NCBI GenBank assembly: GCA_021768085.1 | Contig: JAETOJ010000002.1 | Span: 1 to 64,000 of the forward strand | Origin: Bacillota bacterium | GTDB lineage: Bacteria > Bacillota > Clostridia > Oscillospirales > Oscillospiraceae | DNA: 64,000 bases | Direction of reading: 5' to 3' | In this document: one piece after another, positions 1 to 64,000 of the stretch | How positions within the stretch are numbered: position 1 is the first letter of the stretch | How the letters are laid out: every line of letters starts with the position of its first letter | Translations under genes and position numbers: made by a program | Notes under the pieces: generated by a model | The model's input: only the letters and a program-made list of their open reading frames with translations | What the model was told of the DNA's origin: nothing | Database searches by the model: none

Positions 1-64
1 CCCTTTCCGGGCACTTTTTCTGCCCTATGGGGAGTCTATCTTTTTTCCCTCCTCTCCGCCACAT
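1..64 (-). CDS. Possible start of an unidentified small basic protein, cut by the window edge
   Basis: An open frame begins at the ATG complementary to 62-64 and runs off the left edge after about 21 residues, many of them Lys and Arg. A GAGG sequence lies about 12 nt upstream, which is a weak ribosome site. It follows the Rep module on the same strand, so it could be the next gene of that element. There is too little sequence to assign a function, and it could be chance. Confidence 0.2.
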   Translation of the reverse strand, partial: MWRRGGKKDRLPIGQKKCPER

Positions 65-100
65 AATTACATTTTTTCCTCGGCGTTTTCTTACATTTTA

Positions 101-270
101 TCACTGGCGCTGACAAGCCAGGAACATAAGACTACCTCCTTTCGATTTGTCCAGGGTTGATAGGTACTATCACGCCGTCACAAAGCCTGGCGGCGCTTGT
201 AACACAAAAACGGATGGCAGCCAGCGGGCCGGCGGCCCCCGGTTGTGTTACAGACTTGAAAATAGGCGCA
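101..270. repeat. Intergenic region with several inverted repeats; candidate replication origin or regulatory region
   Basis: Downstream of the minus-strand Rep gene lie a perfect 10-bp inverted repeat (TGTAACACAA at 198-207 with TTGTGTTACA at 243-252), a nested GC-rich hairpin (226-238) and a short hairpin (158-172, TGATAG/CTATCA with a 3-nt loop). A strong minus-strand Shine-Dalgarno (AAAGGAGGT, about 135-143) precedes an 8-codon frame (101-127), possibly a leader peptide. Clustered dyads next to a rolling-circle initiator often mark the nick or single-strand origin, but no known nick sequence was recognised. Confidence 0.35.
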
Positions 271-1269
271 CTACGCCCGCAAGGAATACAGGGCGTTGTA
301 GTCCGCTATGAGAAACCGCTGCTTGTCCGATAATCGGTCTGCGGCGTCTACTGCCAACTCGAAGATCTTGGGGAAGCCCATGGTCTGGAACAGAATAGAC
401 AGGGACGGCCCCACCTGGGCCTCCACCCAGTTGGCGATGTGCTCTACGCAATGCTGGACGGTTTCCCGGGCCACCAGCCGGACGCTCTCCAGCTCATCCA
501 CAAAGGCTTGCCACCAGGGGCAGACGGTGCAGCGGGAAATATTACTGTCATCCCGATCAATGAAAGACAGCTTGTCATTGATGACCTGAGCAGCCAGCCT
601 GCCCACGTTCTCAGCGTTGGTGAGCTTCTGCCCGAACGCCTGGGCGTTCTCGCCGCGCATTACCAGCTCCACCCGTACCCAGTGCCCAGATTCCCCACGC
701 TCCAGGGCTTTGTCGTAAATGCGGACACGAAAGGCGGAGGACTCCGCGCCGATGTAGACGGTGGTGCCGGAACGCTGGGTGCCGTCATAACCCAGATACA
801 GGGTACGTTTGCTCATGCGGCTGTTGATCTCGTTGTCTTGCACCTTCCGCACGATATCGTCCATACATAGATGGCCCTCCCGGTCGTCACAGGCGATATC
901 AATGCGGGAGATGTTGGCGTCCTCGGTTGCCGCCAGAAGCTGGAACAGGACGGGAAAGGCGGTACTTGCGGTGCCCTGGGTGTCCTTTGCGCCCTTCATT
1001 GTCAGACGGGACATGGTTTCAAAGGCGCGGCAGCCGTTGCCGGACATACTGACGCACACGCCCATATCCCGGAAATATTCGTTCTCCCGGGGCTCGTACA
1101 GTACCTGGATATCGGAGAAGCGCAGCACACGCTGATAGCCCATGAGGCCATAGGGGGCTTCCTGGAACAGCGCGGGATCCAGGCCCAGATACTTGCTAAT
1201 GACCTCCTGCGGGGTTTGGGCGGATTTGATAGAGAACGTCAGCCAGTCTATCAGCACTTGGCATTTCAT
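271..1269 (-). CDS. Rep_trans-type replication initiation protein
   Basis: A 332-residue protein resembling the replication initiation factor family (Rep_trans, PF02486) of rolling-circle plasmids, filamentous phages and the MobT relaxases of Tn916-like elements. The N-terminal IDWLTFSIK and the later RIYDKALERG and WVRVELVMRG segments fit that family, whose members nick one strand through a catalytic Tyr. The ATG at 1269 is chosen over the one at 1287 because AGGAGGG lies 6 nt before it and inside the longer version. It is followed downstream by inverted repeats and preceded by two small genes on the same strand. Plasmid, phage or ICE origin cannot be decided here. Confidence 0.75.
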   Translation of the reverse strand: MKCQVLIDWLTFSIKSAQTPQEVISKYLGLDPALFQEAPYGLMGYQRVLRFSDIQVLYEPRENEYFRDMGVCVSMSGNGCRAFETMSRLTMKGAKDTQGTASTAFPVLFQLLAATEDANISRIDIACDDREGHLCMDDIVRKVQDNEINSRMSKRTLYLGYDGTQRSGTTVYIGAESSAFRVRIYDKALERGESGHWVRVELVMRGENAQAFGQKLTNAENVGRLAAQVINDKLSFIDRDDSNISRCTVCPWWQAFVDELESVRLVARETVQHCVEHIANWVEAQVGPSLSILFQTMGFPKIFELAVDAADRLSDKQRFLIADYNALYSLRA

Positions 1270-1410
1270 TGGGTTCCCTCCTGTCATGAGTACCCCCGTG
1301 ATTACTTCCGGGGGTTCCCCGGAGCCGTTCCCGGCCCCGGGGATTCCGTAACTTGTTCAGTGGCGGCTCCACAGGCTGTCTCACGACAGGCTGGTTACCA
1401 TTGGCCTGGG

Positions 1411-1560
1411 TTATAACCCGGACAGAGATTGATAGAAACGGTCTGCCTGCTCCTCCATCTCCATTAGGTGCGCCTGTTCGATTGAACTATCCAGCAGGGC
1501 AGCCAATGAGGGACAGTCTGTGCCTTCCCAAGGAAAGCAGGGGTCAAAAGGCTTGTCCAT
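1411..1560 (-). CDS. Hypothetical 49-residue protein of the Rep module
   Basis: A small acidic ORF (starts MDKPFDPCFPWEGTD) lies between the small upstream gene and the replication initiator on the same strand. The Shine-Dalgarno GGAGGG lies 7 nt before its ATG, inside the last codons of the upstream gene, and only 3 nt separate the two frames, which suggests translational coupling. It has two Cys and no membrane segment. No family was recognised; placement suggests an accessory replication or packaging protein of the element. Confidence 0.5.
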   Translation of the reverse strand: MDKPFDPCFPWEGTDCPSLAALLDSSIEQAHLMEMEEQADRFYQSLSGL

Positions 1561-1563
1561 CGT

Positions 1564-1803
1564 TCAGCCCTCCGGGTAGACGCCGGAGCACCTGCCATAG
1601 CGGTTATACTCGATGTGCACCTCGTCCCCAACCTTGGGGTCGTACTGGCATTTGAGCAGCTTGTCCATGTTGAGGAACACGCGCTCCGCGCTTACGCCCT
1701 CGCCGTCCTCCAGCGGCTCTGTGAAATAGATGTTTTTCCCCGTTACCGGATTCCCGTCTTTCCCTTTAAAGTTGATAGAACGTACTCCTACGACCGTTGC
1801 CAT
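1564..1803 (-). CDS. Small protein of the Rep module, possibly ssDNA-binding
   Basis: A 79-residue protein starting MATVVGVRSINFKGKDG. AAGGAGG lies 7 nt before the ATG at 1803; the longer frame reaching 1872 has no comparable site. The pattern of short beta-like stretches, a GKxGNPVTGKNIYF segment and small size resembles gene-V-type ssDNA-binding proteins found next to initiators in filamentous phages, but this is inferred from size, context and general look. It is the first gene of a minus-strand unit with the 49-aa ORF and the replication initiator. A terminator-like hairpin sits in its leader. Confidence 0.5.
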   Translation of the reverse strand: MATVVGVRSINFKGKDGNPVTGKNIYFTEPLEDGEGVSAERVFLNMDKLLKCQYDPKVGDEVHIEYNRYGRCSGVYPEG

Positions 1804-1822
1804 AACTTGTTCCTCCTTACAT

Positions 1823-1854
1823 AAAAAATCAGCCGGACTGGGTTCATCCGACTG
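1823..1854 (-). terminator. Terminator- or attenuator-like hairpin before the Rep module
   Basis: Read on the minus strand, CAGTCGGA pairs with TCCGGCTG around a 9-nt loop (one G-T pair) and is followed by ATTTTTT, just 5' of the Shine-Dalgarno of the small Rep-module gene. It may attenuate the module or end transcription from upstream. Confidence 0.45.
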
Positions 1855-1876
1855 TCCAACTTTAATATACAACTTG

Positions 1877-1902
1877 CCTTTTTTCCGGAGACGGAAAAAA
1901 GG
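1877..1902. terminator. Perfect 11-bp hairpin between the Rep module and nusB
   Basis: CCTTTTTTCCG and CGGAAAAAAGG pair perfectly around GAGA, followed on the plus strand by a T-rich run. It resembles an A/T-rich bidirectional terminator and marks the boundary between the accessory module and the nusB operon. A possible nusB -10 box (TATAAT) lies at 1928-1933. Confidence 0.5.
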
Positions 1903-2012
1903 GGTTTTCTTTTTTCCCGGCGGCGTGTATAATATGTTGGATATACAAAATGGTATGTTATGCCCATAGAGAGAAAGGCCGGCGAGTTCCGCCGGGAAAG
2001 GATGATATCCCC

Positions 2013-2468
2013 ATGAACAGAAGTACCGCCCGTGAAATCGCCGTCCATCTCGCCTTTATGCTGGCCTTCTCCAGCGAGAGCGCGGAGGAGCTGCTGACCC
2101 GGGAGCTGACCCCGGAGGCCTTCGCCCTGCGGGCCAAGGACGAGCCGCTGTACGCCGAATTTCCCGGGGAAGGGGAGCTGGCCTATATCACCCGGCTGAC
2201 CCGGGGGGTGGGGGGCCACGGGGCCGAGCTGGACGGTTATATTGAGAAGTACGCCAAGGGGTGGCGGTTCTCCCGGATCGACCGGGTGGCCTCCGCCATC
2301 ATGCGGGTGACGATGTTCGAGATCCTGTATATGCCCGACGTGCCCAACAAGGTGGCCATCAACGAGGCGGTGGAGATTGGAAAGAAGTACCTGGACGACG
2401 ACGTGGTGAAGTTTATCAACGGCATTCTGGGCTCCTTTGTGCGCTCCGAGCTGCCGGAGCAGGGGTGA
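2013..2468 (+). CDS. nusB: Transcription antitermination protein NusB
   Basis: A 151-residue all-helical protein of the NusB family, which with NusE (S10) binds boxA RNA and supports rRNA antitermination. The C-terminal half carries the typical VPNKVAINEAVEIGKKY and FINGILGSF segments. The ATG at 2013 is used because it gives the normal family length and has AAAGGA about 9 nt upstream. It leads a tightly packed operon: the next gene starts 5 nt after its stop. The N-terminal 40 residues are less conserved to the eye than the rest. Confidence 0.9.
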   Translation: MNRSTAREIAVHLAFMLAFSSESAEELLTRELTPEAFALRAKDEPLYAEFPGEGELAYITRLTRGVGGHGAELDGYIEKYAKGWRFSRIDRVASAIMRVTMFEILYMPDVPNKVAINEAVEIGKKYLDDDVVKFINGILGSFVRSELPEQG

Positions 2469-2473
2469 GCGGC

Positions 2474-3418
2474 ATGGGAATACAGTGCCTGGGCTTTGAT
2501 ACCAGCAATTACACCACCTCCGCCGCGGTGTTCGGCGGCGGGACGGCGGAGAACCGGGGCAGGCTGCTGACGGTGCCCGAGGGCGCCCTGGGCCTGCGGC
2601 AGAGCGACGCGCTGTTCCAGCACGTGAAGCGGCTGCACCTGATGGTGGAGCAGCTGCGCCAGGAGGGCGCCCTGGATCAGATTGCCGCGGTGGGGGCCTC
2701 CACCCGGCCTCGGGAGGTGGAGGGCTCCTATATGCCCTGCTTCCTGGTGGGCGAGGGGGAGGGCCGCGCCCTGGCGGCAGTCCTGGGCGTGCCCTTTTGC
2801 CCCTGCTCCCACCAGCAGGGCCACGTGGCGGCAGCGGCCTGGTCGGCGGGCCGGGAGGATCTGCTGGACAAGCCCCACTTGGCCTGGCACCTGTCCGGCG
2901 GCACCACCGAGTTGCTGCGGGTGGAGCCGGAGGGCCACACCGTCCGAGCTGAGGTGGTGGGCGGCACCAGCGACATCGCCGCGGGCCAGCTGGTGGATCG
3001 GGCGGGGGTGCTGTTGGGCCTGCCCTTCCCGGCGGGCAAGGCGCTGGACGCGCTGTACCCCGAGGCGGGCGATATCGGCTTCTTCCGGGTGAAGCTGAAC
3101 GGCCTGACCTTTTCCCTGTCCGGCATGGAGAACAAGGTGAAGGAGCTGGCGGAGAAGGGCGAAACACCCGCCAACATCGCCCGGTTTACCATTGACACCA
3201 TCCTGAACGTACTGGTGCGGGCCACCCGGGAGGCCCAGAAGAAGTGGCCCGGCCTGCCGGTGCTGTGCTCCGGCGGGGTGGCCTCCAACCGGCAGATCCG
3301 GGCGGCCATGGAGCGGGAGTGCGGCTCGGTGTTCGCCCAGCCCCAGTACGCCACCGATAACGCCCTGGGAGTGGCCATCCTCACCCACCGGGCGCTGGAG
3401 CGGGGGGCGGCGGGATGA
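2474..3418 (+). CDS. TsaD/Kae1-like protein (peptidase M22 family paralogue)
   Basis: A 314-residue ASKHA-fold protein related to TsaD, the transferase subunit for tRNA t6A synthesis. The metal-binding HxxxH (H113, H117) and the C-terminal ATDNALGVAI with its Asp are present. The usual GPGL loop is replaced by TRPREVEGSYMP, and the protein is shorter than TsaD (about 335-340). It is therefore more likely a paralogue of unknown activity than the true TsaD, which would be expected elsewhere. It sits between nusB and xseA, and its last codon overlaps the xseA start (ATGA). Confidence 0.75.
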   Translation: MGIQCLGFDTSNYTTSAAVFGGGTAENRGRLLTVPEGALGLRQSDALFQHVKRLHLMVEQLRQEGALDQIAAVGASTRPREVEGSYMPCFLVGEGEGRALAAVLGVPFCPCSHQQGHVAAAAWSAGREDLLDKPHLAWHLSGGTTELLRVEPEGHTVRAEVVGGTSDIAAGQLVDRAGVLLGLPFPAGKALDALYPEAGDIGFFRVKLNGLTFSLSGMENKVKELAEKGETPANIARFTIDTILNVLVRATREAQKKWPGLPVLCSGGVASNRQIRAAMERECGSVFAQPQYATDNALGVAILTHRALERGAAG

Positions 3419-4701
3419 ATTTGGCCAACCTGCCCGTCTATACCGTGTCCCAGGTGAACGGCTATGTCAAAAGATTGATGGACGGGGACGAGGTGCTCAC
3501 CGGCCTGCTGGTGCGGGGGGAGATCTCCAACTATAAATGCTATCCTTCGGGGCACCACTACTTCTCCCTGAAGGACGGTGAGGGGGCCCTGCGGTGCGTC
3601 CTGTTCCGGGGGGAGGCGGCGCGGCTGCGGTTCCGTCCGGCCAACGGGATGCGGGTGGTGGCCTTTGGCCGGGTGTCGGTGTACCCCCGGGACGGGGCTT
3701 ACCAGCTCTACTGCCAGGAGCTGATGCAGGACGGCCGGGGGGCGCTGGACGAGGCCTTCGAGCGCCTGCGTCGCCGCCTGGAGGAGGAGGGCCTGTTCGA
3801 CGAGGCCAACAAGCAGCCCTTGCCCGCCTATCCGGGGAAAATCGCCCTGGTCACCTCTCCGGCGGGGGCGGCGGTGCGGGATATGCTGCGGATTCTGAAG
3901 GCGCGGTGGCCGCTGGCGGAGGTGCTGGTGGCCCCCGTCCGGGTGCAGGGCACAGAGGCGGCGGAGGAGATCGCCGCCGCCATCCACCGGCTGAACAACC
4001 GGGCGGATATCGATCTCATCATTGCTGGCCGGGGCGGAGGCTCCATGGAGGATCTGTGGGCGTTCAACGAGGAGGTGGTGGCCCGGGCCATCAGCCTGTC
4101 CAACATCCCGGTGATCTCCGCCGTGGGCCACGAGCCCGATGTGACGATTGCGGATTATGTGGCGGATCTGCGGGCGGCCACCCCCTCCAACGGGGCGGAG
4201 CTGGCCGTTCCCGACCAGGGGGCGGAGCGGGCGCGGGTGGCCCAGCTGGATCGGCGGCTGGCCCGTGCCCTCCGCGTCCGGCTGGAGGGCGCCCGGCGGG
4301 AGCTGGAGCGGCTGAAGGGAAGCCGGGCGCTGGAAAACGTCAAGGTGCCCATCCAGGATCGGCGGCTGCTGGTGGACGACCTGCGCCGCCGGATGGGGCT
4401 TGCCCTGAGCCATGAGGCGGAGCGGGCCCGCCGCCGGCTGGATGCCCAGGCGGGGCGGCTGCCCCTGGCCCTGAGGGCCCGCACAGCGGGACAGCGGGGG
4501 CGGCTGGGCCGCCTGGCCGCGGGTCTGGACGCGCTGAGCCCGCTGAAGGTGCTGGGCCGGGGCTACGCCATCGCCCGGAAGGGGGAGGACGTGGTGTCCT
4601 CCATAGCCCAGGCGGAGCCGGGGGATCGGCTGGAAGTGCTGGTATCCGACGGCGGGCTGCGCTGTGTGATAGAGGAAAAGGAGGAGCGAACATGGCGGTA
4701 A
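3415..4701 (+). CDS. xseA: Exodeoxyribonuclease VII large subunit
   Basis: A 428-residue protein with an N-terminal OB-fold (about 1-100, VNGYVKRLMDGDE...GEISNY), a catalytic core (about 120-330, AGRGGGSMEDLWAFN and SAVGHEPDVTIAD) and a coiled-coil C-terminal part. Exonuclease VII degrades single-stranded DNA from both ends in the cytoplasm during repair. Its start overlaps the previous stop by 4 nt and its end overlaps xseB by 10 nt, so the two subunits are coupled in translation. Length and motifs are normal. Confidence 0.96.
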   Translation: MNLANLPVYTVSQVNGYVKRLMDGDEVLTGLLVRGEISNYKCYPSGHHYFSLKDGEGALRCVLFRGEAARLRFRPANGMRVVAFGRVSVYPRDGAYQLYCQELMQDGRGALDEAFERLRRRLEEEGLFDEANKQPLPAYPGKIALVTSPAGAAVRDMLRILKARWPLAEVLVAPVRVQGTEAAEEIAAAIHRLNNRADIDLIIAGRGGGSMEDLWAFNEEVVARAISLSNIPVISAVGHEPDVTIADYVADLRAATPSNGAELAVPDQGAERARVAQLDRRLARALRVRLEGARRELERLKGSRALENVKVPIQDRRLLVDDLRRRMGLALSHEAERARRRLDAQAGRLPLALRARTAGQRGRLGRLAAGLDALSPLKVLGRGYAIARKGEDVVSSIAQAEPGDRLEVLVSDGGLRCVIEEKEERTWR

Positions 4702-4916
4702 AAAAACCATCCTTTGAGCAGGCGCTGGGCCGCCTGGAAGAGATTGTGGGCCTGCTGGAGCGAGGTGAGTGCGGGCTGGATCAGTCCCTGAAGCTGTTTG
4801 AGGAGGGGGCTAAGCTGGCCGGCCAGTGCGAGGAGCTGCTGGACAAGGCGGAGCAGAAGGTGAACCTCCTGCTGGCCAACGGCGAGGAAGCGCCCTTTGA
4901 GGAGGCGGACGGGTGA
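4692..4916 (+). CDS. xseB: Exodeoxyribonuclease VII small subunit
   Basis: A 74-residue helical protein (FEQALGRLEEIVGLLERGE, then SLKLFEEGAKLA) typical of XseB, several copies of which bind the coiled coil of XseA. AGGAG ahead of the ATG lies within xseA. It overlaps xseA by 10 nt at its start and the following ispA by a few nt at its end, consistent with one polycistronic unit. Confidence 0.95.
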   Translation: MAVKKPSFEQALGRLEEIVGLLERGECGLDQSLKLFEEGAKLAGQCEELLDKAEQKVNLLLANGEEAPFEEADG

Positions 4917-5800
4917 TGGACTACCAGGCGGAATACCAGGCAGCGCTGACCCTGGTGGAAGGGGAGCTGGCGGGCTGCTTTGCAGAGGATGGGCCCCAGC
5001 GGGAGCTGCTGGAGGCCATGCGGTACAGCCTGCTGGCCGGGGGCAAGCGGGTGCGGCCCGTGCTGGCGCTAAAGTTCTGCGAGGCTCTGTGCGGGGAGAT
5101 GGAACCGGCGCTGGACTATGCCTGTGCAGTGGAAATGCTTCACACCTATTCCCTGATTCATGACGACTTGCCCTGCATGGATGACGACGACCTCCGCCGT
5201 GGAAAGCCCACCTGCCATGTGAAATACGGCGAGTGGCTGGCTCTGCTGGCGGGGGACGCCCTCCAGGCGGCGGCCTTTGAGCGGCTGGCCTCCTCTGGAA
5301 GAACCTCCCCGGCGGCCAATGGGAGAGCCTGCGCGGTGCTGGCCCGGGCGGCGGGGGCCGCCGGTATGTGCGGGGGACAGTACCTGGATCTGCTGGACGA
5401 GGGGAAACGGGTGGACGAGGAGCAGATCACCCGCATCCATCGCTGGAAAACCTCCGCCCTGCTGGAGGGAGCTTGCCTGCTGGGGTTGACGGCCTCCACG
5501 GTGGAGCCCACGCGGTCGCAGTGGGCGGCGGCGGAGCGGTACGCCCGGGAGCTGGGGCTGGCCTTCCAGATCCGGGACGATATGCTGGACGTGACCTCCA
5601 CCGCCGAGGAGCTGGGCAAGCCCATCGGCTCCGACGCGGACAACGGAAAGGCGACCTTTGTGTCGCTGTACGGGCTGGAGGCGTGCGGCCGGCTGGTGGA
5701 GGAGCACACCCGGCTGGCCCAGGAGAGCGTGGCAGGAGCCTTCCGGAATTCGGACTTCCTGAGCGGGTTGGCCCGGTCGCTGGCGGAGCGGACGCATTGA
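4916..5800 (+). CDS. ispA: Polyprenyl synthetase, probably farnesyl/geranylgeranyl diphosphate synthase
   Basis: A protein of 294 residues (295 if the GTG at 4913 is used) of the trans-isoprenyl diphosphate synthase family. It condenses IPP with allylic diphosphates to make C15 to C20 chains. The first Asp-rich motif is HDDLPCMDDDDLRRGKP and the second is QIRDDMLD; GGKRVRP in the N-terminal part binds IPP. It overlaps the xseB stop, an order common in Firmicutes. Product chain length cannot be told from sequence alone. It is one of four MEP/isoprenoid genes in this window with dxs, ispD and ispF. Confidence 0.92.
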   Translation: MDYQAEYQAALTLVEGELAGCFAEDGPQRELLEAMRYSLLAGGKRVRPVLALKFCEALCGEMEPALDYACAVEMLHTYSLIHDDLPCMDDDDLRRGKPTCHVKYGEWLALLAGDALQAAAFERLASSGRTSPAANGRACAVLARAAGAAGMCGGQYLDLLDEGKRVDEEQITRIHRWKTSALLEGACLLGLTASTVEPTRSQWAAAERYARELGLAFQIRDDMLDVTSTAEELGKPIGSDADNGKATFVSLYGLEACGRLVEEHTRLAQESVAGAFRNSDFLSGLARSLAERTH

Positions 5801-5842
5801 CCGGCGAGCCGGGGCGCTGAGCGCGGCCGGCGGATTCGGGTG

Positions 5843-5856
5843 TCAAGTTAACTTGA
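5843..5856. promoter_or_regulatory. 14-bp perfect palindrome between ispA and the DUF212 gene
   Basis: TCAAGTTAACTTGA is a perfect palindrome in the 79-nt gap upstream of the divergent-PAP2 gene. It has operator-like form, but no regulator is identified and no clear promoter boxes surround it. Confidence 0.3.
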
Positions 5857-5879
5857 AAACAGGACGAGGGGTGGGGCCA

Positions 5880-6320
5880 ATGGTGAATAAGATCCTGCTG
5901 ATCGCGGTGGCGGCCTGGGCGGTAGCCCAGGTGCTGAAGCTGCTCATTGCCACGGCGGTCTATCATAAATTTGATCTCACCTATCTGACCACTGGCGGCG
6001 GTATGCCCAGCTCCCACTCGGCGCTGGTGTGCGCTTGCGCGGTGGGCACGGCCTTTGTGACGGGGCTGGACTCCCCGGCCTTTGCCGTGGCCGCGGTGCT
6101 GGCCTTCATCGTCATGTATGACGCCGCCCACGTGCGGCTGGAGACGGGGAAGCAGGCCAAGGTGCTCAACCAGCTCATGCGGAACTTGGGGGAAGGCAGG
6201 CCGGAGACCTTTGAGGCGGATCTCAAGGAGCTCATCGGCCATACGCCCTTTCAGGTGGCAGTGGGGGCGGTGCTGGGCGTGCTCATCGGCGTGATCGGCG
6301 GCCTGCTCGCCCTGGTGTGA
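5880..6320 (+). CDS. Divergent PAP2 / DUF212 family membrane protein
   Basis: A 146-residue membrane protein of the DUF212 (divergent PAP2, YuiD-like) family. GGGMPSSHSALV and MYDAAHVRLETGKQA are the conserved family segments and resemble acid phosphatase motifs, so a lipid or isoprenoid phosphate may be the substrate. Hydrophobic segments lie near residues 3-25, 45-80 and 120-145. ATG 5880 is preferred over an upstream TTG at 5853 because a G-rich ribosome site precedes it. Its position between ispA and dxs fits prenyl phosphate chemistry, though function is unproven. Confidence 0.82.
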   Translation: MVNKILLIAVAAWAVAQVLKLLIATAVYHKFDLTYLTTGGGMPSSHSALVCACAVGTAFVTGLDSPAFAVAAVLAFIVMYDAAHVRLETGKQAKVLNQLMRNLGEGRPETFEADLKELIGHTPFQVAVGAVLGVLIGVIGGLLALV

Positions 6321-6341
6321 CGATAGAAAGGAGGTGCGTCC

Positions 6342-8177
6342 ATGATTCCGGAGCGGCTCAATGAGATCACCGATCTACAGGCCCGTATGCTGTGCGATCA
6401 GCTGCGGGAGCGGATTGTGGACAGCGTTTCCAAGACGGGGGGGCACCTGGCCTCCAGCTTGGGGGTGGTGGAGGCCACGGTGGCTGTCCATCGGGTGTTT
6501 GATCTGGAGACCGACAGGCTGGTGTTTGACGTGGGCCATCAGTGCTATGCTCACAAGATCCTCACCCAGCGGGGCGGGCAGATGGACACGCTACGGAAAC
6601 TGGGGGGGCTGTCCGGCTTCCCCAAGCCCCGGGAACACCGGGCAGATGCGTTTATCGCGGGCCACGCCTCCAACGCGGTGTCGGTGGCCCTGGGCATGGC
6701 CCGGGCGAGGACTCTAAACGGGGAGAGTTACAGCGTGCTGGCCATGCTGGGCGATGGGGCCATGACCGGCGGCCTGGCCTACGAGGGCCTTTCCGACGCA
6801 GGGCAGAGTGGGGAACAGCTGGTGGTCATCCTCAATGACAACGGGATGTCCATTACAAAGAACGTGGGCGGCGTAGCCCGGCACCTGGCCCAACAGCGGC
6901 TGAAGCCCCAGTACCTCCAATTTAAAAAGGTATACCGCAGGGTTACCGGGGCCACCGCGGCAGGCCGGGGTCTGTACCGCTTCACTCACAGGGCGAAGCA
7001 GGCGGTGAAGGATGCGGTGCTCCACTGCAGTATGTTTGAGGACATGGGCTTTACTTATCTTGGCCCAGTGGACGGCCATGATGTGAATTATCTCACCCGG
7101 CTGCTTCGCTACGCCAAGGATCTGAACTGCCCCGTCCTGCTCCACATCAAGACTGTAAAGGGGAAGGGCTATCCACCGGCAGAGAAGGAGCCAGATCGAT
7201 TCCACGGGATTGGCCCCTTTGACCGGGAGACCGGCGTGCCGCTGGGCGGCCACGGGGAGAGCTTTTCGTCGGTGTTCGGCCAGACGATGTGCGAGTTGGC
7301 CCGGGAGCGGGGAGATGTGGCGGCGATCACCGCCGCCATGCGCAGCGGCACGGGGCTGGATCGGTTTGCGGAGGAGTATCCGGATCGCTTCTTTGACGTG
7401 GGCATCGCGGAGGGCCACGCGGTAGCCATGGCGGCGGGGATGGCCAAGCAGCGGGCGGTGCCGGTGGCGGCGATTTACTCCACCTTTTTGCAGCGGGCCT
7501 ATGATATGCTGATCCATGATGTGGCTATCCAGGGGCTCCATGTGGTGCTCTGCGTGGATCGGGCGGGGCTGTCCGGGGAGGACGGCGAGACCCACCACGG
7601 CGTGTTTGACGTGGCCTATCTCAGCACGGTGCCAGGGATGAAGATCTACTGCCCCGCCAGCTTCGCGGAGCTGCGGGCCATGCTGCGGTACGCGGTGGAG
7701 AAGTGCCGGGGCCCGGTGGCGGTGCGCTACCCCAAAGGGGGCGAGGGAGCCTTTCAGGCCCTGTGCGGCGTGGAGGGGGCCAGTGTCCTCCGCCCGGGCA
7801 CGGACGTGACCATCGCCGTCTATGGCACCATGATCAACGAGGCGCTGGCGGCGGCGGAGCTGCTGGCGGAAAAGGGGGCGTCCGCCCAGGTGATAAAGTG
7901 GAACAGCATTGCCCCGTTGGATGTAGACACTGTGGCCGCTTGCGCCCAAAAGACCGGGCAGCTGGTGGTGGCGGAGGAGTGCGTGGACGCGGGCTGTGTA
8001 GGCCGCCGGGTGGCCGCGGAGCTTGCCCTGAGGGACGTTTCCGGGGTGAAGCTGGCCCTGGTGAACCTGGGGGATCGCTTTGTCCAGCACGGCACCGTGG
8101 CGGAGCTGCGGCAGCTGTGCGGAATTGACGGGGCCTCCATTGCCCGCCGCGCGCTGGAGGTGATGGAGCGTGGCTAA
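6342..8177 (+). CDS. dxs: 1-deoxy-D-xylulose-5-phosphate synthase
   Basis: A 611-residue thiamine diphosphate enzyme that condenses pyruvate and glyceraldehyde 3-phosphate in the first step of the MEP isoprenoid pathway. The ThDP-binding GDGAMTGGLAYEGL with downstream LNDN, the VGHQCYAHK segment, and the transketolase-like central DRAGLSGEDGETHHG are visible. Length is normal. AAAGGAGG precedes the ATG. It overlaps tlyA by 8 nt at its 3' end, so dxs, tlyA and nadK probably share one transcript. Confidence 0.96.
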   Translation: MIPERLNEITDLQARMLCDQLRERIVDSVSKTGGHLASSLGVVEATVAVHRVFDLETDRLVFDVGHQCYAHKILTQRGGQMDTLRKLGGLSGFPKPREHRADAFIAGHASNAVSVALGMARARTLNGESYSVLAMLGDGAMTGGLAYEGLSDAGQSGEQLVVILNDNGMSITKNVGGVARHLAQQRLKPQYLQFKKVYRRVTGATAAGRGLYRFTHRAKQAVKDAVLHCSMFEDMGFTYLGPVDGHDVNYLTRLLRYAKDLNCPVLLHIKTVKGKGYPPAEKEPDRFHGIGPFDRETGVPLGGHGESFSSVFGQTMCELARERGDVAAITAAMRSGTGLDRFAEEYPDRFFDVGIAEGHAVAMAAGMAKQRAVPVAAIYSTFLQRAYDMLIHDVAIQGLHVVLCVDRAGLSGEDGETHHGVFDVAYLSTVPGMKIYCPASFAELRAMLRYAVEKCRGPVAVRYPKGGEGAFQALCGVEGASVLRPGTDVTIAVYGTMINEALAAAELLAEKGASAQVIKWNSIAPLDVDTVAACAQKTGQLVVAEECVDAGCVGRRVAAELALRDVSGVKLALVNLGDRFVQHGTVAELRQLCGIDGASIARRALEVMERG

Positions 8178-8976
8178 AAAACGCTTGGATGTGCTGCTGA
8201 CAGAGCGAGGGCTGGCGGAGAGCCGGCAGAAGGCACAGGCCGTGATCATGGCGGGCCAGGTCTATTCCGGGGAGCGCCGGCTGGACAAGGCAGGGCTGAC
8301 GCTGGAGGAAGACACACCCCTGAAGATCCGGGGGCAGACCCTGCGCTATGTGAGCCGGGGCGGGCTGAAGTTGGAGAAGGCTATGGCGGCGTTCCCCATC
8401 ACCCTGGCGGGAAAGACCGCCGCCGACATCGGCGCGTCCACCGGGGGCTTCACCGACTGTATGCTGCAAAACGGGGCGGCCCGGGTGTACGCCGTGGACG
8501 TAGGCTACGGTCAGCTGGCCTGGTCCATCCGGAACGACCCAAGGGTGGTGTGTCTGGAGCGCACCAACGCCCGGTACCTCACGGCGGAGCAGATCCCGGA
8601 GCCGCTGGACTTTGCCTCCATCGACGTGTCCTTCATCTCCCTGGGGCTGATTTTGCCCGCCCTGCGCCCTCTTTTAAAGGAAAAGGGCGAGGTGGCGTCC
8701 CTGGTGAAGCCCCAGTTTGAGGCGGGCCGGGAAAAGGTGGGCAAAAAAGGGGTGGTGCGGGATCCCGCCGTCCACCTGGAGGTGCTGGAGCAGTTCCTGC
8801 GCCACGCGGCACTGGCGGATTTTTCTGTAAAGGGATTGGACTTTTCACCAATTCGGGGGCCGGAAGGGAATATTGAGTATCTGGGCTATCTGAGGGCTGG
8901 GGCCGGAGCGGATGGAGACTTTGATCTGCGGGAGCTGGTGCGCCAATCCCATGAGACGCTAAAAGAGGGGGAATAA
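8170..8976 (+). CDS. tlyA: TlyA family rRNA (cytidine-2'-O)-methyltransferase
   Basis: A 268-residue protein with an N-terminal S4 RNA-binding domain (about 1-60, KKRLDVLLTERGLAESRQKA) and a FtsJ-like SAM methyltransferase domain (ADIGASTGGFTDCMLQNGA). Characterised members 2'-O-methylate cytidines of 16S and 23S rRNA and affect capreomycin susceptibility; the hemolysin name is historical. It starts with GTG, overlapping the end of dxs by 8 nt, and is followed by nadK after 1 nt. Confidence 0.92.
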   Translation: MAKKRLDVLLTERGLAESRQKAQAVIMAGQVYSGERRLDKAGLTLEEDTPLKIRGQTLRYVSRGGLKLEKAMAAFPITLAGKTAADIGASTGGFTDCMLQNGAARVYAVDVGYGQLAWSIRNDPRVVCLERTNARYLTAEQIPEPLDFASIDVSFISLGLILPALRPLLKEKGEVASLVKPQFEAGREKVGKKGVVRDPAVHLEVLEQFLRHAALADFSVKGLDFSPIRGPEGNIEYLGYLRAGAGADGDFDLRELVRQSHETLKEGE

Positions 8977-8977
8977 C

Positions 8978-9844
8978 ATGAAGGTGGTGCTCAGCCCAAA
9001 CCCATACCGGGATCGGGGGCTTCGTGCGGCCCAGTTTGCCCGCCGGGTGCTGGAGCGCAGCGGGGTGGAGACGGTAATATGCCTGCCCTTTGAGCTGGAC
9101 GAGGGGAGCCGTCTGGAACTGCCCGCTGATCAGCCTCTGGGCCGCCTGGCCCAGGAGCTGGAGGGGGCGGACGTGCTGGTGTGCTTCGGCGGGGACGGCA
9201 CCATCCTTCACGCTGCCCGGGAGGCCACCGCCCGGAACGTGCCGGTGCTGGGGGTGAATCTGGGCAGTATCGGCTTCATGGCGGAGTTGGAGCACAATGA
9301 GCTGTCTCTGCTGTCCCGGCTGGCCGGGGGGAGGTTCGGCGTGGAGCGTCGGATGATGCTGGACGTGACGGTGCGGCGGGAGGGCCGCCCGGTGTTCACC
9401 GAGACGGCGCTGAACGACGCGGTGGTGACTAAGGGGGCGGTGGCCCGGGTGCTGGATCTGGAGGTGACGGGGGATCGGGTGGTGATCTCGGCCTTCTCCG
9501 GGGACGGGTTGGTGGCGGCCACCCCCACCGGCTCCACCGCCTACTCCATGGCGGCGGGGGGGCCCATCGTGGAGCCCACGGCGGAAAATATCATTATCTC
9601 GCCCATCTGCGCTCACTCCCTCCACGCCAAGCCCTTTGTGCTGGACAGCGCCCGCGCCGTTGGGATCCGGGTGGCCCCGGGGAGCAAAAAGACCGCCTAT
9701 CTCTCGGTAGACGGGGGGCGGGCCTTCCGAGTGCAGCCCGGGGACTGGGTGGAGTGCCGCCGATCCCGGCAGGTCACCCGGCTGGTGAAACTCACCGGGC
9801 GCAGCTTTTATGAGCGGATCAATCAAAAATTAGGCAAGGCGTAA
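8978..9844 (+). CDS. nadK: NAD kinase
   Basis: A 288-residue ATP-NAD kinase that makes NADP in the cytoplasm. The GGDGTILHAAR motif, the NLGSIGFMAE segment and the TPTGSTAYSMAAGGPIV motif are all intact. It lies directly after tlyA. In many Firmicutes argR lies between nadK and recN; here recN follows after a short gap with no argR frame. Confidence 0.96.
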   Translation: MKVVLSPNPYRDRGLRAAQFARRVLERSGVETVICLPFELDEGSRLELPADQPLGRLAQELEGADVLVCFGGDGTILHAAREATARNVPVLGVNLGSIGFMAELEHNELSLLSRLAGGRFGVERRMMLDVTVRREGRPVFTETALNDAVVTKGAVARVLDLEVTGDRVVISAFSGDGLVAATPTGSTAYSMAAGGPIVEPTAENIIISPICAHSLHAKPFVLDSARAVGIRVAPGSKKTAYLSVDGGRAFRVQPGDWVECRRSRQVTRLVKLTGRSFYERINQKLGKA

Positions 9845-9901
9845 CGCCCGGACGGGACAGGACGGGCCCGGCAGTTCACGCTGGAATAGGGGGATATGAG
9901 G

Positions 9902-11602
9902 ATGCTCTCCTTGCTTCATATTGAAAATATCGCGGTGATTTCCGAGGCGGACATCGCCTTCGACCAGGGCTTCAACGTGCTCACCGGCGAGACGGGAGCG
10001 GGCAAATCCATCGTGATCGACGCCATCGGGGCCATCATGGGGGAACGCACCAGCCGGGATCTGATTCGCACCGGGGCAAAATCCGCCCGGGTGTCGGCGG
10101 TGTTCCGGGATCTGCCCGCCCTGGCGTGGTTTGAGCGGCAGGGGGTGGCCCCGGACGAGAACGGGGAGCTGCTCATTGAGCGGGCCATCCAGGGGGACGG
10201 GAAGAACGTATGCCGGGTGAACGGCAGGCCCCTGCTGGTGACTCAGCTGCGGGAGCTGGGGTGCCAGCTGCTGAACATACACGGCCAGCACGACGGTCAG
10301 CAGCTTCTGGACGAGGAGTGCCACCTGGACTATCTGGACAGCTTCGGCGGTACAGGGGAGCAGAGGGCGGCCTATGCCGGGGCCTATGAGAAAGTGCGGG
10401 CCTTGCGCCGGGAGCGGGACGAGCTCCAGATGGACGACGCGGAAAAGGCCCGCCGGATCGACACCCTGACCTACCAGATCGAGGAGCTGGAGCGGGCGGA
10501 GCTCAAGGAGGGCGAGGAGGAGGAGCTGTCCGCCCGCCGGGAGGTGCTGCGCAACGCCGAGCGGCTCACCGAGGCGGTGGACGGGGCGTGGCAGGCCCTC
10601 ACCGGCGGGGACGACGGGGAGGGGGCTGTGTCCCTGCTGATGGAGGCGGAAAACCGGCTGGCCCAGGGCGGACGGTACAGCGGGGACTTGAAGGAGCTGT
10701 CGGAAAAGGCGGCCCAGCTCCGGTGCGACGCGGACGATCTGGCGGAGCTGGTGCGGGATCTGCGGGGGACGCTGGACTTCTACCCCGGGGAGCTGGATGA
10801 GCTGGAGGAGCGGCTGGACAAGCTGTACCGGCTGAAGAAGAAGTACGGCGGCAGCACGGCGGAGATGCTGGACTATCTGGAGAAGTGCCGCGGGGAGTTG
10901 GACGCCATCCAGTTCTCCGAGGATCGCATCGCCCGGCTGGACAAGGATCTGGCCAAGGCTCTTGCGCTTGCCAAGGAACAAGGGGAACTCCTTTCCACCC
11001 AGCGGCGGGAGGCAGCCCAGCGGCTGTCCGCCCGGATCCAGGCGGAGCTGAAGGAGCTGGATATGCCCAAGGTGCGTTTTGAGGTGGAGTTCGGGCCCAA
11101 GGACACCCCCGACGGCATGGACGCCACCGGTATGGACACGGTGCGCTTCCTCATGTCCGCCAACGTGGGGGAGGATCTGAAGCCCATCAATAAAATTGCC
11201 TCCGGCGGCGAGCTGTCCCGGATCATGCTGGCGCTGAAAAATGTGCTGGCGGAGACGGAGCAGGTGACCACGCTGATCTTCGACGAGGTGGACACCGGCG
11301 TGTCCGGCCGGGCGGCGGGCAAGGTGGCCCGAAAGCTGTTTCAGGTGTCCGGCACCAAGCAGGTGCTGTGCGTCACCCATCTGCCCCAGATCGCCGCCAT
11401 GGGGGATGTGCACTTCTCTGTGGAGAAGGGGGAGCAGGACGGGCGCACCTTCACCCGGGTGGAGCGGCTGGATCGGCCCCACCGGCGGGAGGAGCTGGCC
11501 CGGCTCAGCGGGGGCGAGGTCACCGCTGTCATGCTGGACGGGGCGGAGGAACTGCTGTCCGCCGCGGAGGAGTTCAAGAAAAAGGCTGGGAAAACGAGAT
11601 GA
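9902..11602 (+). CDS. recN: DNA repair protein RecN
   Basis: A 566-residue SMC-like ATPase for double-strand break repair. It has Walker A GETGAGKSIVIDAIG, a coiled-coil middle (about 150-370), the ABC signature SGGELSRIMLALK and Walker B LIFDEVDTGVSG. The start at 9902 (MLSLLHIENIAVI) is chosen over 9896 because GGGGG lies about 8 nt upstream, while the earlier ATG is only 2 nt away. Its stop overlaps the next ATG (ATGA). Confidence 0.96.
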   Translation: MLSLLHIENIAVISEADIAFDQGFNVLTGETGAGKSIVIDAIGAIMGERTSRDLIRTGAKSARVSAVFRDLPALAWFERQGVAPDENGELLIERAIQGDGKNVCRVNGRPLLVTQLRELGCQLLNIHGQHDGQQLLDEECHLDYLDSFGGTGEQRAAYAGAYEKVRALRRERDELQMDDAEKARRIDTLTYQIEELERAELKEGEEEELSARREVLRNAERLTEAVDGAWQALTGGDDGEGAVSLLMEAENRLAQGGRYSGDLKELSEKAAQLRCDADDLAELVRDLRGTLDFYPGELDELEERLDKLYRLKKKYGGSTAEMLDYLEKCRGELDAIQFSEDRIARLDKDLAKALALAKEQGELLSTQRREAAQRLSARIQAELKELDMPKVRFEVEFGPKDTPDGMDATGMDTVRFLMSANVGEDLKPINKIASGGELSRIMLALKNVLAETEQVTTLIFDEVDTGVSGRAAGKVARKLFQVSGTKQVLCVTHLPQIAAMGDVHFSVEKGEQDGRTFTRVERLDRPHRREELARLSGGEVTAVMLDGAEELLSAAEEFKKKAGKTR

Positions 11603-12387
11603 TCAAGGCGCTGTTTTTTGATGTGGACGGGACGCTGGTGTCCTTCCAGCAGAAATTCTTGTCCGACAGGTTGCTGGCGGATCTGGCCGCCCTGCGGGAG
11701 CGGGGGATCCAGATCTTCCTCAGCACGGGCCGGGCGTTACAGGATCTGGAGCGCACCGGGATGCTCCGGGGGGCGCGGTTTGACGGCTATGTCACCATTA
11801 ACGGCCAGTTCTGCTGCGATGGGGACGGCGTTCCCTTCCGGGATTGGCCCATCGATCTGGACGATATGCGGGGGGCCTATCAGGTGATGCGGGACAACCC
11901 CCGCATAGCCGCCCTGCTGGAGGGGAACGGGGAGAGCTGGCTGACCCGGATTGACGACAGGGTGCTGGAGATCTACCGGTTCCTCCACACGGAGCCCTAC
12001 CCTGTGTGCCCCCTGGAGGAGCTGCTCAGCGGCAGGGTGTACCAGTTTGTCCCCTTTGTGAGCACGGAGGAGGCAAAGCCATTTTTGGACGTGATGTCAG
12101 GATGCATCCACACCCGCTGGCACCCCATGGGCCTGGATATCATGCCCAGAGACGGGGGCAAGGATGTGGGCGTCCGGGCGGCCATGGAGCGGTACGGGCT
12201 GGCACGAGACGAGATCATGGCTTTTGGCGACGGGGAGAACGATATGTCCATGCTGAGGCTGGCGGGGACGGCGGTGGCCATGGGCAACGCCGACGAAGCG
12301 GTGAAGGAGCTGGCGGACTATGTGACGGCCCAGGTGGAGGAGGACGGCGTCTCCCAGGCCCTGCGGCACTTCGGCCTGCTGCCCTGA
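11599..12387 (+). CDS. Cof-type HAD-IIB family hydrolase
   Basis: A 262-residue haloacid dehalogenase superfamily phosphatase. Motif I is FFDVDGTLVSF, motif II is FLSTGR, and motif IV is AFGDGENDMSM, with a lysine in between; the type IIB cap lies near residues 85-185. These enzymes dephosphorylate sugar phosphates or flavin precursors, and the substrate cannot be predicted. It overlaps recN by 4 nt and ends the operon before a strong terminator. Confidence 0.9.
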   Translation: MIKALFFDVDGTLVSFQQKFLSDRLLADLAALRERGIQIFLSTGRALQDLERTGMLRGARFDGYVTINGQFCCDGDGVPFRDWPIDLDDMRGAYQVMRDNPRIAALLEGNGESWLTRIDDRVLEIYRFLHTEPYPVCPLEELLSGRVYQFVPFVSTEEAKPFLDVMSGCIHTRWHPMGLDIMPRDGGKDVGVRAAMERYGLARDEIMAFGDGENDMSMLRLAGTAVAMGNADEAVKELADYVTAQVEEDGVSQALRHFGLLP

Positions 12388-12412
12388 AATAGAAATATCT
12401 TCAAATATATGC

Positions 12413-12474
12413 AAAAACCAGGAAGCAGAAGGGGGGCAAAGCCGCGAAGTCCCTCCTGTTCGCCTGGTTTTTTT
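12413..12474 (+). terminator. Intrinsic terminator after the recN operon
   Basis: AAACCAGG (12415-12422) pairs with CCTGGTTT (12463-12470), with further pairing of GCAGGAGG-like arms inside, followed by a T run. Confidence 0.8.
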
Positions 12475-12516
12475 GCTCTGAAGTGGAATAATTTCGTGTT
12501 TTCCGCAATTTTATGG

Positions 12517-12545
12517 TTGCATTGTCAACAAAAAAAGGGTATACT
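12517..12545 (+). promoter_or_regulatory. Sigma-A-type promoter for carD
   Basis: TTGCAT and TATACT are spaced by exactly 17 bp, just upstream of the carD leader. Confidence 0.7.
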
Positions 12546-12585
12546 ATTTCTGGAGTATTATACATAAGCTAAAGGGGGCGAAAAG

Positions 12586-13065
12586 GTGTACCAGGTGGGA
12601 GACAAGGTGGTGCATCCCATGCATGGCGCAGGGGTGATCGATTCCATTGTGCAGCGCAAGGTGGCGGGAAAGCTGGAGAACTATTATCTGCTCAAGCTGT
12701 CGGTGGGCAGCATGACGGTGATGATCCCCACGGAGAACACCCAGGAGATCGGCGTGCGCCCCGTGGTATCCGGGCAGGAGGCAGAAAGCCTGATCAACGC
12801 CATGGAAGGCATTGAGGTGGACATGACCCAGAACTGGAACCGGCGCTATCGGGAGAACATGGTGCGCCTGAAAAGCGGGGATCTGCTGGAGGTGGCTCGA
12901 GTGGTGAAGGGGCTGCTGATCCGGGAGGAGCAGCGGGGCCTGTCCAACGGGGAGCGGAAGATGCTCCACACCGCTAAGCAGATCCTGATCTCCGAGTTGG
13001 TGCTGGCCCAGAGTCTGCCCTATAAGACGGTGGAGGAAAACATTGACACAGTGCTGAGCCACTGA
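12586..13065 (+). CDS. CarD family transcriptional regulator
   Basis: A 159-residue protein with an N-terminal RNA polymerase interacting domain (VYQVGDKVVHPMHGAGVIDS, typical CarD/CdnL/TRCF-RID) and a helical C-terminal DNA-contacting domain (RWRE-like stretch near NWNRRYRENMVRLKSGD). CarD proteins bind the polymerase beta subunit and stabilise open complexes at rRNA and other promoters. It starts with GTG after an AAAGGGGG site. It has its own promoter and terminator and lies just upstream of ispD-ispF. Confidence 0.92.
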   Translation: MYQVGDKVVHPMHGAGVIDSIVQRKVAGKLENYYLLKLSVGSMTVMIPTENTQEIGVRPVVSGQEAESLINAMEGIEVDMTQNWNRRYRENMVRLKSGDLLEVARVVKGLLIREEQRGLSNGERKMLHTAKQILISELVLAQSLPYKTVEENIDTVLSH

Positions 13066-13078
13066 GGCGATAAGCGGG

Positions 13079-13101
13079 AGGGAGCCGAAGGGCTCCTTTT
13101 T
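13079..13101 (+). terminator. Intrinsic terminator after carD
   Basis: GGAGCC pairs with GGCTCC around GAAG and is followed by five Ts. It lies only about 20 nt before ispD, so some read-through is possible. Confidence 0.65.
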
Positions 13102-13121
13102 GCACGGGAGGGAGATTCTTT

Positions 13122-13844
13122 ATGGGTCTGTTTCACAAAAAGAAGAAAGAACAGGAGACGCTGTGCTCCGCCGTGATTGTGGCCGCAGGGTCGTCCAGCC
13201 GCATGGGGCTGGACAAGCTGCTGGCGGAGGTGGGGGGCGTTCCGGTGATCGTGCGCTGCATCGAGGCGTTCCAGCGCTCCCCCAGCGTGGCCGAGGTGGT
13301 GGTGGTCACCCGGGAGGATCTGGTGCCCGAGGTGGCCCGGCTGTGCCAGGATTTTCGGCTGGACAAGGTGTCCAAGGTGATCCGGGGCGGGGAGAACCGC
13401 ACCCAATCCGCCCGCCTGGGCACGCTGGAGGCCCGGCAGGACACGCCGCTCCTTGCCATCCACGACGGGGCCCGGCCTTTTGTCTCCGTGCGGGTCATTG
13501 AGGACGCCATCGCCCAGGCCGCTCAGAACGGCGCCGCCGCCCCCGCCGTCCCGGTGAAGGACACCATCAAGGCGGCGGAAAACGGGATTGTCACCCAGAC
13601 GCCGGATCGGGCGTTGCTGTACGCGGTGCAGACCCCGCAGGTGTTCGACGCCTCCCTGATCCGGGCCGCGCTGCAAAAGGCGCTGGACGACGGGGAGGAG
13701 CTCACTGACGACTGCGCCGCCGTGGAGCGGCTGGGCATGAAGGTGGTGCTCACCCAGGGAGATGAGCGGAACATCAAGCTCACCACCCCCATCGATCTGG
13801 AGATCGGGGAGCTGCTGGCGCAGGAGGAGGCGGCCGCCCTGTGA
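13122..13844 (+). CDS. ispD: 2-C-methyl-D-erythritol 4-phosphate cytidylyltransferase
   Basis: A 240-residue MEP pathway enzyme that transfers CMP from CTP to methylerythritol phosphate. The nucleotide-binding [15 protein letters not shown], the [10 protein letters not shown] segment and C-terminal [10 protein letters not shown] are diagnostic. A short Lys-rich N-terminal extension ([11 protein letters not shown]) is present. Its stop overlaps the GTG start of ispF by 4 nt, the usual ispD-ispF order. Confidence 0.95.
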
Positions 13845-14314
13845 GAATCGGGCATGGATATGACGTGCACCGCCTGACGGAGGGGCGGAAGCTGATCCTG
13901 GGCGGGGTGGAGATCCCCTTTGAGAAGGGGCTACTGGGCCATTCGGATGCGGATGTGCTCTCACACGCGGTGATGGACGCCCTGCTGGGCGGGGCGGCGC
14001 TGGGGGACATCGGCCAGCTGTTCCCGGACAGCGACCCGGCCTACGAGGGGGCGGACAGCCTGGTCCTGCTCCGCAGGGTGGCGGATGTGCTGGCGGAACA
14101 CGGATATGTCGTGGGCAATGTGGACGCCACGGTGCTGGCCCAGCGGCCCAAGCTGGCCCCCCACATCCCGGAGATGCGGGAGCGGCTGGCCGCCGCCATG
14201 GGCGTGGAACCCAGCCGAGTGAGCGTGAAGGCCACCACCGAGGAGGGCCTGGGCTTTACCGGCGCGGGGGAGGGGATCGCCGCCCACGCGGTGGCCCTTC
14301 TCAACGAAAACTGA
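13841..14314 (+). CDS. ispF: 2-C-methyl-D-erythritol 2,4-cyclodiphosphate synthase
   Basis: A 157-residue trimeric zinc enzyme of the MEP pathway that cyclises CDP-ME 2-phosphate. The metal ligands lie in [11 protein letters not shown] and [18 protein letters not shown], and [15 protein letters not shown] is the C-terminal signature. GTG start overlapping ispD by 4 nt. A strong terminator follows, so ispD-ispF form a short unit. Confidence 0.96.
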
Positions 14315-14325
14315 AGCTGGAACCC

Positions 14326-14370
14326 GCGTCCCCCTCAGGGCATAGAATAGCTTTGAGGGGGACGCTTTTT
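14326..14370 (+). terminator. Intrinsic terminator after ispF
   Basis: GCGTCCCCCTCA pairs perfectly over 12 bp with TGAGGGGGACGC and is followed by TTTTT. Confidence 0.88.
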
Positions 14371-14420
14371 CGTCCCTTTCCAAGGGCAATCAGAAGCTAC
14401 GGAAAAGGAAGGGTGGGCTT

Positions 14421-14675
14421 ATGGTTTATTATCTGATCATCTGCCGCTCGCTGACCTACGCCCAGCGCACCGCCCATGTGCTGGAGCGGGCGGGCATCCC
14501 CGGATATGTGCTGCGCGCCCCCAAGCTGATCTCCAAGGAGGGCTGCGGCTACTGCGTGCGCATCCCGGAACGGAGGCTCACCGACGCGCTGATGGTGCTG
14601 CGGCGGGAGGGATTGGCCCCCAAGCAGGTCTTTCTTCAGTCGGCGGACGGCGAATACAGCGAGGTGAAGGCATGA
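14421..14675 (+). CDS. DUF3343 protein, putative Se/S carrier
   Basis: An 84-residue protein of the DUF3343 family (PF11823, described as putative Se/S carrier-like). It has a GCGYCVRIPE segment whose two Cys could carry a persulfide or selenide. It overlaps the following cysteine desulfurase by 4 nt, a pairing that suggests it accepts sulfur or selenium from that enzyme. Length is normal for the family. The acceptor pathway is unknown, and no selD or selA lies in the window. Confidence 0.8.
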   Translation: MVYYLIICRSLTYAQRTAHVLERAGIPGYVLRAPKLISKEGCGYCVRIPERRLTDALMVLRREGLAPKQVFLQSADGEYSEVKA

Positions 14676-15802
14676 TCTATTTGGACAGCGCGGCGACTAC
14701 GCTGGAAAAGCCCCAGACAGTCCCTGCCCGCACCGCCTGGGCCATGACCCACCTGGCCAGCCCGGGCCGGGGCGGATACAGTGCGGGCATGAGGGCGGCG
14801 GATCTGGTCTACCGGACGCGGGAGCGGGCGGCGGAGCTGTTTCACGTGGGGGATCCGGAGCGGGTGGTGCTCACCTCCAACGCCACCCATGGGCTGAATA
14901 TCGCCATTCACACCCTGGTGCCTGCCGGCGGGACGGTGGTGATCTCGGGCTATGAGCACAACGCGGTGACCCGGCCCCTCCACGCCATCCCGGGAATCAA
15001 GATCAGGGTGGCGGCGGGGCCGCTGTTTGACGCCGACGGCGTGTACGCCGCCTTTGAGCGGGAGATCACGGACGGGGTGGACGCGGTGATCTGCAACCAC
15101 GTCTCCAACGTGTTCGGCTTCATCCAGCCGGTGGAGCGCCTTGCGGCCCTGTGCCGGGAGCGGAGCGTACCCCTCATCGTGGACGCCTCCCAGTCCGCTG
15201 GAATTCTGCCGGTGGATCTGGAGGGCTGGGGGGCTGCGTTTGTGGCTATGCCGGGGCATAAGGGGTTGTACGGCCCCCAGGGCACCGGACTGCTGTTGTG
15301 CGGAGGGGAGGCGCAGCCCCTGCTCTACGGGGGCACGGGCAGCCTGTCCGTCCGGCAGGAGATGCCAGATTTTCTCCCCGACCGGCTGGAGGCAGGCACC
15401 CAGAATGTGTGCGGCGCGGCCGGGCTGCTGGCGGGGATGGAGTTTGTGGCCCGCAAGGGCACGCGGCGCATTCATACCCACGAGCGGAGCCTGGCCTGCC
15501 GGATGATGGATCGGCTGGAACGGCTGCCCGGTGTGACCGTGTACCGGGGGCGGGATCAGAGCGGTCTGTTTTCCGCCGTGGTGGACGGCATGGACTGCGA
15601 GGAGACGGCGGAGGCGCTGGCGCGGCGGGGGATCGCGGTGCGGGCGGGGCTCCACTGCGCGCCGCTGGCCCACCGGTCGGCGGGGACGGCGGATACCGGC
15701 ACCGTCCGGTTCAGTTTTTCCGCCTTTAACCGCGCCGAACAGGTGGATCAGGCGGCGAAGGCGCTGGGCGGCATTGTGAAAGACGGCAAAAAGGCGTGGT
15801 AA
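14672..15802 (+). CDS. Cysteine desulfurase family protein (class V aminotransferase fold)
   Basis: A 376-residue PLP enzyme of the group II (SufS/CsdB-like) desulfurases. The PLP Lys lies in AMPGHKGLYGPQGTG, the N-terminal IYLDSAATTLEKP and central NHVSNVFGF segments are typical, and the catalytic Cys is in RAGLHCAPLAHR near residue 330. It probably mobilises sulfur or selenium from cysteine or selenocysteine onto the coupled DUF3343 protein. Whether it serves Fe-S, tRNA thiolation or selenium metabolism cannot be settled from sequence. Confidence 0.88.
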   Translation: MIYLDSAATTLEKPQTVPARTAWAMTHLASPGRGGYSAGMRAADLVYRTRERAAELFHVGDPERVVLTSNATHGLNIAIHTLVPAGGTVVISGYEHNAVTRPLHAIPGIKIRVAAGPLFDADGVYAAFEREITDGVDAVICNHVSNVFGFIQPVERLAALCRERSVPLIVDASQSAGILPVDLEGWGAAFVAMPGHKGLYGPQGTGLLLCGGEAQPLLYGGTGSLSVRQEMPDFLPDRLEAGTQNVCGAAGLLAGMEFVARKGTRRIHTHERSLACRMMDRLERLPGVTVYRGRDQSGLFSAVVDGMDCEETAEALARRGIAVRAGLHCAPLAHRSAGTADTGTVRFSFSAFNRAEQVDQAAKALGGIVKDGKKAW

Positions 15803-15817
15803 ATCCACGCCTTTTTT
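15791..15817 (+). terminator. Intrinsic terminator overlapping the desulfurase stop codon
   Basis: AAGGCGTGG pairs with CCACGCCTT; the TAA stop lies in the loop and six Ts follow. Confidence 0.88.
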
Positions 15818-15860
15818 GTAGGATAAATTTTGAATTTTCTTTGATTTATCTGTGATTTGC

Positions 15861-15889
15861 TTGCCAACCGACAGAGGATACGGTATAAT
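15861..15889 (+). promoter_or_regulatory. Sigma-A-type promoter for cdaA-cdaR
   Basis: TTGCCA and TATAAT with a 17-bp spacer, about 50 nt before cdaA. Confidence 0.8.
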
Positions 15890-15939
15890 AGTACAGACTG
15901 ATCGGACGCTCCGCCTTGGGGCGGCGGGGAAGGGGATGG

Positions 15940-16845
15940 ATGCGTATGGATATGATTTGGCAGGCGTTGGAGTCGGCGCCGGAGTATCTGAAGCTCATCG
16001 GCTTTTTTGATATTCTGGATATGGCGATCATCGCCTTTGGGATTTATCACCTGCTCCGTTTTGTCCGCAAGAGCCGCTCCGGGCAGGTGGTGAAAGCCAT
16101 TGTGTTCCTGCTGGTGGCCATGGTACTGTCCAGCAGCAGCGTCCTACACCTGCGGGTGGTGAGCTTTGTGCTCACCAATGCCATGGAGCTGGGCGTCATC
16201 GCCCTGATTATCATCTTCCAGCCCGAGCTGCGCCGCTTCCTGGAGCAGATGGGCAGCGGAAAGATCAAGGAGCTGTTTGTGGCGGAGACCTACGGAACCG
16301 ATGTGGAAAGCGCCATCAAGGAGACGGTGGAGGCCTACGCCGCCATGTCCCGGGACAAAGTGGGGGCTCTGATGGTGTTTGAACGGCGCACCATGCTGGA
16401 CGATATGCTCAAGACGGGCACCACCCTGGACTGCCAGGTGTCCGCCGAGCTGCTGAAGAACCTGTTCTGGAACAAGGCGCCCCTTCACGACGGGGCGGTG
16501 ATCGTGCGCAACGGGCGCATCGTGGGGGCGGGCTGTATGCTCCCCCTGTCTGGCAACGTGAACCTGAGCCGGGATCTGGGGATGCGCCACCGGGCGGGCA
16601 TCGGCGTCAGCGAGAACTCCGATGCGGTGGTGGCCATCGTCTCCGAGGAGACGGGCTCCATCTCGGTGGCGGTGAACGGGATGCTCAAACGCCACCTGTC
16701 GCCGGACACCCTGGAGCGGCTGCTGCGCATGGAGCTGATGCCGGCGGTGGACGAGGAAAACAAGCCGGTTTCCGCCGCGGCCCGGCTGACCAGTGTATTC
16801 AAGGGCATTAAGGGAGATAATTCCAATGGGAAAGAAGATTCTTGA
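15940..16845 (+). CDS. cdaA: Diadenylate cyclase CdaA
   Basis: A membrane-bound c-di-AMP synthase of about 301 residues. Three hydrophobic segments lie in the first 90 residues, followed by the DAC domain with catalytic LHDGAVIV and MRHRAGIGVSENSDA (the DGA and RHR motifs). c-di-AMP controls potassium and osmolyte uptake and cell-wall homeostasis. The ATG at 15940 has a GGGGAAGGGG site close upstream; ATG 15946 is a possible alternative. It overlaps the CdaR gene by 20 nt, the standard pair in Firmicutes. Confidence 0.95.
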   Translation: MRMDMIWQALESAPEYLKLIGFFDILDMAIIAFGIYHLLRFVRKSRSGQVVKAIVFLLVAMVLSSSSVLHLRVVSFVLTNAMELGVIALIIIFQPELRRFLEQMGSGKIKELFVAETYGTDVESAIKETVEAYAAMSRDKVGALMVFERRTMLDDMLKTGTTLDCQVSAELLKNLFWNKAPLHDGAVIVRNGRIVGAGCMLPLSGNVNLSRDLGMRHRAGIGVSENSDAVVAIVSEETGSISVAVNGMLKRHLSPDTLERLLRMELMPAVDEENKPVSAAARLTSVFKGIKGDNSNGKEDS

Positions 16846-18124
16846 CAGCAAGCTGCTCTATGTGGTGCTGTCGGTGATCCTCACGGTGGGCCTGTGGTGC
16901 TACGTGACCTCCACCGACGGCACCCCACAGCAGATGCCCTACCGGAACGTGCCGGTGGAGTTCCGGGGGATGGACATCCTGCGGGAGCGGGGGCTGATGG
17001 TAGTCAATGAAGCCGTTACCGTCAACCTGACCATCCAGGCCAAGCCCGCGGTGCACGCGAAGCTGGCCAACAGCGAGGAGCTGTCGGTGACGGTGGACGT
17101 ATCCGGCATCGGGGAGGAGGGCAGCCACTCCCTGGCCTATACCCCGAACCTGCCCGCCGGCGTCAGCTCCAGCGATGTGAGCTATGTGACCAGCAACGCC
17201 CGGCTGGGCGTGGTAACCTTGGAGGTGGCGCGATATCTCAGCCGCGCGGTGACCATCAAGGGCAGCTTCCAGGGCAGTGTGGAGCAGGGCTATCTGGCGG
17301 GCAATGAGAATGACTTCCGGTTCTCCCCCGAAACCATCGTCGTCAGCGGGCGGGCGGAGGAGGTAAACCAGGTGGCTTATGCCCGGGTGATCATCACCGG
17401 AGAAAACCATACGAAAAATATCTATGACAGCTTCCCCTTCCAGCTCATCGGGGCCAATGACGAGCCGCTGGAGAATTTGAACGTGACCTGTGACGTGGAC
17501 ACGGTCTACGCCAGCTTCCCCATCCGGGCCATGGCGGAGATCCCCTTGGAGGTAAAGCTTACCGCCGGCGGCGGGCTGGACGTGGACGACGTGCGGGTGG
17601 AGCTGACCACCGACACCATCACGGTGGCGGGAAGCAAGGAGGCGGTGGACGCTCTGGTGAGCCAGGGGGCCATCACCCTGGCGGAGATCAATCTGGCCAC
17701 CATCAGGGATAAGGATGAGCGTACGTTTGCCATCCCGCTGGATGACAACCTGGAGAACCTCAGCGGCGTGGCGGAGGTAAAGGCCACCTTCAAAGTGACC
17801 AAGCGGGTGGTAAGCCAGACCTTTGTCACCAAAAACATCCAGGTGATCAACGAGCCGGAGGGCTGGAACGTGGATATTGTGACCCAGGAGCTTTCCGTGG
17901 AGATTCGGGGCACGCAGAAGCTCATGGATGAGCTGAACCCGGAGAACATTCGGGTGGTGGCGGATCTGCGCAACCTGGATCCGGCGGCGGGGCCGTACAC
18001 CGTCCAGGCCGACATCTACCTGGACAGCGCCGGCACCAAGGGGGATCTGGGAGAGCTGCCGCCGGCCAACGCCAGCTATTATTCCGTGGTTGTGTCCCTC
18101 ACCCCAGCGGATCAGGGCGGCTGA
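16826..18124 (+). CDS. cdaR: YbbR-like protein CdaR, regulator of CdaA
   Basis: A 432-residue protein with one N-terminal membrane segment (about 8-27, LLYVVLSVILTVGLWCYV) and several YbbR repeats outside the membrane (repeated VxVxGxxExV-like stretches through the chain). CdaR modulates diadenylate cyclase activity. The ATG at 16826 has AGGGAG about 10 nt upstream and overlaps the end of cdaA by 20 nt. In many Firmicutes glmM follows; here it is replaced by a DUF5685 gene. Confidence 0.92.
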   Translation: MGKKILDSKLLYVVLSVILTVGLWCYVTSTDGTPQQMPYRNVPVEFRGMDILRERGLMVVNEAVTVNLTIQAKPAVHAKLANSEELSVTVDVSGIGEEGSHSLAYTPNLPAGVSSSDVSYVTSNARLGVVTLEVARYLSRAVTIKGSFQGSVEQGYLAGNENDFRFSPETIVVSGRAEEVNQVAYARVIITGENHTKNIYDSFPFQLIGANDEPLENLNVTCDVDTVYASFPIRAMAEIPLEVKLTAGGGLDVDDVRVELTTDTITVAGSKEAVDALVSQGAITLAEINLATIRDKDERTFAIPLDDNLENLSGVAEVKATFKVTKRVVSQTFVTKNIQVINEPEGWNVDIVTQELSVEIRGTQKLMDELNPENIRVVADLRNLDPAAGPYTVQADIYLDSAGTKGDLGELPPANASYYSVVVSLTPADQGG

Positions 18125-18125
18125 C

Positions 18126-19617
<1,492 letters not shown>

Positions 19618-19618
19618 T

Positions 19619-20155
19619 ATGAGACGAAAAAATACGGCGGTGACGGTGGCCTACCCCGCCATTTTAGGGGCATTATCTTTGCTTCTGGTTTACATCGGCT
19701 CTATCGCCCCCACTGGGAACTGGGGGATCGTGGCGGCGGCGGGTCTGCTGCCTGCGGCGGCGGTGATCTCGGTGGGGATAAAGGCGGGACTCTTGTGCTG
19801 GGCGGGCGTGTCCATTCTGGCCTTCCTGCTGGTGCCGGACAAATTCTGCGTACTGCTGTTTGGGGCGCTGTTCGGGCTGTACCCCATGGTGAAGTCTCTC
19901 ATTGAGGGGCTGCGGCGCAGGCCGATGGAATACCTGCTGAAACTGGCCTTTTTTAATGCTGCCTTCACCCTGATCTACCTGACGATGGCCGGGGCGGTGC
20001 TGGACTCTCTGCCCCAAGCTCTGGGCGGCTCGGTCTGGATCCTGTACGGGGTGGCGAACCTGGTGTTTTTGCTGTATGACTACGGATTCAGCAAGCTGAT
20101 TGCAGTGTATATCGCCCGGATTCATCGGGCAATCCATGGAAAGGCAGGGACGTAA
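19619..20155 (+). CDS. Hypothetical multi-pass membrane protein
   Basis: A 178-residue protein with about five hydrophobic segments (near 10-28, 33-52, 55-85, 105-130, 140-165) and Arg-rich short loops (GLRRRP). It starts 1 nt after the J-domain gene and ends 4 nt before yicC, so it belongs to the DUF5685-DnaJ unit. No family was recognised with confidence. The context suggests an inner-membrane partner of the J-domain protein. Confidence 0.7.
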   Translation: MRRKNTAVTVAYPAILGALSLLLVYIGSIAPTGNWGIVAAAGLLPAAAVISVGIKAGLLCWAGVSILAFLLVPDKFCVLLFGALFGLYPMVKSLIEGLRRRPMEYLLKLAFFNAAFTLIYLTMAGAVLDSLPQALGGSVWILYGVANLVFLLYDYGFSKLIAVYIARIHRAIHGKAGT

Positions 20156-20159
20156 ATTG

Positions 20160-21041
20160 GTGAGAAGCATGACCGGCTACGGCCGGGGGGATCGTTCCTT
20201 CGAGGGGCTCCAGGTCACGGTGGAGTTGCGCTCGGTGAACAACCGGTATCTGGACTGTGCGGTGAAGCTGCCCAGGGCCTATATCTTCGCGGAGGACGCC
20301 ATCAAGACCCGGGTGCAGGCTGCGGTGGGCCGGGGTAAAGTGGATGTGTTTGTCACCTTGAACCACGACCACGGGGACGAGATGGTTGTCACCGTCAACG
20401 AGGAGTTGGCCCGAGGGTATCTGGACGCGCTGAAGCGGCTCCACGAGCTGGGCGGCGGCCGGGTGAAAAAGGATTTCCGCGCCACCGAGTTGGCCCGGTT
20501 CCCCGACGTGCTGACGGTGGAGAAGCAGGCGGAGGATCTGGATCTGATGAAAGAGCGCCTGCTGGAGGTACTGGATCTGGCCATCGGGGATTTCAACGCC
20601 ATGCGGGCGGTGGAGGGTGAGCGGCTGTCTGCCGACATCCTGGGCCGGGCGGACGCGGTGGAGCGCCTGCTGGGCGAGGTGGAGGCCCGCTCCCCCCAGA
20701 CGGTGGCGGACTATCGGGCCCGGCTGGAGAGCAAGATGCGGGAGGTGCTTCAGAACACCCAGATCGACGAGGGGCGGCTGCTCACCGAGGCGGCCATCTT
20801 CGCGGACAAGGTGGCGGTGGACGAGGAGACGGTGCGGCTCCACAGCCATCTGGGCCAGCTCCGGGAGCTGCTGTCCGCTGGAGGGGCCGTGGGACGGAAG
20901 CTGGACTTCCTGATCCAGGAGTTCAACCGGGAAACCAATACCATCGGCTCCAAATGCAACGATCTGGAGATCACCCGCCGGGTGGTGGACATGAAGGCGG
21001 AAATTGAAAAGATCCGGGAGCAGGTTCAGAACCTGGAGTGA
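20160..21041 (+). CDS. yicC: YicC family endoribonuclease
   Basis: A 293-residue protein of the YicC/YloC family: N-terminal [16 protein letters not shown], central [16 protein letters not shown] and C-terminal [16 protein letters not shown] followed by [17 protein letters not shown]. Family members act as RNases that cleave small RNAs or mRNA. The GTG start gives the conserved MRSMTG beginning; a TTG one codon earlier is possible. It opens the conserved yicC-remA-gmk-rpoZ-priA-def-fmt cluster. Confidence 0.93.
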
Positions 21042-21045
21042 TGCT

Positions 21046-21318
21046 ATGAAGCTGGTCAATATCGGATTTGGGAATATGGTGTCCGCCCAGCGGGTGGTGG
21101 CCATTGTCAGCCCAGACTCCGCCCCGGTGAAACGGCTGGGGCAGGAGGCCCGGGAGCGTGGGATGCTCATCGACGCCAGCTTCGGTCGCCGAACCCAGGC
21201 TGTGCTGGTGATGGACAGCGGCCACGTGATCTGGTCATCCCTGCCCACGGGGCAGATCTCTGCCCGGTTTGGAGACAAAGCGGGGCAGGAGCATGAGAAA
21301 GAGGAGGAGGAATCATGA
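21046..21318 (+). CDS. remA: RemA/DUF370 family regulator
   Basis: A 90-residue protein ([20 protein letters not shown]...) of the DUF370 family. In Bacillus, RemA is a DNA-binding activator of matrix and osmoprotection genes. It begins 4 nt after yicC and its stop overlaps the gmk start (ATGA). The C-terminus is an acidic/basic tail ([11 protein letters not shown]). Its local target genes are unknown. Confidence 0.9.
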
Positions 21319-21929
21319 GCGAGAGAAGAGGAGAGCTGATCGTCTTATCCGGGCCCTCCGGGGCGGGAAAGAGCACCGTCATCGCCGAGCTGCTGAGTGC
21401 CCGGCGGGACATCCACTTTTCCGTATCCTTCACCACACGGCAACCCAGGACGGGCGAGGCGGACGGAGTGAACTACAACTTCGTTTCCCGGGAGGAGTTT
21501 GAGCGGATGATCGCCAACCACGAGCTGCTGGAATACGCCGAGTACGTGGGAAACTACTATGGTACGTCCCTGAAGGTGATCCGGGATAAGCTGGATCAGG
21601 GGGTGGACGTACTGTTGGACATTGAGGTGCAGGGGGCGGCTAAGGTGAAGGAGCGGTGCCCGGAGGCGGTGCTGATCTTTTTGATCCCGCCGTCCATTGA
21701 GGAACTGTCCCGCCGGCTCCACCGCCGGAATACCGACCCGGAGGAGACTATCCAGCGCCGCCTGGAAAAGGCCCGAGAGGAGTGCCGGGAGAGCGTGCAT
21801 TACGACTATCTGGTGGTGAACGACGCGGTGGTGACCGCCGCGGGGGAAATTCTGTCCATCCTGGAGGCGGAGCGGTGCCGCACCCCCAAGCGGCTCCACT
21901 TGACCCAGGGCATTGTGGGGACGACGTAA
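21315..21929 (+). CDS. gmk: Guanylate kinase
   Basis: A 204-residue enzyme phosphorylating GMP to GDP. Walker A is [15 protein letters not shown], and the GMP-binding [19 protein letters not shown] and [19 protein letters not shown] segments are complete. GAGGAGG precedes the ATG, which overlaps the RemA stop. Length is standard. Confidence 0.96.
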
Positions 21930-21966
21930 ACTGACCGGTCATATTTAATCGTTAGGAGGATGCGTT

Positions 21967-22200
21967 ATGTTACTTTATCCCGCGATCAAGGATTTGCTCA
22001 ATCAGGTGCCCAGCCGCTATATGCTGGTGAATATGGTGGCCAACCGGGCCAGAAAGTTGTCCAGCGAGGCGGAGACCTCCGGTGAACCATTGGAGGAGAA
22101 GGCCGTCTCCCTGGCCATCCATGAGGTGGCCAACGGCACGCTCCGGGTGGAGGACGCGGAGCGGGAGCAAAACCAAGATCAGGATCAGGCGGAAGCGTAA
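21967..22200 (+). CDS. rpoZ: RNA polymerase omega subunit
   Basis: A 77-residue protein (PAIKDLLNQVPSRYMLVNMVANRARKL) of the RpoZ family, which helps assemble beta-prime into RNA polymerase. AGGAGG lies 5-7 nt before the ATG. The acidic C-terminal tail (EREQNQDQDQAEA) is species-specific. Position after gmk is the usual one. Confidence 0.93.
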   Translation: MLLYPAIKDLLNQVPSRYMLVNMVANRARKLSSEAETSGEPLEEKAVSLAIHEVANGTLRVEDAEREQNQDQDQAEA

Positions 22201-22207
22201 CAATTCT

Positions 22208-22232
22208 GGGCAAGCAGGATGCCTGCTTGCCC
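22208..22232 (+). terminator. Perfect 11-bp hairpin between rpoZ and priA
   Basis: GGGCAAGCAGG and CCTGCTTGCCC pair perfectly around ATG, followed by TTT only. It may be a weak terminator or attenuator. The ATG in the loop is in frame with priA but is unlikely to be the start. Confidence 0.5.
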
Positions 22233-22263
22233 TTTGGACTGTGGAGAGGGATGGGGTGAGGCC

Positions 22264-24729
22264 GTGGCCGGAATCGCAAAAATCGCAGTATCGGCGGCGG
22301 CCTACGCCATTGACAAGCCCTACGACTACCTGATCCCACCCAAGCTGGCCGACGAATTGCGGCCGGGGATGCGAGCAGCGGTGCCTTTCGGCGCGGGAAA
22401 CCGGGTGAGCGATGGCATTGTGCTGGCCCTGGGGGAGCGGGAGGACACGGCCAAGCTGAAATATGTGCTGGCCCTGCTGGACGAGGAGCCGGTGCTGGAT
22501 TCGGAGGCAGTGCAGCTGGCCCTGTGGATGCGGGAGCATTATTTCTGCACCGTGTACGATGCCATGCGGGTGATGCTTCCGGCGGGGTTATGGTTTTCCC
22601 TAAAGGACTGCTGGCGGATTGCCCCTGGTGTGGATCGGGCGGCGGCCTACGACGGGGCAGGGGAGAACGAGGCCGCTCAAAAGCTTGTGGACCTTCTGTA
22701 TTCCAACAATGGTTGGGCGGAGCTGGGCAATATCCGGCTGGCCTTCGGTACGTCCAACCCGGGCCCCGTGCTGCGGGCTCTGGAAAAACAGGGAATCATC
22801 GTTCAGGAGGCGGTTGCCGCCCGGGGCGTGAAGGATAAGACAGAGCAGGTGGCCACCCTGGCCATGGATCCCGGGGATGCGCTGGCCCTGCTGGCCCCAA
22901 AACGGAAGCGTGCACCTCTCCAATATGCGGCGGGGGAGGCCCTGTGCGCGGTGGGTGAGACCTCTGCCAAGGAACTGTGCTACTTCACGGGCGCATCCAT
23001 GACCACGCTAAGAGCGCTGGAGCGCCAAGGGGTGCTCACCCTGTCTAAACGTGAGGTCTACCGCCGCCCCGAGCTGCCTACCCGGGAGGAGGCAGCGCCA
23101 GTGGAGCTGAACGGGGAACAGCAGGCGGCCTATGAGGAGCTGCTGGCCCAGGCAGAGGGGGGCGGAGGCGCTGCCCTGCTGTACGGCGTCACCGGCAGTG
23201 GCAAGACCCAGATCTACCTAAAGCTGATCCATGCCCTGCTGGAGCGAGGACGGACGGCGCTGGTGATGGTACCGGAGATCTCCTTGACCCCCCAGTTGAT
23301 GCGGATCTTTGTGTCCCACTTTGGGTGTGAAGTGGCAATCCTTCATAGTTCTTTGTCGTCCGGAGAGCGGTGTGATGAGTGGAAACGGGTGCGACGGGGG
23401 GAGGCCCGGGTGGTGGTGGGCACCCGCTCCGCGGTGTTCGCCCCTCTGCCCAGCCTGGGGGCCGTTATTCTGGATGAGGAGCAGGAGCCCTCCTACAAAT
23501 CGGAGCAAAACCCCAGGTATCACGCCCGAGAGGTGGCACGTTACCGTTGCCACAGGGCGGGGGCGCTGCTGGTGCTGGGCTCGGCCACCCCGTCGATAGA
23601 CACCATGTACCGGGCTCGGCAGGGAACGTATCGCCTGCTCATCCTCAGCCGCAGGTTTAATGAGCGGCCCCTGCCCAAGGTGACCATGGTGGACATGAAG
23701 GAGGAACTGCGCCGGGGAAACGGCGGCTCCATCAGCGGGGTACTGGCGCAAAAGCTGGAGGAGACGGTGGATCGGGGGGAACAGGCCATTTTGTTTCTCA
23801 ACCGCCGGGGGGCCAGCCGGATGGTGGTGTGCGGTGAGTGCGGAGAGATCCCCACCTGCCCCCGGTGCTCCGTCCATCTGACCTACCACTCCGCCAACCG
23901 GCGGCTGATGTGCCATTACTGCGGCCACTCTCAGCCCCTGCCCGACCGGTGCCCCGTCTGCGGTGGCCTGTTCCGCTTCGTCGGGGCGGGGACGCAGAAG
24001 GTGGAGGAGGAGCTGCGAAACCTGTTTCCCGGCGTGGAGGTGTTGCGGATGGACGCGGACACCGTATCCGTCACCCACAACCACGAGGCCCTGCTGGAAA
24101 AGTTCCAACGGCAGCGGATCCCCATCCTGCTGGGCACCCAGATGGTGGCCAAGGGGCTGGACTTTGAGAACGTCACCCTGGTGGGGGCGGTGTCGGCGGA
24201 TCAGAGCCTGTATACCGGGGACATCCATGCCGCGGAACGCACCTTTTCCCTGCTCACCCAGGTAGCGGGCCGGGCGGGGCGGGGGGAGAAGGAAGGGCAG
24301 GCGGTGATCCAGACCTTTACCCCGGACAACGACGTGATCCGGTTTGCGGCCCGGCAGGACTACGACTCCTTTTACCGCCAGGAGATCCGCATACGGGAGG
24401 TGCGGGAGCTGCCGCCTTGCAATGATCTGTTTCTGCTGTGTGCCTCCGGGCTGGAGGAGACAGCGGTGCTCCGAGCTTGCCTGCGGCTGCGGGACAGCCT
24501 GAGCGCGGCCATGGGCAAGGTACCCTATCAGGGGACAATTTACCGCCTGCTGGGGCCGGCTCCGGCGCCGGTGGCTAAGGTAAATGACCGCTACCGCTAC
24601 CGGCTGGTGCTGAACACAAGAAATACCCGGGACATGCGGCAGCTGGTGGCCCATCTGCTCCGTCGGGCTCAGGCGGACAGGCAGAATCGTGGGGTGGCCC
24701 TGTATGCGGATCTGGATCCCATGGAATAA
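22264..24729 (+). CDS. priA: Primosomal protein N' (replication restart helicase PriA)
   Basis: An 821-residue superfamily 2 helicase that reloads the replisome at stalled forks. It has Walker A LLYGVTGSGKTQIYL, a DEEQEPSYK Walker B, the helicase FLNRRGASRMVVC segment and paired zinc-binding Cys motifs (CGECGEIPTCPRC, CHYCG, CPVCG). The start is set at GTG 22264 (VAGIAKIAV) because it follows a GGGATGGGG site and fits family length; the ATG at 22219 lies in a hairpin loop. Confidence 0.94.
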   Translation: MAGIAKIAVSAAAYAIDKPYDYLIPPKLADELRPGMRAAVPFGAGNRVSDGIVLALGEREDTAKLKYVLALLDEEPVLDSEAVQLALWMREHYFCTVYDAMRVMLPAGLWFSLKDCWRIAPGVDRAAAYDGAGENEAAQKLVDLLYSNNGWAELGNIRLAFGTSNPGPVLRALEKQGIIVQEAVAARGVKDKTEQVATLAMDPGDALALLAPKRKRAPLQYAAGEALCAVGETSAKELCYFTGASMTTLRALERQGVLTLSKREVYRRPELPTREEAAPVELNGEQQAAYEELLAQAEGGGGAALLYGVTGSGKTQIYLKLIHALLERGRTALVMVPEISLTPQLMRIFVSHFGCEVAILHSSLSSGERCDEWKRVRRGEARVVVGTRSAVFAPLPSLGAVILDEEQEPSYKSEQNPRYHAREVARYRCHRAGALLVLGSATPSIDTMYRARQGTYRLLILSRRFNERPLPKVTMVDMKEELRRGNGGSISGVLAQKLEETVDRGEQAILFLNRRGASRMVVCGECGEIPTCPRCSVHLTYHSANRRLMCHYCGHSQPLPDRCPVCGGLFRFVGAGTQKVEEELRNLFPGVEVLRMDADTVSVTHNHEALLEKFQRQRIPILLGTQMVAKGLDFENVTLVGAVSADQSLYTGDIHAAERTFSLLTQVAGRAGRGEKEGQAVIQTFTPDNDVIRFAARQDYDSFYRQEIRIREVRELPPCNDLFLLCASGLEETAVLRACLRLRDSLSAAMGKVPYQGTIYRLLGPAPAPVAKVNDRYRYRLVLNTRNTRDMRQLVAHLLRRAQADRQNRGVALYADLDPME

Positions 24730-24745
24730 AAAGGAGGAATTTGCA

Positions 24746-25276
24746 ATGGCTTTGCGAAAAATATTAACTCAAGGGGATCCGACCCTGGGGAAGGTGTGCC
24801 GACCGGTAGAGAAGTTTGACCGGAAGCTCCACTGGCTGCTGGACGATCTGAAGGAGACGCTGGAAAACGCGGGGGGCGTGGGACTGGCCGCGCCTCAGAT
24901 CGGCATACTCCGTCGGGCTGTGATTGTGATGGATGCTCAGGAGCAGATGATTGAACTGGTAAACCCGGAGATCATCCATGCAGAAGGGGAGCAGGAGGGC
25001 TGGGAGGGCTGCCTCAGCGTACCCAACCAGTACGGCTGGGTAACTCGCCCCAATTCGGTGACCGTCCGAGCCCAGGATCGGGATGGGAATTTCTTTGAGG
25101 TGTCCGGGGAGGAGCTCGTGGCCCGCTGCTTCTGCCACGAGTTGGAGCACCTGGAGGGCCACCTGTTTGTGGAGCACACCGATGGGCAGCTCTACAGCAT
25201 GGAGGAGCTGGACGCCATGGAGTTGGAGCAGGCCGAAGCCCGGGGGCCCCACCGGAAAAGGGGAAAGAAAAGATGA
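24746..25276 (+). CDS. def: Peptide deformylase
   Basis: A 176-residue metalloenzyme removing N-formyl groups from new proteins. The three motifs are present: GVGLAAPQ, EGCLSVP and HELEHLEGHLF (HExxH type). AAAGGAGG lies 8 nt before the ATG. A short acidic/basic C-terminal extension ends in RKRGKKR. It overlaps fmt by 4 nt, coupling deformylation and formylation enzymes. Confidence 0.96.
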   Translation: MALRKILTQGDPTLGKVCRPVEKFDRKLHWLLDDLKETLENAGGVGLAAPQIGILRRAVIVMDAQEQMIELVNPEIIHAEGEQEGWEGCLSVPNQYGWVTRPNSVTVRAQDRDGNFFEVSGEELVARCFCHELEHLEGHLFVEHTDGQLYSMEELDAMELEQAEARGPHRKRGKKR

Positions 25277-26205
25277 GAATTGTATTTATGGGTACCCCGG
25301 ATTTTGCGGTGCCCTCGCTGAAGGCGTTGGTGGAGGCGGGGCATGAGATCTGCGGTGTGTTTACCCAGCCGGACAAGCCAAAAAACCGGGGCATGAAGCT
25401 CCAAGCACCACCTGTGAAGGAATATGCCTTGTCGGTTAAATTGCCGGTGTTCCAACCCACTAAGCTGCGAGACGGGGAAGCGTTGGGCATTCTGAAGGGG
25501 CTGGAGCCGGAGCTCATCGCGGTGGCGGCCTACGGGAAAATCCTGCCGGTGGACATTTTAGAGTTGCCCCAGATGGGGTGCGTCAACGTTCACTCGTCCC
25601 TGTTGCCCAAGTATCGAGGGGCGGCCCCCATTAACTGGGCCATCCTCAACGGGGAGGACGAGACGGGCATCACTATTATGTATATGGCGGAAGGAATGGA
25701 CACCGGGGACATCCTGGCCCAGCGGGCCACTCCCATCCAAATAGATGAGAATGCCGCCCAGCTCTTTGAACGGCTGTCCCAGATGGGGGCGGAGCTGTTG
25801 GTGGAGACGGTGGCGGGCATCGAGGCGGGAACAGTGAAGGCCGTGCCCCAGGATGAGGGCAAGGCCAGCCATGCCCCCATGTTGTCTCGGGAGTTGTCCC
25901 CCATGGACTGGAGCAGGACAGCCCGACAGCTCCATGATCAGGTGCGAGGGCTGTATCCCTGGCCGGCGGCTGTGGCTGCGGTGGACGGAGTGCGGTGCAA
26001 GATCCTGCGCACCGCCCTGGTGGAGAACGCCGGAGGGCAGACGCCGGGAACGGTGCTGCAAGCGGACAAAAAGGGCCTGCGGGTGGCCTGCGGCAGCGGA
26101 GCGTTGGAGATTCTGGAACTCCAGCCGGACGGGAAGAAGGCCATGGCCGCGTCCGCCTTCCTGATGGGCCATCCCATCCGGAAGGGTGCAGTTTTGACAG
26201 ATTAG
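25273..26205 (+). CDS. fmt: Methionyl-tRNA formyltransferase
   Basis: A 310-residue enzyme that formylates initiator Met-tRNA. The N-terminal Rossmann domain carries FMGTPDFAVPSL, VNVHSSLLPKYRGAAPINWAI and the MDTGDIL segment; the C-terminal OB-like domain begins near residue 205. Start overlaps def (ATGA). Length is normal. Confidence 0.97.
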   Translation: MRIVFMGTPDFAVPSLKALVEAGHEICGVFTQPDKPKNRGMKLQAPPVKEYALSVKLPVFQPTKLRDGEALGILKGLEPELIAVAAYGKILPVDILELPQMGCVNVHSSLLPKYRGAAPINWAILNGEDETGITIMYMAEGMDTGDILAQRATPIQIDENAAQLFERLSQMGAELLVETVAGIEAGTVKAVPQDEGKASHAPMLSRELSPMDWSRTARQLHDQVRGLYPWPAAVAAVDGVRCKILRTALVENAGGQTPGTVLQADKKGLRVACGSGALEILELQPDGKKAMAASAFLMGHPIRKGAVLTD

Positions 26206-26217
26206 GAGGATGCCCCG

Positions 26218-27540
26218 ATGGGTTCTGCCAGAGAGGCCGCGTTGATCACCCTGACCGCCTGTGAGCGGCAGGGGGCGTGGTCGGATGGATATTTGAAAAA
26301 GACACTGCGGGAACAGGAGCTGGACAAGCGGGACGCGGCCTTGGCCTCCCGGCTGTGCTACGGGGTGCTGCAAAACAGGCTGCTGCTGGACTGGCAGTTG
26401 GCCCGGTTCTGTAGTCGGAAGTTGGAGACACTGGACGCTGCTGTGCTATGCGGGCTCCGGTCAGCAGTTTATCAATTCCTGTTTTTGGATAAAATTCCAC
26501 CCAGCGCAGCGGTAAACGAGGCGGTGGAGCTGACCAAAAAATACTGCCGCAACCCCCGGGCCGCCGGGATGGTAAACGGCATCCTGCGGGCCATGCTCCG
26601 GCAAAAGGATCTGCCAGAGCCGGAAGGACATGACAAGGCAGAAACCTTGTCAATAAAATACAGTCATCCCAAATGGTTGGTGGAGGAATTTATGGCCGAG
26701 CTGGGTTCGGAAGGAACAGAGGACCTGCTTGCAGCGGACAACCTCCAGCCCCCCACCACGGCCCAAGTCAATTTCCTTCGGACTGATCCGGATAAGCTGA
26801 CGGAGGAGCTGCGGAACGAAGGGGTGGAGGTCACGCCCCACCCGTGGATGCCCGGGTGCCTGCTGCTGAGTGGGTCAGGCGATCTGGAGCGGCTGGCGGC
26901 ATTTCGGGAGGGCCACTTTTACGTGCAGGATCCGGCAGCACGGCTGGCGGTAACGGCCGCCGGGCTCAGGCCAGGTCAGCGGGCGCTGGACTGCTGCGCC
27001 GCCCCCGGGGGAAAATCCTTTGCCGCTGCCATTGAGATGGAAAACCGGGGAGAGGTTATTTCCTGTGATATCCACCCTCACAAGATCAGGCTGCTCCAGG
27101 CGGGGCGGGATCGGCTGGGCCTGTCTATCCTCTCCCCCTGCCTTCAGAGCGCAACGGAGCCGAGAGAGGAGTGGCTGGACGGGTTTAACGCGGTGATCAC
27201 CGACGTGCCCTGCTCGGGGCTGGGGATCATCCGCAAGAAGCCGGATATCCGATACAAAGATCCCAGGGCATTGGAGGGGCTGCCCAGGGTACAGCAGGCT
27301 ATTTTGGACAACTGCGCCCAGTATGTCCGACCCGGCGGGGTGCTGATTTACTCCACCTGCACTGTACTCAAGCGAGAAAACGGGGATATCGTGGACGGAT
27401 TCTTGGCCGATCATCCCCAATTTGCGCCGGAGCCCTTCTCCCTGCCCAAGTTTGGGGAGCAGCCGGGCCGGATCACCTTCTGGCCTCACATCCACAATAC
27501 GGACGGATTTTTTGTGGCCAAGCTGCGCAGGAAGGGGTGA
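26218..27540 (+). CDS. rsmB: 16S rRNA (cytosine-967-C5)-methyltransferase
   Basis: A 440-residue protein with an N-terminal NusB-like RNA-binding domain (about 1-140) and a Rossmann methyltransferase domain (ALDCCAAPGGKSFAAA SAM site). The two catalytic Cys lie in TDVPCSGLGII and IYSTCTVLK. TTAGGAGG precedes the ATG. Its last bases overlap the rlmN start. The gene lies in its usual place after fmt. Confidence 0.95.
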   Translation: MGSAREAALITLTACERQGAWSDGYLKKTLREQELDKRDAALASRLCYGVLQNRLLLDWQLARFCSRKLETLDAAVLCGLRSAVYQFLFLDKIPPSAAVNEAVELTKKYCRNPRAAGMVNGILRAMLRQKDLPEPEGHDKAETLSIKYSHPKWLVEEFMAELGSEGTEDLLAADNLQPPTTAQVNFLRTDPDKLTEELRNEGVEVTPHPWMPGCLLLSGSGDLERLAAFREGHFYVQDPAARLAVTAAGLRPGQRALDCCAAPGGKSFAAAIEMENRGEVISCDIHPHKIRLLQAGRDRLGLSILSPCLQSATEPREEWLDGFNAVITDVPCSGLGIIRKKPDIRYKDPRALEGLPRVQQAILDNCAQYVRPGGVLIYSTCTVLKRENGDIVDGFLADHPQFAPEPFSLPKFGEQPGRITFWPHIHNTDGFFVAKLRRKG

Positions 27541-28577
27541 TCTCGGTGGTGGATCTGAAATCCATGACGCTGGAGGAGCTGTCTGCCTACTTTAAGGAAC
27601 TGGAACAGCCCAGGTTTCGGGCAAAACAGGTGTTCCGTTGGCTCCACCGGGGGGTGGAGTCCTTCGACGAGATGAGCGATCTGCCCCGCGCCCTGCGGGA
27701 CACGCTGAAGGATCAGTGCCTTCTGACGGTGCCCCGGGTGGAGCGCAAGCAGGTGTCCCAGGCGGACGGTACCATAAAATACCTGTGGCGACTTTTAGAC
27801 GGAAATTGTATTGAAACGGTTTTGATGCGGTACAAGCATGGGAATACTGTCTGTGTATCCAGCCAGGTGGGCTGCAACATGGGCTGCGTGTTCTGTGCCT
27901 CCGCGCTGGGCGGCAAGGTGCGGGACTTGTCACCTGCTGAAATTCTCGATCAGGTTATCTTTACCCAGAAGGACAGCGGGGCGGAGATTTCCAATATTGT
28001 GCTGATGGGGATTGGGGAGCCATTGGATAATTTCGACCATGTGATGCGCTTTCTCACGCTGGTAAATCACCCGGATGGACTCAACATCGGGATGCGGCAT
28101 ATCTCCCTGTCCACCTGCGGTCTGATAAAGAAAATTGACAAACTGGCCCTTCTTGGGTTACAATTAACATTAAGCGTTTCCCTCCATGCCCCGGACGACG
28201 AAACCAGAAGCCGGCTGATGCCGGTGAATCGGTCGGTGGGCGTGGGGCCGCTGATGGAGACTTGCCGCCGTTACTTCGAGACCACCGGACGGCGGATCTC
28301 TTACGAGTACGCCATGATTGACGGGGTGAACGACAGCGACGCCCAGGCCGACCGGCTGGCGGAGCTGCTCCGGGGCCAGCCTGGGCATGTGAACCTGATC
28401 CCGCTGAACGACGTGGCGGAGTCGCCGCTGAAGCCCAGCCGCCGGGTGCGACAGTTCCAGCAGCGGCTGGAGGGGCACGGCGTCACCGCCACTGTGCGCA
28501 GAAAGCTGGGGAGCGACATTGACGCCTCCTGCGGACAGCTCCGGCGCAGACACATGGACGGCGGAGCTTCATGGTGA
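27537..28577 (+). CDS. rlmN: Dual-specificity 23S rRNA/tRNA adenine-C2 methyltransferase RlmN
   Basis: A 346-residue radical SAM enzyme that methylates A2503 of 23S rRNA and A37 of some tRNAs. The [4Fe-4S] motif is CNMGCVFC (Cx3Cx2C), followed by SNIVLMGIGEPLDNF and ISLSTCGL. The C-terminal Cys that forms the methylated intermediate lies in DIDASCGQLR. A GTG start overlaps rsmB by 4 nt. Confidence 0.95.
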   Translation: MISVVDLKSMTLEELSAYFKELEQPRFRAKQVFRWLHRGVESFDEMSDLPRALRDTLKDQCLLTVPRVERKQVSQADGTIKYLWRLLDGNCIETVLMRYKHGNTVCVSSQVGCNMGCVFCASALGGKVRDLSPAEILDQVIFTQKDSGAEISNIVLMGIGEPLDNFDHVMRFLTLVNHPDGLNIGMRHISLSTCGLIKKIDKLALLGLQLTLSVSLHAPDDETRSRLMPVNRSVGVGPLMETCRRYFETTGRRISYEYAMIDGVNDSDAQADRLAELLRGQPGHVNLIPLNDVAESPLKPSRRVRQFQQRLEGHGVTATVRRKLGSDIDASCGQLRRRHMDGGASW

Positions 28578-28608
28578 GGCCCTTGATTCCGGAAAGGAGG
28601 GATCTTCA

Positions 28609-29343
28609 GTGAGACTATGCGGGGTGACGGATGTGGGCCGTCACCGGAAGGATAACCAGGACAGTTGGGCGTTTCGGGATCTGAACGGAGCGGCCCTACT
28701 GGTGGTATGCGACGGCATGGGCGGAGCCCAGGCCGGAGGTGTGGCCAGCTCTGTGGCGGCAGAGTGCTTTTCCGCCGCTGTGGAGGAGCGGTTCTCCCAG
28801 GGATCCCGGGATGATCCCGAGTGGTGGGAGGACGTGCTGGCGGAGGCCTGTGCCCTGGCCAACCGGAAGGTGTTTGAGCTGGCCCAGACCAACCCGGAGT
28901 ACCGGGGTATGGGCACCACACTGGTGGCGGCCTTAGCCCTGCCGGGGGAGTCCTATGTGGTTAACGTGGGGGACAGCCGATGTTATCTCATAGAAAACGG
29001 GATGATTCGGCAGGTGACGGTGGATCACTCTCTGGTGCAACTCCTGGTGGATCGGGGGGAGATCACCGCGGAGGAGGCCCGCCGGCACCCCCAGAAGAAT
29101 CTGATCACCCGGGCGCTGGGGGTGGAGCCCACAGTGGCTTTTGACCTGCTCCGGGTGGAGACTGGCCAAAACAGCCGCCTGTTGCTGTGCAGCGACGGGC
29201 TGTCCAATGTGCTGCCGGATTCGGTGCTGCTGCAGACCTCGCTGGAGGAGCAAGAACCGGAGTCGCTGTGCCGCAGGCTGGTGGATATGACACTGGAACA
29301 GGGCGCGCCGGATAACGTTACCGTTGTCCTGGCGCAGCTGTAA
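28609..29343 (+). CDS. prpC: PP2C-type serine/threonine phosphatase (PrpC-like)
   Basis: A 244-residue metal-dependent phosphatase of the Stp/PrpC type that reverses phosphorylation by the adjacent PASTA kinase. Metal ligands lie in RKDNQDSW, VCDGMGGAQAGG, NVGDSRCYLIENG and DNVTVVLA. GTG 28609 is preferred because AAAGGAGGG lies 8 nt upstream and because it gives the usual VRLCGVTDVG start. The kinase gene begins 24 nt downstream. Confidence 0.94.
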   Translation: MRLCGVTDVGRHRKDNQDSWAFRDLNGAALLVVCDGMGGAQAGGVASSVAAECFSAAVEERFSQGSRDDPEWWEDVLAEACALANRKVFELAQTNPEYRGMGTTLVAALALPGESYVVNVGDSRCYLIENGMIRQVTVDHSLVQLLVDRGEITAEEARRHPQKNLITRALGVEPTVAFDLLRVETGQNSRLLLCSDGLSNVLPDSVLLQTSLEEQEPESLCRRLVDMTLEQGAPDNVTVVLAQL

Positions 29344-29367
29344 GCAATCTGTAGGAGGACTTTTACC

Positions 29368-31434
29368 ATGGATCAATACATAGGTAAAATGCTCGACAAC
29401 CGGTATGAGATCATGGAGTGCATTGGCATGGGCGGTATGGCGATGGTCTATAAGACCAGGGATCACCGGCTCAACCGGCTGGTGGCGGTGAAGATCCTGA
29501 AGCCGGAGCTGGCCCAGGACGCTGAGTTTCGCCGCCGCTTCCATGACGAGTCCCAGGCTGTGGCCATGCTGTCCCACGCCAATATTGTGTCGGTGTACGA
29601 TGTGAGCCAGTCCGACGGCCTGGACTATATCGTCATGGAGCTGGTGGACGGGCTGACGCTGAAGCAGTATATGCAGCGCCGGGGCACCCCTCTGAACTGG
29701 CGGGAGGCCCAGCACTTCATCACTCAGATCATGCGGGCGCTGAGCCACGCCCACTCCAGGGGCATCATCCACCGGGACATCAAGCCCCACAACGTCATGG
29801 TGCTCAGGGATGGCAGCGTAAAGGTCACCGATTTCGGCATCGCCCAGCTGGCCAGCGCCGCCCAGAACACCATGACCCAGGAGGCCATCGGCTCCGTTCA
29901 CTATATCTCCCCGGAGCAGGCCAGGGGGAGCCACGTGGACTGCCGCACCGATATCTACTCCGCCGGCGTGGTGCTCTACGAGATGCTCACTGGACGGTTG
30001 CCCTTTGAGGGGGACACTCCCGTGGGGGTGGCGATCCAGCACATCAGCGCTATCCCGGTGCCTCCCCGCAGCCTGAACCCGGACGTACCCCAGGCACTGG
30101 AGGACATCACCATGCGGGCCATGGCACCGGATGTCAACCAACGATATGGATCGGCGGACGAGATGCTGGATGATTTGAAGGAGTTCCGCAAAAATCCGGA
30201 TATGGAGGTGTCCCAGCCCGTGTCCCAGGGTGAGGTGGACGAACCCACCATGGTGGTGCCCGTCACCCGGCACAGCGGCGGGGATACGGAGCGCCGCCGC
30301 CGGGAGGCTGCCCGGGAGCCGGAGTACCGGGAGCGCCGCTACCGGGAGGAGGAGATGGACGAGTACGACGATCCGCCGGCCCGGGAAACCAACATCGTGC
30401 CTGCGGTGACCGCTATCGTTGTGATTTTGATCTTCATCGGCGGTATGATTTTTTTCCTCTATAATTTCCTGCTGAAGGGGATGTTTGAGGAGAAAAAGGA
30501 GTATCCGGTGCCCTCTCTGTTGGGGTATACTCTGGAGGATCTGGAGAAAAACCCGGCCATATTAGGGGAGTTTAAGTATGAGGAAGGGGATACCGTCTAC
30601 AGCGAGCAATATCCGGAGGGCCAGATCTGTGCCCAGACCCCCGAGGCCAAGACTATGGTCAAGGAGGGGGAGCTGGTCATCAAGGTAACTATCAGCGGCG
30701 GAAAGGATACGATGTATATGCCGCCGGTGGACGGCTGGGACGTGCGGCAGGCCCTGCTGAAGCTGCAAAATGAGATGGGGCTTGACGTGGAGGTGCAGGA
30801 GGAGTTTTCCGACACCATCACCAAGGGCATGATTATCTCTTATACGCCCATGAAGGATATCATTGTGGAAAAGGGCGACAAAGTTGTTTTGGTGGTGAGC
30901 AAGGGCCCGGAGACCCCCAAGGTGACGGTGCCCAGCTTTGTGAGTTGGAACCTTGAGGATGTGGAGCGGCAGTTGGGCGCCATGGGTCTCATCCGGGGCA
31001 AGGTGGATAATCACCCCAGCTCCGAGTACGCCGAGGGCAAGGTGATCTGGCAGAGCGTGCTGGGCGAGGTGGAGAAGGGCACCGTCATTGACTTCTGGGT
31101 GAGCACAGGCCCGGAGGAGACAGAGCCGCCGGTGACGGAGCCTCCCGCCACTGAACCGCCTCCCACCGAGCCCCCCGCTACGGAGACGCCCCCCATTCCC
31201 ACGGAGGATGTGGGCGTGCCCGCCAGCACCAAGTTCATTGATGTGGATCTCAGCGGGTTTACGGGGACGGTGGATGTGCGTATTCAAGTGGGGGATCAGG
31301 TGATCTTCGACGGCTCGGTGGACGCATCCACCGGGGTGCTGAGCAAGCCCGCCACCGCCTCCGGAATACAGCTTGTGTCCATCTATATCAACAACGTGCC
31401 GGAACGCAGCTATCACCTGAATTTTTCGCAATGA
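29368..31434 (+). CDS. prkC: PASTA-domain serine/threonine protein kinase (PrkC-like)
   Basis: A 688-residue membrane kinase. The Hanks-type catalytic domain (about 10-275) shows GMGGMAMVYKTRD, VAVKILKPE, HRDIKPHNVM and DFGIAQLAS. One membrane segment lies near 345-372 (NIVPAVTAIVVILIFIGGMI). Three extracellular PASTA repeats follow (about 380-580), then a TEPP/ATEPP proline-rich stretch (about 585-615) and a short C-terminal beta domain. PASTA repeats sense muropeptides or lipid II. It overlaps rsgA by 4 nt in the classic prpC-prkC-rsgA order. Confidence 0.95.
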   Translation: MDQYIGKMLDNRYEIMECIGMGGMAMVYKTRDHRLNRLVAVKILKPELAQDAEFRRRFHDESQAVAMLSHANIVSVYDVSQSDGLDYIVMELVDGLTLKQYMQRRGTPLNWREAQHFITQIMRALSHAHSRGIIHRDIKPHNVMVLRDGSVKVTDFGIAQLASAAQNTMTQEAIGSVHYISPEQARGSHVDCRTDIYSAGVVLYEMLTGRLPFEGDTPVGVAIQHISAIPVPPRSLNPDVPQALEDITMRAMAPDVNQRYGSADEMLDDLKEFRKNPDMEVSQPVSQGEVDEPTMVVPVTRHSGGDTERRRREAAREPEYRERRYREEEMDEYDDPPARETNIVPAVTAIVVILIFIGGMIFFLYNFLLKGMFEEKKEYPVPSLLGYTLEDLEKNPAILGEFKYEEGDTVYSEQYPEGQICAQTPEAKTMVKEGELVIKVTISGGKDTMYMPPVDGWDVRQALLKLQNEMGLDVEVQEEFSDTITKGMIISYTPMKDIIVEKGDKVVLVVSKGPETPKVTVPSFVSWNLEDVERQLGAMGLIRGKVDNHPSSEYAEGKVIWQSVLGEVEKGTVIDFWVSTGPEETEPPVTEPPATEPPPTEPPATETPPIPTEDVGVPASTKFIDVDLSGFTGTVDVRIQVGDQVIFDGSVDASTGVLSKPATASGIQLVSIYINNVPERSYHLNFSQ

Positions 31435-32315
31435 CGGGCCAGATTGTGAAGGCCCTCAGCGGGTTCTATTATGTGGATACCGGCGCGGAGCCGCCCGTTC
31501 CCTGCCGGGGGAGGGGGCGGCTCCGCCTACAGAAGATCACCCCCCTGGTGGGGGATCGGGTGGAGATCAGCCGCCTGGATGACGGGACGGGGATGGTGGA
31601 TACCATCCTACCTCGAAAAAACCAATTTCGCCGCCCCATGGTGGCCAACATCGACCAGATGGTGATCATCGCGTCGGGGGCCATTCCCGTCACCGATCCC
31701 TTTCTCATTGACCGCATGGCGGCCATGGCGGAGTGGAAGGGCTGCGAGGTGCTGATCTGCTTTAACAAGTGCGATCTGGAGCGGGCGGACGGGCTGGCGG
31801 CGGTCTACCGGGAGGCGGGCTTCCCCACCCTTCAGGTCAGCGCGGAGACGGGAGATGGAATCCCGGATCTGGCGGCGGCCATTGCTGGAAAGGTTTCTGC
31901 CTTTACAGGAAATTCCGGCGTTGGCAAGTCCAGCATTTTGAATGCCCTCCAGCCCGGTTTCGGCCTGGAGGTGGGAGACGTGAGCGAAAAGCTGGGCCGG
32001 GGCCGCCACACCACCAGGCACGTGGAGCTGTTCCCGGTGGCGGGAGGGCTGGCGGCGGACACGCCGGGCTTCTCCGCCTTTGACGTGGAGCGGATGGAGG
32101 CCATCCCCAAGGAGGAGCTGGCTGGGGCCTTCCGGGAATTCCGGCCCTTCCTGGACGAGTGCCGCTTCCAGGGCTGCGCCCACGTAAAGGAGCGGGGCTG
32201 CGCTGTGCGGGAGGCAGTGGCGGCGGGGAAGATCGCCCTTAGTCGCCATAAAAGCTATGTTCGTCTGTACGAACAGGCCAAGGTGATCCCGGAGTGGGAA
32301 AAGCGGAAAAATTGA
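31431..32315 (+). CDS. rsgA: Ribosome small subunit-dependent GTPase RsgA
   Basis: A 294-residue circularly permuted GTPase that checks late 30S assembly. An N-terminal OB-fold (about 1-65) precedes G motifs in permuted order (CFNKCDLE, then GNSGVGKSSIL, then DTPGFSAFD), and a C-terminal zinc knuckle contributes CRFQGCAHVKERGCAV. It overlaps the kinase gene by 4 nt. In B. subtilis spoVM lies just beyond the same prkC-rsgA block, as here. Confidence 0.96.
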   Translation: MTGQIVKALSGFYYVDTGAEPPVPCRGRGRLRLQKITPLVGDRVEISRLDDGTGMVDTILPRKNQFRRPMVANIDQMVIIASGAIPVTDPFLIDRMAAMAEWKGCEVLICFNKCDLERADGLAAVYREAGFPTLQVSAETGDGIPDLAAAIAGKVSAFTGNSGVGKSSILNALQPGFGLEVGDVSEKLGRGRHTTRHVELFPVAGGLAADTPGFSAFDVERMEAIPKEELAGAFREFRPFLDECRFQGCAHVKERGCAVREAVAAGKIALSRHKSYVRLYEQAKVIPEWEKRKN

Positions 32316-32328
32316 ATGGAACCGGACA

Positions 32329-32377
32329 GCCCCCTTTTTCATATGCTGGTATAGATTCCAGCGTTGAGAAAGGGGGC
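32329..32377 (+). promoter_or_regulatory. Hairpin masking the spoVM Shine-Dalgarno
   Basis: GCCCCCTTTTTC (32329-32340) pairs over 12 bp (one G-T) with GAGAAAGGGGGC (32366-32377), with an inner GCTGG/CCAGC stem. The 3' arm contains the AAAGGGGG ribosome site of the spoVM microgene 7 nt before its ATG. It may control SpoVM translation, or end rsgA transcription. Confidence 0.6.
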
Positions 32378-32384
32378 AGTTTTC

Positions 32385-32456
32385 ATGCGAGTCGTGGTGG
32401 TGAAGTTTCCGAAGGCGCTGTGCGGCCTGATGCGCAAGATCTTCCACATGGATTGA
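32385..32456 (+). CDS. spoVM: Stage V sporulation protein SpoVM
   Basis: A 23-residue amphipathic peptide that matches the SpoVM pattern (B. subtilis, 26 residues): Lys7-Phe8-Pro9-Lys10, Leu12, Gly14 and Arg17 align, including Pro9, which is important in the B. subtilis peptide. SpoVM embeds in the curved forespore membrane and recruits SpoIVA. AAAGGGGG lies 7 nt upstream. Position right after rsgA and before sipL and spoIVA supports the call. rpe and thiN, which lie between rsgA and spoVM in B. subtilis, are absent. Confidence 0.8.
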   Translation: MRVVVVKFPKALCGLMRKIFHMD

Positions 32457-32462
32457 GGGTCG

Positions 32463-32492
32463 GACATATCCCGGCCCCTCCTGGCATATAGT
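32463..32492 (+). promoter_or_regulatory. Sigma-E-like promoter for sipL
   Basis: GACATATC and CATATAGT, spaced by 14 bp, resemble the mother-cell sigma-E consensus (about GTCATATT and CATACAAT). It lies about 33 nt before the sipL ATG. Confidence 0.55.
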
Positions 32493-32524
32493 GGACACAG
32501 AATACGTGCAAGGAGAGGAAGCCT

Positions 32525-34036
32525 ATGGACATGGAGTTGCAGCGCATTGTGCTGGAGGGATACCGGCCTGTCAGCCAGGGGATGTTTTCCCAGGAGGAGA
32601 CGTTGGAGAGCATTGTGCCCGACGCCTGCCCGGACATCTCCCGGATCGTCTCGGCGGTGGGTAAGGTATTTTTGAAGGAGAAAGAGCTGGGGGAGGGCAC
32701 CCTGCGGCTGTCCGGCACCGCCCGGGTGACCGTGCTCTACATACCGGAGGGGGAGACCGCCCTTCGATCGCTGGAGGTGTCCATCCCCTTCCAGTGCGTC
32801 CGGGACGACCCGCAGTTCCATGCCGGGTGCCCTGTACAGGTGGCGGTTCAGGCCGCCTCGGCGGACGCGCGCACCATCAACCCCCGGAAGATGCTGGTGC
32901 GGGTCAACCTGACGGTGTGGGCAGCGGCCTACCAGCAGGAGCGGCAGGAGTTGAGCTGCGACGTGAGCTGCGGGGAGGAGGCCGGGGTGGAGAAGCTGCT
33001 CACCCCCTGCAAATGCTGCGTGATCCCCGACGTGGCGGAAAAGACGTTCACCTTCTCCGACGTGCTGCGGCCTCCGGCCTCCAAGCCGGAGATGGAGGAG
33101 TTGCTGTTTTACCGGGCGGAGCTGGGGGCGGTGGACGCCAAGTTTATCGGAAGAAAGCTGGTGCTCAAGGGAGACGTCCAGCTGATCACCCTGTACCGGG
33201 GCGGGGAGGGGCTGGTGCCCCTGCGCTTTGAGCTGCCCTACTCTCAGATCCTGGATCTGGGGGAGGCCCCGGAGGAGGCGGAGCCGGAGGCGGTGGTGAC
33301 GCTGAAAAGCGTGGACTGCCGCCTGCGGGAGGGGGAGCTGGAGGTGACGCTGGAGGCGCTGGCCCAGGCCGCGCTTTGGGTGCGCCGATCCGTGACCCTG
33401 ATTGGCGACGCCTACTGCCTCAAGCAGCCTCTTGATGTGGAGCGGGCCCCGGCCCGGCTGTGCACCATGGCGGAGCGGACATTCCGGCGGGAGACCGCCC
33501 GGAAGCTGTGCGAATCCGGTATCCCTGCCAAGCAGGTGCTGGACTGCGCCGTGTCGGTGACCTCTATGGCCTCCGCCCCGGCGGAGGGCGGCATGGAGTT
33601 TACCGCCCAGGCCATCGCGTCCATCCTCTACCTCAGCGAGGACGATGCCCTGTGCGGAGTGGAGGTGGATATTCCCGTATCCTGCCGAGGGGAGCTGCCC
33701 CCGGGCTGCACCTGCACCTGTACCTGCCGCCCTGTGGGGGAGGCCACTGCCGTCCCCGTCACCGGCGGGCTGGAGGTGCGCTTTGAGGCGGAGTTCGCCT
33801 GGACCACCATCCGGGAGGAGCAGGCGGCCTGCGTCACCGCTTTGAAGCCCAGCGGCCTAAAAGAAACCGGGGTTCGGCCCTCGGTGGTGATCCGCCGGGT
33901 GGAGCGGGGGGAGGCGCTGTGGGATATCGCCAAAGCCTGCGGATCGACGGTGGAGGATATCTGCGGCGCCAACGGCCTCGCCTCCCCGGAGGCGGCGGAG
34001 GGGGAGCTGCTGCTCATTCCCGCCAGAAGATGCTGA
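32525..34036 (+). CDS. sipL: SpoIVA-interacting protein SipL (DUF3794 and LysM)
   Basis: A 503-residue protein with tandem DUF3794 domains (first copy about 1-150: LEGYRPVSQGMFSQEETLESIVPDA region) and a C-terminal LysM domain (about 455-503, VERGEALWDIAKACGSTVEDICGANG). This architecture matches clostridial SipL, which binds SpoIVA through its LysM domain and anchors the coat. It is preceded by a sigma-E-like promoter and followed by spoIVA. AAGGAGAGGAAG lies before the ATG. Confidence 0.88.
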   Translation: MDMELQRIVLEGYRPVSQGMFSQEETLESIVPDACPDISRIVSAVGKVFLKEKELGEGTLRLSGTARVTVLYIPEGETALRSLEVSIPFQCVRDDPQFHAGCPVQVAVQAASADARTINPRKMLVRVNLTVWAAAYQQERQELSCDVSCGEEAGVEKLLTPCKCCVIPDVAEKTFTFSDVLRPPASKPEMEELLFYRAELGAVDAKFIGRKLVLKGDVQLITLYRGGEGLVPLRFELPYSQILDLGEAPEEAEPEAVVTLKSVDCRLREGELEVTLEALAQAALWVRRSVTLIGDAYCLKQPLDVERAPARLCTMAERTFRRETARKLCESGIPAKQVLDCAVSVTSMASAPAEGGMEFTAQAIASILYLSEDDALCGVEVDIPVSCRGELPPGCTCTCTCRPVGEATAVPVTGGLEVRFEAEFAWTTIREEQAACVTALKPSGLKETGVRPSVVIRRVERGEALWDIAKACGSTVEDICGANGLASPEAAEGELLLIPARRC

Positions 34037-34043
34037 GAAAAGA

Positions 34044-34072
34044 CGGCGGCGTGGACAAAATCCACGCCGCCG
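34044..34072 (+). terminator. 12-bp hairpin after sipL
   Basis: CGGCGGCGTGGA pairs perfectly with TCCACGCCGCCG around CAAAA. The T tract is poor, so termination may be partial. It abuts the spoIVA promoter. Confidence 0.6.
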
Positions 34073-34074
34073 CT

Positions 34075-34104
34075 GTCATATTCGCCGCCCTGTCCCCATA
34101 CATA
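34075..34104 (+). promoter_or_regulatory. Sigma-E promoter for spoIVA
   Basis: GTCATATT and CATACATA with a 14-bp spacer match the mother-cell sigma-E consensus closely. spoIVA is a sigma-E gene in B. subtilis. Confidence 0.72.
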
Positions 34105-34136
34105 TAAGACGAGTATGCGGTGAGGAGGGTTCAGCT

Positions 34137-35612
34137 TTGGAAAACAAACTGTATGAGGATATCGCCCAGCGCACCCAGGGCGACATCTATATCGGCGTGG
34201 TGGGCCCCGTGCGGACGGGGAAGTCCACCTTCATCAAGCGGTTCATGGAGACCCTGGTGCTGCCCAAGATCGAGAACAGCTACATCCGGGATCGGGCCCG
34301 GGATGAGCTGCCCCAGAGCGGCTCCGGCCGGGTGGTGATGACCGCCGAACCCAAGTTCGTTCCCGAGGACGCGGTGGAGATGGTGATGGAGGACGGCGGG
34401 GTGTTCTCCGTCCGGCTCATCGACTGCGTGGGCTACATGGTGCCCAGCGCCCTGGGGCAGATGGACGGGGATCAGCCCCGGATGGTGATGACCCCCTGGT
34501 TCGACCACGAGATCCCCATGACGGAGGCGGCGGAGTTCGGCACCCAGAAGGTGATCACCGACCACTCCACCATCGGCATTGTGGTGACCACCGACGGCTC
34601 GGTGACCGACATCCCCCGGGAGGACTACCTGGAGGCGGAGGAGCGGGTGATCAGCGAGCTGAAGGGGCTGGGCAAGCCCTTCATGGTGCTGCTCAACTCC
34701 GCCCAGCCCTACAGTGAGCGGGCCCAGACCCTCCAGGCGGATATCGCGGAGCGGTATGACGTGACCTGTCTGGCCGCCAACTGCCTGACCCTGGACGAGG
34801 GGGCGGTGAGCGAGATCATCCGTGCGGTGCTCCATGAGTTCCCCATGAAGCAGATGGATCTGTTCCTGCCCCCCTGGGTGGATGTACTGCCCTTCGACCA
34901 CCCCATCAAGAGCGGGCTGTACGCCATGATCCGGGAGGAGACGGAGGGCCTCCAGCGCCTGCGGGACGCGGAGGGCGCGGTGCTGGCCATGGGGGATCGG
35001 GAGGAGGTGAGCTCCGCCGTCCTCAACCGGATGGACATGGGCAGCGGCGTCGTCACCGCCACCCTGGAGCTGCCCCGGACGCTGTTCTACTCCACCGTGT
35101 CCGAGCGGTGCGGTCTGGAGATTCGGGACGACGGCGACCTCATCGATCAGCTCACCCAGATGGCGGCCATGAAGCGCAGCTATGAGAAGGTGGAGGACGC
35201 CCTGAAGCAGGTGGAGGCCACGGGCTACGGCATTGTGATGCCCGACCCCCAGGAGATGACGCTGGAGGAGCCGGAGATCGTCAAGCAGGGGGGACGGTAC
35301 GGCGTGCGGCTCAAGGCTTCCGCCCCGTCCATCCATATGATGCGGGCGGATATCCGGGCGGAGGTGTCCCCCATCATGGGCACCGAGAAGCAGTCGGAGG
35401 AGATGGTGGACTACCTGCTTCAGCAGTTTGAGGGGGACACCGGGAAGATCTGGGACTCCAACATCTTCGGCCGCTCCTTCCACGAGCTGGTGGGGGAGGA
35501 CTTAAACGGTAAGCTGAAGCGGATGCCGGAGGAGGCCCGGGAGAAGCTGCGGGAGACCTTGCAGCGGATCATCAACGAGGGATCCGGCGGGCTGATCTGT
35601 ATCATCTTATGA
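34137..35612 (+). CDS. spoIVA: Stage IV sporulation protein A (coat morphogenetic ATPase)
   Basis: A 491-residue ATPase that polymerises on the forespore surface to form the coat basement layer. Walker A is GPVRTGKST (about residues 23-31), with LIDCVGYMV and TTDGSVTDIPREDY nearby. The C-terminal end (FHELVGEDLNGKLKRMP...GGLICIIL) matches the region that interacts with SpoVM. It starts with TTG after TGAGGAGGG. Own sigma-E promoter upstream and a strong terminator downstream. SipL and SpoVM, its partners, are the two genes before it. Confidence 0.96.
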   Translation: MENKLYEDIAQRTQGDIYIGVVGPVRTGKSTFIKRFMETLVLPKIENSYIRDRARDELPQSGSGRVVMTAEPKFVPEDAVEMVMEDGGVFSVRLIDCVGYMVPSALGQMDGDQPRMVMTPWFDHEIPMTEAAEFGTQKVITDHSTIGIVVTTDGSVTDIPREDYLEAEERVISELKGLGKPFMVLLNSAQPYSERAQTLQADIAERYDVTCLAANCLTLDEGAVSEIIRAVLHEFPMKQMDLFLPPWVDVLPFDHPIKSGLYAMIREETEGLQRLRDAEGAVLAMGDREEVSSAVLNRMDMGSGVVTATLELPRTLFYSTVSERCGLEIRDDGDLIDQLTQMAAMKRSYEKVEDALKQVEATGYGIVMPDPQEMTLEEPEIVKQGGRYGVRLKASAPSIHMMRADIRAEVSPIMGTEKQSEEMVDYLLQQFEGDTGKIWDSNIFGRSFHELVGEDLNGKLKRMPEEAREKLRETLQRIINEGSGGLICIIL

Positions 35613-35613
35613 A

Positions 35614-35655
35614 TAAGAGGAGCGGCAAGGCAGAACGCCTTACCGCTCCTCTTTT
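35614..35655. terminator. Bidirectional terminator between spoIVA and the acetyltransferase gene
   Basis: AAGAGGAGCGG pairs with CCGCTCCTCTT, with an inner AAGGC/GCCTT stem; T runs follow on both strands. The acetyltransferase stop codon lies inside the stem. Confidence 0.85.
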
Positions 35656-36143
35656 AAAAGCCCGTAAAAATAGAGGTCGGCCCAGTTCCCGTCATTGTCT
35701 TTTGTTTGGCTTCGCTGGATTCCCTCCAGCCGCATACCGAGTTTTTTCATTAGGCCAACCGATTTTACGCTGTCAATGGCTTCTGCAAATATTTTGTGTA
35801 CTTCCAGCTTACTGAAAGCATACTCAACCACCGCTTTGCAGGATTCAAAAGCATAGCCCTGCCGCCAATAGTTTTTGTTGAAAATCCAGCCAATTTCGTA
35901 AACGCCTTCTTCAAAAGCCTTGAATAGGATATAGCCAATCATTTTGCCGCTGTCCTTGTGAACTGCGGCAACAGCCCCTCTTTTCTCAATACAAAACGTT
36001 GATAAGAAATCAGTTGTTTTTTCAGGACTGTATGCAGGCTCACAATGCTTCATCACCTCGGCATTACCAAAAATCTCATATAAATCTTCTGAGTCACCCA
36101 TCGTATACTCCCGAATGATCATCCTTTGAGTTTCAATATACAT
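35640..36143 (-). CDS. GNAT family N-acetyltransferase (RimJ/RimL-like)
   Basis: A 167-residue acetyltransferase beginning MYIETQRMIIREYTMGD. The acetyl-CoA site lies near EIGWIFNKNYWRQGYAFES, and the LEVHKIFAEAIDSVKSVGLMKKLGMRLEG segment is typical of RimL-type enzymes that modify proteins, antibiotics or small molecules. ATG 36143 is chosen because GAGGAAG lies about 9 nt upstream. The gene is much richer in A/T than its neighbours, which suggests horizontal transfer. Substrate unknown. Confidence 0.85.
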   Translation of the reverse strand: MYIETQRMIIREYTMGDSEDLYEIFGNAEVMKHCEPAYSPEKTTDFLSTFCIEKRGAVAAVHKDSGKMIGYILFKAFEEGVYEIGWIFNKNYWRQGYAFESCKAVVEYAFSKLEVHKIFAEAIDSVKSVGLMKKLGMRLEGIQRSQTKDNDGNWADLYFYGLLKEER

Positions 36144-36214
36144 AATAAACCACTTCCTCATATTGAACTTGTCATTTTGAATAAGAAAAAGGCCAATACA
36201 GCGGAAGACACTGA

Positions 36215-36826
36215 TCAGCCCTCCAAATTGATCAGCTCATACAATCCCTCACGATCTAAGACAACCATCGACCGATACCCCAGTTCCACCAGCCCCTGGG
36301 TGGCCAGCTCCCCCAGCACCCGGCTCACCGTTACCCGGGACAGGCCCACCGCCTGACCGATCCCCTCGTGGGTGACGCGGAGGTCGCCGTCCGGTCCGGC
36401 GGGCTGGCTGAGCAGCCAGCGGGCGATCCGCTGCAGGGCGGGCAGGGAGGAGGCTCCCACGTGATCGGACAGCAGTCGCACCGTCCGGGCCAGATACTGG
36501 AGCATGGGCAGGGCCAGCTCCGGGTGGCGCTGGAAGGCGGCATCCAGCTGCTCCCGGTTGACGGACAGAATCCGGCAGTCCTCCAGCGCCATGGCGGAGG
36601 TGACCCGGGGGCAGCCGTCAAAAAAGGAGGCCTCGCCCATGAGATCCCCGGCGCGGTGGACGGCCAGCACCCGCTCCTCGCCGGCGGGGGTGCTGATAAA
36701 GCTGCGTACCGAGCCGGACACCAGATAGTAAAAGCAGTCCGGGCTGGCGCCCTGCAAATAGACCAGCTGTCCCGCCCGGTACGTCCGGGGGGCCCGGCCC
36801 TCCGCCAGCGGATCCCATACCGCCAT
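36215..36826 (-). CDS. Crp/Fnr family transcriptional regulator
   Basis: A 203-residue regulator with an N-terminal cyclic-nucleotide-binding-like beta-barrel (about 15-110, LVYLQGASPDCFYYLVSG) and a C-terminal winged helix (about 130-195, VTHEGIGQAVGLSRVTVSRVLGELA). No Cys cluster typical of Fnr is seen, and the cAMP-binding Arg pattern is weak, so the effector is unknown. ATG 36826 has GAGG about 8 nt upstream. It is divergent from leuCDB, which it might regulate, though that is inference only. Confidence 0.85.
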   Translation of the reverse strand: MAVWDPLAEGRAPRTYRAGQLVYLQGASPDCFYYLVSGSVRSFISTPAGEERVLAVHRAGDLMGEASFFDGCPRVTSAMALEDCRILSVNREQLDAAFQRHPELALPMLQYLARTVRLLSDHVGASSLPALQRIARWLLSQPAGPDGDLRVTHEGIGQAVGLSRVTVSRVLGELATQGLVELGYRSMVVLDREGLYELINLEG

Positions 36827-36966
36827 GCCCATCACCTCGATGCTGAAGTTTCGTCTCTGACATTGTATCACAGTTTGCATTTTTCGTCCAGAACTTCTGG
36901 CATAATCAGAGCACAAACGTCATGGCCGCCCGCGAGGCATGAGGCCATTTTGAGGAGGAACCGCAA

Positions 36967-38226
36967 ATGGGAATGACAATGACCCAGAAAATTCTGGCCC
37001 GATCCGCCGGGCTCGCTTCGGTGGAGGCCGGCCAGCTCATCGAGGGAAAGCTGGATCTGGTGCTGGGCAACGACATCACCACCCCGGTAGCTATCACGGA
37101 GTTTGAAAAGGCGGGGCTGTCCAGCGTATTTGACCGGGACAAAATCGCCATCGTGCTGGATCACTCCACCCCCTGTAAGGACATCAAGTCCGCCCAGCTG
37201 TGCGCCGCCTGCCGGGAGTTCGCGAAAAAGCACGCCATCACCCACTTCTATGATGTGGGCAGGATGGGGATTGAGCACGCCCTTCTGCCGGAGCAGGGGC
37301 TCACCGCTCCCGGCGAGGTGATCATCGGCGCGGACTCCCACACCTGTACTTACGGCGCACTGGGGGCTTTCTCCACCGGCGTGGGCTCCACCGACATGGC
37401 GGCGGGGATGGCCACCGGGCTGGCCTGGTTCAAGGTGCCCTCCGCCATCAAGGTGAACCTGGTGGGGAAGCTGGGCCGGTATGTCAGCGGCAAGGATGTG
37501 ATCCTCCACTTGATCGGCGTCATCGGAGTGGACGGGGCGCTGTACCAGTCCCTGGAGTTTACCGGGGAAGGGGTGGCCTCCCTGGAGATGGACGACCGGT
37601 TCACCATCTGCAATATGGCCATTGAGGCCGGGGCGAAAAACGGCATTTTCCCAGTGGACGATAAGACGCTGGACTATTTAAAGGGCCGGGTTGACCGGAA
37701 ATTTACCGCCTTTGAGGCGGATCCGGACGCCCAGTATACCCAGGAAATCACCATCAATCTGTCCGCCCTGCGGCCCACGGTGGCCTTCCCCCACCTGCCC
37801 TCCAACACCAAGACCGTGGACGAGGCGGCGGGGAAGCCCATCCAGCAGGTGGTCATCGGCTCCTGCACCAATGGGCGGCTGAAGGATCTGAGGGAGGCTG
37901 CCGACGTCCTGCGGGGCCGGAAGGTGGCGGAGGGGGTGCGCTGCATCGTCATCCCGGCCACCCAGCAGATCTACCTGGACGCCATGGCCGAGGGCCTGGT
38001 GGCCGACTTCATTCAGGCCGGGGCAGTGGTGTCCACTCCCACCTGCGGGCCCTGCCTTGGGGGGCACATGGGAGTGCTGAGCGATGGAGAGTGGGCGGTG
38101 TCCACCACCAACCGGAACTTTGTAGGCCGCATGGGGCCCACCAGCTCCATGATTATTCTGGCCAGCCCCGCGGTGGCGGCGGCCAGTGCCGTCACCGGTG
38201 TCCTGACTGATCCGGCCAGCCTTTGA
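36967..38226 (+). CDS. leuC: 3-isopropylmalate dehydratase large subunit
   Basis: A 419-residue aconitase-family protein of the shorter (type 2) LeuC group. It isomerises 2- to 3-isopropylmalate in leucine synthesis. Fe-S Cys lie in GSCTNGR and [11 protein letters not shown], and [20 protein letters not shown] is a family signature. AGGAGG precedes the ATG. It forms leuC-leuD-leuB with the next two genes; leuA is not in the window. Confidence 0.95.
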
Positions 38227-38241
38227 AAGGAGTGTAAAGCG

Positions 38242-38727
38242 ATGAAGGTTTACAAATATGGCGACAATGTAGACACCGATGTGATCATCCCCGCCCGGTA
38301 TCTCAACGCCCCGGACGAGAAATCTCTGGCCTCCCACTGCATGGAGGACATCGACGGGGACTTCGCCTCCACCGTGGAGACGGGAGACATCATCATTGGC
38401 GGGAACAATTTTGGCTGCGGCTCCTCCCGGGAGCACGCGCCCCTGGCCATTAAGGCCTGCGGGGTGAAGTGCGTCATCGCCAAAAGCTTCGCCCGGATCT
38501 TCTACCGCAACGCCATCAACATCGGCTTCCCCATTTTGGAGTGCCCGGAGGCGGTGGACGGCATCTCTCCGGGGGATCAGGTGTCGGTGGACTTTGGCAC
38601 CGGGGTGATCGTCAACGAGAGCACCGGGGCAAGGTTCCAGGCCGCGCCCTTCCCGGAGTTTGTCAACGGCATCATTGAGCACGGCGGGCTGCTGAAGTCG
38701 CTGAAGGCGCGGGGGGTGGCGAAATGA
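38242..38727 (+). CDS. leuD: 3-isopropylmalate dehydratase small subunit
   Basis: A 161-residue swivel-domain subunit that completes the LeuC active site. [21 protein letters not shown] is the conserved substrate loop, and [16 protein letters not shown] is the N-terminal signature. It overlaps leuB by 4 nt. Length is typical of the small-subunit form paired with type 2 LeuC. Confidence 0.95.
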
Positions 38728-39800
38728 AGTATAAAATTGCGCTGATCCGGGGGGACGGCATCGGCCCCGAGATCGTGAACGAGACGGTGAAGGTCATCGA
38801 CAGGGTGGGGGAGAAGTTTGGCCACACCTTTGAGTACGTGGACGTGCTGCTGGGAGGCTGCGCCACCGACGCGGTGGGGGTGAGCTATCCCGAGGGGACG
38901 GCAGAGCTGTGCAAGTCCTGCGACGCGGTGCTGCTGGGGGCGGTGGGCGGCCCCAGGTGGGGCAGTGACAAGCCGGCAGAGCAGCGGCCGGAGACGGCTT
39001 TACTGGCCATCCGTAAAGATTTAGGGCTTTACGCTAATTTACGCCCTGCGGCCCTGCGGCCGGCGCTGATGGACGCCTGCCCGTTGAAGCGGGAAACGGC
39101 GGAACAGGGAATCGATCTGCTGATGGTGCGGGAGCTCACCGGGGGTATCTATTTTGGAAAGCGGGACAAGTACCAGACTGAGGATCGGGGCATGGAGGCC
39201 ACCGATCTGATGGCCTATTCCGAGAAGGAGATCGAACGAATCGGCCGCCGGGCCTTTGAAATGGCCCGCCTGCGCCGGAAAAAGGTGTCCAGCGTGGACA
39301 AGGCCAACGTGCTGGAGACCAGCCGGCTTTGGCGCTCGGTGATGCACCGGCTATCGGAGGAGTACTCCGACGTGGCTTACGAGGACGTGCTGGTGGACAA
39401 CTGCGCCATGCAGTTGGTGCGGGATCCAGGCCAGTTCGACGTGGTAGTGACGGAGAATATGTTCGGCGATATCCTGTCCGACGAGGCGTCTATGATCACT
39501 GGATCCATTGGGTTGCTGCCCTCCGCCTCCATGGGAGATGGGGCACCGGCGCTGTATGAGCCCATCCATGGCTCCGCACCGGATATCGCAAGGCAAGATA
39601 AGGCCAACCCCATCGCCACCATTCTGTCCGCCGCCATGATGTTCCGGTATTCCTTCCATCTAGCGGAGGAGGCGGACGCCATCGAGGCCGCTGTAGACAA
39701 AGCGTTGGCGGAGGGCTGGCGCACCGCCGACATTGCCAAGCCTGGGGAGGCGGTTATCGGCACAAAGCGGATGGGTGAGATCATTCGGGAGCATATCTGA
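38724..39800 (+). CDS. leuB: 3-isopropylmalate dehydrogenase
   Basis: A 358-residue NAD-dependent decarboxylating dehydrogenase for the third step of leucine synthesis. The [14 protein letters not shown] start, the [17 protein letters not shown] arginine cluster, the [12 protein letters not shown] segment and the [14 protein letters not shown] metal site are intact. It ends at a terminator hairpin. Confidence 0.95.
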
Positions 39801-39802
39801 TG

Positions 39803-39836
39803 GGGAAAGCCGGGGCAGGCGCGTCTCGGCTTTTCC
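39803..39836 (+). terminator. Intrinsic terminator after leuB
   Basis: GGAAAGCCG pairs with CGGCTTTTCC, with a short T run in the 3' arm. Confidence 0.6.
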
Positions 39837-39844
39837 GATCCGTC

Positions 39845-39873
39845 TTGCAAAGCGGCACGGGTCATGTTAAAAT
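39845..39873 (+). promoter_or_regulatory. Sigma-A-type promoter for the CoaX-like gene
   Basis: TTGCAA and TAAAAT with a 17-bp spacer, about 32 nt before the ATG. Confidence 0.7.
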
Positions 39874-39905
39874 AGCCTACGGAATCACGGAAGGGGAGAG
39901 GGCAT

Positions 39906-40679
39906 ATGATCCTGGCTATTGACATTGGAAATCTGGGTACTACCATCGCGCTGTTCCAGGAGGATGGTACGCTGTCCTTCCAGTCCGAGCTGGGCACCGA
40001 CCCCAAGATGACCGACGACCGCTGCGCCATCGATCTGATGGGGGTGTTTCACTTGTACCAGGCGGAGCCTTCAGATGTAAAGGGTTCTATCCTGTCAAGC
40101 GTTGTGCCACCGATTACCGCATCCTATGCACGTACCCTGCGGCGGCTTACGGGGCGCTCCCCGCTGCTGGTGGGGCCGGGACTGAAGACGGGACTGAACA
40201 TCAAGGCGGAGATCCATGACCAGCTGGGCAGCGACATTGTGGCCTCCTCTGTGGCGGCTGCCGCCCTCTATCCAACCCCCGCCATTGTGATCAACTCTCG
40301 GACTGCCGTCACCTTTTCCTATCTGAGTAACCACGCCTTTGAAGGCTGTGCCATTATGCCTGGCATGGACATCGCCCTGGAGGCCCTGTCCCGGCACGGG
40401 GCCCAGCTTCCCCAGATCTCCATGGCGCAGGTGAACACGCCTTTGGGCCGAAATACGGTGGACTCCATGCGGGCGGGGGTGCTGTATGGTTACAGCGGTG
40501 CCTTTGACCGGGTGATCCAGGCTCTGGAGGAGGCAGTAGGGGCCTCCGCCGCCACGGTGGTGGCCACTGGGAGCCAGACCCCGGAGCTCTATCACCACTG
40601 CCGCCGGGAGATCCGGTATGATCATGATTTGCTTGTGAAGGGGCTGTATCTGCTGTACCGGAAGAACACCCGGCGCTGA
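39906..40679 (+). CDS. Divergent type III pantothenate kinase (CoaX-like)
   Basis: A 257-residue ASKHA-fold protein clearly related to CoaX: SSVVPPITASY, PLLVGPGLKTGLNI, MPGMDIALEALSRHGAQLP and MRAGVLYGYSGAFDRVI match. Key motifs differ: DIGNTN is DIGNLG, GADR is GSDI (the Asp is kept), and the DxGTAxT phosphate loop is NSRTAVT. It may be a paralogue with altered activity or a fast-evolving CoaX. Flanked by its own promoter and terminator. Confidence 0.72.
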   Translation: MILAIDIGNLGTTIALFQEDGTLSFQSELGTDPKMTDDRCAIDLMGVFHLYQAEPSDVKGSILSSVVPPITASYARTLRRLTGRSPLLVGPGLKTGLNIKAEIHDQLGSDIVASSVAAAALYPTPAIVINSRTAVTFSYLSNHAFEGCAIMPGMDIALEALSRHGAQLPQISMAQVNTPLGRNTVDSMRAGVLYGYSGAFDRVIQALEEAVGASAATVVATGSQTPELYHHCRREIRYDHDLLVKGLYLLYRKNTRR

Positions 40680-40685
40680 ATTCTG

Positions 40686-40715
40686 GCCCCGCCTGTACCG
40701 TCAGGCGGGGCAGCT
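40686..40715 (+). terminator. Intrinsic terminator after the CoaX-like gene
   Basis: GCCCCGCCTG pairs perfectly over 10 bp with CAGGCGGGGC around TACCGT; a short T run follows. Confidence 0.65.
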
Positions 40716-40841
40716 TTCCCTTGATAAATGCAGCTTTGTCCCGCTATACCTGCAAAAATACCCTTATTTTCCAGAATCTTCTTTTGTTTTTGCAGGACAA
40801 GGTATATTATGCAGCAGAATAGTTTAATTGGAGGGATTACG

Positions 40842-42032
40842 TTGAAGGAACTTGCCCAAATTGCGTCTGCGGTACAGGTTTCCAGTACCATGGCTATTGA
40901 CGCGCTGGCCAAGCAGATGAAGGCGAACGGTGTAGATGTGATCGGCTTTGGTGCTGGCGAGCCTGATTTCAATACTCCGGATCACATCAAGGCGGCAGCG
41001 GACAGGGCCATCACTGCCAATCTGACCCGGTATACTCCGGCCTCTGGCACCTTGGCGCTGAAGGAGGCAGTCTGCAAGCGGATGGGCGAGGACTGCGGGG
41101 TGGAGTACAGGCCTTCCCAGGTGGTGGTATCCACCGGCGCCAAGCACTGCGTCTATCTGGCCTTGCGGGCTCTGATCAACCCTGGCGATGAGGTCATCTT
41201 GCCCGCGCCTTACTGGGTGAGCTATCTGGAACTGATCAAGATGGTGGGCGGCCAGCCGGTGGTGGTCTCGGCAGGGGAGAAGGACGGATTCAAAATAACG
41301 GCGGAGCAGCTTGCCACCGCCATCACGCCCAGAACCAAGGCCCTGATCCTCAACAATCCTGGCAACCCCAGTGGCATGGTGTATCACCGGAAGGAGATAG
41401 AGGCCATAACCCAGGTGTGCGTGGAACACGACCTCTATGTGATCTCCGACGAGGTCTATTATGGGCTGATGTATGACGGAGAACGGTTTGTCTCAGCGGC
41501 CTCTTTGGGGGGCGATGTGAAAGATCGAGTCATTTTGATCAATGGTGTATCCAAATCCTATGCCATGACCGGCTGGCGGATTGGCTATCTGCTGTCCAGC
41601 GAGAAAATTTCCAAGGTGATGAGCAATTATGTAAGCCATTCCACCGGCTCTCCTTGCGCCATCTCTCAGGCGGCAGCAGTTGCCGCCCTCAACGGATCCC
41701 AGGACTGTGTGGAGAAGATGCGTCAGGCCTTTGAGCAGCGCCGAAACTATATTGTGGAGCGGATGAATCGGATGGACGGCGTAAGCTGTATCAGGCCGGA
41801 GGGGGCATTCTATGTGATGATGAACATGGAGAAGCTCATCGGGAAAACTATCCATGGGGAACTCATTCAAACCTCTGAGCAGTTCTGCGCGGCGTTTTTG
41901 AGGCATGGGCTGGTGGCCACTGTGCCGGGGAGCGGCTTCGGCGCACCCAATTTCGTGCGCTGGTCTTATTCTGCCTCCATGGAGAACATCAAAAAGGGCA
42001 TGGATCGGCTGGAGGCGTTCTTGAAAAGCTGA
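40842..42032 (+). CDS. Class I/II pyridoxal-phosphate aminotransferase (aspartate aminotransferase-like)
   Basis: A 396-residue fold-type I aminotransferase. The PLP Lys is in INGVSKSYAMTGWRIGYL, and GAGEPDFNTPDHIK, NNPGNPSGMVYH and the C-terminal FVRWSYSAS Arg segment fit the AspB/AspC subgroup of clostridia. Likely reaction: aspartate plus 2-oxoglutarate, with broad specificity possible. The TTG at 40842 follows GGAGGG at good spacing and gives the family N-terminus; ATG 40809 is an alternative. Confidence 0.88.
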   Translation: MKELAQIASAVQVSSTMAIDALAKQMKANGVDVIGFGAGEPDFNTPDHIKAAADRAITANLTRYTPASGTLALKEAVCKRMGEDCGVEYRPSQVVVSTGAKHCVYLALRALINPGDEVILPAPYWVSYLELIKMVGGQPVVVSAGEKDGFKITAEQLATAITPRTKALILNNPGNPSGMVYHRKEIEAITQVCVEHDLYVISDEVYYGLMYDGERFVSAASLGGDVKDRVILINGVSKSYAMTGWRIGYLLSSEKISKVMSNYVSHSTGSPCAISQAAAVAALNGSQDCVEKMRQAFEQRRNYIVERMNRMDGVSCIRPEGAFYVMMNMEKLIGKTIHGELIQTSEQFCAAFLRHGLVATVPGSGFGAPNFVRWSYSASMENIKKGMDRLEAFLKS

Positions 42033-42064
42033 GCGGTTTATTGGCTGAAATTTACGGGAAGCAC

Positions 42065-42093
42065 TTGCAAACTGCCATAGCTTTGGGTATACT
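42065..42093 (+). promoter_or_regulatory. Sigma-A-type promoter for the DUF1858 gene
   Basis: TTGCAA and TATACT with a 17-bp spacer. Confidence 0.75.
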
Positions 42094-42133
42094 ATAAGTT
42101 GTTCGACAAAAACTGCAAGGAGGTTATCCTGGA

Positions 42134-42331
42134 ATGGCCAAAATTACGAAGGATACCATCATCGGCGATATTCTGGACATCGCGCCCGACACCGCCCCCA
42201 TTTTCCTGTCCATCGGGATGCACTGCCTGGGCTGCCCGTCCTCCCGTGGGGAGACTGTGGAGCAGGCCTGCATGGTGCATGGCGTGGATGTGGAGGCGCT
42301 GCTGGAGAAGCTGAACGCCACCGTCGCCTGA
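42134..42331 (+). CDS. DUF1858 domain protein
   Basis: A 65-residue protein (KDTIIGDILDIAPDTAPIFLSIGMHCLGCPSS) of the DUF1858 family, known from hybrid-cluster-protein-associated disulfide domains. The CLGC pair could act in redox chemistry. It has its own promoter and terminator, so it is a single-gene unit. Function is unknown. Confidence 0.85.
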   Translation: MAKITKDTIIGDILDIAPDTAPIFLSIGMHCLGCPSSRGETVEQACMVHGVDVEALLEKLNATVA

Positions 42332-42342
42332 TTGACACCCTG

Positions 42343-42367
42343 AAAAGAGCGGATTTTCCGCTCTTTT
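42343..42367 (+). terminator. Intrinsic terminator after the DUF1858 gene
   Basis: AAAAGAGCGG pairs perfectly with CCGCTCTTTT around ATTTT. Confidence 0.8.
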
Positions 42368-42399
42368 CCTTTATTCTGAATGGAAGGGAGGGAAATTCT

Positions 42400-43869
42400 A
42401 TGGAGCTGACCCCCAGGTTGCAGACCATCGCGGAGCAGGTGCCTCAGGGAGCCCGCCTGGCGGATATTGGCACTGACCACGGATACCTCCCTGTGTGGCT
42501 GCTGCTGGCAGGACGGACTGAGCATGCCATTGCCACCGATCTGCGGGCGGGGCCGCTGGAGCGTGCCAGACAGACGGCGAGACGCTTTCAAGTGGAGCGG
42601 CAAATGGACTTCCGCCTGTGCAACGGCCTGTCGGCCGTCCAGCCGGAGGAGACGGACACGGTGGTGATCGCCGGGATGGGCGGGGAGACCATCGCCTCCA
42701 TTTTAGAGTCTGCGCCCTGGACGAAGGAGGGGACGCTCCTGCTGCTTCAGCCCATGACCGGGTTTGCAGATCTGCGAAACTGGCTACAAAGGAATGGCTA
42801 TCAAATTCAAAGTGAACGTATAGCCTGTGAAGGAAAACGACTATACAGTATATTGCTGGTAACAGGCGGAGAGATGCCTGCCCTCACCCCGGCAGAGCAG
42901 TGGGCGGGACGGCAGAGCGGTGATCCTCTGCGGGCAGAGTACCTGAAGATGATCCGAAAAAAGGTGGAAAAATCCCTGTCAGGCCATCGGGCCGCCCACA
43001 CGCCGGATCAAACCGCCATTGAGAAGCTAAAAACGGTGCTGTCCGGCCTTGAAGGGATGGAAAAGGAGCTGAACACCATGACAACTGTGGGCGAAGTGTT
43101 GGCGTTTTTGCAGGAAAAGGCGCCCTTTGAATTGCAGGAGGACTTTGACAATGCCGGGTTTCTGGTGGGACGGGAAGGGGCGCAGGTGAGCAAAATTCTG
43201 GTGTCCTTGGACATCACAGAGCAGGTGGTGGAGGAGGCCGCCGAGCTTGGCGCCCAGCTGATTGTAGCCCATCACCCGGTCATCTTCGGCGGGGCACAGT
43301 CCGTGACTGATCAGACGGTGACCGGGCGGATTCTGCTGGCCCTGGCGGAGCAGGGCATTGCTGCCATCTGCGCTCATACCAACTTGGACGCGGTGGAGGG
43401 GGGCGTGAACGATGCCCTGGCCTTGCGCCTGGGGCTCACCGGTCTTGAGCTACTGAAGCAGAGCGGCGTGGACGGAGAGGGGAGACCCTATGGAATTGGT
43501 CGGGTGGGAACTGTGACGGAACAGCCCCTGTATGATTTTGCTATGGGTGTGAAGCGCCTGCTGGGCGCCAACGGCCTGCGGCTGGTGGATGGGGGCAGGC
43601 CCGCCCATAAGATCGCAGTGGGGGGTGGCGCCTGTGCCAGCATGATGGAGGATGCGCTGGCCAAGGGCTGCGATACGTTTGTGACATCAGATGTAAAGTA
43701 TAACCACTTTCTGGACGCCAAGGCTCAAGGCTTGAATTTGATCGATGCCGGACATTTCCCCACGGAGGACGTGATATGCCCAGTGCTGCGGGACTGGCTG
43801 GCCCAGCGGTTCCCCCAAGTATCGGTCACGGTGTCCGCCCGTCACCATGAGGTGTTTTCTTACCTCTGA
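42400..43869 (+). CDS. Fusion of tRNA m1A22 methyltransferase (TrmK) and Nif3-like metal protein
   Basis: A 489-residue frame joining two proteins that are adjacent genes in other Firmicutes. Residues 1-225 are TrmK-like (LADIGTDHGYLPVWLLL, VIAGMGGETIASIL), an m1A22 tRNA methyltransferase. Residues 227-489 are a Nif3/DUF34-like dinuclear metal protein (DNAGFLVGR, VAHHPVIFGG, HTNLDAVEGGVNDALA, TSDVKYNHF, DAGHFPTE). An internal ATG at 43078 has AAAAGGAG 9 nt upstream, so the Nif3 part may also be made alone. GGAGGG precedes the first ATG. Confidence 0.88.
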   Translation: MELTPRLQTIAEQVPQGARLADIGTDHGYLPVWLLLAGRTEHAIATDLRAGPLERARQTARRFQVERQMDFRLCNGLSAVQPEETDTVVIAGMGGETIASILESAPWTKEGTLLLLQPMTGFADLRNWLQRNGYQIQSERIACEGKRLYSILLVTGGEMPALTPAEQWAGRQSGDPLRAEYLKMIRKKVEKSLSGHRAAHTPDQTAIEKLKTVLSGLEGMEKELNTMTTVGEVLAFLQEKAPFELQEDFDNAGFLVGREGAQVSKILVSLDITEQVVEEAAELGAQLIVAHHPVIFGGAQSVTDQTVTGRILLALAEQGIAAICAHTNLDAVEGGVNDALALRLGLTGLELLKQSGVDGEGRPYGIGRVGTVTEQPLYDFAMGVKRLLGANGLRLVDGGRPAHKIAVGGGACASMMEDALAKGCDTFVTSDVKYNHFLDAKAQGLNLIDAGHFPTEDVICPVLRDWLAQRFPQVSVTVSARHHEVFSYL

Positions 43870-43924
43870 TCCGGCATGAAGCATTCCCCGCCCTCATATG
43901 CTGGAGGGAAGGGGGGACTGGCCT

Positions 43925-44641
43925 GTGAAACGGGATCTGCTGCTGTTGTTTTTATGCCTCTGTGTGTTAGGGAGTGCCGCCTGGATGGGGCGAGATCGGG
44001 TGGCATCCGCCGTATCCGCCCCGTCGGATACGGCGCGGGTGCTGATTTTGGATCCGGGGCACGGCGGAGAGGACGGCGGTGCCAGCGCCGCCAGCGGAAT
44101 CACCGAGAGCGGCATCAATCTGGACATTGTGTTGAAAACGGAGGCGCTAATGGCCTTTTTAGGCGTGAGGACGGAGCTGACCCGGAGTGAGGATCGCTCC
44201 ATGCACAGCGAAGGGGCACGCACCATCCGGGAGAAAAAGGTGTCGGATCTGAAAAACAGGGTGGCCTTTATCTCTGGCTTCTCAAACGCCATGGTTATTA
44301 GTGTCCACCAAAATCACTTTACAGATACGCGGTACAGCGGGGCACAGACCTTTTATAATGCCGGAGACGTGAGCCGTCAATGGGGAGAGAGCACCCAGGA
44401 GGTGCTACGGGAGGTACTGGATCGGAACAACGACCGCCGGGCAAAGCCCATGCCGGACGGGATCTATCTGTTCGAGCACATCAGCTGTCCCGCCATTCTG
44501 GTGGAGTGCGGCTTTCTCAGCAATGGGGAGGAGGCGTCCCTGCTGATGACCGACGTATATCAGCGAAAGATCGCCGTGGCGCTGGCCGGATCGTATGTGC
44601 GGGAATTGCAAATGATACCCACCGTTTGGGGAGGAGAATGA
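43925..44641 (+). CDS. cwlD: N-acetylmuramoyl-L-alanine amidase (CwlD-like)
   Basis: A 238-residue exported amidase_3 enzyme. One N-terminal membrane or signal segment (about 4-22, LLLLFLCLCVLGSAAWM) precedes the zinc catalytic domain with LDPGHGGEDGG, ITESGINLDI, ISVHQNHF and LVECGFLSN. Size and single domain fit CwlD, which makes muramic-delta-lactam in spore cortex and is needed for germination; a vegetative role is not excluded. GTG 43925 is used, since the longer frame adds residues with no signal function. Confidence 0.82.
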   Translation: MKRDLLLLFLCLCVLGSAAWMGRDRVASAVSAPSDTARVLILDPGHGGEDGGASAASGITESGINLDIVLKTEALMAFLGVRTELTRSEDRSMHSEGARTIREKKVSDLKNRVAFISGFSNAMVISVHQNHFTDTRYSGAQTFYNAGDVSRQWGESTQEVLREVLDRNNDRRAKPMPDGIYLFEHISCPAILVECGFLSNGEEASLLMTDVYQRKIAVALAGSYVRELQMIPTVWGGE

Positions 44642-44643
44642 CC

Positions 44644-46008
44644 ATGGCAAAGGCAAAAAGCCTGTTTTACTGCACGGAATGCGGAAATGAGTCGCTGAAA
44701 TGGCAGGGGAGATGTCCCGCCTGCGGGGCCTGGAACACCATTGTGGAGCAGCCCGCAGCGGAGACAAGAAAGAAACCCTCCGGGCCGTCGCCGCGGGGCG
44801 GCGGCCTGCGCAAGCCAAGGCCCATTGCCGAGGTGGAGGCGGTGGATGAGCTTCGCTTCAACACCGGCATGAGCGAGCTGGATCGGGTGCTGGGGGGCGG
44901 CGCGGTGAAGGGTTCTCTGGTGCTGGTGGGTGGCGCGCCGGGCATCGGAAAATCCACGCTGATGCTCCAGATATGTGACAATTTGTGCCGGTTTGCCAAT
45001 GTTTTATATGTATCGGGGGAGGAATCGGAGCGCCAGATCAAACTGCGGGCCCAGCGGCTGGGCATCCGGGACGAGGGGCTGTACCTCTATTCGGAAACCA
45101 ACCTGGACGACATTGTGGCCGCGGTGCAGGAGCAGAAGCCGGACGTGCTCATCGTGGACTCTATTCAGACGATTTACAATGGGGACTCCAATTCCTCGCC
45201 GGGGAGCGTGGCCCAGGTGAAGGAGTGCACCATGGCGCTGATGCACCTGGCCAAGGGGATGGGGGTCACTGTGTTCGTGGTGGGCCATATCAATAAGGAG
45301 GGCTCGCTGGCGGGGCCAAAGGTGCTGGAGCATATGGTGGACTGCGTGCTCCACTTCGAGGGGGAGGAGCATAACTCCTACCGCATTCTCCGGGCGGCAA
45401 AGAACCGCTTCGGGGCCACCAATGAGATCGGCGTGTTTGAGATGGTGGACAAGGGGCTGGTGGAGGTGCCCAACCCGTCGGAGGCCATGCTGTCCGGACG
45501 GCCGGAGAATATGCCCGGATCCTGCGTCACCTGCGTGATGGAGGGAGTTAGGCCCGTACTGGCAGAGGTGCAGGCGCTGCTGTCGCCCTCGGCCTACGGC
45601 AACTCCCGGCGCTCCAGCAATGGGTTCGACTACAACCGGGCCATGATGATGCTGGCGGTGCTGGAAAAGCGGGGCGGGCTGATGCTGTCCAACTGCGATT
45701 TTTACGTGAATGTCATCGGCGGCCTGACCCTGGACGAGCCTGCGGCGGATCTGGCCCTGATCGTGGCGCTGGCCTCCAGCTTCCGGGACAAGCCTGTGCC
45801 CTTTGACCTGGCAGCCATCGGGGAGGTGGGCCTCACTGGGGAGCTGCGCTCCGTGAACACCCTAAACCAGCGGCTCAGCGAGGTGCGGCGGCTGGGCTTC
45901 ACCAAATGTCTGGTACCTGCCAGGAGCAGCGGCAAGCTGCTGCCGCCCGACGGTTTAGAACTGATTCGGGTGGGCAATATCCGTGAGGCCATCGCCGTGC
46001 TGGTTTGA
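44644..46008 (+). CDS. radA: DNA repair protein RadA (Sms)
   Basis: A 454-residue hexameric branch-migration helicase. The zinc finger is CTECGNESLKWQGRCPACG, Walker A is GGAPGIGKSTLM, the RadA-specific motif is KNRFGATNEIG, and the Lon-like C-terminal domain begins near 290. ATG 44644 has GGAGGAG at 7-8 nt; ATG 44638 is too close. Its last 54 nt overlap a small gene on the other strand. Confidence 0.95.
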   Translation: MAKAKSLFYCTECGNESLKWQGRCPACGAWNTIVEQPAAETRKKPSGPSPRGGGLRKPRPIAEVEAVDELRFNTGMSELDRVLGGGAVKGSLVLVGGAPGIGKSTLMLQICDNLCRFANVLYVSGEESERQIKLRAQRLGIRDEGLYLYSETNLDDIVAAVQEQKPDVLIVDSIQTIYNGDSNSSPGSVAQVKECTMALMHLAKGMGVTVFVVGHINKEGSLAGPKVLEHMVDCVLHFEGEEHNSYRILRAAKNRFGATNEIGVFEMVDKGLVEVPNPSEAMLSGRPENMPGSCVTCVMEGVRPVLAEVQALLSPSAYGNSRRSSNGFDYNRAMMMLAVLEKRGGLMLSNCDFYVNVIGGLTLDEPAADLALIVALASSFRDKPVPFDLAAIGEVGLTGELRSVNTLNQRLSEVRRLGFTKCLVPARSSGKLLPPDGLELIRVGNIREAIAVLV

Positions 46009-46134
46009 CGGGCGCGGCGTGAAGTTCAGGCAGGCCTCATTGGGGACGGCCTGGCCGGCGGGCTGGGCCTGTGCCAAGGTGCACAGGCCCTCGTCCTGAT
46101 ATTTACAGTTCTGTGTGCATGGGATCAGGCTCAC
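45955..46134 (-). CDS. Small Cys-rich protein (probable metal-binding)
   Basis: A 59-residue protein with Cys near residues 6, 10, 18 and 36 (IPCTQNCKYQDEGLCTL, then EACLNFTPR). Small clostridial proteins with this NCxYQxxGxCTL pattern are common and of unknown function; metal binding is a guess. GTG 46134 has GGGGTGA 6 nt upstream. It is convergent with and overlaps the 3' end of radA. No terminator lies between, so antisense effects are possible. Confidence 0.55.
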   Translation of the reverse strand: MSLIPCTQNCKYQDEGLCTLAQAQPAGQAVPNEACLNFTPRPSNQHGDGLTDIAHPNQF

Positions 46135-46185
46135 AGAAATCACCCCATATCCGTGAATAGAAATACGAGCTTTGACAGGCTGAAC

Positions 46186-46380
46186 TGAGAGGAGGTGTGG
46201 ATCGGCATACTCAACTCAACAAAATAAAAATTTTGTTGAGTTGAGGGGAGGGGAAAACCCGGGAAACGCCTGGTTTTCCCGCTGGGCTCAGGATTCTGGC
46301 CGGAGCCTGCCAACCGCTCCGGCCGCCTGCCACTGTAGTCTGCCCAACTGTCCCCAAGTTATGAATGCCGATCCGAATCC
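46186..46380 (+). ncRNA. Structured element between the Shine-Dalgarno and ATG of the tyrosine recombinase
   Basis: A closing stem of 10 perfect bp (GGATCGGCAT at 46199-46208 with ATGCCGATCC at 46365-46374) encloses a 16-bp hairpin with loop AAAA (46210-46245), a 9-bp hairpin (46251-46280), a 9-bp hairpin GGCCGGAGC/GCTCCGGCC (46298-46324) and a possible TGGGC/GCCCA stem (46283-46287 with 46342-46346) around the last. AGGAGGTG (46190-46197) lies just before the closing stem, and the recombinase ATG lies 6 nt after it. It may be a folded 5' leader, a separate ncRNA or an inserted element. No named RNA family was recognised by eye. Confidence 0.6.
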
Positions 46381-47415
46381 ATGATTGACTACCGCATTGA
46401 GGCGCCGCCTATCCTGCGGGATTTCCTGACCTACCATGAGACGATCCAGGGCCACTCCAAAAAAACTGTGGACGAATACTTCCTGGATCTGCGTACCTTT
46501 TTCCGCTACATTAAAATAGAAAAAGGCCGTGTTCCCCGTGCGACACCCTTGGAGCAGATCTCCATCAGTGATGTGGATCTGGCGCTGATCCGCTCGGTGA
46601 CGCTGACGGATATCTACGCTTTTCTCAGCTTCCTGAGCCGTGATCGGGTTAAGAACGCCAACGATCCCAACTCCAGGTATGGGCTTGAGGTGTCCTCTCG
46701 GGCCAGAAAAGTCGCTACAATTCGATCTTTTTACAAGTATTTGGTGACAAAAGCCAAACTCCTGGACGAAAGTCCCATCCAGGAATTGGATTCGCCTAAG
46801 ATCCGGCAGACTCTGCCCCGTTACCTGACACTTGAGGAGAGCATCCAGCTTTTGGAATCCATCGACGGAGACAATGCAGAGCGGGATTTCTGCATCATTA
46901 CGCTGTTTCTGAACTGCGGCCTGCGGATCTCGGAGCTGGTGGGGCTCAACCTGGCCGATGTGCGGGGCGACCGGCTGCGGGTGCTGGGCAAGGGCAACAA
47001 GGAGCGGATCGTTTACCTCAACGCCGCCTGTCAGGCCGCTATTGAGGACTGGCTGGTGGTACGTTCCCAGTCCGGCGCGGCGGATCCCTACGCCTTGTTT
47101 ATCACCCGCAAGCACACCCGCATCACCAAGGCGGGCGTCCACTATATGCTGAAGCAGCGGTTTACCGCCGCGGGGCTGGACAGCAGTAAATACTCCGCCC
47201 ACAAGCTCCGCCACACCGCCGCCACCCTGATGCTGCAAAACGGCGTGGACGTGCGAACGCTCCAGGAGGTGCTGGGCCACGAGCACCTGAATACCACCCA
47301 GATCTACACCCATGTGGACAGCGACGCCTTGAAGGACGCCGCCCAGTCCAATCCCCTGGGACAGCTCAAAGCCAAGCCCCGCCGGGGCCGGCCGCCGAAG
47401 CAGAAAGAAGATTGA
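46381..47415 (+). CDS. Tyrosine recombinase, XerC/XerD-like
   Basis: A 344-residue site-specific recombinase. An N-terminal SAM-like core-binding domain (about 5-115, FLTYHETIQGHSKKTVDEYF) precedes the catalytic domain with GLRISELVGL (Arg), HKLRHTAATLM (His-x-x-Arg) and GHEHLNTTQIYTHV (His and catalytic Tyr). The C-terminal tail is basic (KPRRGRPPKQKED). The ATG is the first start in frame and lacks a nearby ribosome site; a strong one lies beyond the structured element. It may be the chromosome-dimer resolvase or an element integrase. Confidence 0.88.
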   Translation: MIDYRIEAPPILRDFLTYHETIQGHSKKTVDEYFLDLRTFFRYIKIEKGRVPRATPLEQISISDVDLALIRSVTLTDIYAFLSFLSRDRVKNANDPNSRYGLEVSSRARKVATIRSFYKYLVTKAKLLDESPIQELDSPKIRQTLPRYLTLEESIQLLESIDGDNAERDFCIITLFLNCGLRISELVGLNLADVRGDRLRVLGKGNKERIVYLNAACQAAIEDWLVVRSQSGAADPYALFITRKHTRITKAGVHYMLKQRFTAAGLDSSKYSAHKLRHTAATLMLQNGVDVRTLQEVLGHEHLNTTQIYTHVDSDALKDAAQSNPLGQLKAKPRRGRPPKQKED

Positions 47416-47421
47416 AAAAAT

Positions 47422-48027
47422 ATGTGGGTATCAAAGATAACAAAGGAAAAATTAACAAATGATGTGATAGATCGTCTTTTATTTGAAGGTTTGAATGATA
47501 ATGGAGCGAGTGTTGACTGTATTATTGTTTTAGGCAGTATAAAAGCGGCAAAATATAGAGTTCCTATAGCGGCTGAGGCGTTTTTTTCGGGAAGAGCTGA
47601 AAAGATACTGCTATGTGGAGGAAAAATAAGAAGCTTTTCCGGTCAACACATGGCAGAAGCAGATAATATGTATCAGAAAGCCTTGGAATTGGGCGTTCCC
47701 GAATCAAGCATTATCATTGAAAAAAATTCTCAAAATACAATAGAAAACATATTATGTTCCTTGTTGAAATTACAACGTTCAATGTGGTTAAATAAAGTAA
47801 AAAGCGTGTTGCTGGTGACAACAACATATCATATGCGCCGAAGTTTACAGATAGCAAGATATCTTTTTCCATCCCACATCAATATATATCCTTGTCCAGC
47901 AGATGACATAACGACGAAAAGGGATAATTGGATGAATACGCCTGAAGGAATCGACAGAGTAAAAAAAGAGGCATTGAATATCGTAAAATGTGTTAATAAT
48001 GGTGTATTTCCTGATTTTGAAATATAA
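47422..48027 (+). CDS. YdcF/DUF218 family protein
   Basis: A 201-residue protein with VDCIIVLGS, ILLCGGKIRSFSG, KNSQNTIENI and VTTTYHMRRSLQIA, the pattern of the DUF218 (YdcF/SanA) fold. Members include proteins tied to envelope barrier function and SAM-binding homologues; this one has no clear membrane segment. It begins 6 nt after the recombinase gene. It is far more A/T-rich than its neighbours, suggesting transfer, possibly with the recombinase. Confidence 0.8.
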   Translation: MWVSKITKEKLTNDVIDRLLFEGLNDNGASVDCIIVLGSIKAAKYRVPIAAEAFFSGRAEKILLCGGKIRSFSGQHMAEADNMYQKALELGVPESSIIIEKNSQNTIENILCSLLKLQRSMWLNKVKSVLLVTTTYHMRRSLQIARYLFPSHINIYPCPADDITTKRDNWMNTPEGIDRVKKEALNIVKCVNNGVFPDFEI

Positions 48028-48052
48028 AAGTTATATCAAAATAATTGGCAAG

Positions 48053-48079
48053 AGCGCGGAGGGTTCAACCCTCCGCGCT
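48053..48079. terminator. Hairpin between the YdcF gene and the convergent amidase gene
   Basis: AGCGCGGAGGG and CCCTCCGCGCT pair over 11 bp around TTCAA. On the minus strand it contains the amidase stop codon. The T tract is weak on either strand. Confidence 0.6.
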
Positions 48080-48628
48080 GTCATTCATCCGCTCCAGGCC
48101 GGAAGTTGGCCCGTTGGTCACCTTGAGAATCCCAACGATGTGGAGAAACCGCCACTCCACCACGTTTTGATAGCTGTCCAGCGGCCGGTAGTCGGCGTCG
48201 TTGGAGTGGGCGGCGATGAGGATATTGTCCGGCCTGGGCACGGCCCCCACGGAAACCACCACCGGCGTGTGGGCGAATACCTCCCCGCTGTTCTCAAACC
48301 GGAGCTGGATAAAGTCACCTGGACGCAGGAAGTTCATGTGCACCTGAATGCCCACCGGGCCGTCGGTGGGCTGGGGCCGGGTCATGAAGTCCCAGAAAAA
48401 CTGTACCCCCGTCCAGGACGGAGAACGGTCGGTGGCGTCGATATAGTACCAGCCGAAGTCCGGCGTGAAGTTCATAATCCCGCCGCCGGCGTACAGGCAT
48501 TGGGACGCGAAGTTGGTGCAGTCCCCGCCGATCTCGCTGAAATCATAGAAGGCCGGGTTGCGGGTATAGGCCCATTTGTGAGCATAGGCCACCGCCGCCC
48601 GGCGATTATATGGAAGCAGTTGGATCAT
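48065..48628 (-). CDS. Amidase_6-like domain protein (putative cell-wall amidase)
   Basis: A 187-residue protein beginning MIQLLPYNRRAAVAYAHKWA. The GGDCTNFASQCLYAGGG segment holds the probable catalytic Cys, and EVFAHTPVVVSV and LIAAHSNDADYRPLDSY hold candidate His residues, as in the putative amidase domain PF12671. It has no signal peptide from this start. GGGGGAGG lies 4 nt before the ATG. Clostridial spore formers often carry several such proteins; the substrate is unknown. Confidence 0.8.
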   Translation of the reverse strand: MIQLLPYNRRAAVAYAHKWAYTRNPAFYDFSEIGGDCTNFASQCLYAGGGIMNFTPDFGWYYIDATDRSPSWTGVQFFWDFMTRPQPTDGPVGIQVHMNFLRPGDFIQLRFENSGEVFAHTPVVVSVGAVPRPDNILIAAHSNDADYRPLDSYQNVVEWRFLHIVGILKVTNGPTSGLERMNDSAEG

Positions 48629-48708
48629 GCCGCCTCCCCCCTTTCCTGCCATCCTATGCTCGCCGTCATTTTGTTGACACCAGCGGGGAAAAATCTTTTT
48701 TGTTTTGT

Positions 48709-48729
48709 GGTTTTTGACCGGCAAAAACC
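48709..48729. repeat. Perfect 8-bp hairpin upstream of the fba promoter
   Basis: GGTTTTTG and CAAAAACC pair around ACCGG, about 11 bp before the fba -35 box. It could be an operator or the end of the amidase leader region; nothing more can be said. Confidence 0.3.
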
Positions 48730-48740
48730 GGAGCTTTTGC

Positions 48741-48769
48741 TTGCATTTTCCGGTGCTGAATGTTAAAAT
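48741..48769 (+). promoter_or_regulatory. Sigma-A-type promoter for fba
   Basis: TTGCAT and TAAAAT with a 17-bp spacer. Confidence 0.75.
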
Positions 48770-48818
48770 CATAACGGAAACCACCAAAATTAAATTTTGA
48801 TTAAGGAGTTGGACAATC

Positions 48819-49787
48819 ATGCCACTGGTTACCTCTACCGAAATGTTCAAGAAGGCCTACGAGGGCGGCTACGCCATCGGCGCGTTCAACGTCAACAACA
48901 TGGAGATCGTCCAGGGTATCACCGAGGCCTGCAAGGAGGAGAAGGCCCCCGTTATCCTCCAGGTGTCCAAGGGCGCCCGCGCTTACGCCAACCACACCTA
49001 CCTGGTGAAGCTGGTGGAGGCCGCTGTGATTGAGTGCCCCGAGATCCCCATCGTGCTACACCTGGATCACGGCCCCGACTTTGAGACCTGCAAGAGCTGC
49101 ATCGACGGCGGCTTCACGTCCGTCATGATCGACGCCTCCTCCAAGCCTTTCGAGGAGAATATTGAGATCACCAAGAAGGTGGTGGAGTACGCCCACGACC
49201 ACGGCGTGGTGGTGGAGGCCGAGCTGGGCACCCTGGCCGGCGTGGAGGACGACGTGAAGGTGTCCGCCGCCGACTCCTCCTACACCCGGCCCGAGGAGGT
49301 GGAGGAGTTCGTGTCCAAGACTGGCTGCGACTCCCTGGCCATCGCCATCGGCACCAGTCACGGCGCCTATAAGTTCACCCCCGATCAGTGCACCCGGAAC
49401 GAGAAGGGCATCCTGGTGCCCCCTCCCCTGCGTTTCGACGTGCTGGAGGAGGTCTCCAAGCGCCTGCCTGGCTTCCCCATCGTGCTCCACGGCTCCTCCA
49501 GCGTGCCTCAGGAGTATGTGAAGATGGTCAACGAGCACGGCGGCAAGATGCCCGACGCGGTGGGCATCCCCGAGGAGCAGCTGCGCAAGGCTGCCACCCT
49601 GTCTGTGTGCAAGATCAACATCGACTCCGATCTGCGGCTGACCATGACCGGCACCATCCGCCAGTTCTTCGATGAGCACCCCGATAAGTTCGACCCCCGC
49701 GAGTACCTGAAGCCCGCCCGCGCCAACATCAAGGAGACCGTCCGTCACAAGCTGGTGGACGTGCTGGGCTGCGCCGGCAAGGCGTAA
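48819..49787 (+). CDS. fba: Fructose-bisphosphate aldolase, class II
   Basis: A 322-residue zinc aldolase splitting fructose 1,6-bisphosphate. Zinc and active-site segments are VLHLDHGPDFE, EAELGTLAG, AIGTSHGAYKF and VLHGSSSVP. Codon use is strongly biased to C-ending codons (GCC, CGC, AAC, TCC), unlike the G-rich choice of most genes here, which suggests very high expression. It has its own promoter and is followed by a hairpin and the PPi-PFK gene. Confidence 0.96.
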   Translation: MPLVTSTEMFKKAYEGGYAIGAFNVNNMEIVQGITEACKEEKAPVILQVSKGARAYANHTYLVKLVEAAVIECPEIPIVLHLDHGPDFETCKSCIDGGFTSVMIDASSKPFEENIEITKKVVEYAHDHGVVVEAELGTLAGVEDDVKVSAADSSYTRPEEVEEFVSKTGCDSLAIAIGTSHGAYKFTPDQCTRNEKGILVPPPLRFDVLEEVSKRLPGFPIVLHGSSSVPQEYVKMVNEHGGKMPDAVGIPEEQLRKAATLSVCKINIDSDLRLTMTGTIRQFFDEHPDKFDPREYLKPARANIKETVRHKLVDVLGCAGKA

Positions 49788-49799
49788 CACGTCAACTCT

Positions 49800-49828
49800 G
49801 TTCCCCGTCTCCTCTGGAGGCGGGGAAC
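49800..49828 (+). terminator. Hairpin between fba and the PPi-PFK gene
   Basis: GTTCCCCG pairs with CGGGGAAC, with an inner CTCC/GGAG stem. It lacks a T tract, so it may be a processing or stability element rather than a full terminator. Confidence 0.5.
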
Positions 49829-49863
49829 TCCAATGAAATGAACGAGTAAGGAGAAATCAGACT

Positions 49864-51102
49864 ATGTCACAGTTAAAGGGCGCTTGCGTCATCGGCCAGT
49901 CCGGCGGCCCCACCTCCGTCATCAACGCCAGCGCGTACGGCGTGATCCGCACTGCGCTGGACTGCCCGGACATCACCGCCGTCTATGGAATGGCCCACGG
50001 CATCAAGGGAATGCTGAACGATCAGCTGTACGATATGGGCCAGGAGGACGCCAAGGAGCTGGAGCTGCTGCTCAACACCCCCTCCTCTGAGCTGGGATCC
50101 TGCCGCTACAAGATCGCCGATCCCGATGTGGACGACACCGATTACAAACGGATCCTGGAGATCTTCCAGAAGTATAACATCCGCTATTTCTTCTATAACG
50201 GCGGCAACGACTCCATGGACACCTGCGCCAAGGTGAGCCGCTTCATGGCCAAGTCCGGCTATGAGTGCCGGGTGATGGGTGTGCCCAAGACCATCGACAA
50301 CGATCTGTTCGGCACCGATCACTGCCCCGGCTTCGCCTCCGCCGCCAAGTATATCGCCACCTCCTGCGCCGAGGTGTATAAGGACGCCCGGGTGTACGAC
50401 ACTGGCATGGTGACCGTCATTGAGATCATGGGCCGTCACGCCGGCTGGCTGGCCGGAGCCGCCGCCCTGGCGGGCGTGGTGGGTTGCGCCCCCGATCTGG
50501 TTTACCTCCCCGAGGTAGACTTCGACATGGACAAGTTCCTGAACGACGTGGACGCCATCTACAAGAAGAACGGCAACTGCATCGTGGCCGTCTCCGAGGG
50601 CATCCACTACGCCGACGGCTCCTTCGTGTCCGAGGCCAAGACCTCCGCCACCGACGGCTTCGGCCATGCTCAGCTGGGCGGCCTGGCCGCGCTGCTGGCC
50701 AACATTGTCAAGGAAAAGACCGGCGCCAAGGTGCGAGGCATCGAGCTGTCCCTGCTCCAGCGGTGCGGCTCCCACCTGGCCTCCCAGACCGATATTGATG
50801 AGTCCTTCCTGGCGGGCAAGACCGCCGTGGAGGCCGCCGTGGCCGGCGAGACCGACAAGATGGTGGGCTTCGAGTGCACCCGCGAGGGCGGCAAGTACGC
50901 CTGCAAGACCAAGCTGTTCCACCTCTCTGAAGTGGCCAACTTTGAAAAGAAGGTGCCTTTGGAGTGGATCAACAAGGAGGGCAACGGCGTAACCCAGGCG
51001 TTCATCGACTATGCCCTGCCCCTGATTCAGGGTGAAAACCATCAGGCCAAGGAGAACGGCCTGCCCCGGTTCGCACGGCTGAAGAAGGTTCTGGCGAAGT
51101 AA
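49864..51102 (+). CDS. pfp: Diphosphate-dependent 6-phosphofructokinase
   Basis: A 412-residue PFK. The GGNDSMD (in place of GGDGS) and PKTIDND (in place of PGTIDND) signatures mark the PPi-using type, which reversibly phosphorylates fructose 6-phosphate with pyrophosphate. IGQSGGPTSVINAS is the N-terminal phosphate loop and EIMGRHAGWLAG binds sugar phosphate. Codon use shows the same C-ending bias as fba. It converges on an ATP-type PFK gene with a shared terminator. Confidence 0.92.
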   Translation: MSQLKGACVIGQSGGPTSVINASAYGVIRTALDCPDITAVYGMAHGIKGMLNDQLYDMGQEDAKELELLLNTPSSELGSCRYKIADPDVDDTDYKRILEIFQKYNIRYFFYNGGNDSMDTCAKVSRFMAKSGYECRVMGVPKTIDNDLFGTDHCPGFASAAKYIATSCAEVYKDARVYDTGMVTVIEIMGRHAGWLAGAAALAGVVGCAPDLVYLPEVDFDMDKFLNDVDAIYKKNGNCIVAVSEGIHYADGSFVSEAKTSATDGFGHAQLGGLAALLANIVKEKTGAKVRGIELSLLQRCGSHLASQTDIDESFLAGKTAVEAAVAGETDKMVGFECTREGGKYACKTKLFHLSEVANFEKKVPLEWINKEGNGVTQAFIDYALPLIQGENHQAKENGLPRFARLKKVLAK

Positions 51103-51114
51103 AAAGCGACAGCA

Positions 51115-51152
51115 AAAAAGCACCGGATTCCTTTGGGAACCCGGTGCTTTTT
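51115..51152. terminator. Bidirectional terminator between the two PFK genes
   Basis: AAAAAGCACCGG pairs with CCGGTGCTTTTT; T runs lie on both strands. Confidence 0.88.
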
Positions 51153-51157
51153 ATTTG

Positions 51158-52153
51158 TCACATCCGCTCGTCGGAGACGCCGGTCATCGCCCGGGCCACG
51201 ACCTCACTCATCTCGTCCAGGCCCTTTGTCATGGACAGGGCCTCGGTGATGTCATAATCCACGATGTCGTCGCCCTTCATGGCCACCACCCGGCAGCTCT
51301 TTCCCTCCGCCAGCAGCTTGACGGCCTCGTAGCCCATATAGGTGGCCACCATACGATCCCGGGAGGTGGGCGATCCGCCGCGCTGCACATGGCCCAGCAC
51401 GGTGACGCGGGTATCCAGCGCCGTCGCGTTCCGAATCTGATCCGCCACCTGATACGCGCCGCCGGTGACCCCTTCCGCCACAATAACCATGAAGTGGGTG
51501 CGGCCGCCTAACCGGGCCCGGCGGATGGGCTCAATCACATCCTGCTCAAAATCCACCTGTCGCTCCGGCACCAAAACCACGGTGGCCCCGCAGGCAATGC
51601 CCACCGAGTAGGCCAGATAGCCGGCCCGGTGGCCCATCACTTCCACCACAGAGCAGCGTTCGTGGGACTTCATGGTGTCACGTAGGCGGTCGATGCTCTC
51701 CAGGGCGATGTTGCAGGCGGTGTCATAGCCGATGGTGTAGGAGGAACAGGCGATGTCGTTGTCAATGGTGCCCGGCACGCCGATGACGGAAATCCCGCTG
51801 TTGGCCAGGCTCAGCAGGCCTTTGAAGGTGCCGTCGCCGCCAATGCCCACCAGGGCGTCCATCCCCAGCAGTTTGCAGGTGGCCAGGGCCTTGTTCCGCC
51901 CGGATTCCTCGATAAACTCCAGGCTCCGGGCGGAATAGAGCATGGTGCCGCCCCGGCGGGAGATATCGCTGACGCTCTCAAAATCCAGCTTGGTAAAGTC
52001 GCCGTTGAGCAGACCGTGATAGCCCCGGCGGATGCCGATGCACTCAATGCCGTAATGCAGAGAGGCCCGAACCACGGCGCGGATGGCGGCGTTCATGCCG
52101 GGGGCGTCTCCGCCGCTGGTAAATACTCCGATTCGATGGACAGCAGCTTTCAT
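51158..52153 (-). CDS. pfkA: ATP-dependent 6-phosphofructokinase
   Basis: A 331-residue PFK with FTSGGDAPGMNAAIRAVVR, GIGGDGTFKG and GVPGTIDNDI, the signatures of ATP-using allosteric enzymes, and EVMGHRAGYLA at the sugar site. GAAAGGATT precedes the ATG. It lies tail to tail with the PPi-type gene, so the cell holds both an irreversible ATP route and a reversible PPi route for the same step. purB lies upstream on the same strand. Confidence 0.94.
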   Translation of the reverse strand: MKAAVHRIGVFTSGGDAPGMNAAIRAVVRASLHYGIECIGIRRGYHGLLNGDFTKLDFESVSDISRRGGTMLYSARSLEFIEESGRNKALATCKLLGMDALVGIGGDGTFKGLLSLANSGISVIGVPGTIDNDIACSSYTIGYDTACNIALESIDRLRDTMKSHERCSVVEVMGHRAGYLAYSVGIACGATVVLVPERQVDFEQDVIEPIRRARLGGRTHFMVIVAEGVTGGAYQVADQIRNATALDTRVTVLGHVQRGGSPTSRDRMVATYMGYEAVKLLAEGKSCRVVAMKGDDIVDYDITEALSMTKGLDEMSEVVARAMTGVSDERM

Positions 52154-52192
52154 ATGTAGTCAATCCTTTCCAAAATATTGTTTCGGGCGGGG

Positions 52193-53629
52193 TTATACCT
52201 TCAGCTCCGCGGCCTCGCCGGACAGGGCGTTGGGGTGGCGGGCTAAAACCGGTTGGACGCGCTCCGCCAGGAAGTCGGACACCTGCTCCGGGCACCGGCC
52301 GATGTAGCGGGAGGGATCCAGATGGGCGGTCAGCTCCTCCCGGCTCAGATGGAATTGCTCGTCGGCGGCGATCAGATCAATCAAATTATTTGGCAAGCCA
52401 AGTTCCTTTACAGTCCTTCCGGCCTCCAGGGAAAGCACCCGGATCCGCTCATGAAGCTGCTGGCGGTCTCCCCCCTGCTTCACCGCGTCCATCAGGATAT
52501 TCTCGCTGACCATAAAGGGCAGCTCCTCCAAAATATGCTTTTCAATCACCTTTTCATGCACCACCAGCCCGGACGCCACATTCTCATAGATGCCGAGGAT
52601 GGCGTCCACAGCCAGGAAGGCCTCCGGCACGGACAGCCGCTTGTTGGCGGAGTCGTCCAGGGTGCGCTCAAACCACTGGGTGGCGGCGGTATAAGCCGGA
52701 TTGGCGGCGTCCGCGATGACATACCGCGCCAGTGCGCAGATGCGCTCGCACCGCATGGGGTTGCGTTTATAGGGCATGGCGGAGGAGCCGATCTGGTTGG
52801 TTTCAAAGGGCTCCTCCACCTCCTTCAGGTGGCACAGCAGCCGCACATCGGTGGCAAATTTACAGGCGGATTGGGCGATTCCGGACAACGTGGACAGGAT
52901 GGCCGCGTCCACCTTGCGGGAATAGGTCTGCCCGGACACGGGGACCGTGTCTTTGAACCCCATTTCCCGGGCAATGCGGCGATCCAGCTCCCGGCACTTC
53001 TCGTGATCCCCCTCGAACAGCTCCAAAAAAGAAGCCTGAGTACCGGTGGTGCCCTTGCAGCCCAGCAGCTTCAGATGGGAGATGCGGTACTCCACCTCGT
53101 CCAGATCCTGAAGCAGCTCGTTCATCCACAAGGTGGCCCGCTTCCCCACCGTGACAAGCTGGGCGGCCTGAAAGTGGGTAAAACCAAGGGTGGGCAGGGC
53201 CTTATAGCGATGGGCAAACCGGCTCAGCGCGTCCAGCACCCGCACCAGCTTATCCCGGATCAGCTCCAGCCCCTCCCGCATGAGAATCACGTCAGTGTTG
53301 TCCCCCACATAGCAGCTGGTGGCCCCCAAATGAATGATGGGCATCGCCTTGGGGCATTGGGCGCCATAGGTGTGGATATGAGCCATCACGTCATGGCGGA
53401 GCTCCCGCTCCTTCCGGGCGGCCAGCTCGTAGTCGATGTCGGTGATGTGGGCCTCCAGTTCCTCGATCTGTTCCTGGGTGACGGGCAGACCGAGCTCCAT
53501 CTCCGCTCGGGCCAGGGCAATCCAGAGCCGCCGCCAGGTGGAGAATTTCTTGTCTGGAGAAAAAATGTACTGCATTTTGTCGCTGGCATAGCGGGAGGAC
53601 AGCGGGCTCTCATATGCAGATTTATTCAC
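52193..53629 (-). CDS. purB: Adenylosuccinate lyase
   Basis: A 478-residue fumarase/aspartase-superfamily lyase acting twice in purine synthesis (SAICAR cleavage and adenylosuccinate cleavage). The GSSAMPYKRNPMRCE signature loop is intact, as are GATSCYVGDNTD and LPTLGFTHFQAAQLVTVGKRA. It starts with GTG after an AAGGAGG site. A 43-codon frame in its leader overlaps its start by 8 nt. It is probably followed by pfkA on the same transcript. Confidence 0.95.
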   Translation of the reverse strand: MNKSAYESPLSSRYASDKMQYIFSPDKKFSTWRRLWIALARAEMELGLPVTQEQIEELEAHITDIDYELAARKERELRHDVMAHIHTYGAQCPKAMPIIHLGATSCYVGDNTDVILMREGLELIRDKLVRVLDALSRFAHRYKALPTLGFTHFQAAQLVTVGKRATLWMNELLQDLDEVEYRISHLKLLGCKGTTGTQASFLELFEGDHEKCRELDRRIAREMGFKDTVPVSGQTYSRKVDAAILSTLSGIAQSACKFATDVRLLCHLKEVEEPFETNQIGSSAMPYKRNPMRCERICALARYVIADAANPAYTAATQWFERTLDDSANKRLSVPEAFLAVDAILGIYENVASGLVVHEKVIEKHILEELPFMVSENILMDAVKQGGDRQQLHERIRVLSLEAGRTVKELGLPNNLIDLIAADEQFHLSREELTAHLDPSRYIGRCPEQVSDFLAERVQPVLARHPNALSGEAAELKV

Positions 53630-53753
53630 GCGAAGTATTCCTCCTTATGCCCCGGCCCGGAGAGAAAAGCCTGCCGCGCCACGGGCATAGTGTTGTGTTT
53701 CTTGTACCGCAGGTATGAAGCATCATTGTGGTACACCTGTTCAACCGAGTCAT
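53622..53753 (-). CDS. Candidate 43-residue leader ORF overlapping the purB start
   Basis: An ATG at 53753, about 9 nt after the inferred transcription start, opens a frame (MTRLNRCTTMMLHTCGTRN...) that ends in TAA overlapping the purB GTG by 8 nt. It spans nearly the whole purB leader, includes the purB Shine-Dalgarno and would couple translation. It has no good ribosome site of its own. It could equally be a chance frame inside an untranslated leader. Confidence 0.35.
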   Translation of the reverse strand: MTRLNRCTTMMLHTCGTRNTTLCPWRGRLFSPGRGIRRNTSRE

Positions 53754-53768
53754 AACTGCTCTGCGGAT

Positions 53769-53797
53769 ATTATACCACAGTTTTCCGAGAGGGACAA
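53769..53797 (-). promoter_or_regulatory. Sigma-A-type promoter for purB
   Basis: Read on the minus strand, TTGTCC and TATAAT are spaced by 17 bp, giving a leader of about 130 nt before purB. Confidence 0.75.
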
Positions 53798-53822
53798 GGC
53801 AAAACGCCATTTGCCAAACAAA

Positions 53823-53856
53823 AAAGGATCGTGCTGGTTTCCCAGCACGATCCTTT
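53823..53856 (-). terminator. Strong terminator after the zinc-ribbon gene
   Basis: A perfect 15-bp stem (AAAGGATCGTGCTGG with CCAGCACGATCCTTT, loop TTTC on the plus strand), followed on the minus strand by a T run. Confidence 0.88.
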
Positions 53857-53869
53857 CCGCTTTTTCTTA

Positions 53870-54148
53870 TCAGCCCTCGCCGCGCATCTTCGCGAAGCAC
53901 TCGCTGCAATACACGGGGCGGTCAGTCTTCGGCTCAAAGGGAACCTTGGCCTCGCCGCCGCAGGCGGCGCACACAGCGGTGAAGTACTCCCGAGGGCCGC
54001 GGGCAGCAGCCTTGCGGGCGTCGCGGCAGGCCTTGCAGCGCTGGGGCTCGTTCTGGAAGCCGCGCTCCGCATAGAACTCCTGCTCACCGGCGGTGAACAC
54101 GAACTCCTGACCACACTCTTTGCAAACTAAGGTCTTGTCTTCGTACAT
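53870..54148 (-). CDS. Zinc-ribbon domain protein
   Basis: A 92-residue protein with four CxxC pairs: LVCKECGQEF, RCKACRDARK, CAACGGEAK and YCSECF. This pattern is the probable zinc-ribbon domain of small Firmicutes proteins, with the conserved EQEFYAERGFQNEP segment. The ATG at 54148 follows AGAGAGGG; the longer frame to 54190 has no good ribosome site. It lies downstream of sigH. Function unknown; nucleic-acid or protein binding is likely. Confidence 0.85.
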   Translation of the reverse strand: MYEDKTLVCKECGQEFVFTAGEQEFYAERGFQNEPQRCKACRDARKAAARGPREYFTAVCAACGGEAKVPFEPKTDRPVYCSECFAKMRGEG

Positions 54149-54214
54149 TGGAAATACCCTCTCTTTTGATGCCCAGAATCGGAAATACAACCTGCTGGGA
54201 CTGTAATATTTGCG

Positions 54215-54805
54215 TCAGCTTTCGCTGATTACGCCAAGATCGCCGGCCACCTTGCGCCGGATGCGTTGAATCGCGTTGTCCACCGATTTGGCGGGACGTC
54301 CCACCTGCTCGCTGATTTCCCGATAGGAGAGGCCGTGCAAAAAAAGCGCCATAATGTTCCGCTCCAGCGGAGACAGCTTCTGGGCCAGCATAGTCAACCG
54401 TTCCGCTTCTTCTTCCCTGCTGATATACAATTCCTCAGGGCTGGCGCCGCTGCCCAGCATAGGGGATTCAAAAGGGATGCTGTTGTTCAACGGGGCATGC
54501 TTGCTCCGGGAGGCGGTGGCCACCGCGGAGCGGATTCGGTTGCGAATGCAGACCTCCGCAAAGGTCTTGAAGGTTGCGTCGTGTCCAGGCTCAAACTCCC
54601 GGATCGCCTTCAACAGGCCGAAGGTGGCCTCCTGGATCAGATCCTCGCTGTCTCCGCCTGCCAGGAAGTAAGGGCGGGCGCACATGCGCACCATCCGAAG
54701 ATACCGCTTGACCAGGGCTTCTTCCGCATCCCTGCTGCCGGAAGCGGTGAGGCGGCACAATTCTTCATCACTGTATTCGCATCGTTGTGAATCAAATGTA
54801 CTCAT
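54215..54805 (-). CDS. sigH: RNA polymerase sigma factor SigH (Spo0H-like)
   Basis: A 196-residue sigma-70 family factor. Region 2 (EDLIQEATFGLLKAIREFEPGHDATFKTFAEVCIRN region) and region 4 (YREISEQVGRPAKSVDNAIQRIRRKV) match SigH, which directs early sporulation genes. Its promoter lies so close that the 5' leader is only about 9-10 nt. No spo0 genes lie nearby; the neighbour is the zinc-ribbon gene. Confidence 0.88.
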   Translation of the reverse strand: MSTFDSQRCEYSDEELCRLTASGSRDAEEALVKRYLRMVRMCARPYFLAGGDSEDLIQEATFGLLKAIREFEPGHDATFKTFAEVCIRNRIRSAVATASRSKHAPLNNSIPFESPMLGSGASPEELYISREEEAERLTMLAQKLSPLERNIMALFLHGLSYREISEQVGRPAKSVDNAIQRIRRKVAGDLGVISES

Positions 54806-54820
54806 ACTTTAACCCTACAT

Positions 54821-54850
54821 ATTATAATCACAAAAACAAAGGCTTGTCAA
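54821..54850 (-). promoter_or_regulatory. Consensus sigma-A promoter for sigH
   Basis: On the minus strand, TTGACA and TATAAT with an 18-bp spacer, both perfect hexamers; a TG lies 2 nt before the -10 box. Confidence 0.85.
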
Positions 54851-54956
54851 TCTCTTTCGGCAATTTTTTAGAAATTTCACGAAAAATTCTTTTCACTTTA
54901 TGGGATCTGCTCAATTCGTCAGCTGGAAGTCGTCTCTTCCACCGATCCGAAGCGGC

Positions 54957-56027
54957 TCAAAAGGTGAGCTGCTCCGGGATCTGCCCTGCCCCAGCTCCGC
55001 CGGGAGTCGTCATGCCAAGATGCTGATAGGCTCGGGGCGTCACGCACCGTCCTCTGGGCGTGCGAGTGAGAAATCCAAGCTGCATAAGATAGGGCTCGTA
55101 CACATCTTCCAGAGTAACGGACTCCTCATTTATCGTGGCGGCCAGAGTGTCCAGCCCCACCGGACCGCCACCATAATTTGTGATGATGCTGGTTAGCATT
55201 CGCCGATCCACGTTGTCCAGCCCTAACTCGTCGATCTCCAGCGCCTTCAGCGCCCGATCTGCCACCCCTTGGGTGACCACGCCCCCGGCGGTGACCTGGG
55301 CGAAATCCCGCACCCGGCGAAGCATCCGGTTGGCAATCCGGGGGGTGCCCCGGCTGCGGCGGGCGATCTCCAGCGCCCCCTCCCCTTCTATGGGCACGTC
55401 CAAAATCCCGGCGGATCGGGTGACGATGAGGGCCAGCTCCTCCGGCGTATAGAGCTCCAGCCGCAGGGTGACGCCGAACCGATCCCGCAGGGGCGCGGAC
55501 AACTGTCCCGCCCGGGTGGTGGCCCCAATGAGGGTGAATTTGGGCAGATCCAGCCGGATGGAGTTGGCGGAGGGGCCCTTTCCGATGATGATGTCGATGG
55601 CGTAGTCCTCCATGGCGGGGTACAGGATCTCCTCCACAGAGCGGTTCAGCCGATGAATCTCGTCTACGAACAGGATGTCATTTTCCTGTAAGTTGGTGAG
55701 CAGCGCCGCCAGATCCCCCGGCTTTTCAATGGCCGGGCCGGAGGTAATGCGGATGTTCACCCCCATTTCGTTGGCGATGATGCCGGACAGGGTGGTTTTC
55801 CCCAGCCCCGGGGGGCCGTGGAGCAGGACATGATCCAAGGGCTCCCCCCTCAGCTTGGCCGCCTGAATGAAGATGGACAGGTTCCCCTTGGCCTTCTCCT
55901 GGCCGATATACTCCGCCAGGGATTTGGGGCGGAGGGAGCCCTCCCCCTCGTCGTCCCGGGTCAGGGAGGTGGTGACCAGCGGGGCCTCCGTCTCAAAGCC
56001 GCCGCTCTCGGAAAAGTCAATGCTCAA
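54957..56027 (-). CDS. ruvB: Holliday junction branch migration helicase RuvB
   Basis: A 356-residue AAA+ motor that drives branch migration with RuvA. Walker A is [14 protein letters not shown], Walker B is [10 protein letters not shown], sensor 1 lies in [10 protein letters not shown], and a winged-helix C-terminal domain ends the protein ([20 protein letters not shown]). A DUF3784 gene separates it from ruvA, unlike the usual ruvA-ruvB contact. Confidence 0.96.
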
Positions 56028-56031
56028 GGGA

Positions 56032-56346
56032 TCACTTCCTCTTTACCTTTTTGGAGGTGTTCATGTAAACCACGCCGACAACGATCACAAGGATAAACGC
56101 GGCCAAGCCAACCCAAAGCAATGCCATGCTCAGAAGCACATCGCTGAGCATCAGCAGGCCAAAGCAGGCCGCGCAGGCGAACATCATACATCCAACGGCG
56201 CGGCACAGCGCCTTTTCGTCGAACTCCGCCTTCTCCTCCGGGCTGGCGGTATTGTAGCCCGCGATCAGGAAGCTCCCCTTCCCGCAGAATAATACAATCC
56301 CGAGGATCACAAACAGCAGAGCAGCGCACCCGTGGACGATCAGCAT
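56032..56346 (-). CDS. DUF3784 family membrane protein
   Basis: A 104-residue protein with three hydrophobic segments (about 4-22, 48-67, 70-95) and the [28 protein letters not shown] stretch typical of DUF3784. Function unknown. It lies between ruvA and ruvB, 4 nt from ruvB, so it is probably cotranscribed with the resolvasome genes, though a functional link is not implied. Confidence 0.82.
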
Positions 56347-56375
56347 ACGGAACGCCTCCTTTTCATTCTTTGCGG

Positions 56376-56981
56376 CTATCCCTTCACCATCTTTTTCAGC
56401 GCCTGCTTGATGACGTCCTCCAGGGCCAGCGCCTCCAAGTCGATTCCTTTCAGCGCCGCCGCGATCTCGCTCTGGCTGTAGCCCAGCACCGCCAGCGCCG
56501 CCGACGCCTCGCTGGCCTTGTTCTCCGGGATGACGGTGATTCCCCCGGCAAAGCTCTCCCCCCCTACCGTGGTGAGCTGTCCCTTGGCCAGCTTGTCCTT
56601 CAGCTCCAAAATGATCCGCTGGGCGATCTTCTTGCCGATCCCCGGAGCGGAGGTCAGGGCCTTCTCGTTGCCGGAGACAATGGCCAGGGCCAATCCCTCC
56701 GGAGTATTGGAGGACAAAATGGCCAGCGCCGCCTTGGGCCCCACGCCGGACACCCCGATCAACATCCGGAAACAGCCCAGCTCGCTCTCGCTGGCAAAGC
56801 CGTAGAGCTCGAAGATCTCCTCCCGTACATACAAATAGGTGTAAAGTTTCGCGACTTTCCCCATGTTGAGTTTACTGATGGTGTGGTGGGTGGTGCGGCA
56901 GGCATACCCCACTCCGCCGCAGTCGATCACCGCCAGATAGGGCTCCACATGGGCCACCGTTCCGTTCAAATAATAATACAC
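56376..56981 (-). CDS. ruvA: Holliday junction branch migration protein RuvA
   Basis: A 201-residue tetrameric junction-binding protein. It has an N-terminal OB-fold (about 1-62), helix-hairpin-helix motifs (LIGVSGVGPKAALAIL and LTSAPGIGKKIAQRIILELKDKL) and a C-terminal RuvB-binding domain (about 150-201). It lies 16 nt after ruvC on the same strand. Confidence 0.95.
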   Translation of the reverse strand: MYYYLNGTVAHVEPYLAVIDCGGVGYACRTTHHTISKLNMGKVAKLYTYLYVREEIFELYGFASESELGCFRMLIGVSGVGPKAALAILSSNTPEGLALAIVSGNEKALTSAPGIGKKIAQRIILELKDKLAKGQLTTVGGESFAGGITVIPENKASEASAALAVLGYSQSEIAAALKGIDLEALALEDVIKQALKKMVKG

Positions 56982-56997
56982 GTTGATCCCTCAAATC

Positions 56998-57489
56998 TTA
57001 CCGTATGGTTTGTAACAGCGAGGTGGACGACCGGGCATGGCACAAGGCGATGGCCACCGCGTCGGCGGCATCGTCCGGCTTGGGCACGGCGTTCAAATTC
57101 AGCAGACGCTTGGTCATATCCATCACCTGCCGTTTCTCCGCCTTGCCGTAGCCTACCACCGCCTGCTTCACCTGGGACGGGTTATACTCGCAAACAGGCA
57201 GGCCCAACTTTTCTGCGGTCATTAGGATCACGCCCCGGGCCTGAGCCACACCGATGCCGGTGGTGACGTTATGGTTAAAAAAAAGTTCCTCAATGGCCAT
57301 CACATCCGGGTGAAATTGTCCGATCAGCTCCTCCAGATCAGTGGCAATACGCCATAGGCGGGCAGGAAGCCGCACCCCTGCCGGGGTATTGATGGCTCCG
57401 CAGGCCGCCAGGCGATACTTGCCCTGAACTGCCTCCACCAATCCAAAGCCCACGATGGCGTATCCCGGGTCAATTCCAAGTATCAGCAT
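56998..57489 (-). CDS. ruvC: Crossover junction endodeoxyribonuclease RuvC
   Basis: A 163-residue Holliday junction resolvase with an RNase H-like fold. Acidic active-site residues lie in LGIDPGYAIVGFGLV, AIEELFFNHN and the C-terminal PDDAADAVAIALCHA. ATG 57489 has GGGAGGTG 6 nt upstream and gives the normal length. Confidence 0.95.
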   Translation of the reverse strand: MLILGIDPGYAIVGFGLVEAVQGKYRLAACGAINTPAGVRLPARLWRIATDLEELIGQFHPDVMAIEELFFNHNVTTGIGVAQARGVILMTAEKLGLPVCEYNPSQVKQAVVGYGKAEKRQVMDMTKRLLNLNAVPKPDDAADAVAIALCHARSSTSLLQTIR

Positions 57490-57796
57490 TGCGGGCACCT
57501 CCCAGTGTGTTGTCTGAGACGGCAACGCCTAAACAAGAACTATTGTACCACAGCCCAACGCAAAAGACAAGCCGCAGGAACCGCCCTCCAACCGCAAAAC
57601 CGGCACAGCAGTAAAAACTGCCAGGCTATCTGCCGTGACAAAAATCCGGGCGAAGCCCGGCTCACTGCCGCCCGCAAGGCGGCTTCCCCCAGCCGTGAGC
57701 CCAGCGCAGCGGATCACGGCTGGAAGCGAAGAAATTCCCTGCATAGCGCAGTTTTCGCCGAAGGCGGAAACGGAGCGGTGCAGGGAATTTCTGAGC
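57490..57796. repeat. Hairpin-rich intergenic region between tRNA-Gly and ruvC
   Basis: No gene was found here. Four inverted repeats are visible: CCGGGC/GCCCGG (57646-57660), GCCGCC/GGCGGC (57667-57683), CAGCCGTGA/TCACGGCTG (57690-57722) and a perfect 14-bp AGAAATTCCCTGCA/TGCAGGGAATTTCT (57730-57792). GCCGTGA also occurs twice as a direct repeat. It may be a structured transcript or an intergenic repeat element. Confidence 0.5.
57641..57660 (-). terminator. Intrinsic terminator downstream of tRNA-Gly
   Basis: On the minus strand CCGGGC pairs with GCCCGG around TTC and is followed by ATTTTTG. Confidence 0.7.
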
Positions 57797-57870
57797 TGGA
57801 GCAGGTGAGGGGAATCGAACCCCCGTGTTCAGCTTGGGAAGCTGACATTCTACCATTGAACTACACCTGC
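57797..57870 (-). tRNA. tRNA-Gly (anticodon CCC)
   Basis: On the minus strand a 74-nt cloverleaf begins GCAGGTGTAGTTCAATGGTA. The acceptor arms GCAGGTG and CACCTGC pair fully, the anticodon stem TCAGC/GCTGA carries loop TTCCCAA, the T arm is GGGGGTTCGATTCCCC, and the CCA end is encoded. Confidence 0.95.
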
Positions 57871-57980
57871 ATCTGCTTTTAGCATTATAACAGACCAGGC
57901 CGGAAAAAGCAAGCTATTTTTTCCGGCACACCATCATTTTTTTCGGCGGACGGGCACTCCCCCGCCCGCCGGGGTTTGAT

Positions 57981-58733
57981 TCAGATCACTTGGTTTTTGA
58001 GGACGCCCACGCCCTCCACGTCCACCTCCACCACGTCGCCAGGGATCATGGGGCCTACTCCCGCCGGGGTGCCGGTGGCCACCACGTCTCCGGGCTCCAG
58101 GGTCATGGCGGCGGTGATGAACTCGATCAGCTTGCCCACCGGGGTGATGAAGTCAGAGGTACTCCCCTGCTGCACCACCTTGCCATTTAGACGGGTTTCC
58201 ACCTTCAGCGCCGACGGATCCACATCGTCCACCACAAACGGCCCCACCGGGCAAAAGCCATCCATGGACTTTCCCCGCGTCCACTGGCCGTCATGCCGCT
58301 GCACATCCCGAGCGGTGACGTCGTTCAGGCAGGTGTAGCCCAGCACATAGTCCGCGAAGTCTTTTGCCTTTACGCCCTTTGCTGTTCGCCGGATCACCAG
58401 GGCAAGCTCTCCTTCATAGTCCAGCTGACCCACGAAGTCCGGCGCGTGGACAGCCCCCTCGTGGCGGTTTAGCGTATTGGGCCCCTTCAGGAACAGTACC
58501 GGAAAGCCGGGAGGCTCCGCCCCCATCTCCCGGGCGTGCTCCGTGTAGTTTTTGCCAACGCAGACAATTTTGCTGGGGGCGCAGGGAGCCAGCAGCCTGC
58601 ATTGGCTTAGGGGCAGCCGCCCTCCGTCGTAGTCCAGCCCGTCAAAGGGCGGTCTGGAGAGGGTGAGCACCTCATCCCCCTTCACCACGCCCCAGCAGGG
58701 GCCCTCCGGCCGATCAATGCGCACATATCTCAT
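57981..58733 (-). CDS. Fumarylacetoacetate hydrolase family protein
   Basis: A 250-residue FAH-fold enzyme. The metal site EGELALVIRR, the GFCPVGPFVV segment and the C-terminal PGDVVATGTPAGVG motif are present. Such enzymes cleave or isomerise C-C bonds of acylpyruvates or oxo-diacids; many small bacterial members are oxaloacetate tautomerases or acylpyruvases, so the substrate is open. Its ATG overlaps the engB stop by 4 nt. Confidence 0.9.
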   Translation of the reverse strand: MRYVRIDRPEGPCWGVVKGDEVLTLSRPPFDGLDYDGGRLPLSQCRLLAPCAPSKIVCVGKNYTEHAREMGAEPPGFPVLFLKGPNTLNRHEGAVHAPDFVGQLDYEGELALVIRRTAKGVKAKDFADYVLGYTCLNDVTARDVQRHDGQWTRGKSMDGFCPVGPFVVDDVDPSALKVETRLNGKVVQQGSTSDFITPVGKLIEFITAAMTLEPGDVVATGTPAGVGPMIPGDVVEVDVEGVGVLKNQVI

Positions 58734-59329
58734 ACCCGAGCCTCCAAACAGTTTAAGATTTCCCCAATGAGCTCCGCCTTTCCGTCCCCCTTTTCCGCGG
58801 AAAAGGGGATCACAGGGGCGCTCTCCGGCAGGGTCAGCGTCTCCCGGATGCGGAGCAGATTGCCTTCAACCTCGCTTTTTTTCAGCTTATCCAGTTTGTT
58901 TGCTAACACCAGAAAAGGCTTTCCCGCGTTCAAAAAAACTTGGGCCATGGTGTAGTCATCCGCTGTGGGCTTGTGGCGGGCATCCACAATCAGGATACCT
59001 ACTGCCATTCGCTCTGTATCGGCAAACCACGCCTCAATGAGCCGTCCCCAGCGATCCCGCTCCTGCTTGGACACCTTTGCGTAGCCGTACCCGGGCAGAT
59101 CCACCAGATACAGCTTTTTCTCAATTAAAAAGTAGTTGATATGGGTGGTTTTGCCCGGAGCCGAGCCCACCCGGGCAAAGTTTTTCCGGTTGAGCAGCCG
59201 GTTAATGGCCGACGATTTGCCCACATTGGAACGGCCCGCGAACACCACCTGGGGCAGGCCGTCTTTTGGAAAGTCAGCGGGCTTTGCCGCCGAACGGATA
59301 AACTCCGCCATATTCCAATTTACCGTCAT
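58730..59329 (-). CDS. engB: Ribosome biogenesis GTP-binding protein EngB (YsxC)
   Basis: A 199-residue GTPase for 50S assembly. G1 is GRSNVGKSSAIN, G3 is DLPGYGYAK, and G4 is NKLDK. The N-terminal AEFIRSAAKPADFPKDGLPQ start is typical. It lies downstream of lon in the clpX-lon-engB order common in Firmicutes and overlaps the next gene by 4 nt. Confidence 0.96.
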   Translation of the reverse strand: MTVNWNMAEFIRSAAKPADFPKDGLPQVVFAGRSNVGKSSAINRLLNRKNFARVGSAPGKTTHINYFLIEKKLYLVDLPGYGYAKVSKQERDRWGRLIEAWFADTERMAVGILIVDARHKPTADDYTMAQVFLNAGKPFLVLANKLDKLKKSEVEGNLLRIRETLTLPESAPVIPFSAEKGDGKAELIGEILNCLEARV

Positions 59330-59338
59330 AGCCCCACC

Positions 59339-61759
59339 TCATTGCCGCAGGCTGACAGTTCGCCCCACAGCCTTGGGCGGCTCCGCCGCAGGGTTCAGGA
59401 CTCCACCAGTCTGTAAGGTAAAACCACCTGTCAGTGCTTGGGATAAAACCTCATCCGCCTGATGAACAGGAATAAACCTCAGCGCGGCGCGCACCGTCTG
59501 GTCGATCTCCCGCAGATCCTTCTCATTGTCCGCTGGGAGGATTACCGTGGAAATATGGTTACGCAGAGCGGCCATGGTTTTTTCCCGCAGGCCGCCGATG
59601 GCCAGCACGCGCCCCCGCAGGGTGATCTCCCCCGTCATCGCCACGTCCCTGCGGACAGGAACGCCGGTGAGGGCAGACACCATGGCGGTGGCAATGGCGA
59701 TACCGGCGGAGGGCCCGTCCTTGGGCACCGCCCCCTCCGGGAAGTGGACGTGGATATCCTTGGTAGTGTGGAATTCCGGATCCACCCCCAACTGGGCCGT
59801 CCGGCTGCGGATATAGGACAGCGCCGCCCGGGCGGATTCCTTCATCACATCTCCCAGGTTGCCGGTGAGGGCCAGCTTGCCCGAGCCGGGCACCACGTTT
59901 ACCTCCACCTCCAGCAGCTCTCCGCCCACCGACGTCCAGGCCAGTCCGTTCACCACCCCCACCTGCGGTTCCAGGGATGGGGTTTCGTCCAAATAGCGCC
60001 GAGGGCCCAGAAACTCCTCCAAATTCTGCTCGGTAAGGGAGATCTGCTTGACTTCTTCCTTCACAAGGCTTGCCGCCGCCTTCCGACATAGGGCGGCCAG
60101 CTTCCGCTCCAGCTGCCGCACCCCAGATTCCTTGGTATAACCGGTGATCAACTCATTGAGTCCCCCGTCGCTGAGCTTCAGCTGGGTGCGGGACAGGCCA
60201 TGGCGCTTCAGCTCCCGGGGCAACAGATGCTTTTTTGCGATTTGCAGCTTTTCCTGATCAGTATAGCTGGGCAGCTCAATGATCTCCATCCGATCCAGCA
60301 AGGGCTTGGGGATGGTGTCGGTAGTGTTGGCGGTGGTGATAAACATCACATCGGACAAGTCAAAAGGCAGCTCCAGGAAATGATCCCGGAAGGTGCTGTT
60401 CTGCTCTCCGTCCAGCACCTCCAACAGCGCCGCTGCCGGGTCGCCTCGGTGGTCGCTGCCCACTTTGTCGATCTCGTCCAGCAGCAGCACCGGGTTGACG
60501 CTCCCCGCCTGCTTGATCCCCGCGATGATGCGCCCCGGCATGGCCCCCACATAGGTCTTGCGGTGGCCCCGTATGTCCGCCTCATCCCGGATCCCCCCCA
60601 AGGAAATCCGGGCCAGCTTTCGATTCATGGCCCGGGCCACGCTCATGGCGATGGAGGTCTTGCCCACCCCCGGCGGGCCCACCAGGCAAATGATCTGCCC
60701 CTTGAGCTGGGGGGCCAGCTGCTTCACCGCCACAAACTCCAGGATTCGCTCCTTTACCTTGTCCAGCCCGTAGTGATCCGCGTCCAGTACTTTGGATACC
60801 GCGGCCACGCTCACCCGCTCCCGCGTCTTTGTCATCCAGGGCAGCTCCAGGCAGGTGTCCAGGTAACCCCGCAGTACCGCCGCCTCCGAGGAGCTGTAGG
60901 GCTGCTTCTCCAGGTGCCGCACCTCCTTGAGCAGCTTTTCCCGTACCTCGTCGGGCAGCTTGGCCCTGGCGATTTGTTCCCGGTACTCGGAGATCTCGTC
61001 GTCCTCCTCTGGCACCCCCAGCTCCCGCTGGAGCACCCGAAGCTGCTCCCGGAGGAAATAGTCCCGCTGGCTGGCCGCCACCTGCTCGTGAACCTTGGCC
61101 GCCAGATCGCTTTCTACCTCTAAAATCTCCACCTCACGGCCCAGAATCCGGCACAGCCGATCCAGCCGGCGGACGGGCCGCAACTCCTCCAAAACCGCCT
61201 GCTTGTCCTCAAACCGCAGGGGCAGGTGCTGGGCGGCGTAATCCGCGATATAGGCTGGATCGTCGCTGGCCAGCAGCTTGAGATAGATCTCCGGCGCCAC
61301 CCGGTCGGACAGCTCAGTATACCGCTCCAGATAGTTGTAAACCTGACGGATAGCCGCCTCGGTTCTGGGAGAATTCCCCTTAGCGGCGGTCAGCTCCGGG
61401 ATCAGCTCCACCTCCGCCGTCAAGTAGGGCTCCAGCGACGTGAGATGCAGTAGCCGACCCCGGCTGCGCCCCGCCACCATCACTCGGACGCCGTTTTCCG
61501 GCAGACGGAGGATCTGCTTGACCTCCGCCACCGTGCCGATGGCATAGAGATCCCGCTCCTCTGGATTCTCCACCGTCAGATCCCGCTGGGTCACCAGGAA
61601 GATCTCCCGCTTTTCCTCCATGGCCTCCTCCAGGGCGCGGATGGAGGCGGAGCGCCCCACGTCGAAGTGCAGCAGGAGCTGGGGGAACACGGTGAGCCCC
61701 CGCAGGGTGAGCACCGGGATGGTCAGCCGGACGGGCCCGTTCTCAAGCGTATCAGTCAT
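59339..61759 (-). CDS. lon: ATP-dependent protease La (Lon)
   Basis: An 806-residue LonA: N-terminal substrate domain (about 10-210), AAA+ module with Walker A GPPGVGKTSIAM and Walker B LLLDEIDKVG, and C-terminal Ser-Lys protease domain (GAVPKDGPSAGIA with the catalytic Ser, then TGEITLRGRVLAIGGLREK with the Lys). It degrades misfolded and regulatory proteins. The ATG lies next to a GGAGG site. engB follows 9 nt after its stop. Confidence 0.96.
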   Translation of the reverse strand: MTDTLENGPVRLTIPVLTLRGLTVFPQLLLHFDVGRSASIRALEEAMEEKREIFLVTQRDLTVENPEERDLYAIGTVAEVKQILRLPENGVRVMVAGRSRGRLLHLTSLEPYLTAEVELIPELTAAKGNSPRTEAAIRQVYNYLERYTELSDRVAPEIYLKLLASDDPAYIADYAAQHLPLRFEDKQAVLEELRPVRRLDRLCRILGREVEILEVESDLAAKVHEQVAASQRDYFLREQLRVLQRELGVPEEDDEISEYREQIARAKLPDEVREKLLKEVRHLEKQPYSSSEAAVLRGYLDTCLELPWMTKTRERVSVAAVSKVLDADHYGLDKVKERILEFVAVKQLAPQLKGQIICLVGPPGVGKTSIAMSVARAMNRKLARISLGGIRDEADIRGHRKTYVGAMPGRIIAGIKQAGSVNPVLLLDEIDKVGSDHRGDPAAALLEVLDGEQNSTFRDHFLELPFDLSDVMFITTANTTDTIPKPLLDRMEIIELPSYTDQEKLQIAKKHLLPRELKRHGLSRTQLKLSDGGLNELITGYTKESGVRQLERKLAALCRKAAASLVKEEVKQISLTEQNLEEFLGPRRYLDETPSLEPQVGVVNGLAWTSVGGELLEVEVNVVPGSGKLALTGNLGDVMKESARAALSYIRSRTAQLGVDPEFHTTKDIHVHFPEGAVPKDGPSAGIAIATAMVSALTGVPVRRDVAMTGEITLRGRVLAIGGLREKTMAALRNHISTVILPADNEKDLREIDQTVRAALRFIPVHQADEVLSQALTGGFTLQTGGVLNPAAEPPKAVGRTVSLRQ

Positions 61760-61782
61760 GGGATACCTCCTCTATATCGGGC

Positions 61783-61812
61783 AACGGGGCGGGCCGATGC
61801 GCCCGCCCCGTT
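61783..61812. repeat. 12-bp hairpin between clpX and lon
   Basis: AACGGGGCGGGC and GCCCGCCCCGTT pair perfectly around CGATGC. T tracts are short, so it is a terminator or RNA-processing hairpin of uncertain strength. Confidence 0.5.
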
Positions 61813-61840
61813 CCAGTTTATTGTCTATTGTGCCTTTCGC

Positions 61841-63160
61841 TCAGGACACATTTCCCCGGGGATGGGCCTGCTGACCGCCCCGTTCCGCCCGCAGTTCGGC
61901 GGCGCCAAGCCGCGGCCGGGCCGGCCGGCCCTCCTCCCGCAGAATCTCAGCCTCTCCCTCGCCCTTGATGGACTGGGCGGTGATGGTCACCTTGGCGATG
62001 CTCTGGTCGGAGGGTACCTCATACATCACCGGGGTCATGACCTCCTCCAGCACGGCCCGCAGGCCGCGGGCGCCGATCTTGCGCTCCAGCGCCTTGTCGG
62101 CGGCAGCCTCCAGCGCACCGGGGGCAAACTCCAGCTCCACGTTGTCATAGTCCATCAGACACTTGTATTGCTTCACCAGGGCATTCTTCGGCTCGGTGAG
62201 GATACGCACCAGCTGTTCCCGATCCAGCGCCTTCAGACTGGTGAGGATGGGCAGACGGCCTACCAGCTCCGGGATGATGCCGAATTTCAGCAGATCATGA
62301 GGCTGAACGTGCTGAAATACGTCGTCCTTTTCCCGCTCTGCCGAGGTTTTTACATCGGAGCCAAAGCCAATGGTCTTTTGATCCAGCCGGCGCTCGATAA
62401 TCTTGTCCAGCCCGTCAAAGGCCCCGCCGCAGATGAACAGGATGTTCTTGGTGTCGATCTGCAAAAACTCCTGGTGGGGGTGTTTGCGCCCACCCTGGGG
62501 GGGGACGTTGGCCACGGTACCCTCCAAAATCTTTAGCAGGGCCTGCTGCACGCCCTCGCCGGACACGTCCCGAGTGATGGAGGTGTTCTCGCTCTTGCGG
62601 GCGATCTTGTCGATCTCGTCCACGTAGATAATGCCCCGCTGGGCCAGCTCGATGTCATAGTCGGCGGCCTGAACCAGCCGCAGCAGAATATTCTCCACAT
62701 CGTCGCCCACATAGCCCGCCTCAGTGAGGGTGGTGGCGTCGGCAATGGCGAAGGGCACCTTCAGGATCCGGGCCAGGGTCTGGGCAAACAGGGTCTTGCC
62801 GCAGCCGGTGGGGCCCACCATGAGGATGTTGGATTTTTGCAGCTCCACATCGGCCCCGCCGCCGAAATAGATGCGCTTGTAGTGGTTGTAGACCGCCACG
62901 GACAGAGCGATCTTAGCGTTGTCCTGTCCAATGATATACTCGTCCAGTACCGCCACCATCTCCTGGGGGGTGGGGATCACGTCGGGGATCTCCGGCGTCT
63001 CCTCCGGCCCGTCATCGTACTCCTCCCCCAGGATATTCATGCACAGGCGGACGCACTCGTTGCAGATATAGGCCCCGGGCCCGGCGATGATCCGCTCCAC
63101 CTGCTCCTGGTGCTTGCCGCAGAAGGAGCAGCGCACTGATTTATACTCATCTCTTGCCAT
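61841..63160 (-). CDS. clpX: ATP-dependent Clp protease ATP-binding subunit ClpX
   Basis: A 439-residue AAA+ unfoldase. It has an N-terminal C4 zinc finger ([14 protein letters not shown]...ICNECV), Walker [12 protein letters not shown], Walker [12 protein letters not shown] and the ClpP-binding IGFGSD loop. It partners the ClpP encoded just upstream. The C-terminal tail after residue 405 is longer and more Arg-rich than usual. A hairpin separates it from lon. Confidence 0.96.
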
Positions 63161-63188
63161 GGTTCATCTTCCTTTCAGGAAAAGCGCC

Positions 63189-63219
63189 AAAGAGCGGAGA
63201 CGGGCAGCCTCCGCTCTTT
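63189..63219 (-). terminator. Hairpin between clpP and clpX
   Basis: AAAGAGCGGAG and CTCCGCTCTTT pair over 11 bp. A weak T run (CTTTTCC) follows on the minus strand, so read-through into clpX is likely. Confidence 0.6.
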
Positions 63220-63229
63220 GAACCGTATA

Positions 63230-63811
63230 TCAGCGATTGGTGATAATCTTGTCGATCAGGCCGTACTCCAGCGCCTCCTGGGCGGTCATGAAATTGTCCC
63301 GCTCACAGTCGGCGGTGACCTGGGCCAGATCCCTGCCACAGTTGTCCGCCAGGATCTGGGTCACCCGCTTCTTGATAGTCTCCAGGCGCTTCAGATGGAG
63401 GGCCATGTCGGTGATCTGGCCCTGGGTGCCCGCAGAGGGCTGGTGGATCATGATCTCCGCGTTGGGAAGGGCCATGCGCTTCCCCTTGGCCCCGGAGGAC
63501 AGCAGGAACGCCCCCATGGACGCGCCCATGCCCACGCAGATGGTGGACACATCGCACTTGATGTACTGCATGGTGTCGTAGATGGCCATCCCGTCGGGGA
63601 TGGAACCACCGGGGCTGTTGATATAAAACTGGATATCCTTGTCCGGATCCTGGGCCTCCAGGTAGAGCAACTGGGCCACCACCAGGGACGCGGTGGTGGC
63701 GTTGACCTCCTCGCCCAGAAACACGATCCGGTCGTTGAGCAGCCGGGAAAAGATGTCGTAGGAGCGCTCGCCCCGGCTGGTCTGTTCCACAACATAAGGT
63801 ACTAAGCTCAT
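63230..63811 (-). CDS. clpP: ATP-dependent Clp protease proteolytic subunit ClpP
   Basis: A 193-residue serine protease that forms the double-heptamer chamber used by ClpX. The catalytic Ser is in [14 protein letters not shown], the His in [11 protein letters not shown] and the Asp in the [13 protein letters not shown] region. AAAGGAGA precedes the ATG. It lies between tig and clpX, the common tig-clpP-clpX-lon order. Confidence 0.96.
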
Positions 63812-63921
63812 AAGAAATGTCTCCTTTCCGATGGGGGAATTGTGAACCCAAAATGCCGGCAGACAACAGTATACCCACCGGAACCAGGCACTTATTCCCT
63901 TCCGCCCTCAAAAAGGCAGAT

Positions 63922-64000
63922 TTAGGCTTCTTCAGCCTCGGGCTTTCCTTTACCCTTGGAGGCGGTCTTCTTCTTGGCGGGCTTTTCCTCCGCCCCGTCC
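63922..64000 (-). CDS. tig: Trigger factor, C-terminal end (cut by the window edge)
   Basis: The last 26 codons of a minus-strand gene end in TAA at 63922-63924. The tail is Lys/Glu/Ala-rich (AEEKPAKKKTASKGKGKPE), as in the C-terminal extension of many clostridial trigger factors, and it lies directly upstream of clpP in the usual order. The catalytic and ribosome-binding parts are outside the window, so the call rests on context. Confidence 0.6.
   Translation of the reverse strand, partial: DGAEEKPAKKKTASKGKGKPEAEEA

Follow-up and report, generated by a model that had tools for sequence, protein, structure and literature searches.

A candidate dif site housed in a predicted structure-bridged ribosome-binding site of its linked Xer recombinase gene in Oscillospirales

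In bacteriophage T4 genes 25 and 38, RNA structure between the Shine-Dalgarno (SD) sequence and the AUG cuts their spacing from 27 to 11 nt and from 22 to 5 nt, respectively; these are the two examples of a split ribosome site given in the accessible portion of PMC3014915, and their loops are under 30 nt. In canonical XerCD/dif, the site has a pair of inverted arms and lies at the replication terminus, close to the skew switch (PMC3025954, accessible portion). In XerS/difSL of streptococci and lactococci and XerH/difH of epsilon-proteobacteria, the terminus carries a dif-like site to which the Xer gene is linked (accessible portions of PMC5357621 and PMC2731167); in XerL/dif of Legionellales, more than 400 kb separates dif from xerL, according to the accessible portion of PMC9765430.

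We analyzed a 64,000-nt stretch of DNA (herein the window; positions 1 to 64,000 of contig JAETOJ010000002.1, GCA_021768085.1) from a bacterium of the Oscillospiraceae, in which the leader of an xer-like gene separates the SD from its start codon. The original prediction, made from the sequence of this locus, described the SD, a 10-bp closing stem (herein P1), the ATG, an in-frame TAG and a spacing of ∼9 nt once the stem is closed, all of which we find where it placed them (Table 1); across closed P1, the distance from GGAGG to ATG is 3 + 6 = 9 nt. Absent from it was a conserved dif-like inverted repeat inside the element. The reading that we favor, at a probability of roughly 0.8, is that of a dif-xer module with dif housed in a structure-bridged ribosome site of its recombinase gene.

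The leader resembles those of T4 genes 25 and 38 in that RNA structure would shorten an overlong SD-AUG spacing, here to 9 nt. It differs from them, as far as they are described in the accessible portion of PMC3014915, in having a loop of several helices and, across relatives, of about 100 to 290 nt, and also in holding a DNA site inside that loop and in belonging to the chromosomes of many bacterial species; it is best read as the T4 logic on a larger scale. With XerS/difSL and XerH/difH it shares the linkage between an Xer gene and a dif-like terminus site, but the window protein does not reach the XerS model, the arms are long, uninterrupted and symmetric, and a canonical XerD coexists; the accessible portions of PMC5357621 and PMC2731167 make no mention of a leader fold. 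XerL/dif, in the accessible portion of its description, has in common with the present locus long uninterrupted inverted repeats and, if one Xer suffices here, a single recombinase, whereas here dif adjoins xer. The terminus site, the two inverted arms near a skew switch and the presence of a canonical XerD recall XerCD/dif, from which the locus departs in that both arms are identical and the window protein scores under the XerC and XerD cut-offs. A dif inside a structure-bridged xer ribosome site was not found as a combination in the mainly open-access literature that we searched. A possible counterpart, the “xerDC RNA motif,” was set aside, the accessible portion of PMC2864571 describing STAXI, a different motif.

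Table 1. Features of the xer leader in the window (helices are predicted)
Feature	Coordinates	Strand	Remarks
Shine-Dalgarno AGGAGGTG	46190..46197	+	183 nt 5′ of ATG in the linear sequence
P1 closing stem, 5′ arm GGATCGGCAT	46199..46208	+	pair probabilities 0.90-1.0; own-partner pairing between species
dif-like perfect inverted repeat; RNA hairpin	46210..46245	+	core ACAAAATAAAAATTTTGT at 46219-46236
Purine flank AGGGGAGGGG of dif	46244..46253	+	46245-46249 is the P2 5′ strand
Inner hairpin P3	46251..46280	+	not conserved between genera
Inner hairpin P4	46298..46324	+	not conserved between genera
In-frame TAG	46336..46338	+	closes the frame upstream of ATG
P2 3′ strand TCCCC, partner of 46245-46249	46351..46355	+	pair probabilities 0.65-0.85
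P1 closing stem, 3′ arm ATGCCGATCC	46365..46374	+	perfect complement of 46199-46208
xer-like tyrosine recombinase, 344 aa	46381..47415	+	start ATG 46381-46383

The predicted fold of the leader (46186-46390) is particularly stable, with a minimum free energy (MFE) of −95.6 kcal/mol compared with a mean of −63.93 (standard deviation 4.72) for 200 dinucleotide shuffles (z = −6.71), none of which was as low. P1 is found in both the MFE and the centroid structure, and all ten of its pairs have a probability of 0.90 to 1.0 with each of the four flank lengths tried. Forbidding the P1 5′ arm raises the minimum to −80.1 kcal/mol, a cost of 15.5 kcal/mol; when the 5′ zone is shuffled 200,000 times, a 10-bp Watson-Crick helix between the two short zones arises in 25 cases. 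The strongest feature inside P1 is the inverted repeat itself, 16 bp and perfect, its arms separated by 4 nt. Pairing of SD bases 46191-46193 with 46378-46380, just before the ATG, has a probability that ranges with context from 0.17 to 0.93; it is the one contact of variable probability seen in the folds computed, and in the fold where it reaches 0.93 it could hinder initiation. No Rfam family was found in the leader at gathering score, and at E values up to 10 there were only four matches, all far under their gathering scores. No terminator was found. A start just 3′ of the SD-like AGGGGAGGGG flank was considered and rejected for the window leader: it has no ATG, GTG or TTG within range, and the TAG at 46336 closes the frame.

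Because RNAalifold on a MAFFT alignment misses P1, the arms of which slide, and does not show it, we compared the pairing of each arm zone with its own partner and with the partners of other leaders. Across 57 of the 61 eligible leaders (L020, L028, L029 and L097 have no SD word), the own-partner duplex reaches −15.3 kcal/mol, compared with −11.6 kcal/mol after permutation, and 0 of 20,000 permutations were as good. The result holds for 29 dissimilar cluster representatives: the mean helix is 5.86 with the own partner and 3.87 with foreign partners (0 of 100,000 permutations; four representatives without an SD word counted as zeros), helices of at least 8 pairs form in 11 of 29 with the own partner and in 1.5% of foreign combinations, and 0 of 50,000 permutations match the duplex energy of own-partner pairing. 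Strength and position combined favor the own partner in 16 of 26 cases (4.5 expected; 0 of 20,000 permutations). Position alone is less sharp (47/57 own vs. 46.5% of foreign pairs), and a whole-arm duplex test, which is blunt, ranked the own partner first in 4 of 29 rows and within the top tenth in 8. Control zones gave a poorer fit, both in the 30 nt upstream (20 leaders; −12.7 vs. −15.7) and in the initial 30 bases of the coding sequence (29 leaders; −12.2 vs. −16.2).

The outer ends of P1 stay near the SD and the start while the arm sequences differ completely between species. The stems GCTGAAAGAGA/TCTCTTTCAGC (L026), CGGCGAGAC/GTCTCGCCG (L048), GGGATATTG/CAATATCCC (L089), GGAGCGATACA/TGTATCGTTCC (L099; one G-U) and CCACAGGT/ACCTGTGG (L109) are mutually unrelated in sequence. 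This pattern supports the central proposal of the original prediction, that a distant SD is brought to the start by folding. Its expectation that a comparison of homologs would find the closing stem conserved held for the 29 representatives, in which 0 of 100,000 permutations equaled own-partner pairing, but not throughout: among the 64 leaders that share the layout of the window, 42 have a contiguous P1 of at least 6 pairs in the tested geometry and 22 do not. An MFE fold with at least 5 closing pairs is predicted for 54 of the 64. P2, in which the purine flank of dif pairs with a pyrimidine run 5′ of the P1 3′ arm, shows two-sided changes in three of seven pairs, together with some breaks, in the near clade (RNAalifold, alignment A1). 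The marks of a split ribosome-binding site are thus present as an SD that is too distant, none near the start, and a spacing-restoring structure conserved by pairing, the 22 of 64 leaders aside.

Relatives of the leader fall into several classes. The set comprises 89 leaders after removal of L002 (the same place as L001), L024 (contig ends before xer), L046 (cut) and leaders that duplicate another over the 90 nt preceding the start. In 64 of these, dif has the orientation seen in the window, the start lies at least 28 nt away and the SD precedes dif. In class B (7/89), SD and start come straight after dif, and the purine flank lies just before the start; dif is reversed in 10/89, several of which, by eye, have dif ahead of promoter-like words and an ordinary SD; 8/89 are arranged otherwise. 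Five leaders from the same genus (L019, L020, L021, L028 and L029) lack a P1-type stem and before dif have no more than a weak GGAG word, and P1 is weak or absent in L101, L103, L105 and L106 as well. An SD word 4 to 18 nt before the start is absent from 55 of 57 leaders, and all 22 leaders of alignment A1 keep the GG-GG of the distant SD unchanged. The recombinase tree, from which L005 and L030 were left out for their short proteins, has bridged leaders in each of its two main clades (5 and 35 rows). The bridged label requires 15 changes on this tree, nine of them forced by well-supported branches; the bridge has therefore been gained or lost repeatedly, or the cut-off splits borderline cases. 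The interior of P1 differs between leaders in both length and sequence. At 46336-46364, a separate block, TAGTCTGCCCAACTGT...TTATGAAT, retains its sequence in about 20 near leaders; it is conserved within the near clade only and does not track the changes in the dif arms.

In the favored reading, dif lies in the 5′ leader of xer, between the SD and the start codon, and the same bases would serve twice. At the DNA level, the palindrome at the replication terminus would be the place where the adjacent Xer resolves chromosome dimers. At the RNA level, the dif bases would form a hairpin, P2 would cover the SD-like purine flank, masking a decoy SD, and P1 would close the base. With P1 closed, the true SD would stand about 9 nt from the ATG and the 30S subunit would use both halves as one site; since P1 would bring the SD near the ATG, the leader would be a split, structure-bridged ribosome-binding site on which translation depends, probably in a constitutive arrangement. 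Computed features underlie this reading: the site is single-copy, lies at the terminus and is linked to xer, the P1 arms pair with their own partners across species, and the SD is kept, with none near the start. The bridged ribosome site would let dif stay beside xer. As to origin, most likely the module keeps dif by xer, the site came between SD and start, and a looping fold preserved translation.

The leader might instead be a regulatory switch, as the original prediction suggested, with P1 opening and closing on a signal (a ligand, temperature or Xer itself) and so gating translation of the recombinase. A ribosome site that relies on its fold, taken with the variable SD contact, makes an off-state conceivable, and that contact with the bases before the ATG is the main structural argument for control. 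Against a switch, P1 is near 1.0 in each context tried, and the only interior core common to the two aligned leader groups is dif with its purine flank; neither these groups nor Rfam, in which the leader has no family, provide the conserved ligand-binding core of a riboswitch, and no sensor was discerned in the leader. We therefore regard the suggestion of a switch as unsupported and the reading as unlikely. Equally doubtful, in our estimation, is a coupling of the two roles, in which Xer at dif would block its own transcript, the dif hairpin, P1, P2 and the SD contact would tune translation, and supply would follow the terminus; if this were true, dif in a bridged ribosome site would be a feedback device, more than an accommodation.

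To return to the candidate dif site, a blastn search with the element matched 57 of 99 genomes (own included), most matches covering the palindrome and its flank. A pattern search located the palindrome in 82 of the 89 non-redundant leaders of the recombinase gene (absent in 7; the position in L098 was set by hand). The arm letters vary in step on both sides, with CTCAAC, CTAAAC, GTAAAC, TTGAAC and TTAAAC types each having matching partners, as expected if two copies of one protein bind. Among 395 genomes of the order, 101 have the core, single in 100 and double in G159, while the reversed control pattern occurs once in total in the 395. In four single-contig genomes the core lies at 51.1, 49.9, 55.1 and 56.6% of the length, measured from the contig start, which may not be the origin. 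A 22-base consensus that we take to be the Firmicutes dif gave no match at up to 3 mismatches.

The position of the palindrome also follows the GC skew. Cumulative skew of the window's contig peaks at 48,588, 2.4 kb from the site, and in G068, sampled in 15 stretches, skew stays positive or close to zero as far as the site and is negative from 1,538 kb onward. Among 20 genomes chosen for long contigs or contrast, and so non-random, skew is greater to the left than to the right of the site in all 19 with both flanks (G391 has no right flank); it passes from positive to negative in 13, and G122, G136, G204, G246, G276 and G100 have no full sign change. The match in G122 fails outside the core and may be due to chance. 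The palindrome thus has the marks of a dif-like site as judged from sequence (a single copy at the terminus or skew switch, about 28 to 31 bp, two inverted arms and a short center), with a predicted role in dimer resolution.

A window-type recombinase ortholog adjoins the site in 29 of 30 distinct loci, the remaining locus ending at a contig edge, which is the linkage of gene to site expected of a single-recombinase module. Exceptions are G296, G257, G328 and G333: their fetched flanks have no xer, yet the palindrome marks the skew switch (in G328, a window-type xer ortholog lies 48 kb from it). Because it stands at the skew switch even without a nearby xer, the palindrome is maintained at the level of DNA, without dependence on the leader. 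These observations bear on the proposal that the palindrome is an operator for xer autoregulation and no recombination site, to which its symmetry and its place in the leader of a gene for a DNA-binding protein would lend themselves. The single copies at the skew switch in G328 and G333, with no xer nearby, and the mid-contig positions in the four single-contig genomes make this very unlikely, though a dif site may double as an operator.

Many dif copies, though not all, have a purine motif like AGGGGAGG beside them, whichever way they face relative to xer. It is present in G296, G328, G391 and class C leaders, even without a nearby xer, and missing or poor elsewhere, as in G257 and G333; it may indicate the polarity of the site. 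We considered the purine flank of dif as a KOPS, which we take to be GGGNAGGG, and rejected it: its orientation on the plus strand points away from dif, the wrong direction for guiding FtsK there. Over 164 kb of the contig around 46228, GGGGAGG is strongly polarized toward the site (left, 30 plus and 3 minus; right, 12 plus and 42 minus), a KOPS-like polarity to which GC skew and SD words contribute too. Separately, L060, L103 and L095 have a second, imperfect dif-like palindrome with another center about 100 nt upstream of dif, possibly the trace of an element integrating at dif.

Tyrosine recombinases share a pattern of catalytic residues, visible in the window protein as R182, K204, HKLRH from 274, H300 and Y309. 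The protein is nearest to the XerC, XerD and XerA models, under the cut-off of each; with 226.6 bits for XerC (cut-off 335.15) and 205.7 for XerD (cut-off 329.6) it belongs to neither curated family, and with 142.1 bits for NF003462 (cut-off 267) it falls outside XerS. Relatives with solved structures include XerD, XerA and XerH. Action of one recombinase at the site is likely, yet it may not act alone, because a canonical XerD coexists, its gene 26 kb from the window xer. In surveys of non-random genomes, picked for long contigs or contrast, an XerD match of at least 320 bits was found in 8 of 15 (own included; none at that score in 7) and a window-type Xer in 14 of 14. In two genomes, dif, a window-type xer and an XerD-like gene lie inside 2 kb (G143:C11:584742-586753) and 8.4 kb (G068:C1:1538864-1547240), with the recombinase genes tail to tail. 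In the window, a small divergent Cys-containing ORF with no Pfam match lies between radA and xer (minus strand, about 46131-45955), and its start region was found again in many same-genus loci; right after xer, an AT-rich 201-aa ORF (47422-48027) with no NCBIfam match contrasts with its GC-rich neighbors.

P1 pairing spans dif, and SD, dif and start must therefore share one RNA. Were transcription to start between dif and the ATG, the mRNA would have neither SD nor dif, and P1 would be irrelevant to translation. No consensus promoter was found in the window 5′ of the SD, and a TATGAAT-like word before the start is conserved in the near clade, both of which would suit such a start. It is nonetheless hard to credit, given that own-partner pairing across dif requires both arms in one RNA, that the SD is conserved, and that promoter-like pairs are enriched 5′ of the SD (13 of 64 leaders; 3.4 expected), not between dif and the start (1 of 52; 2.6 expected). 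Insertion of a small MITE-like mobile element between SD and ATG, which 176 nt with terminal inverted repeats might bring to mind, is rejected as next to impossible: the element has one place in its own genome and no match among 50,697 phage or 72,556 plasmid records, and relatives have it at the identical position with unrelated stem sequences.

If the favored reading is true, the palindrome would provide a candidate dif site for Oscillospirales, and long-range folding, found in both main recombinase clades, would be a lasting cellular way to build a start site, one that rules of SD spacing overlook. The locus would also be a natural experiment in which constraints on DNA, for recombination, and on RNA, for the start of translation, fall on identical bases.
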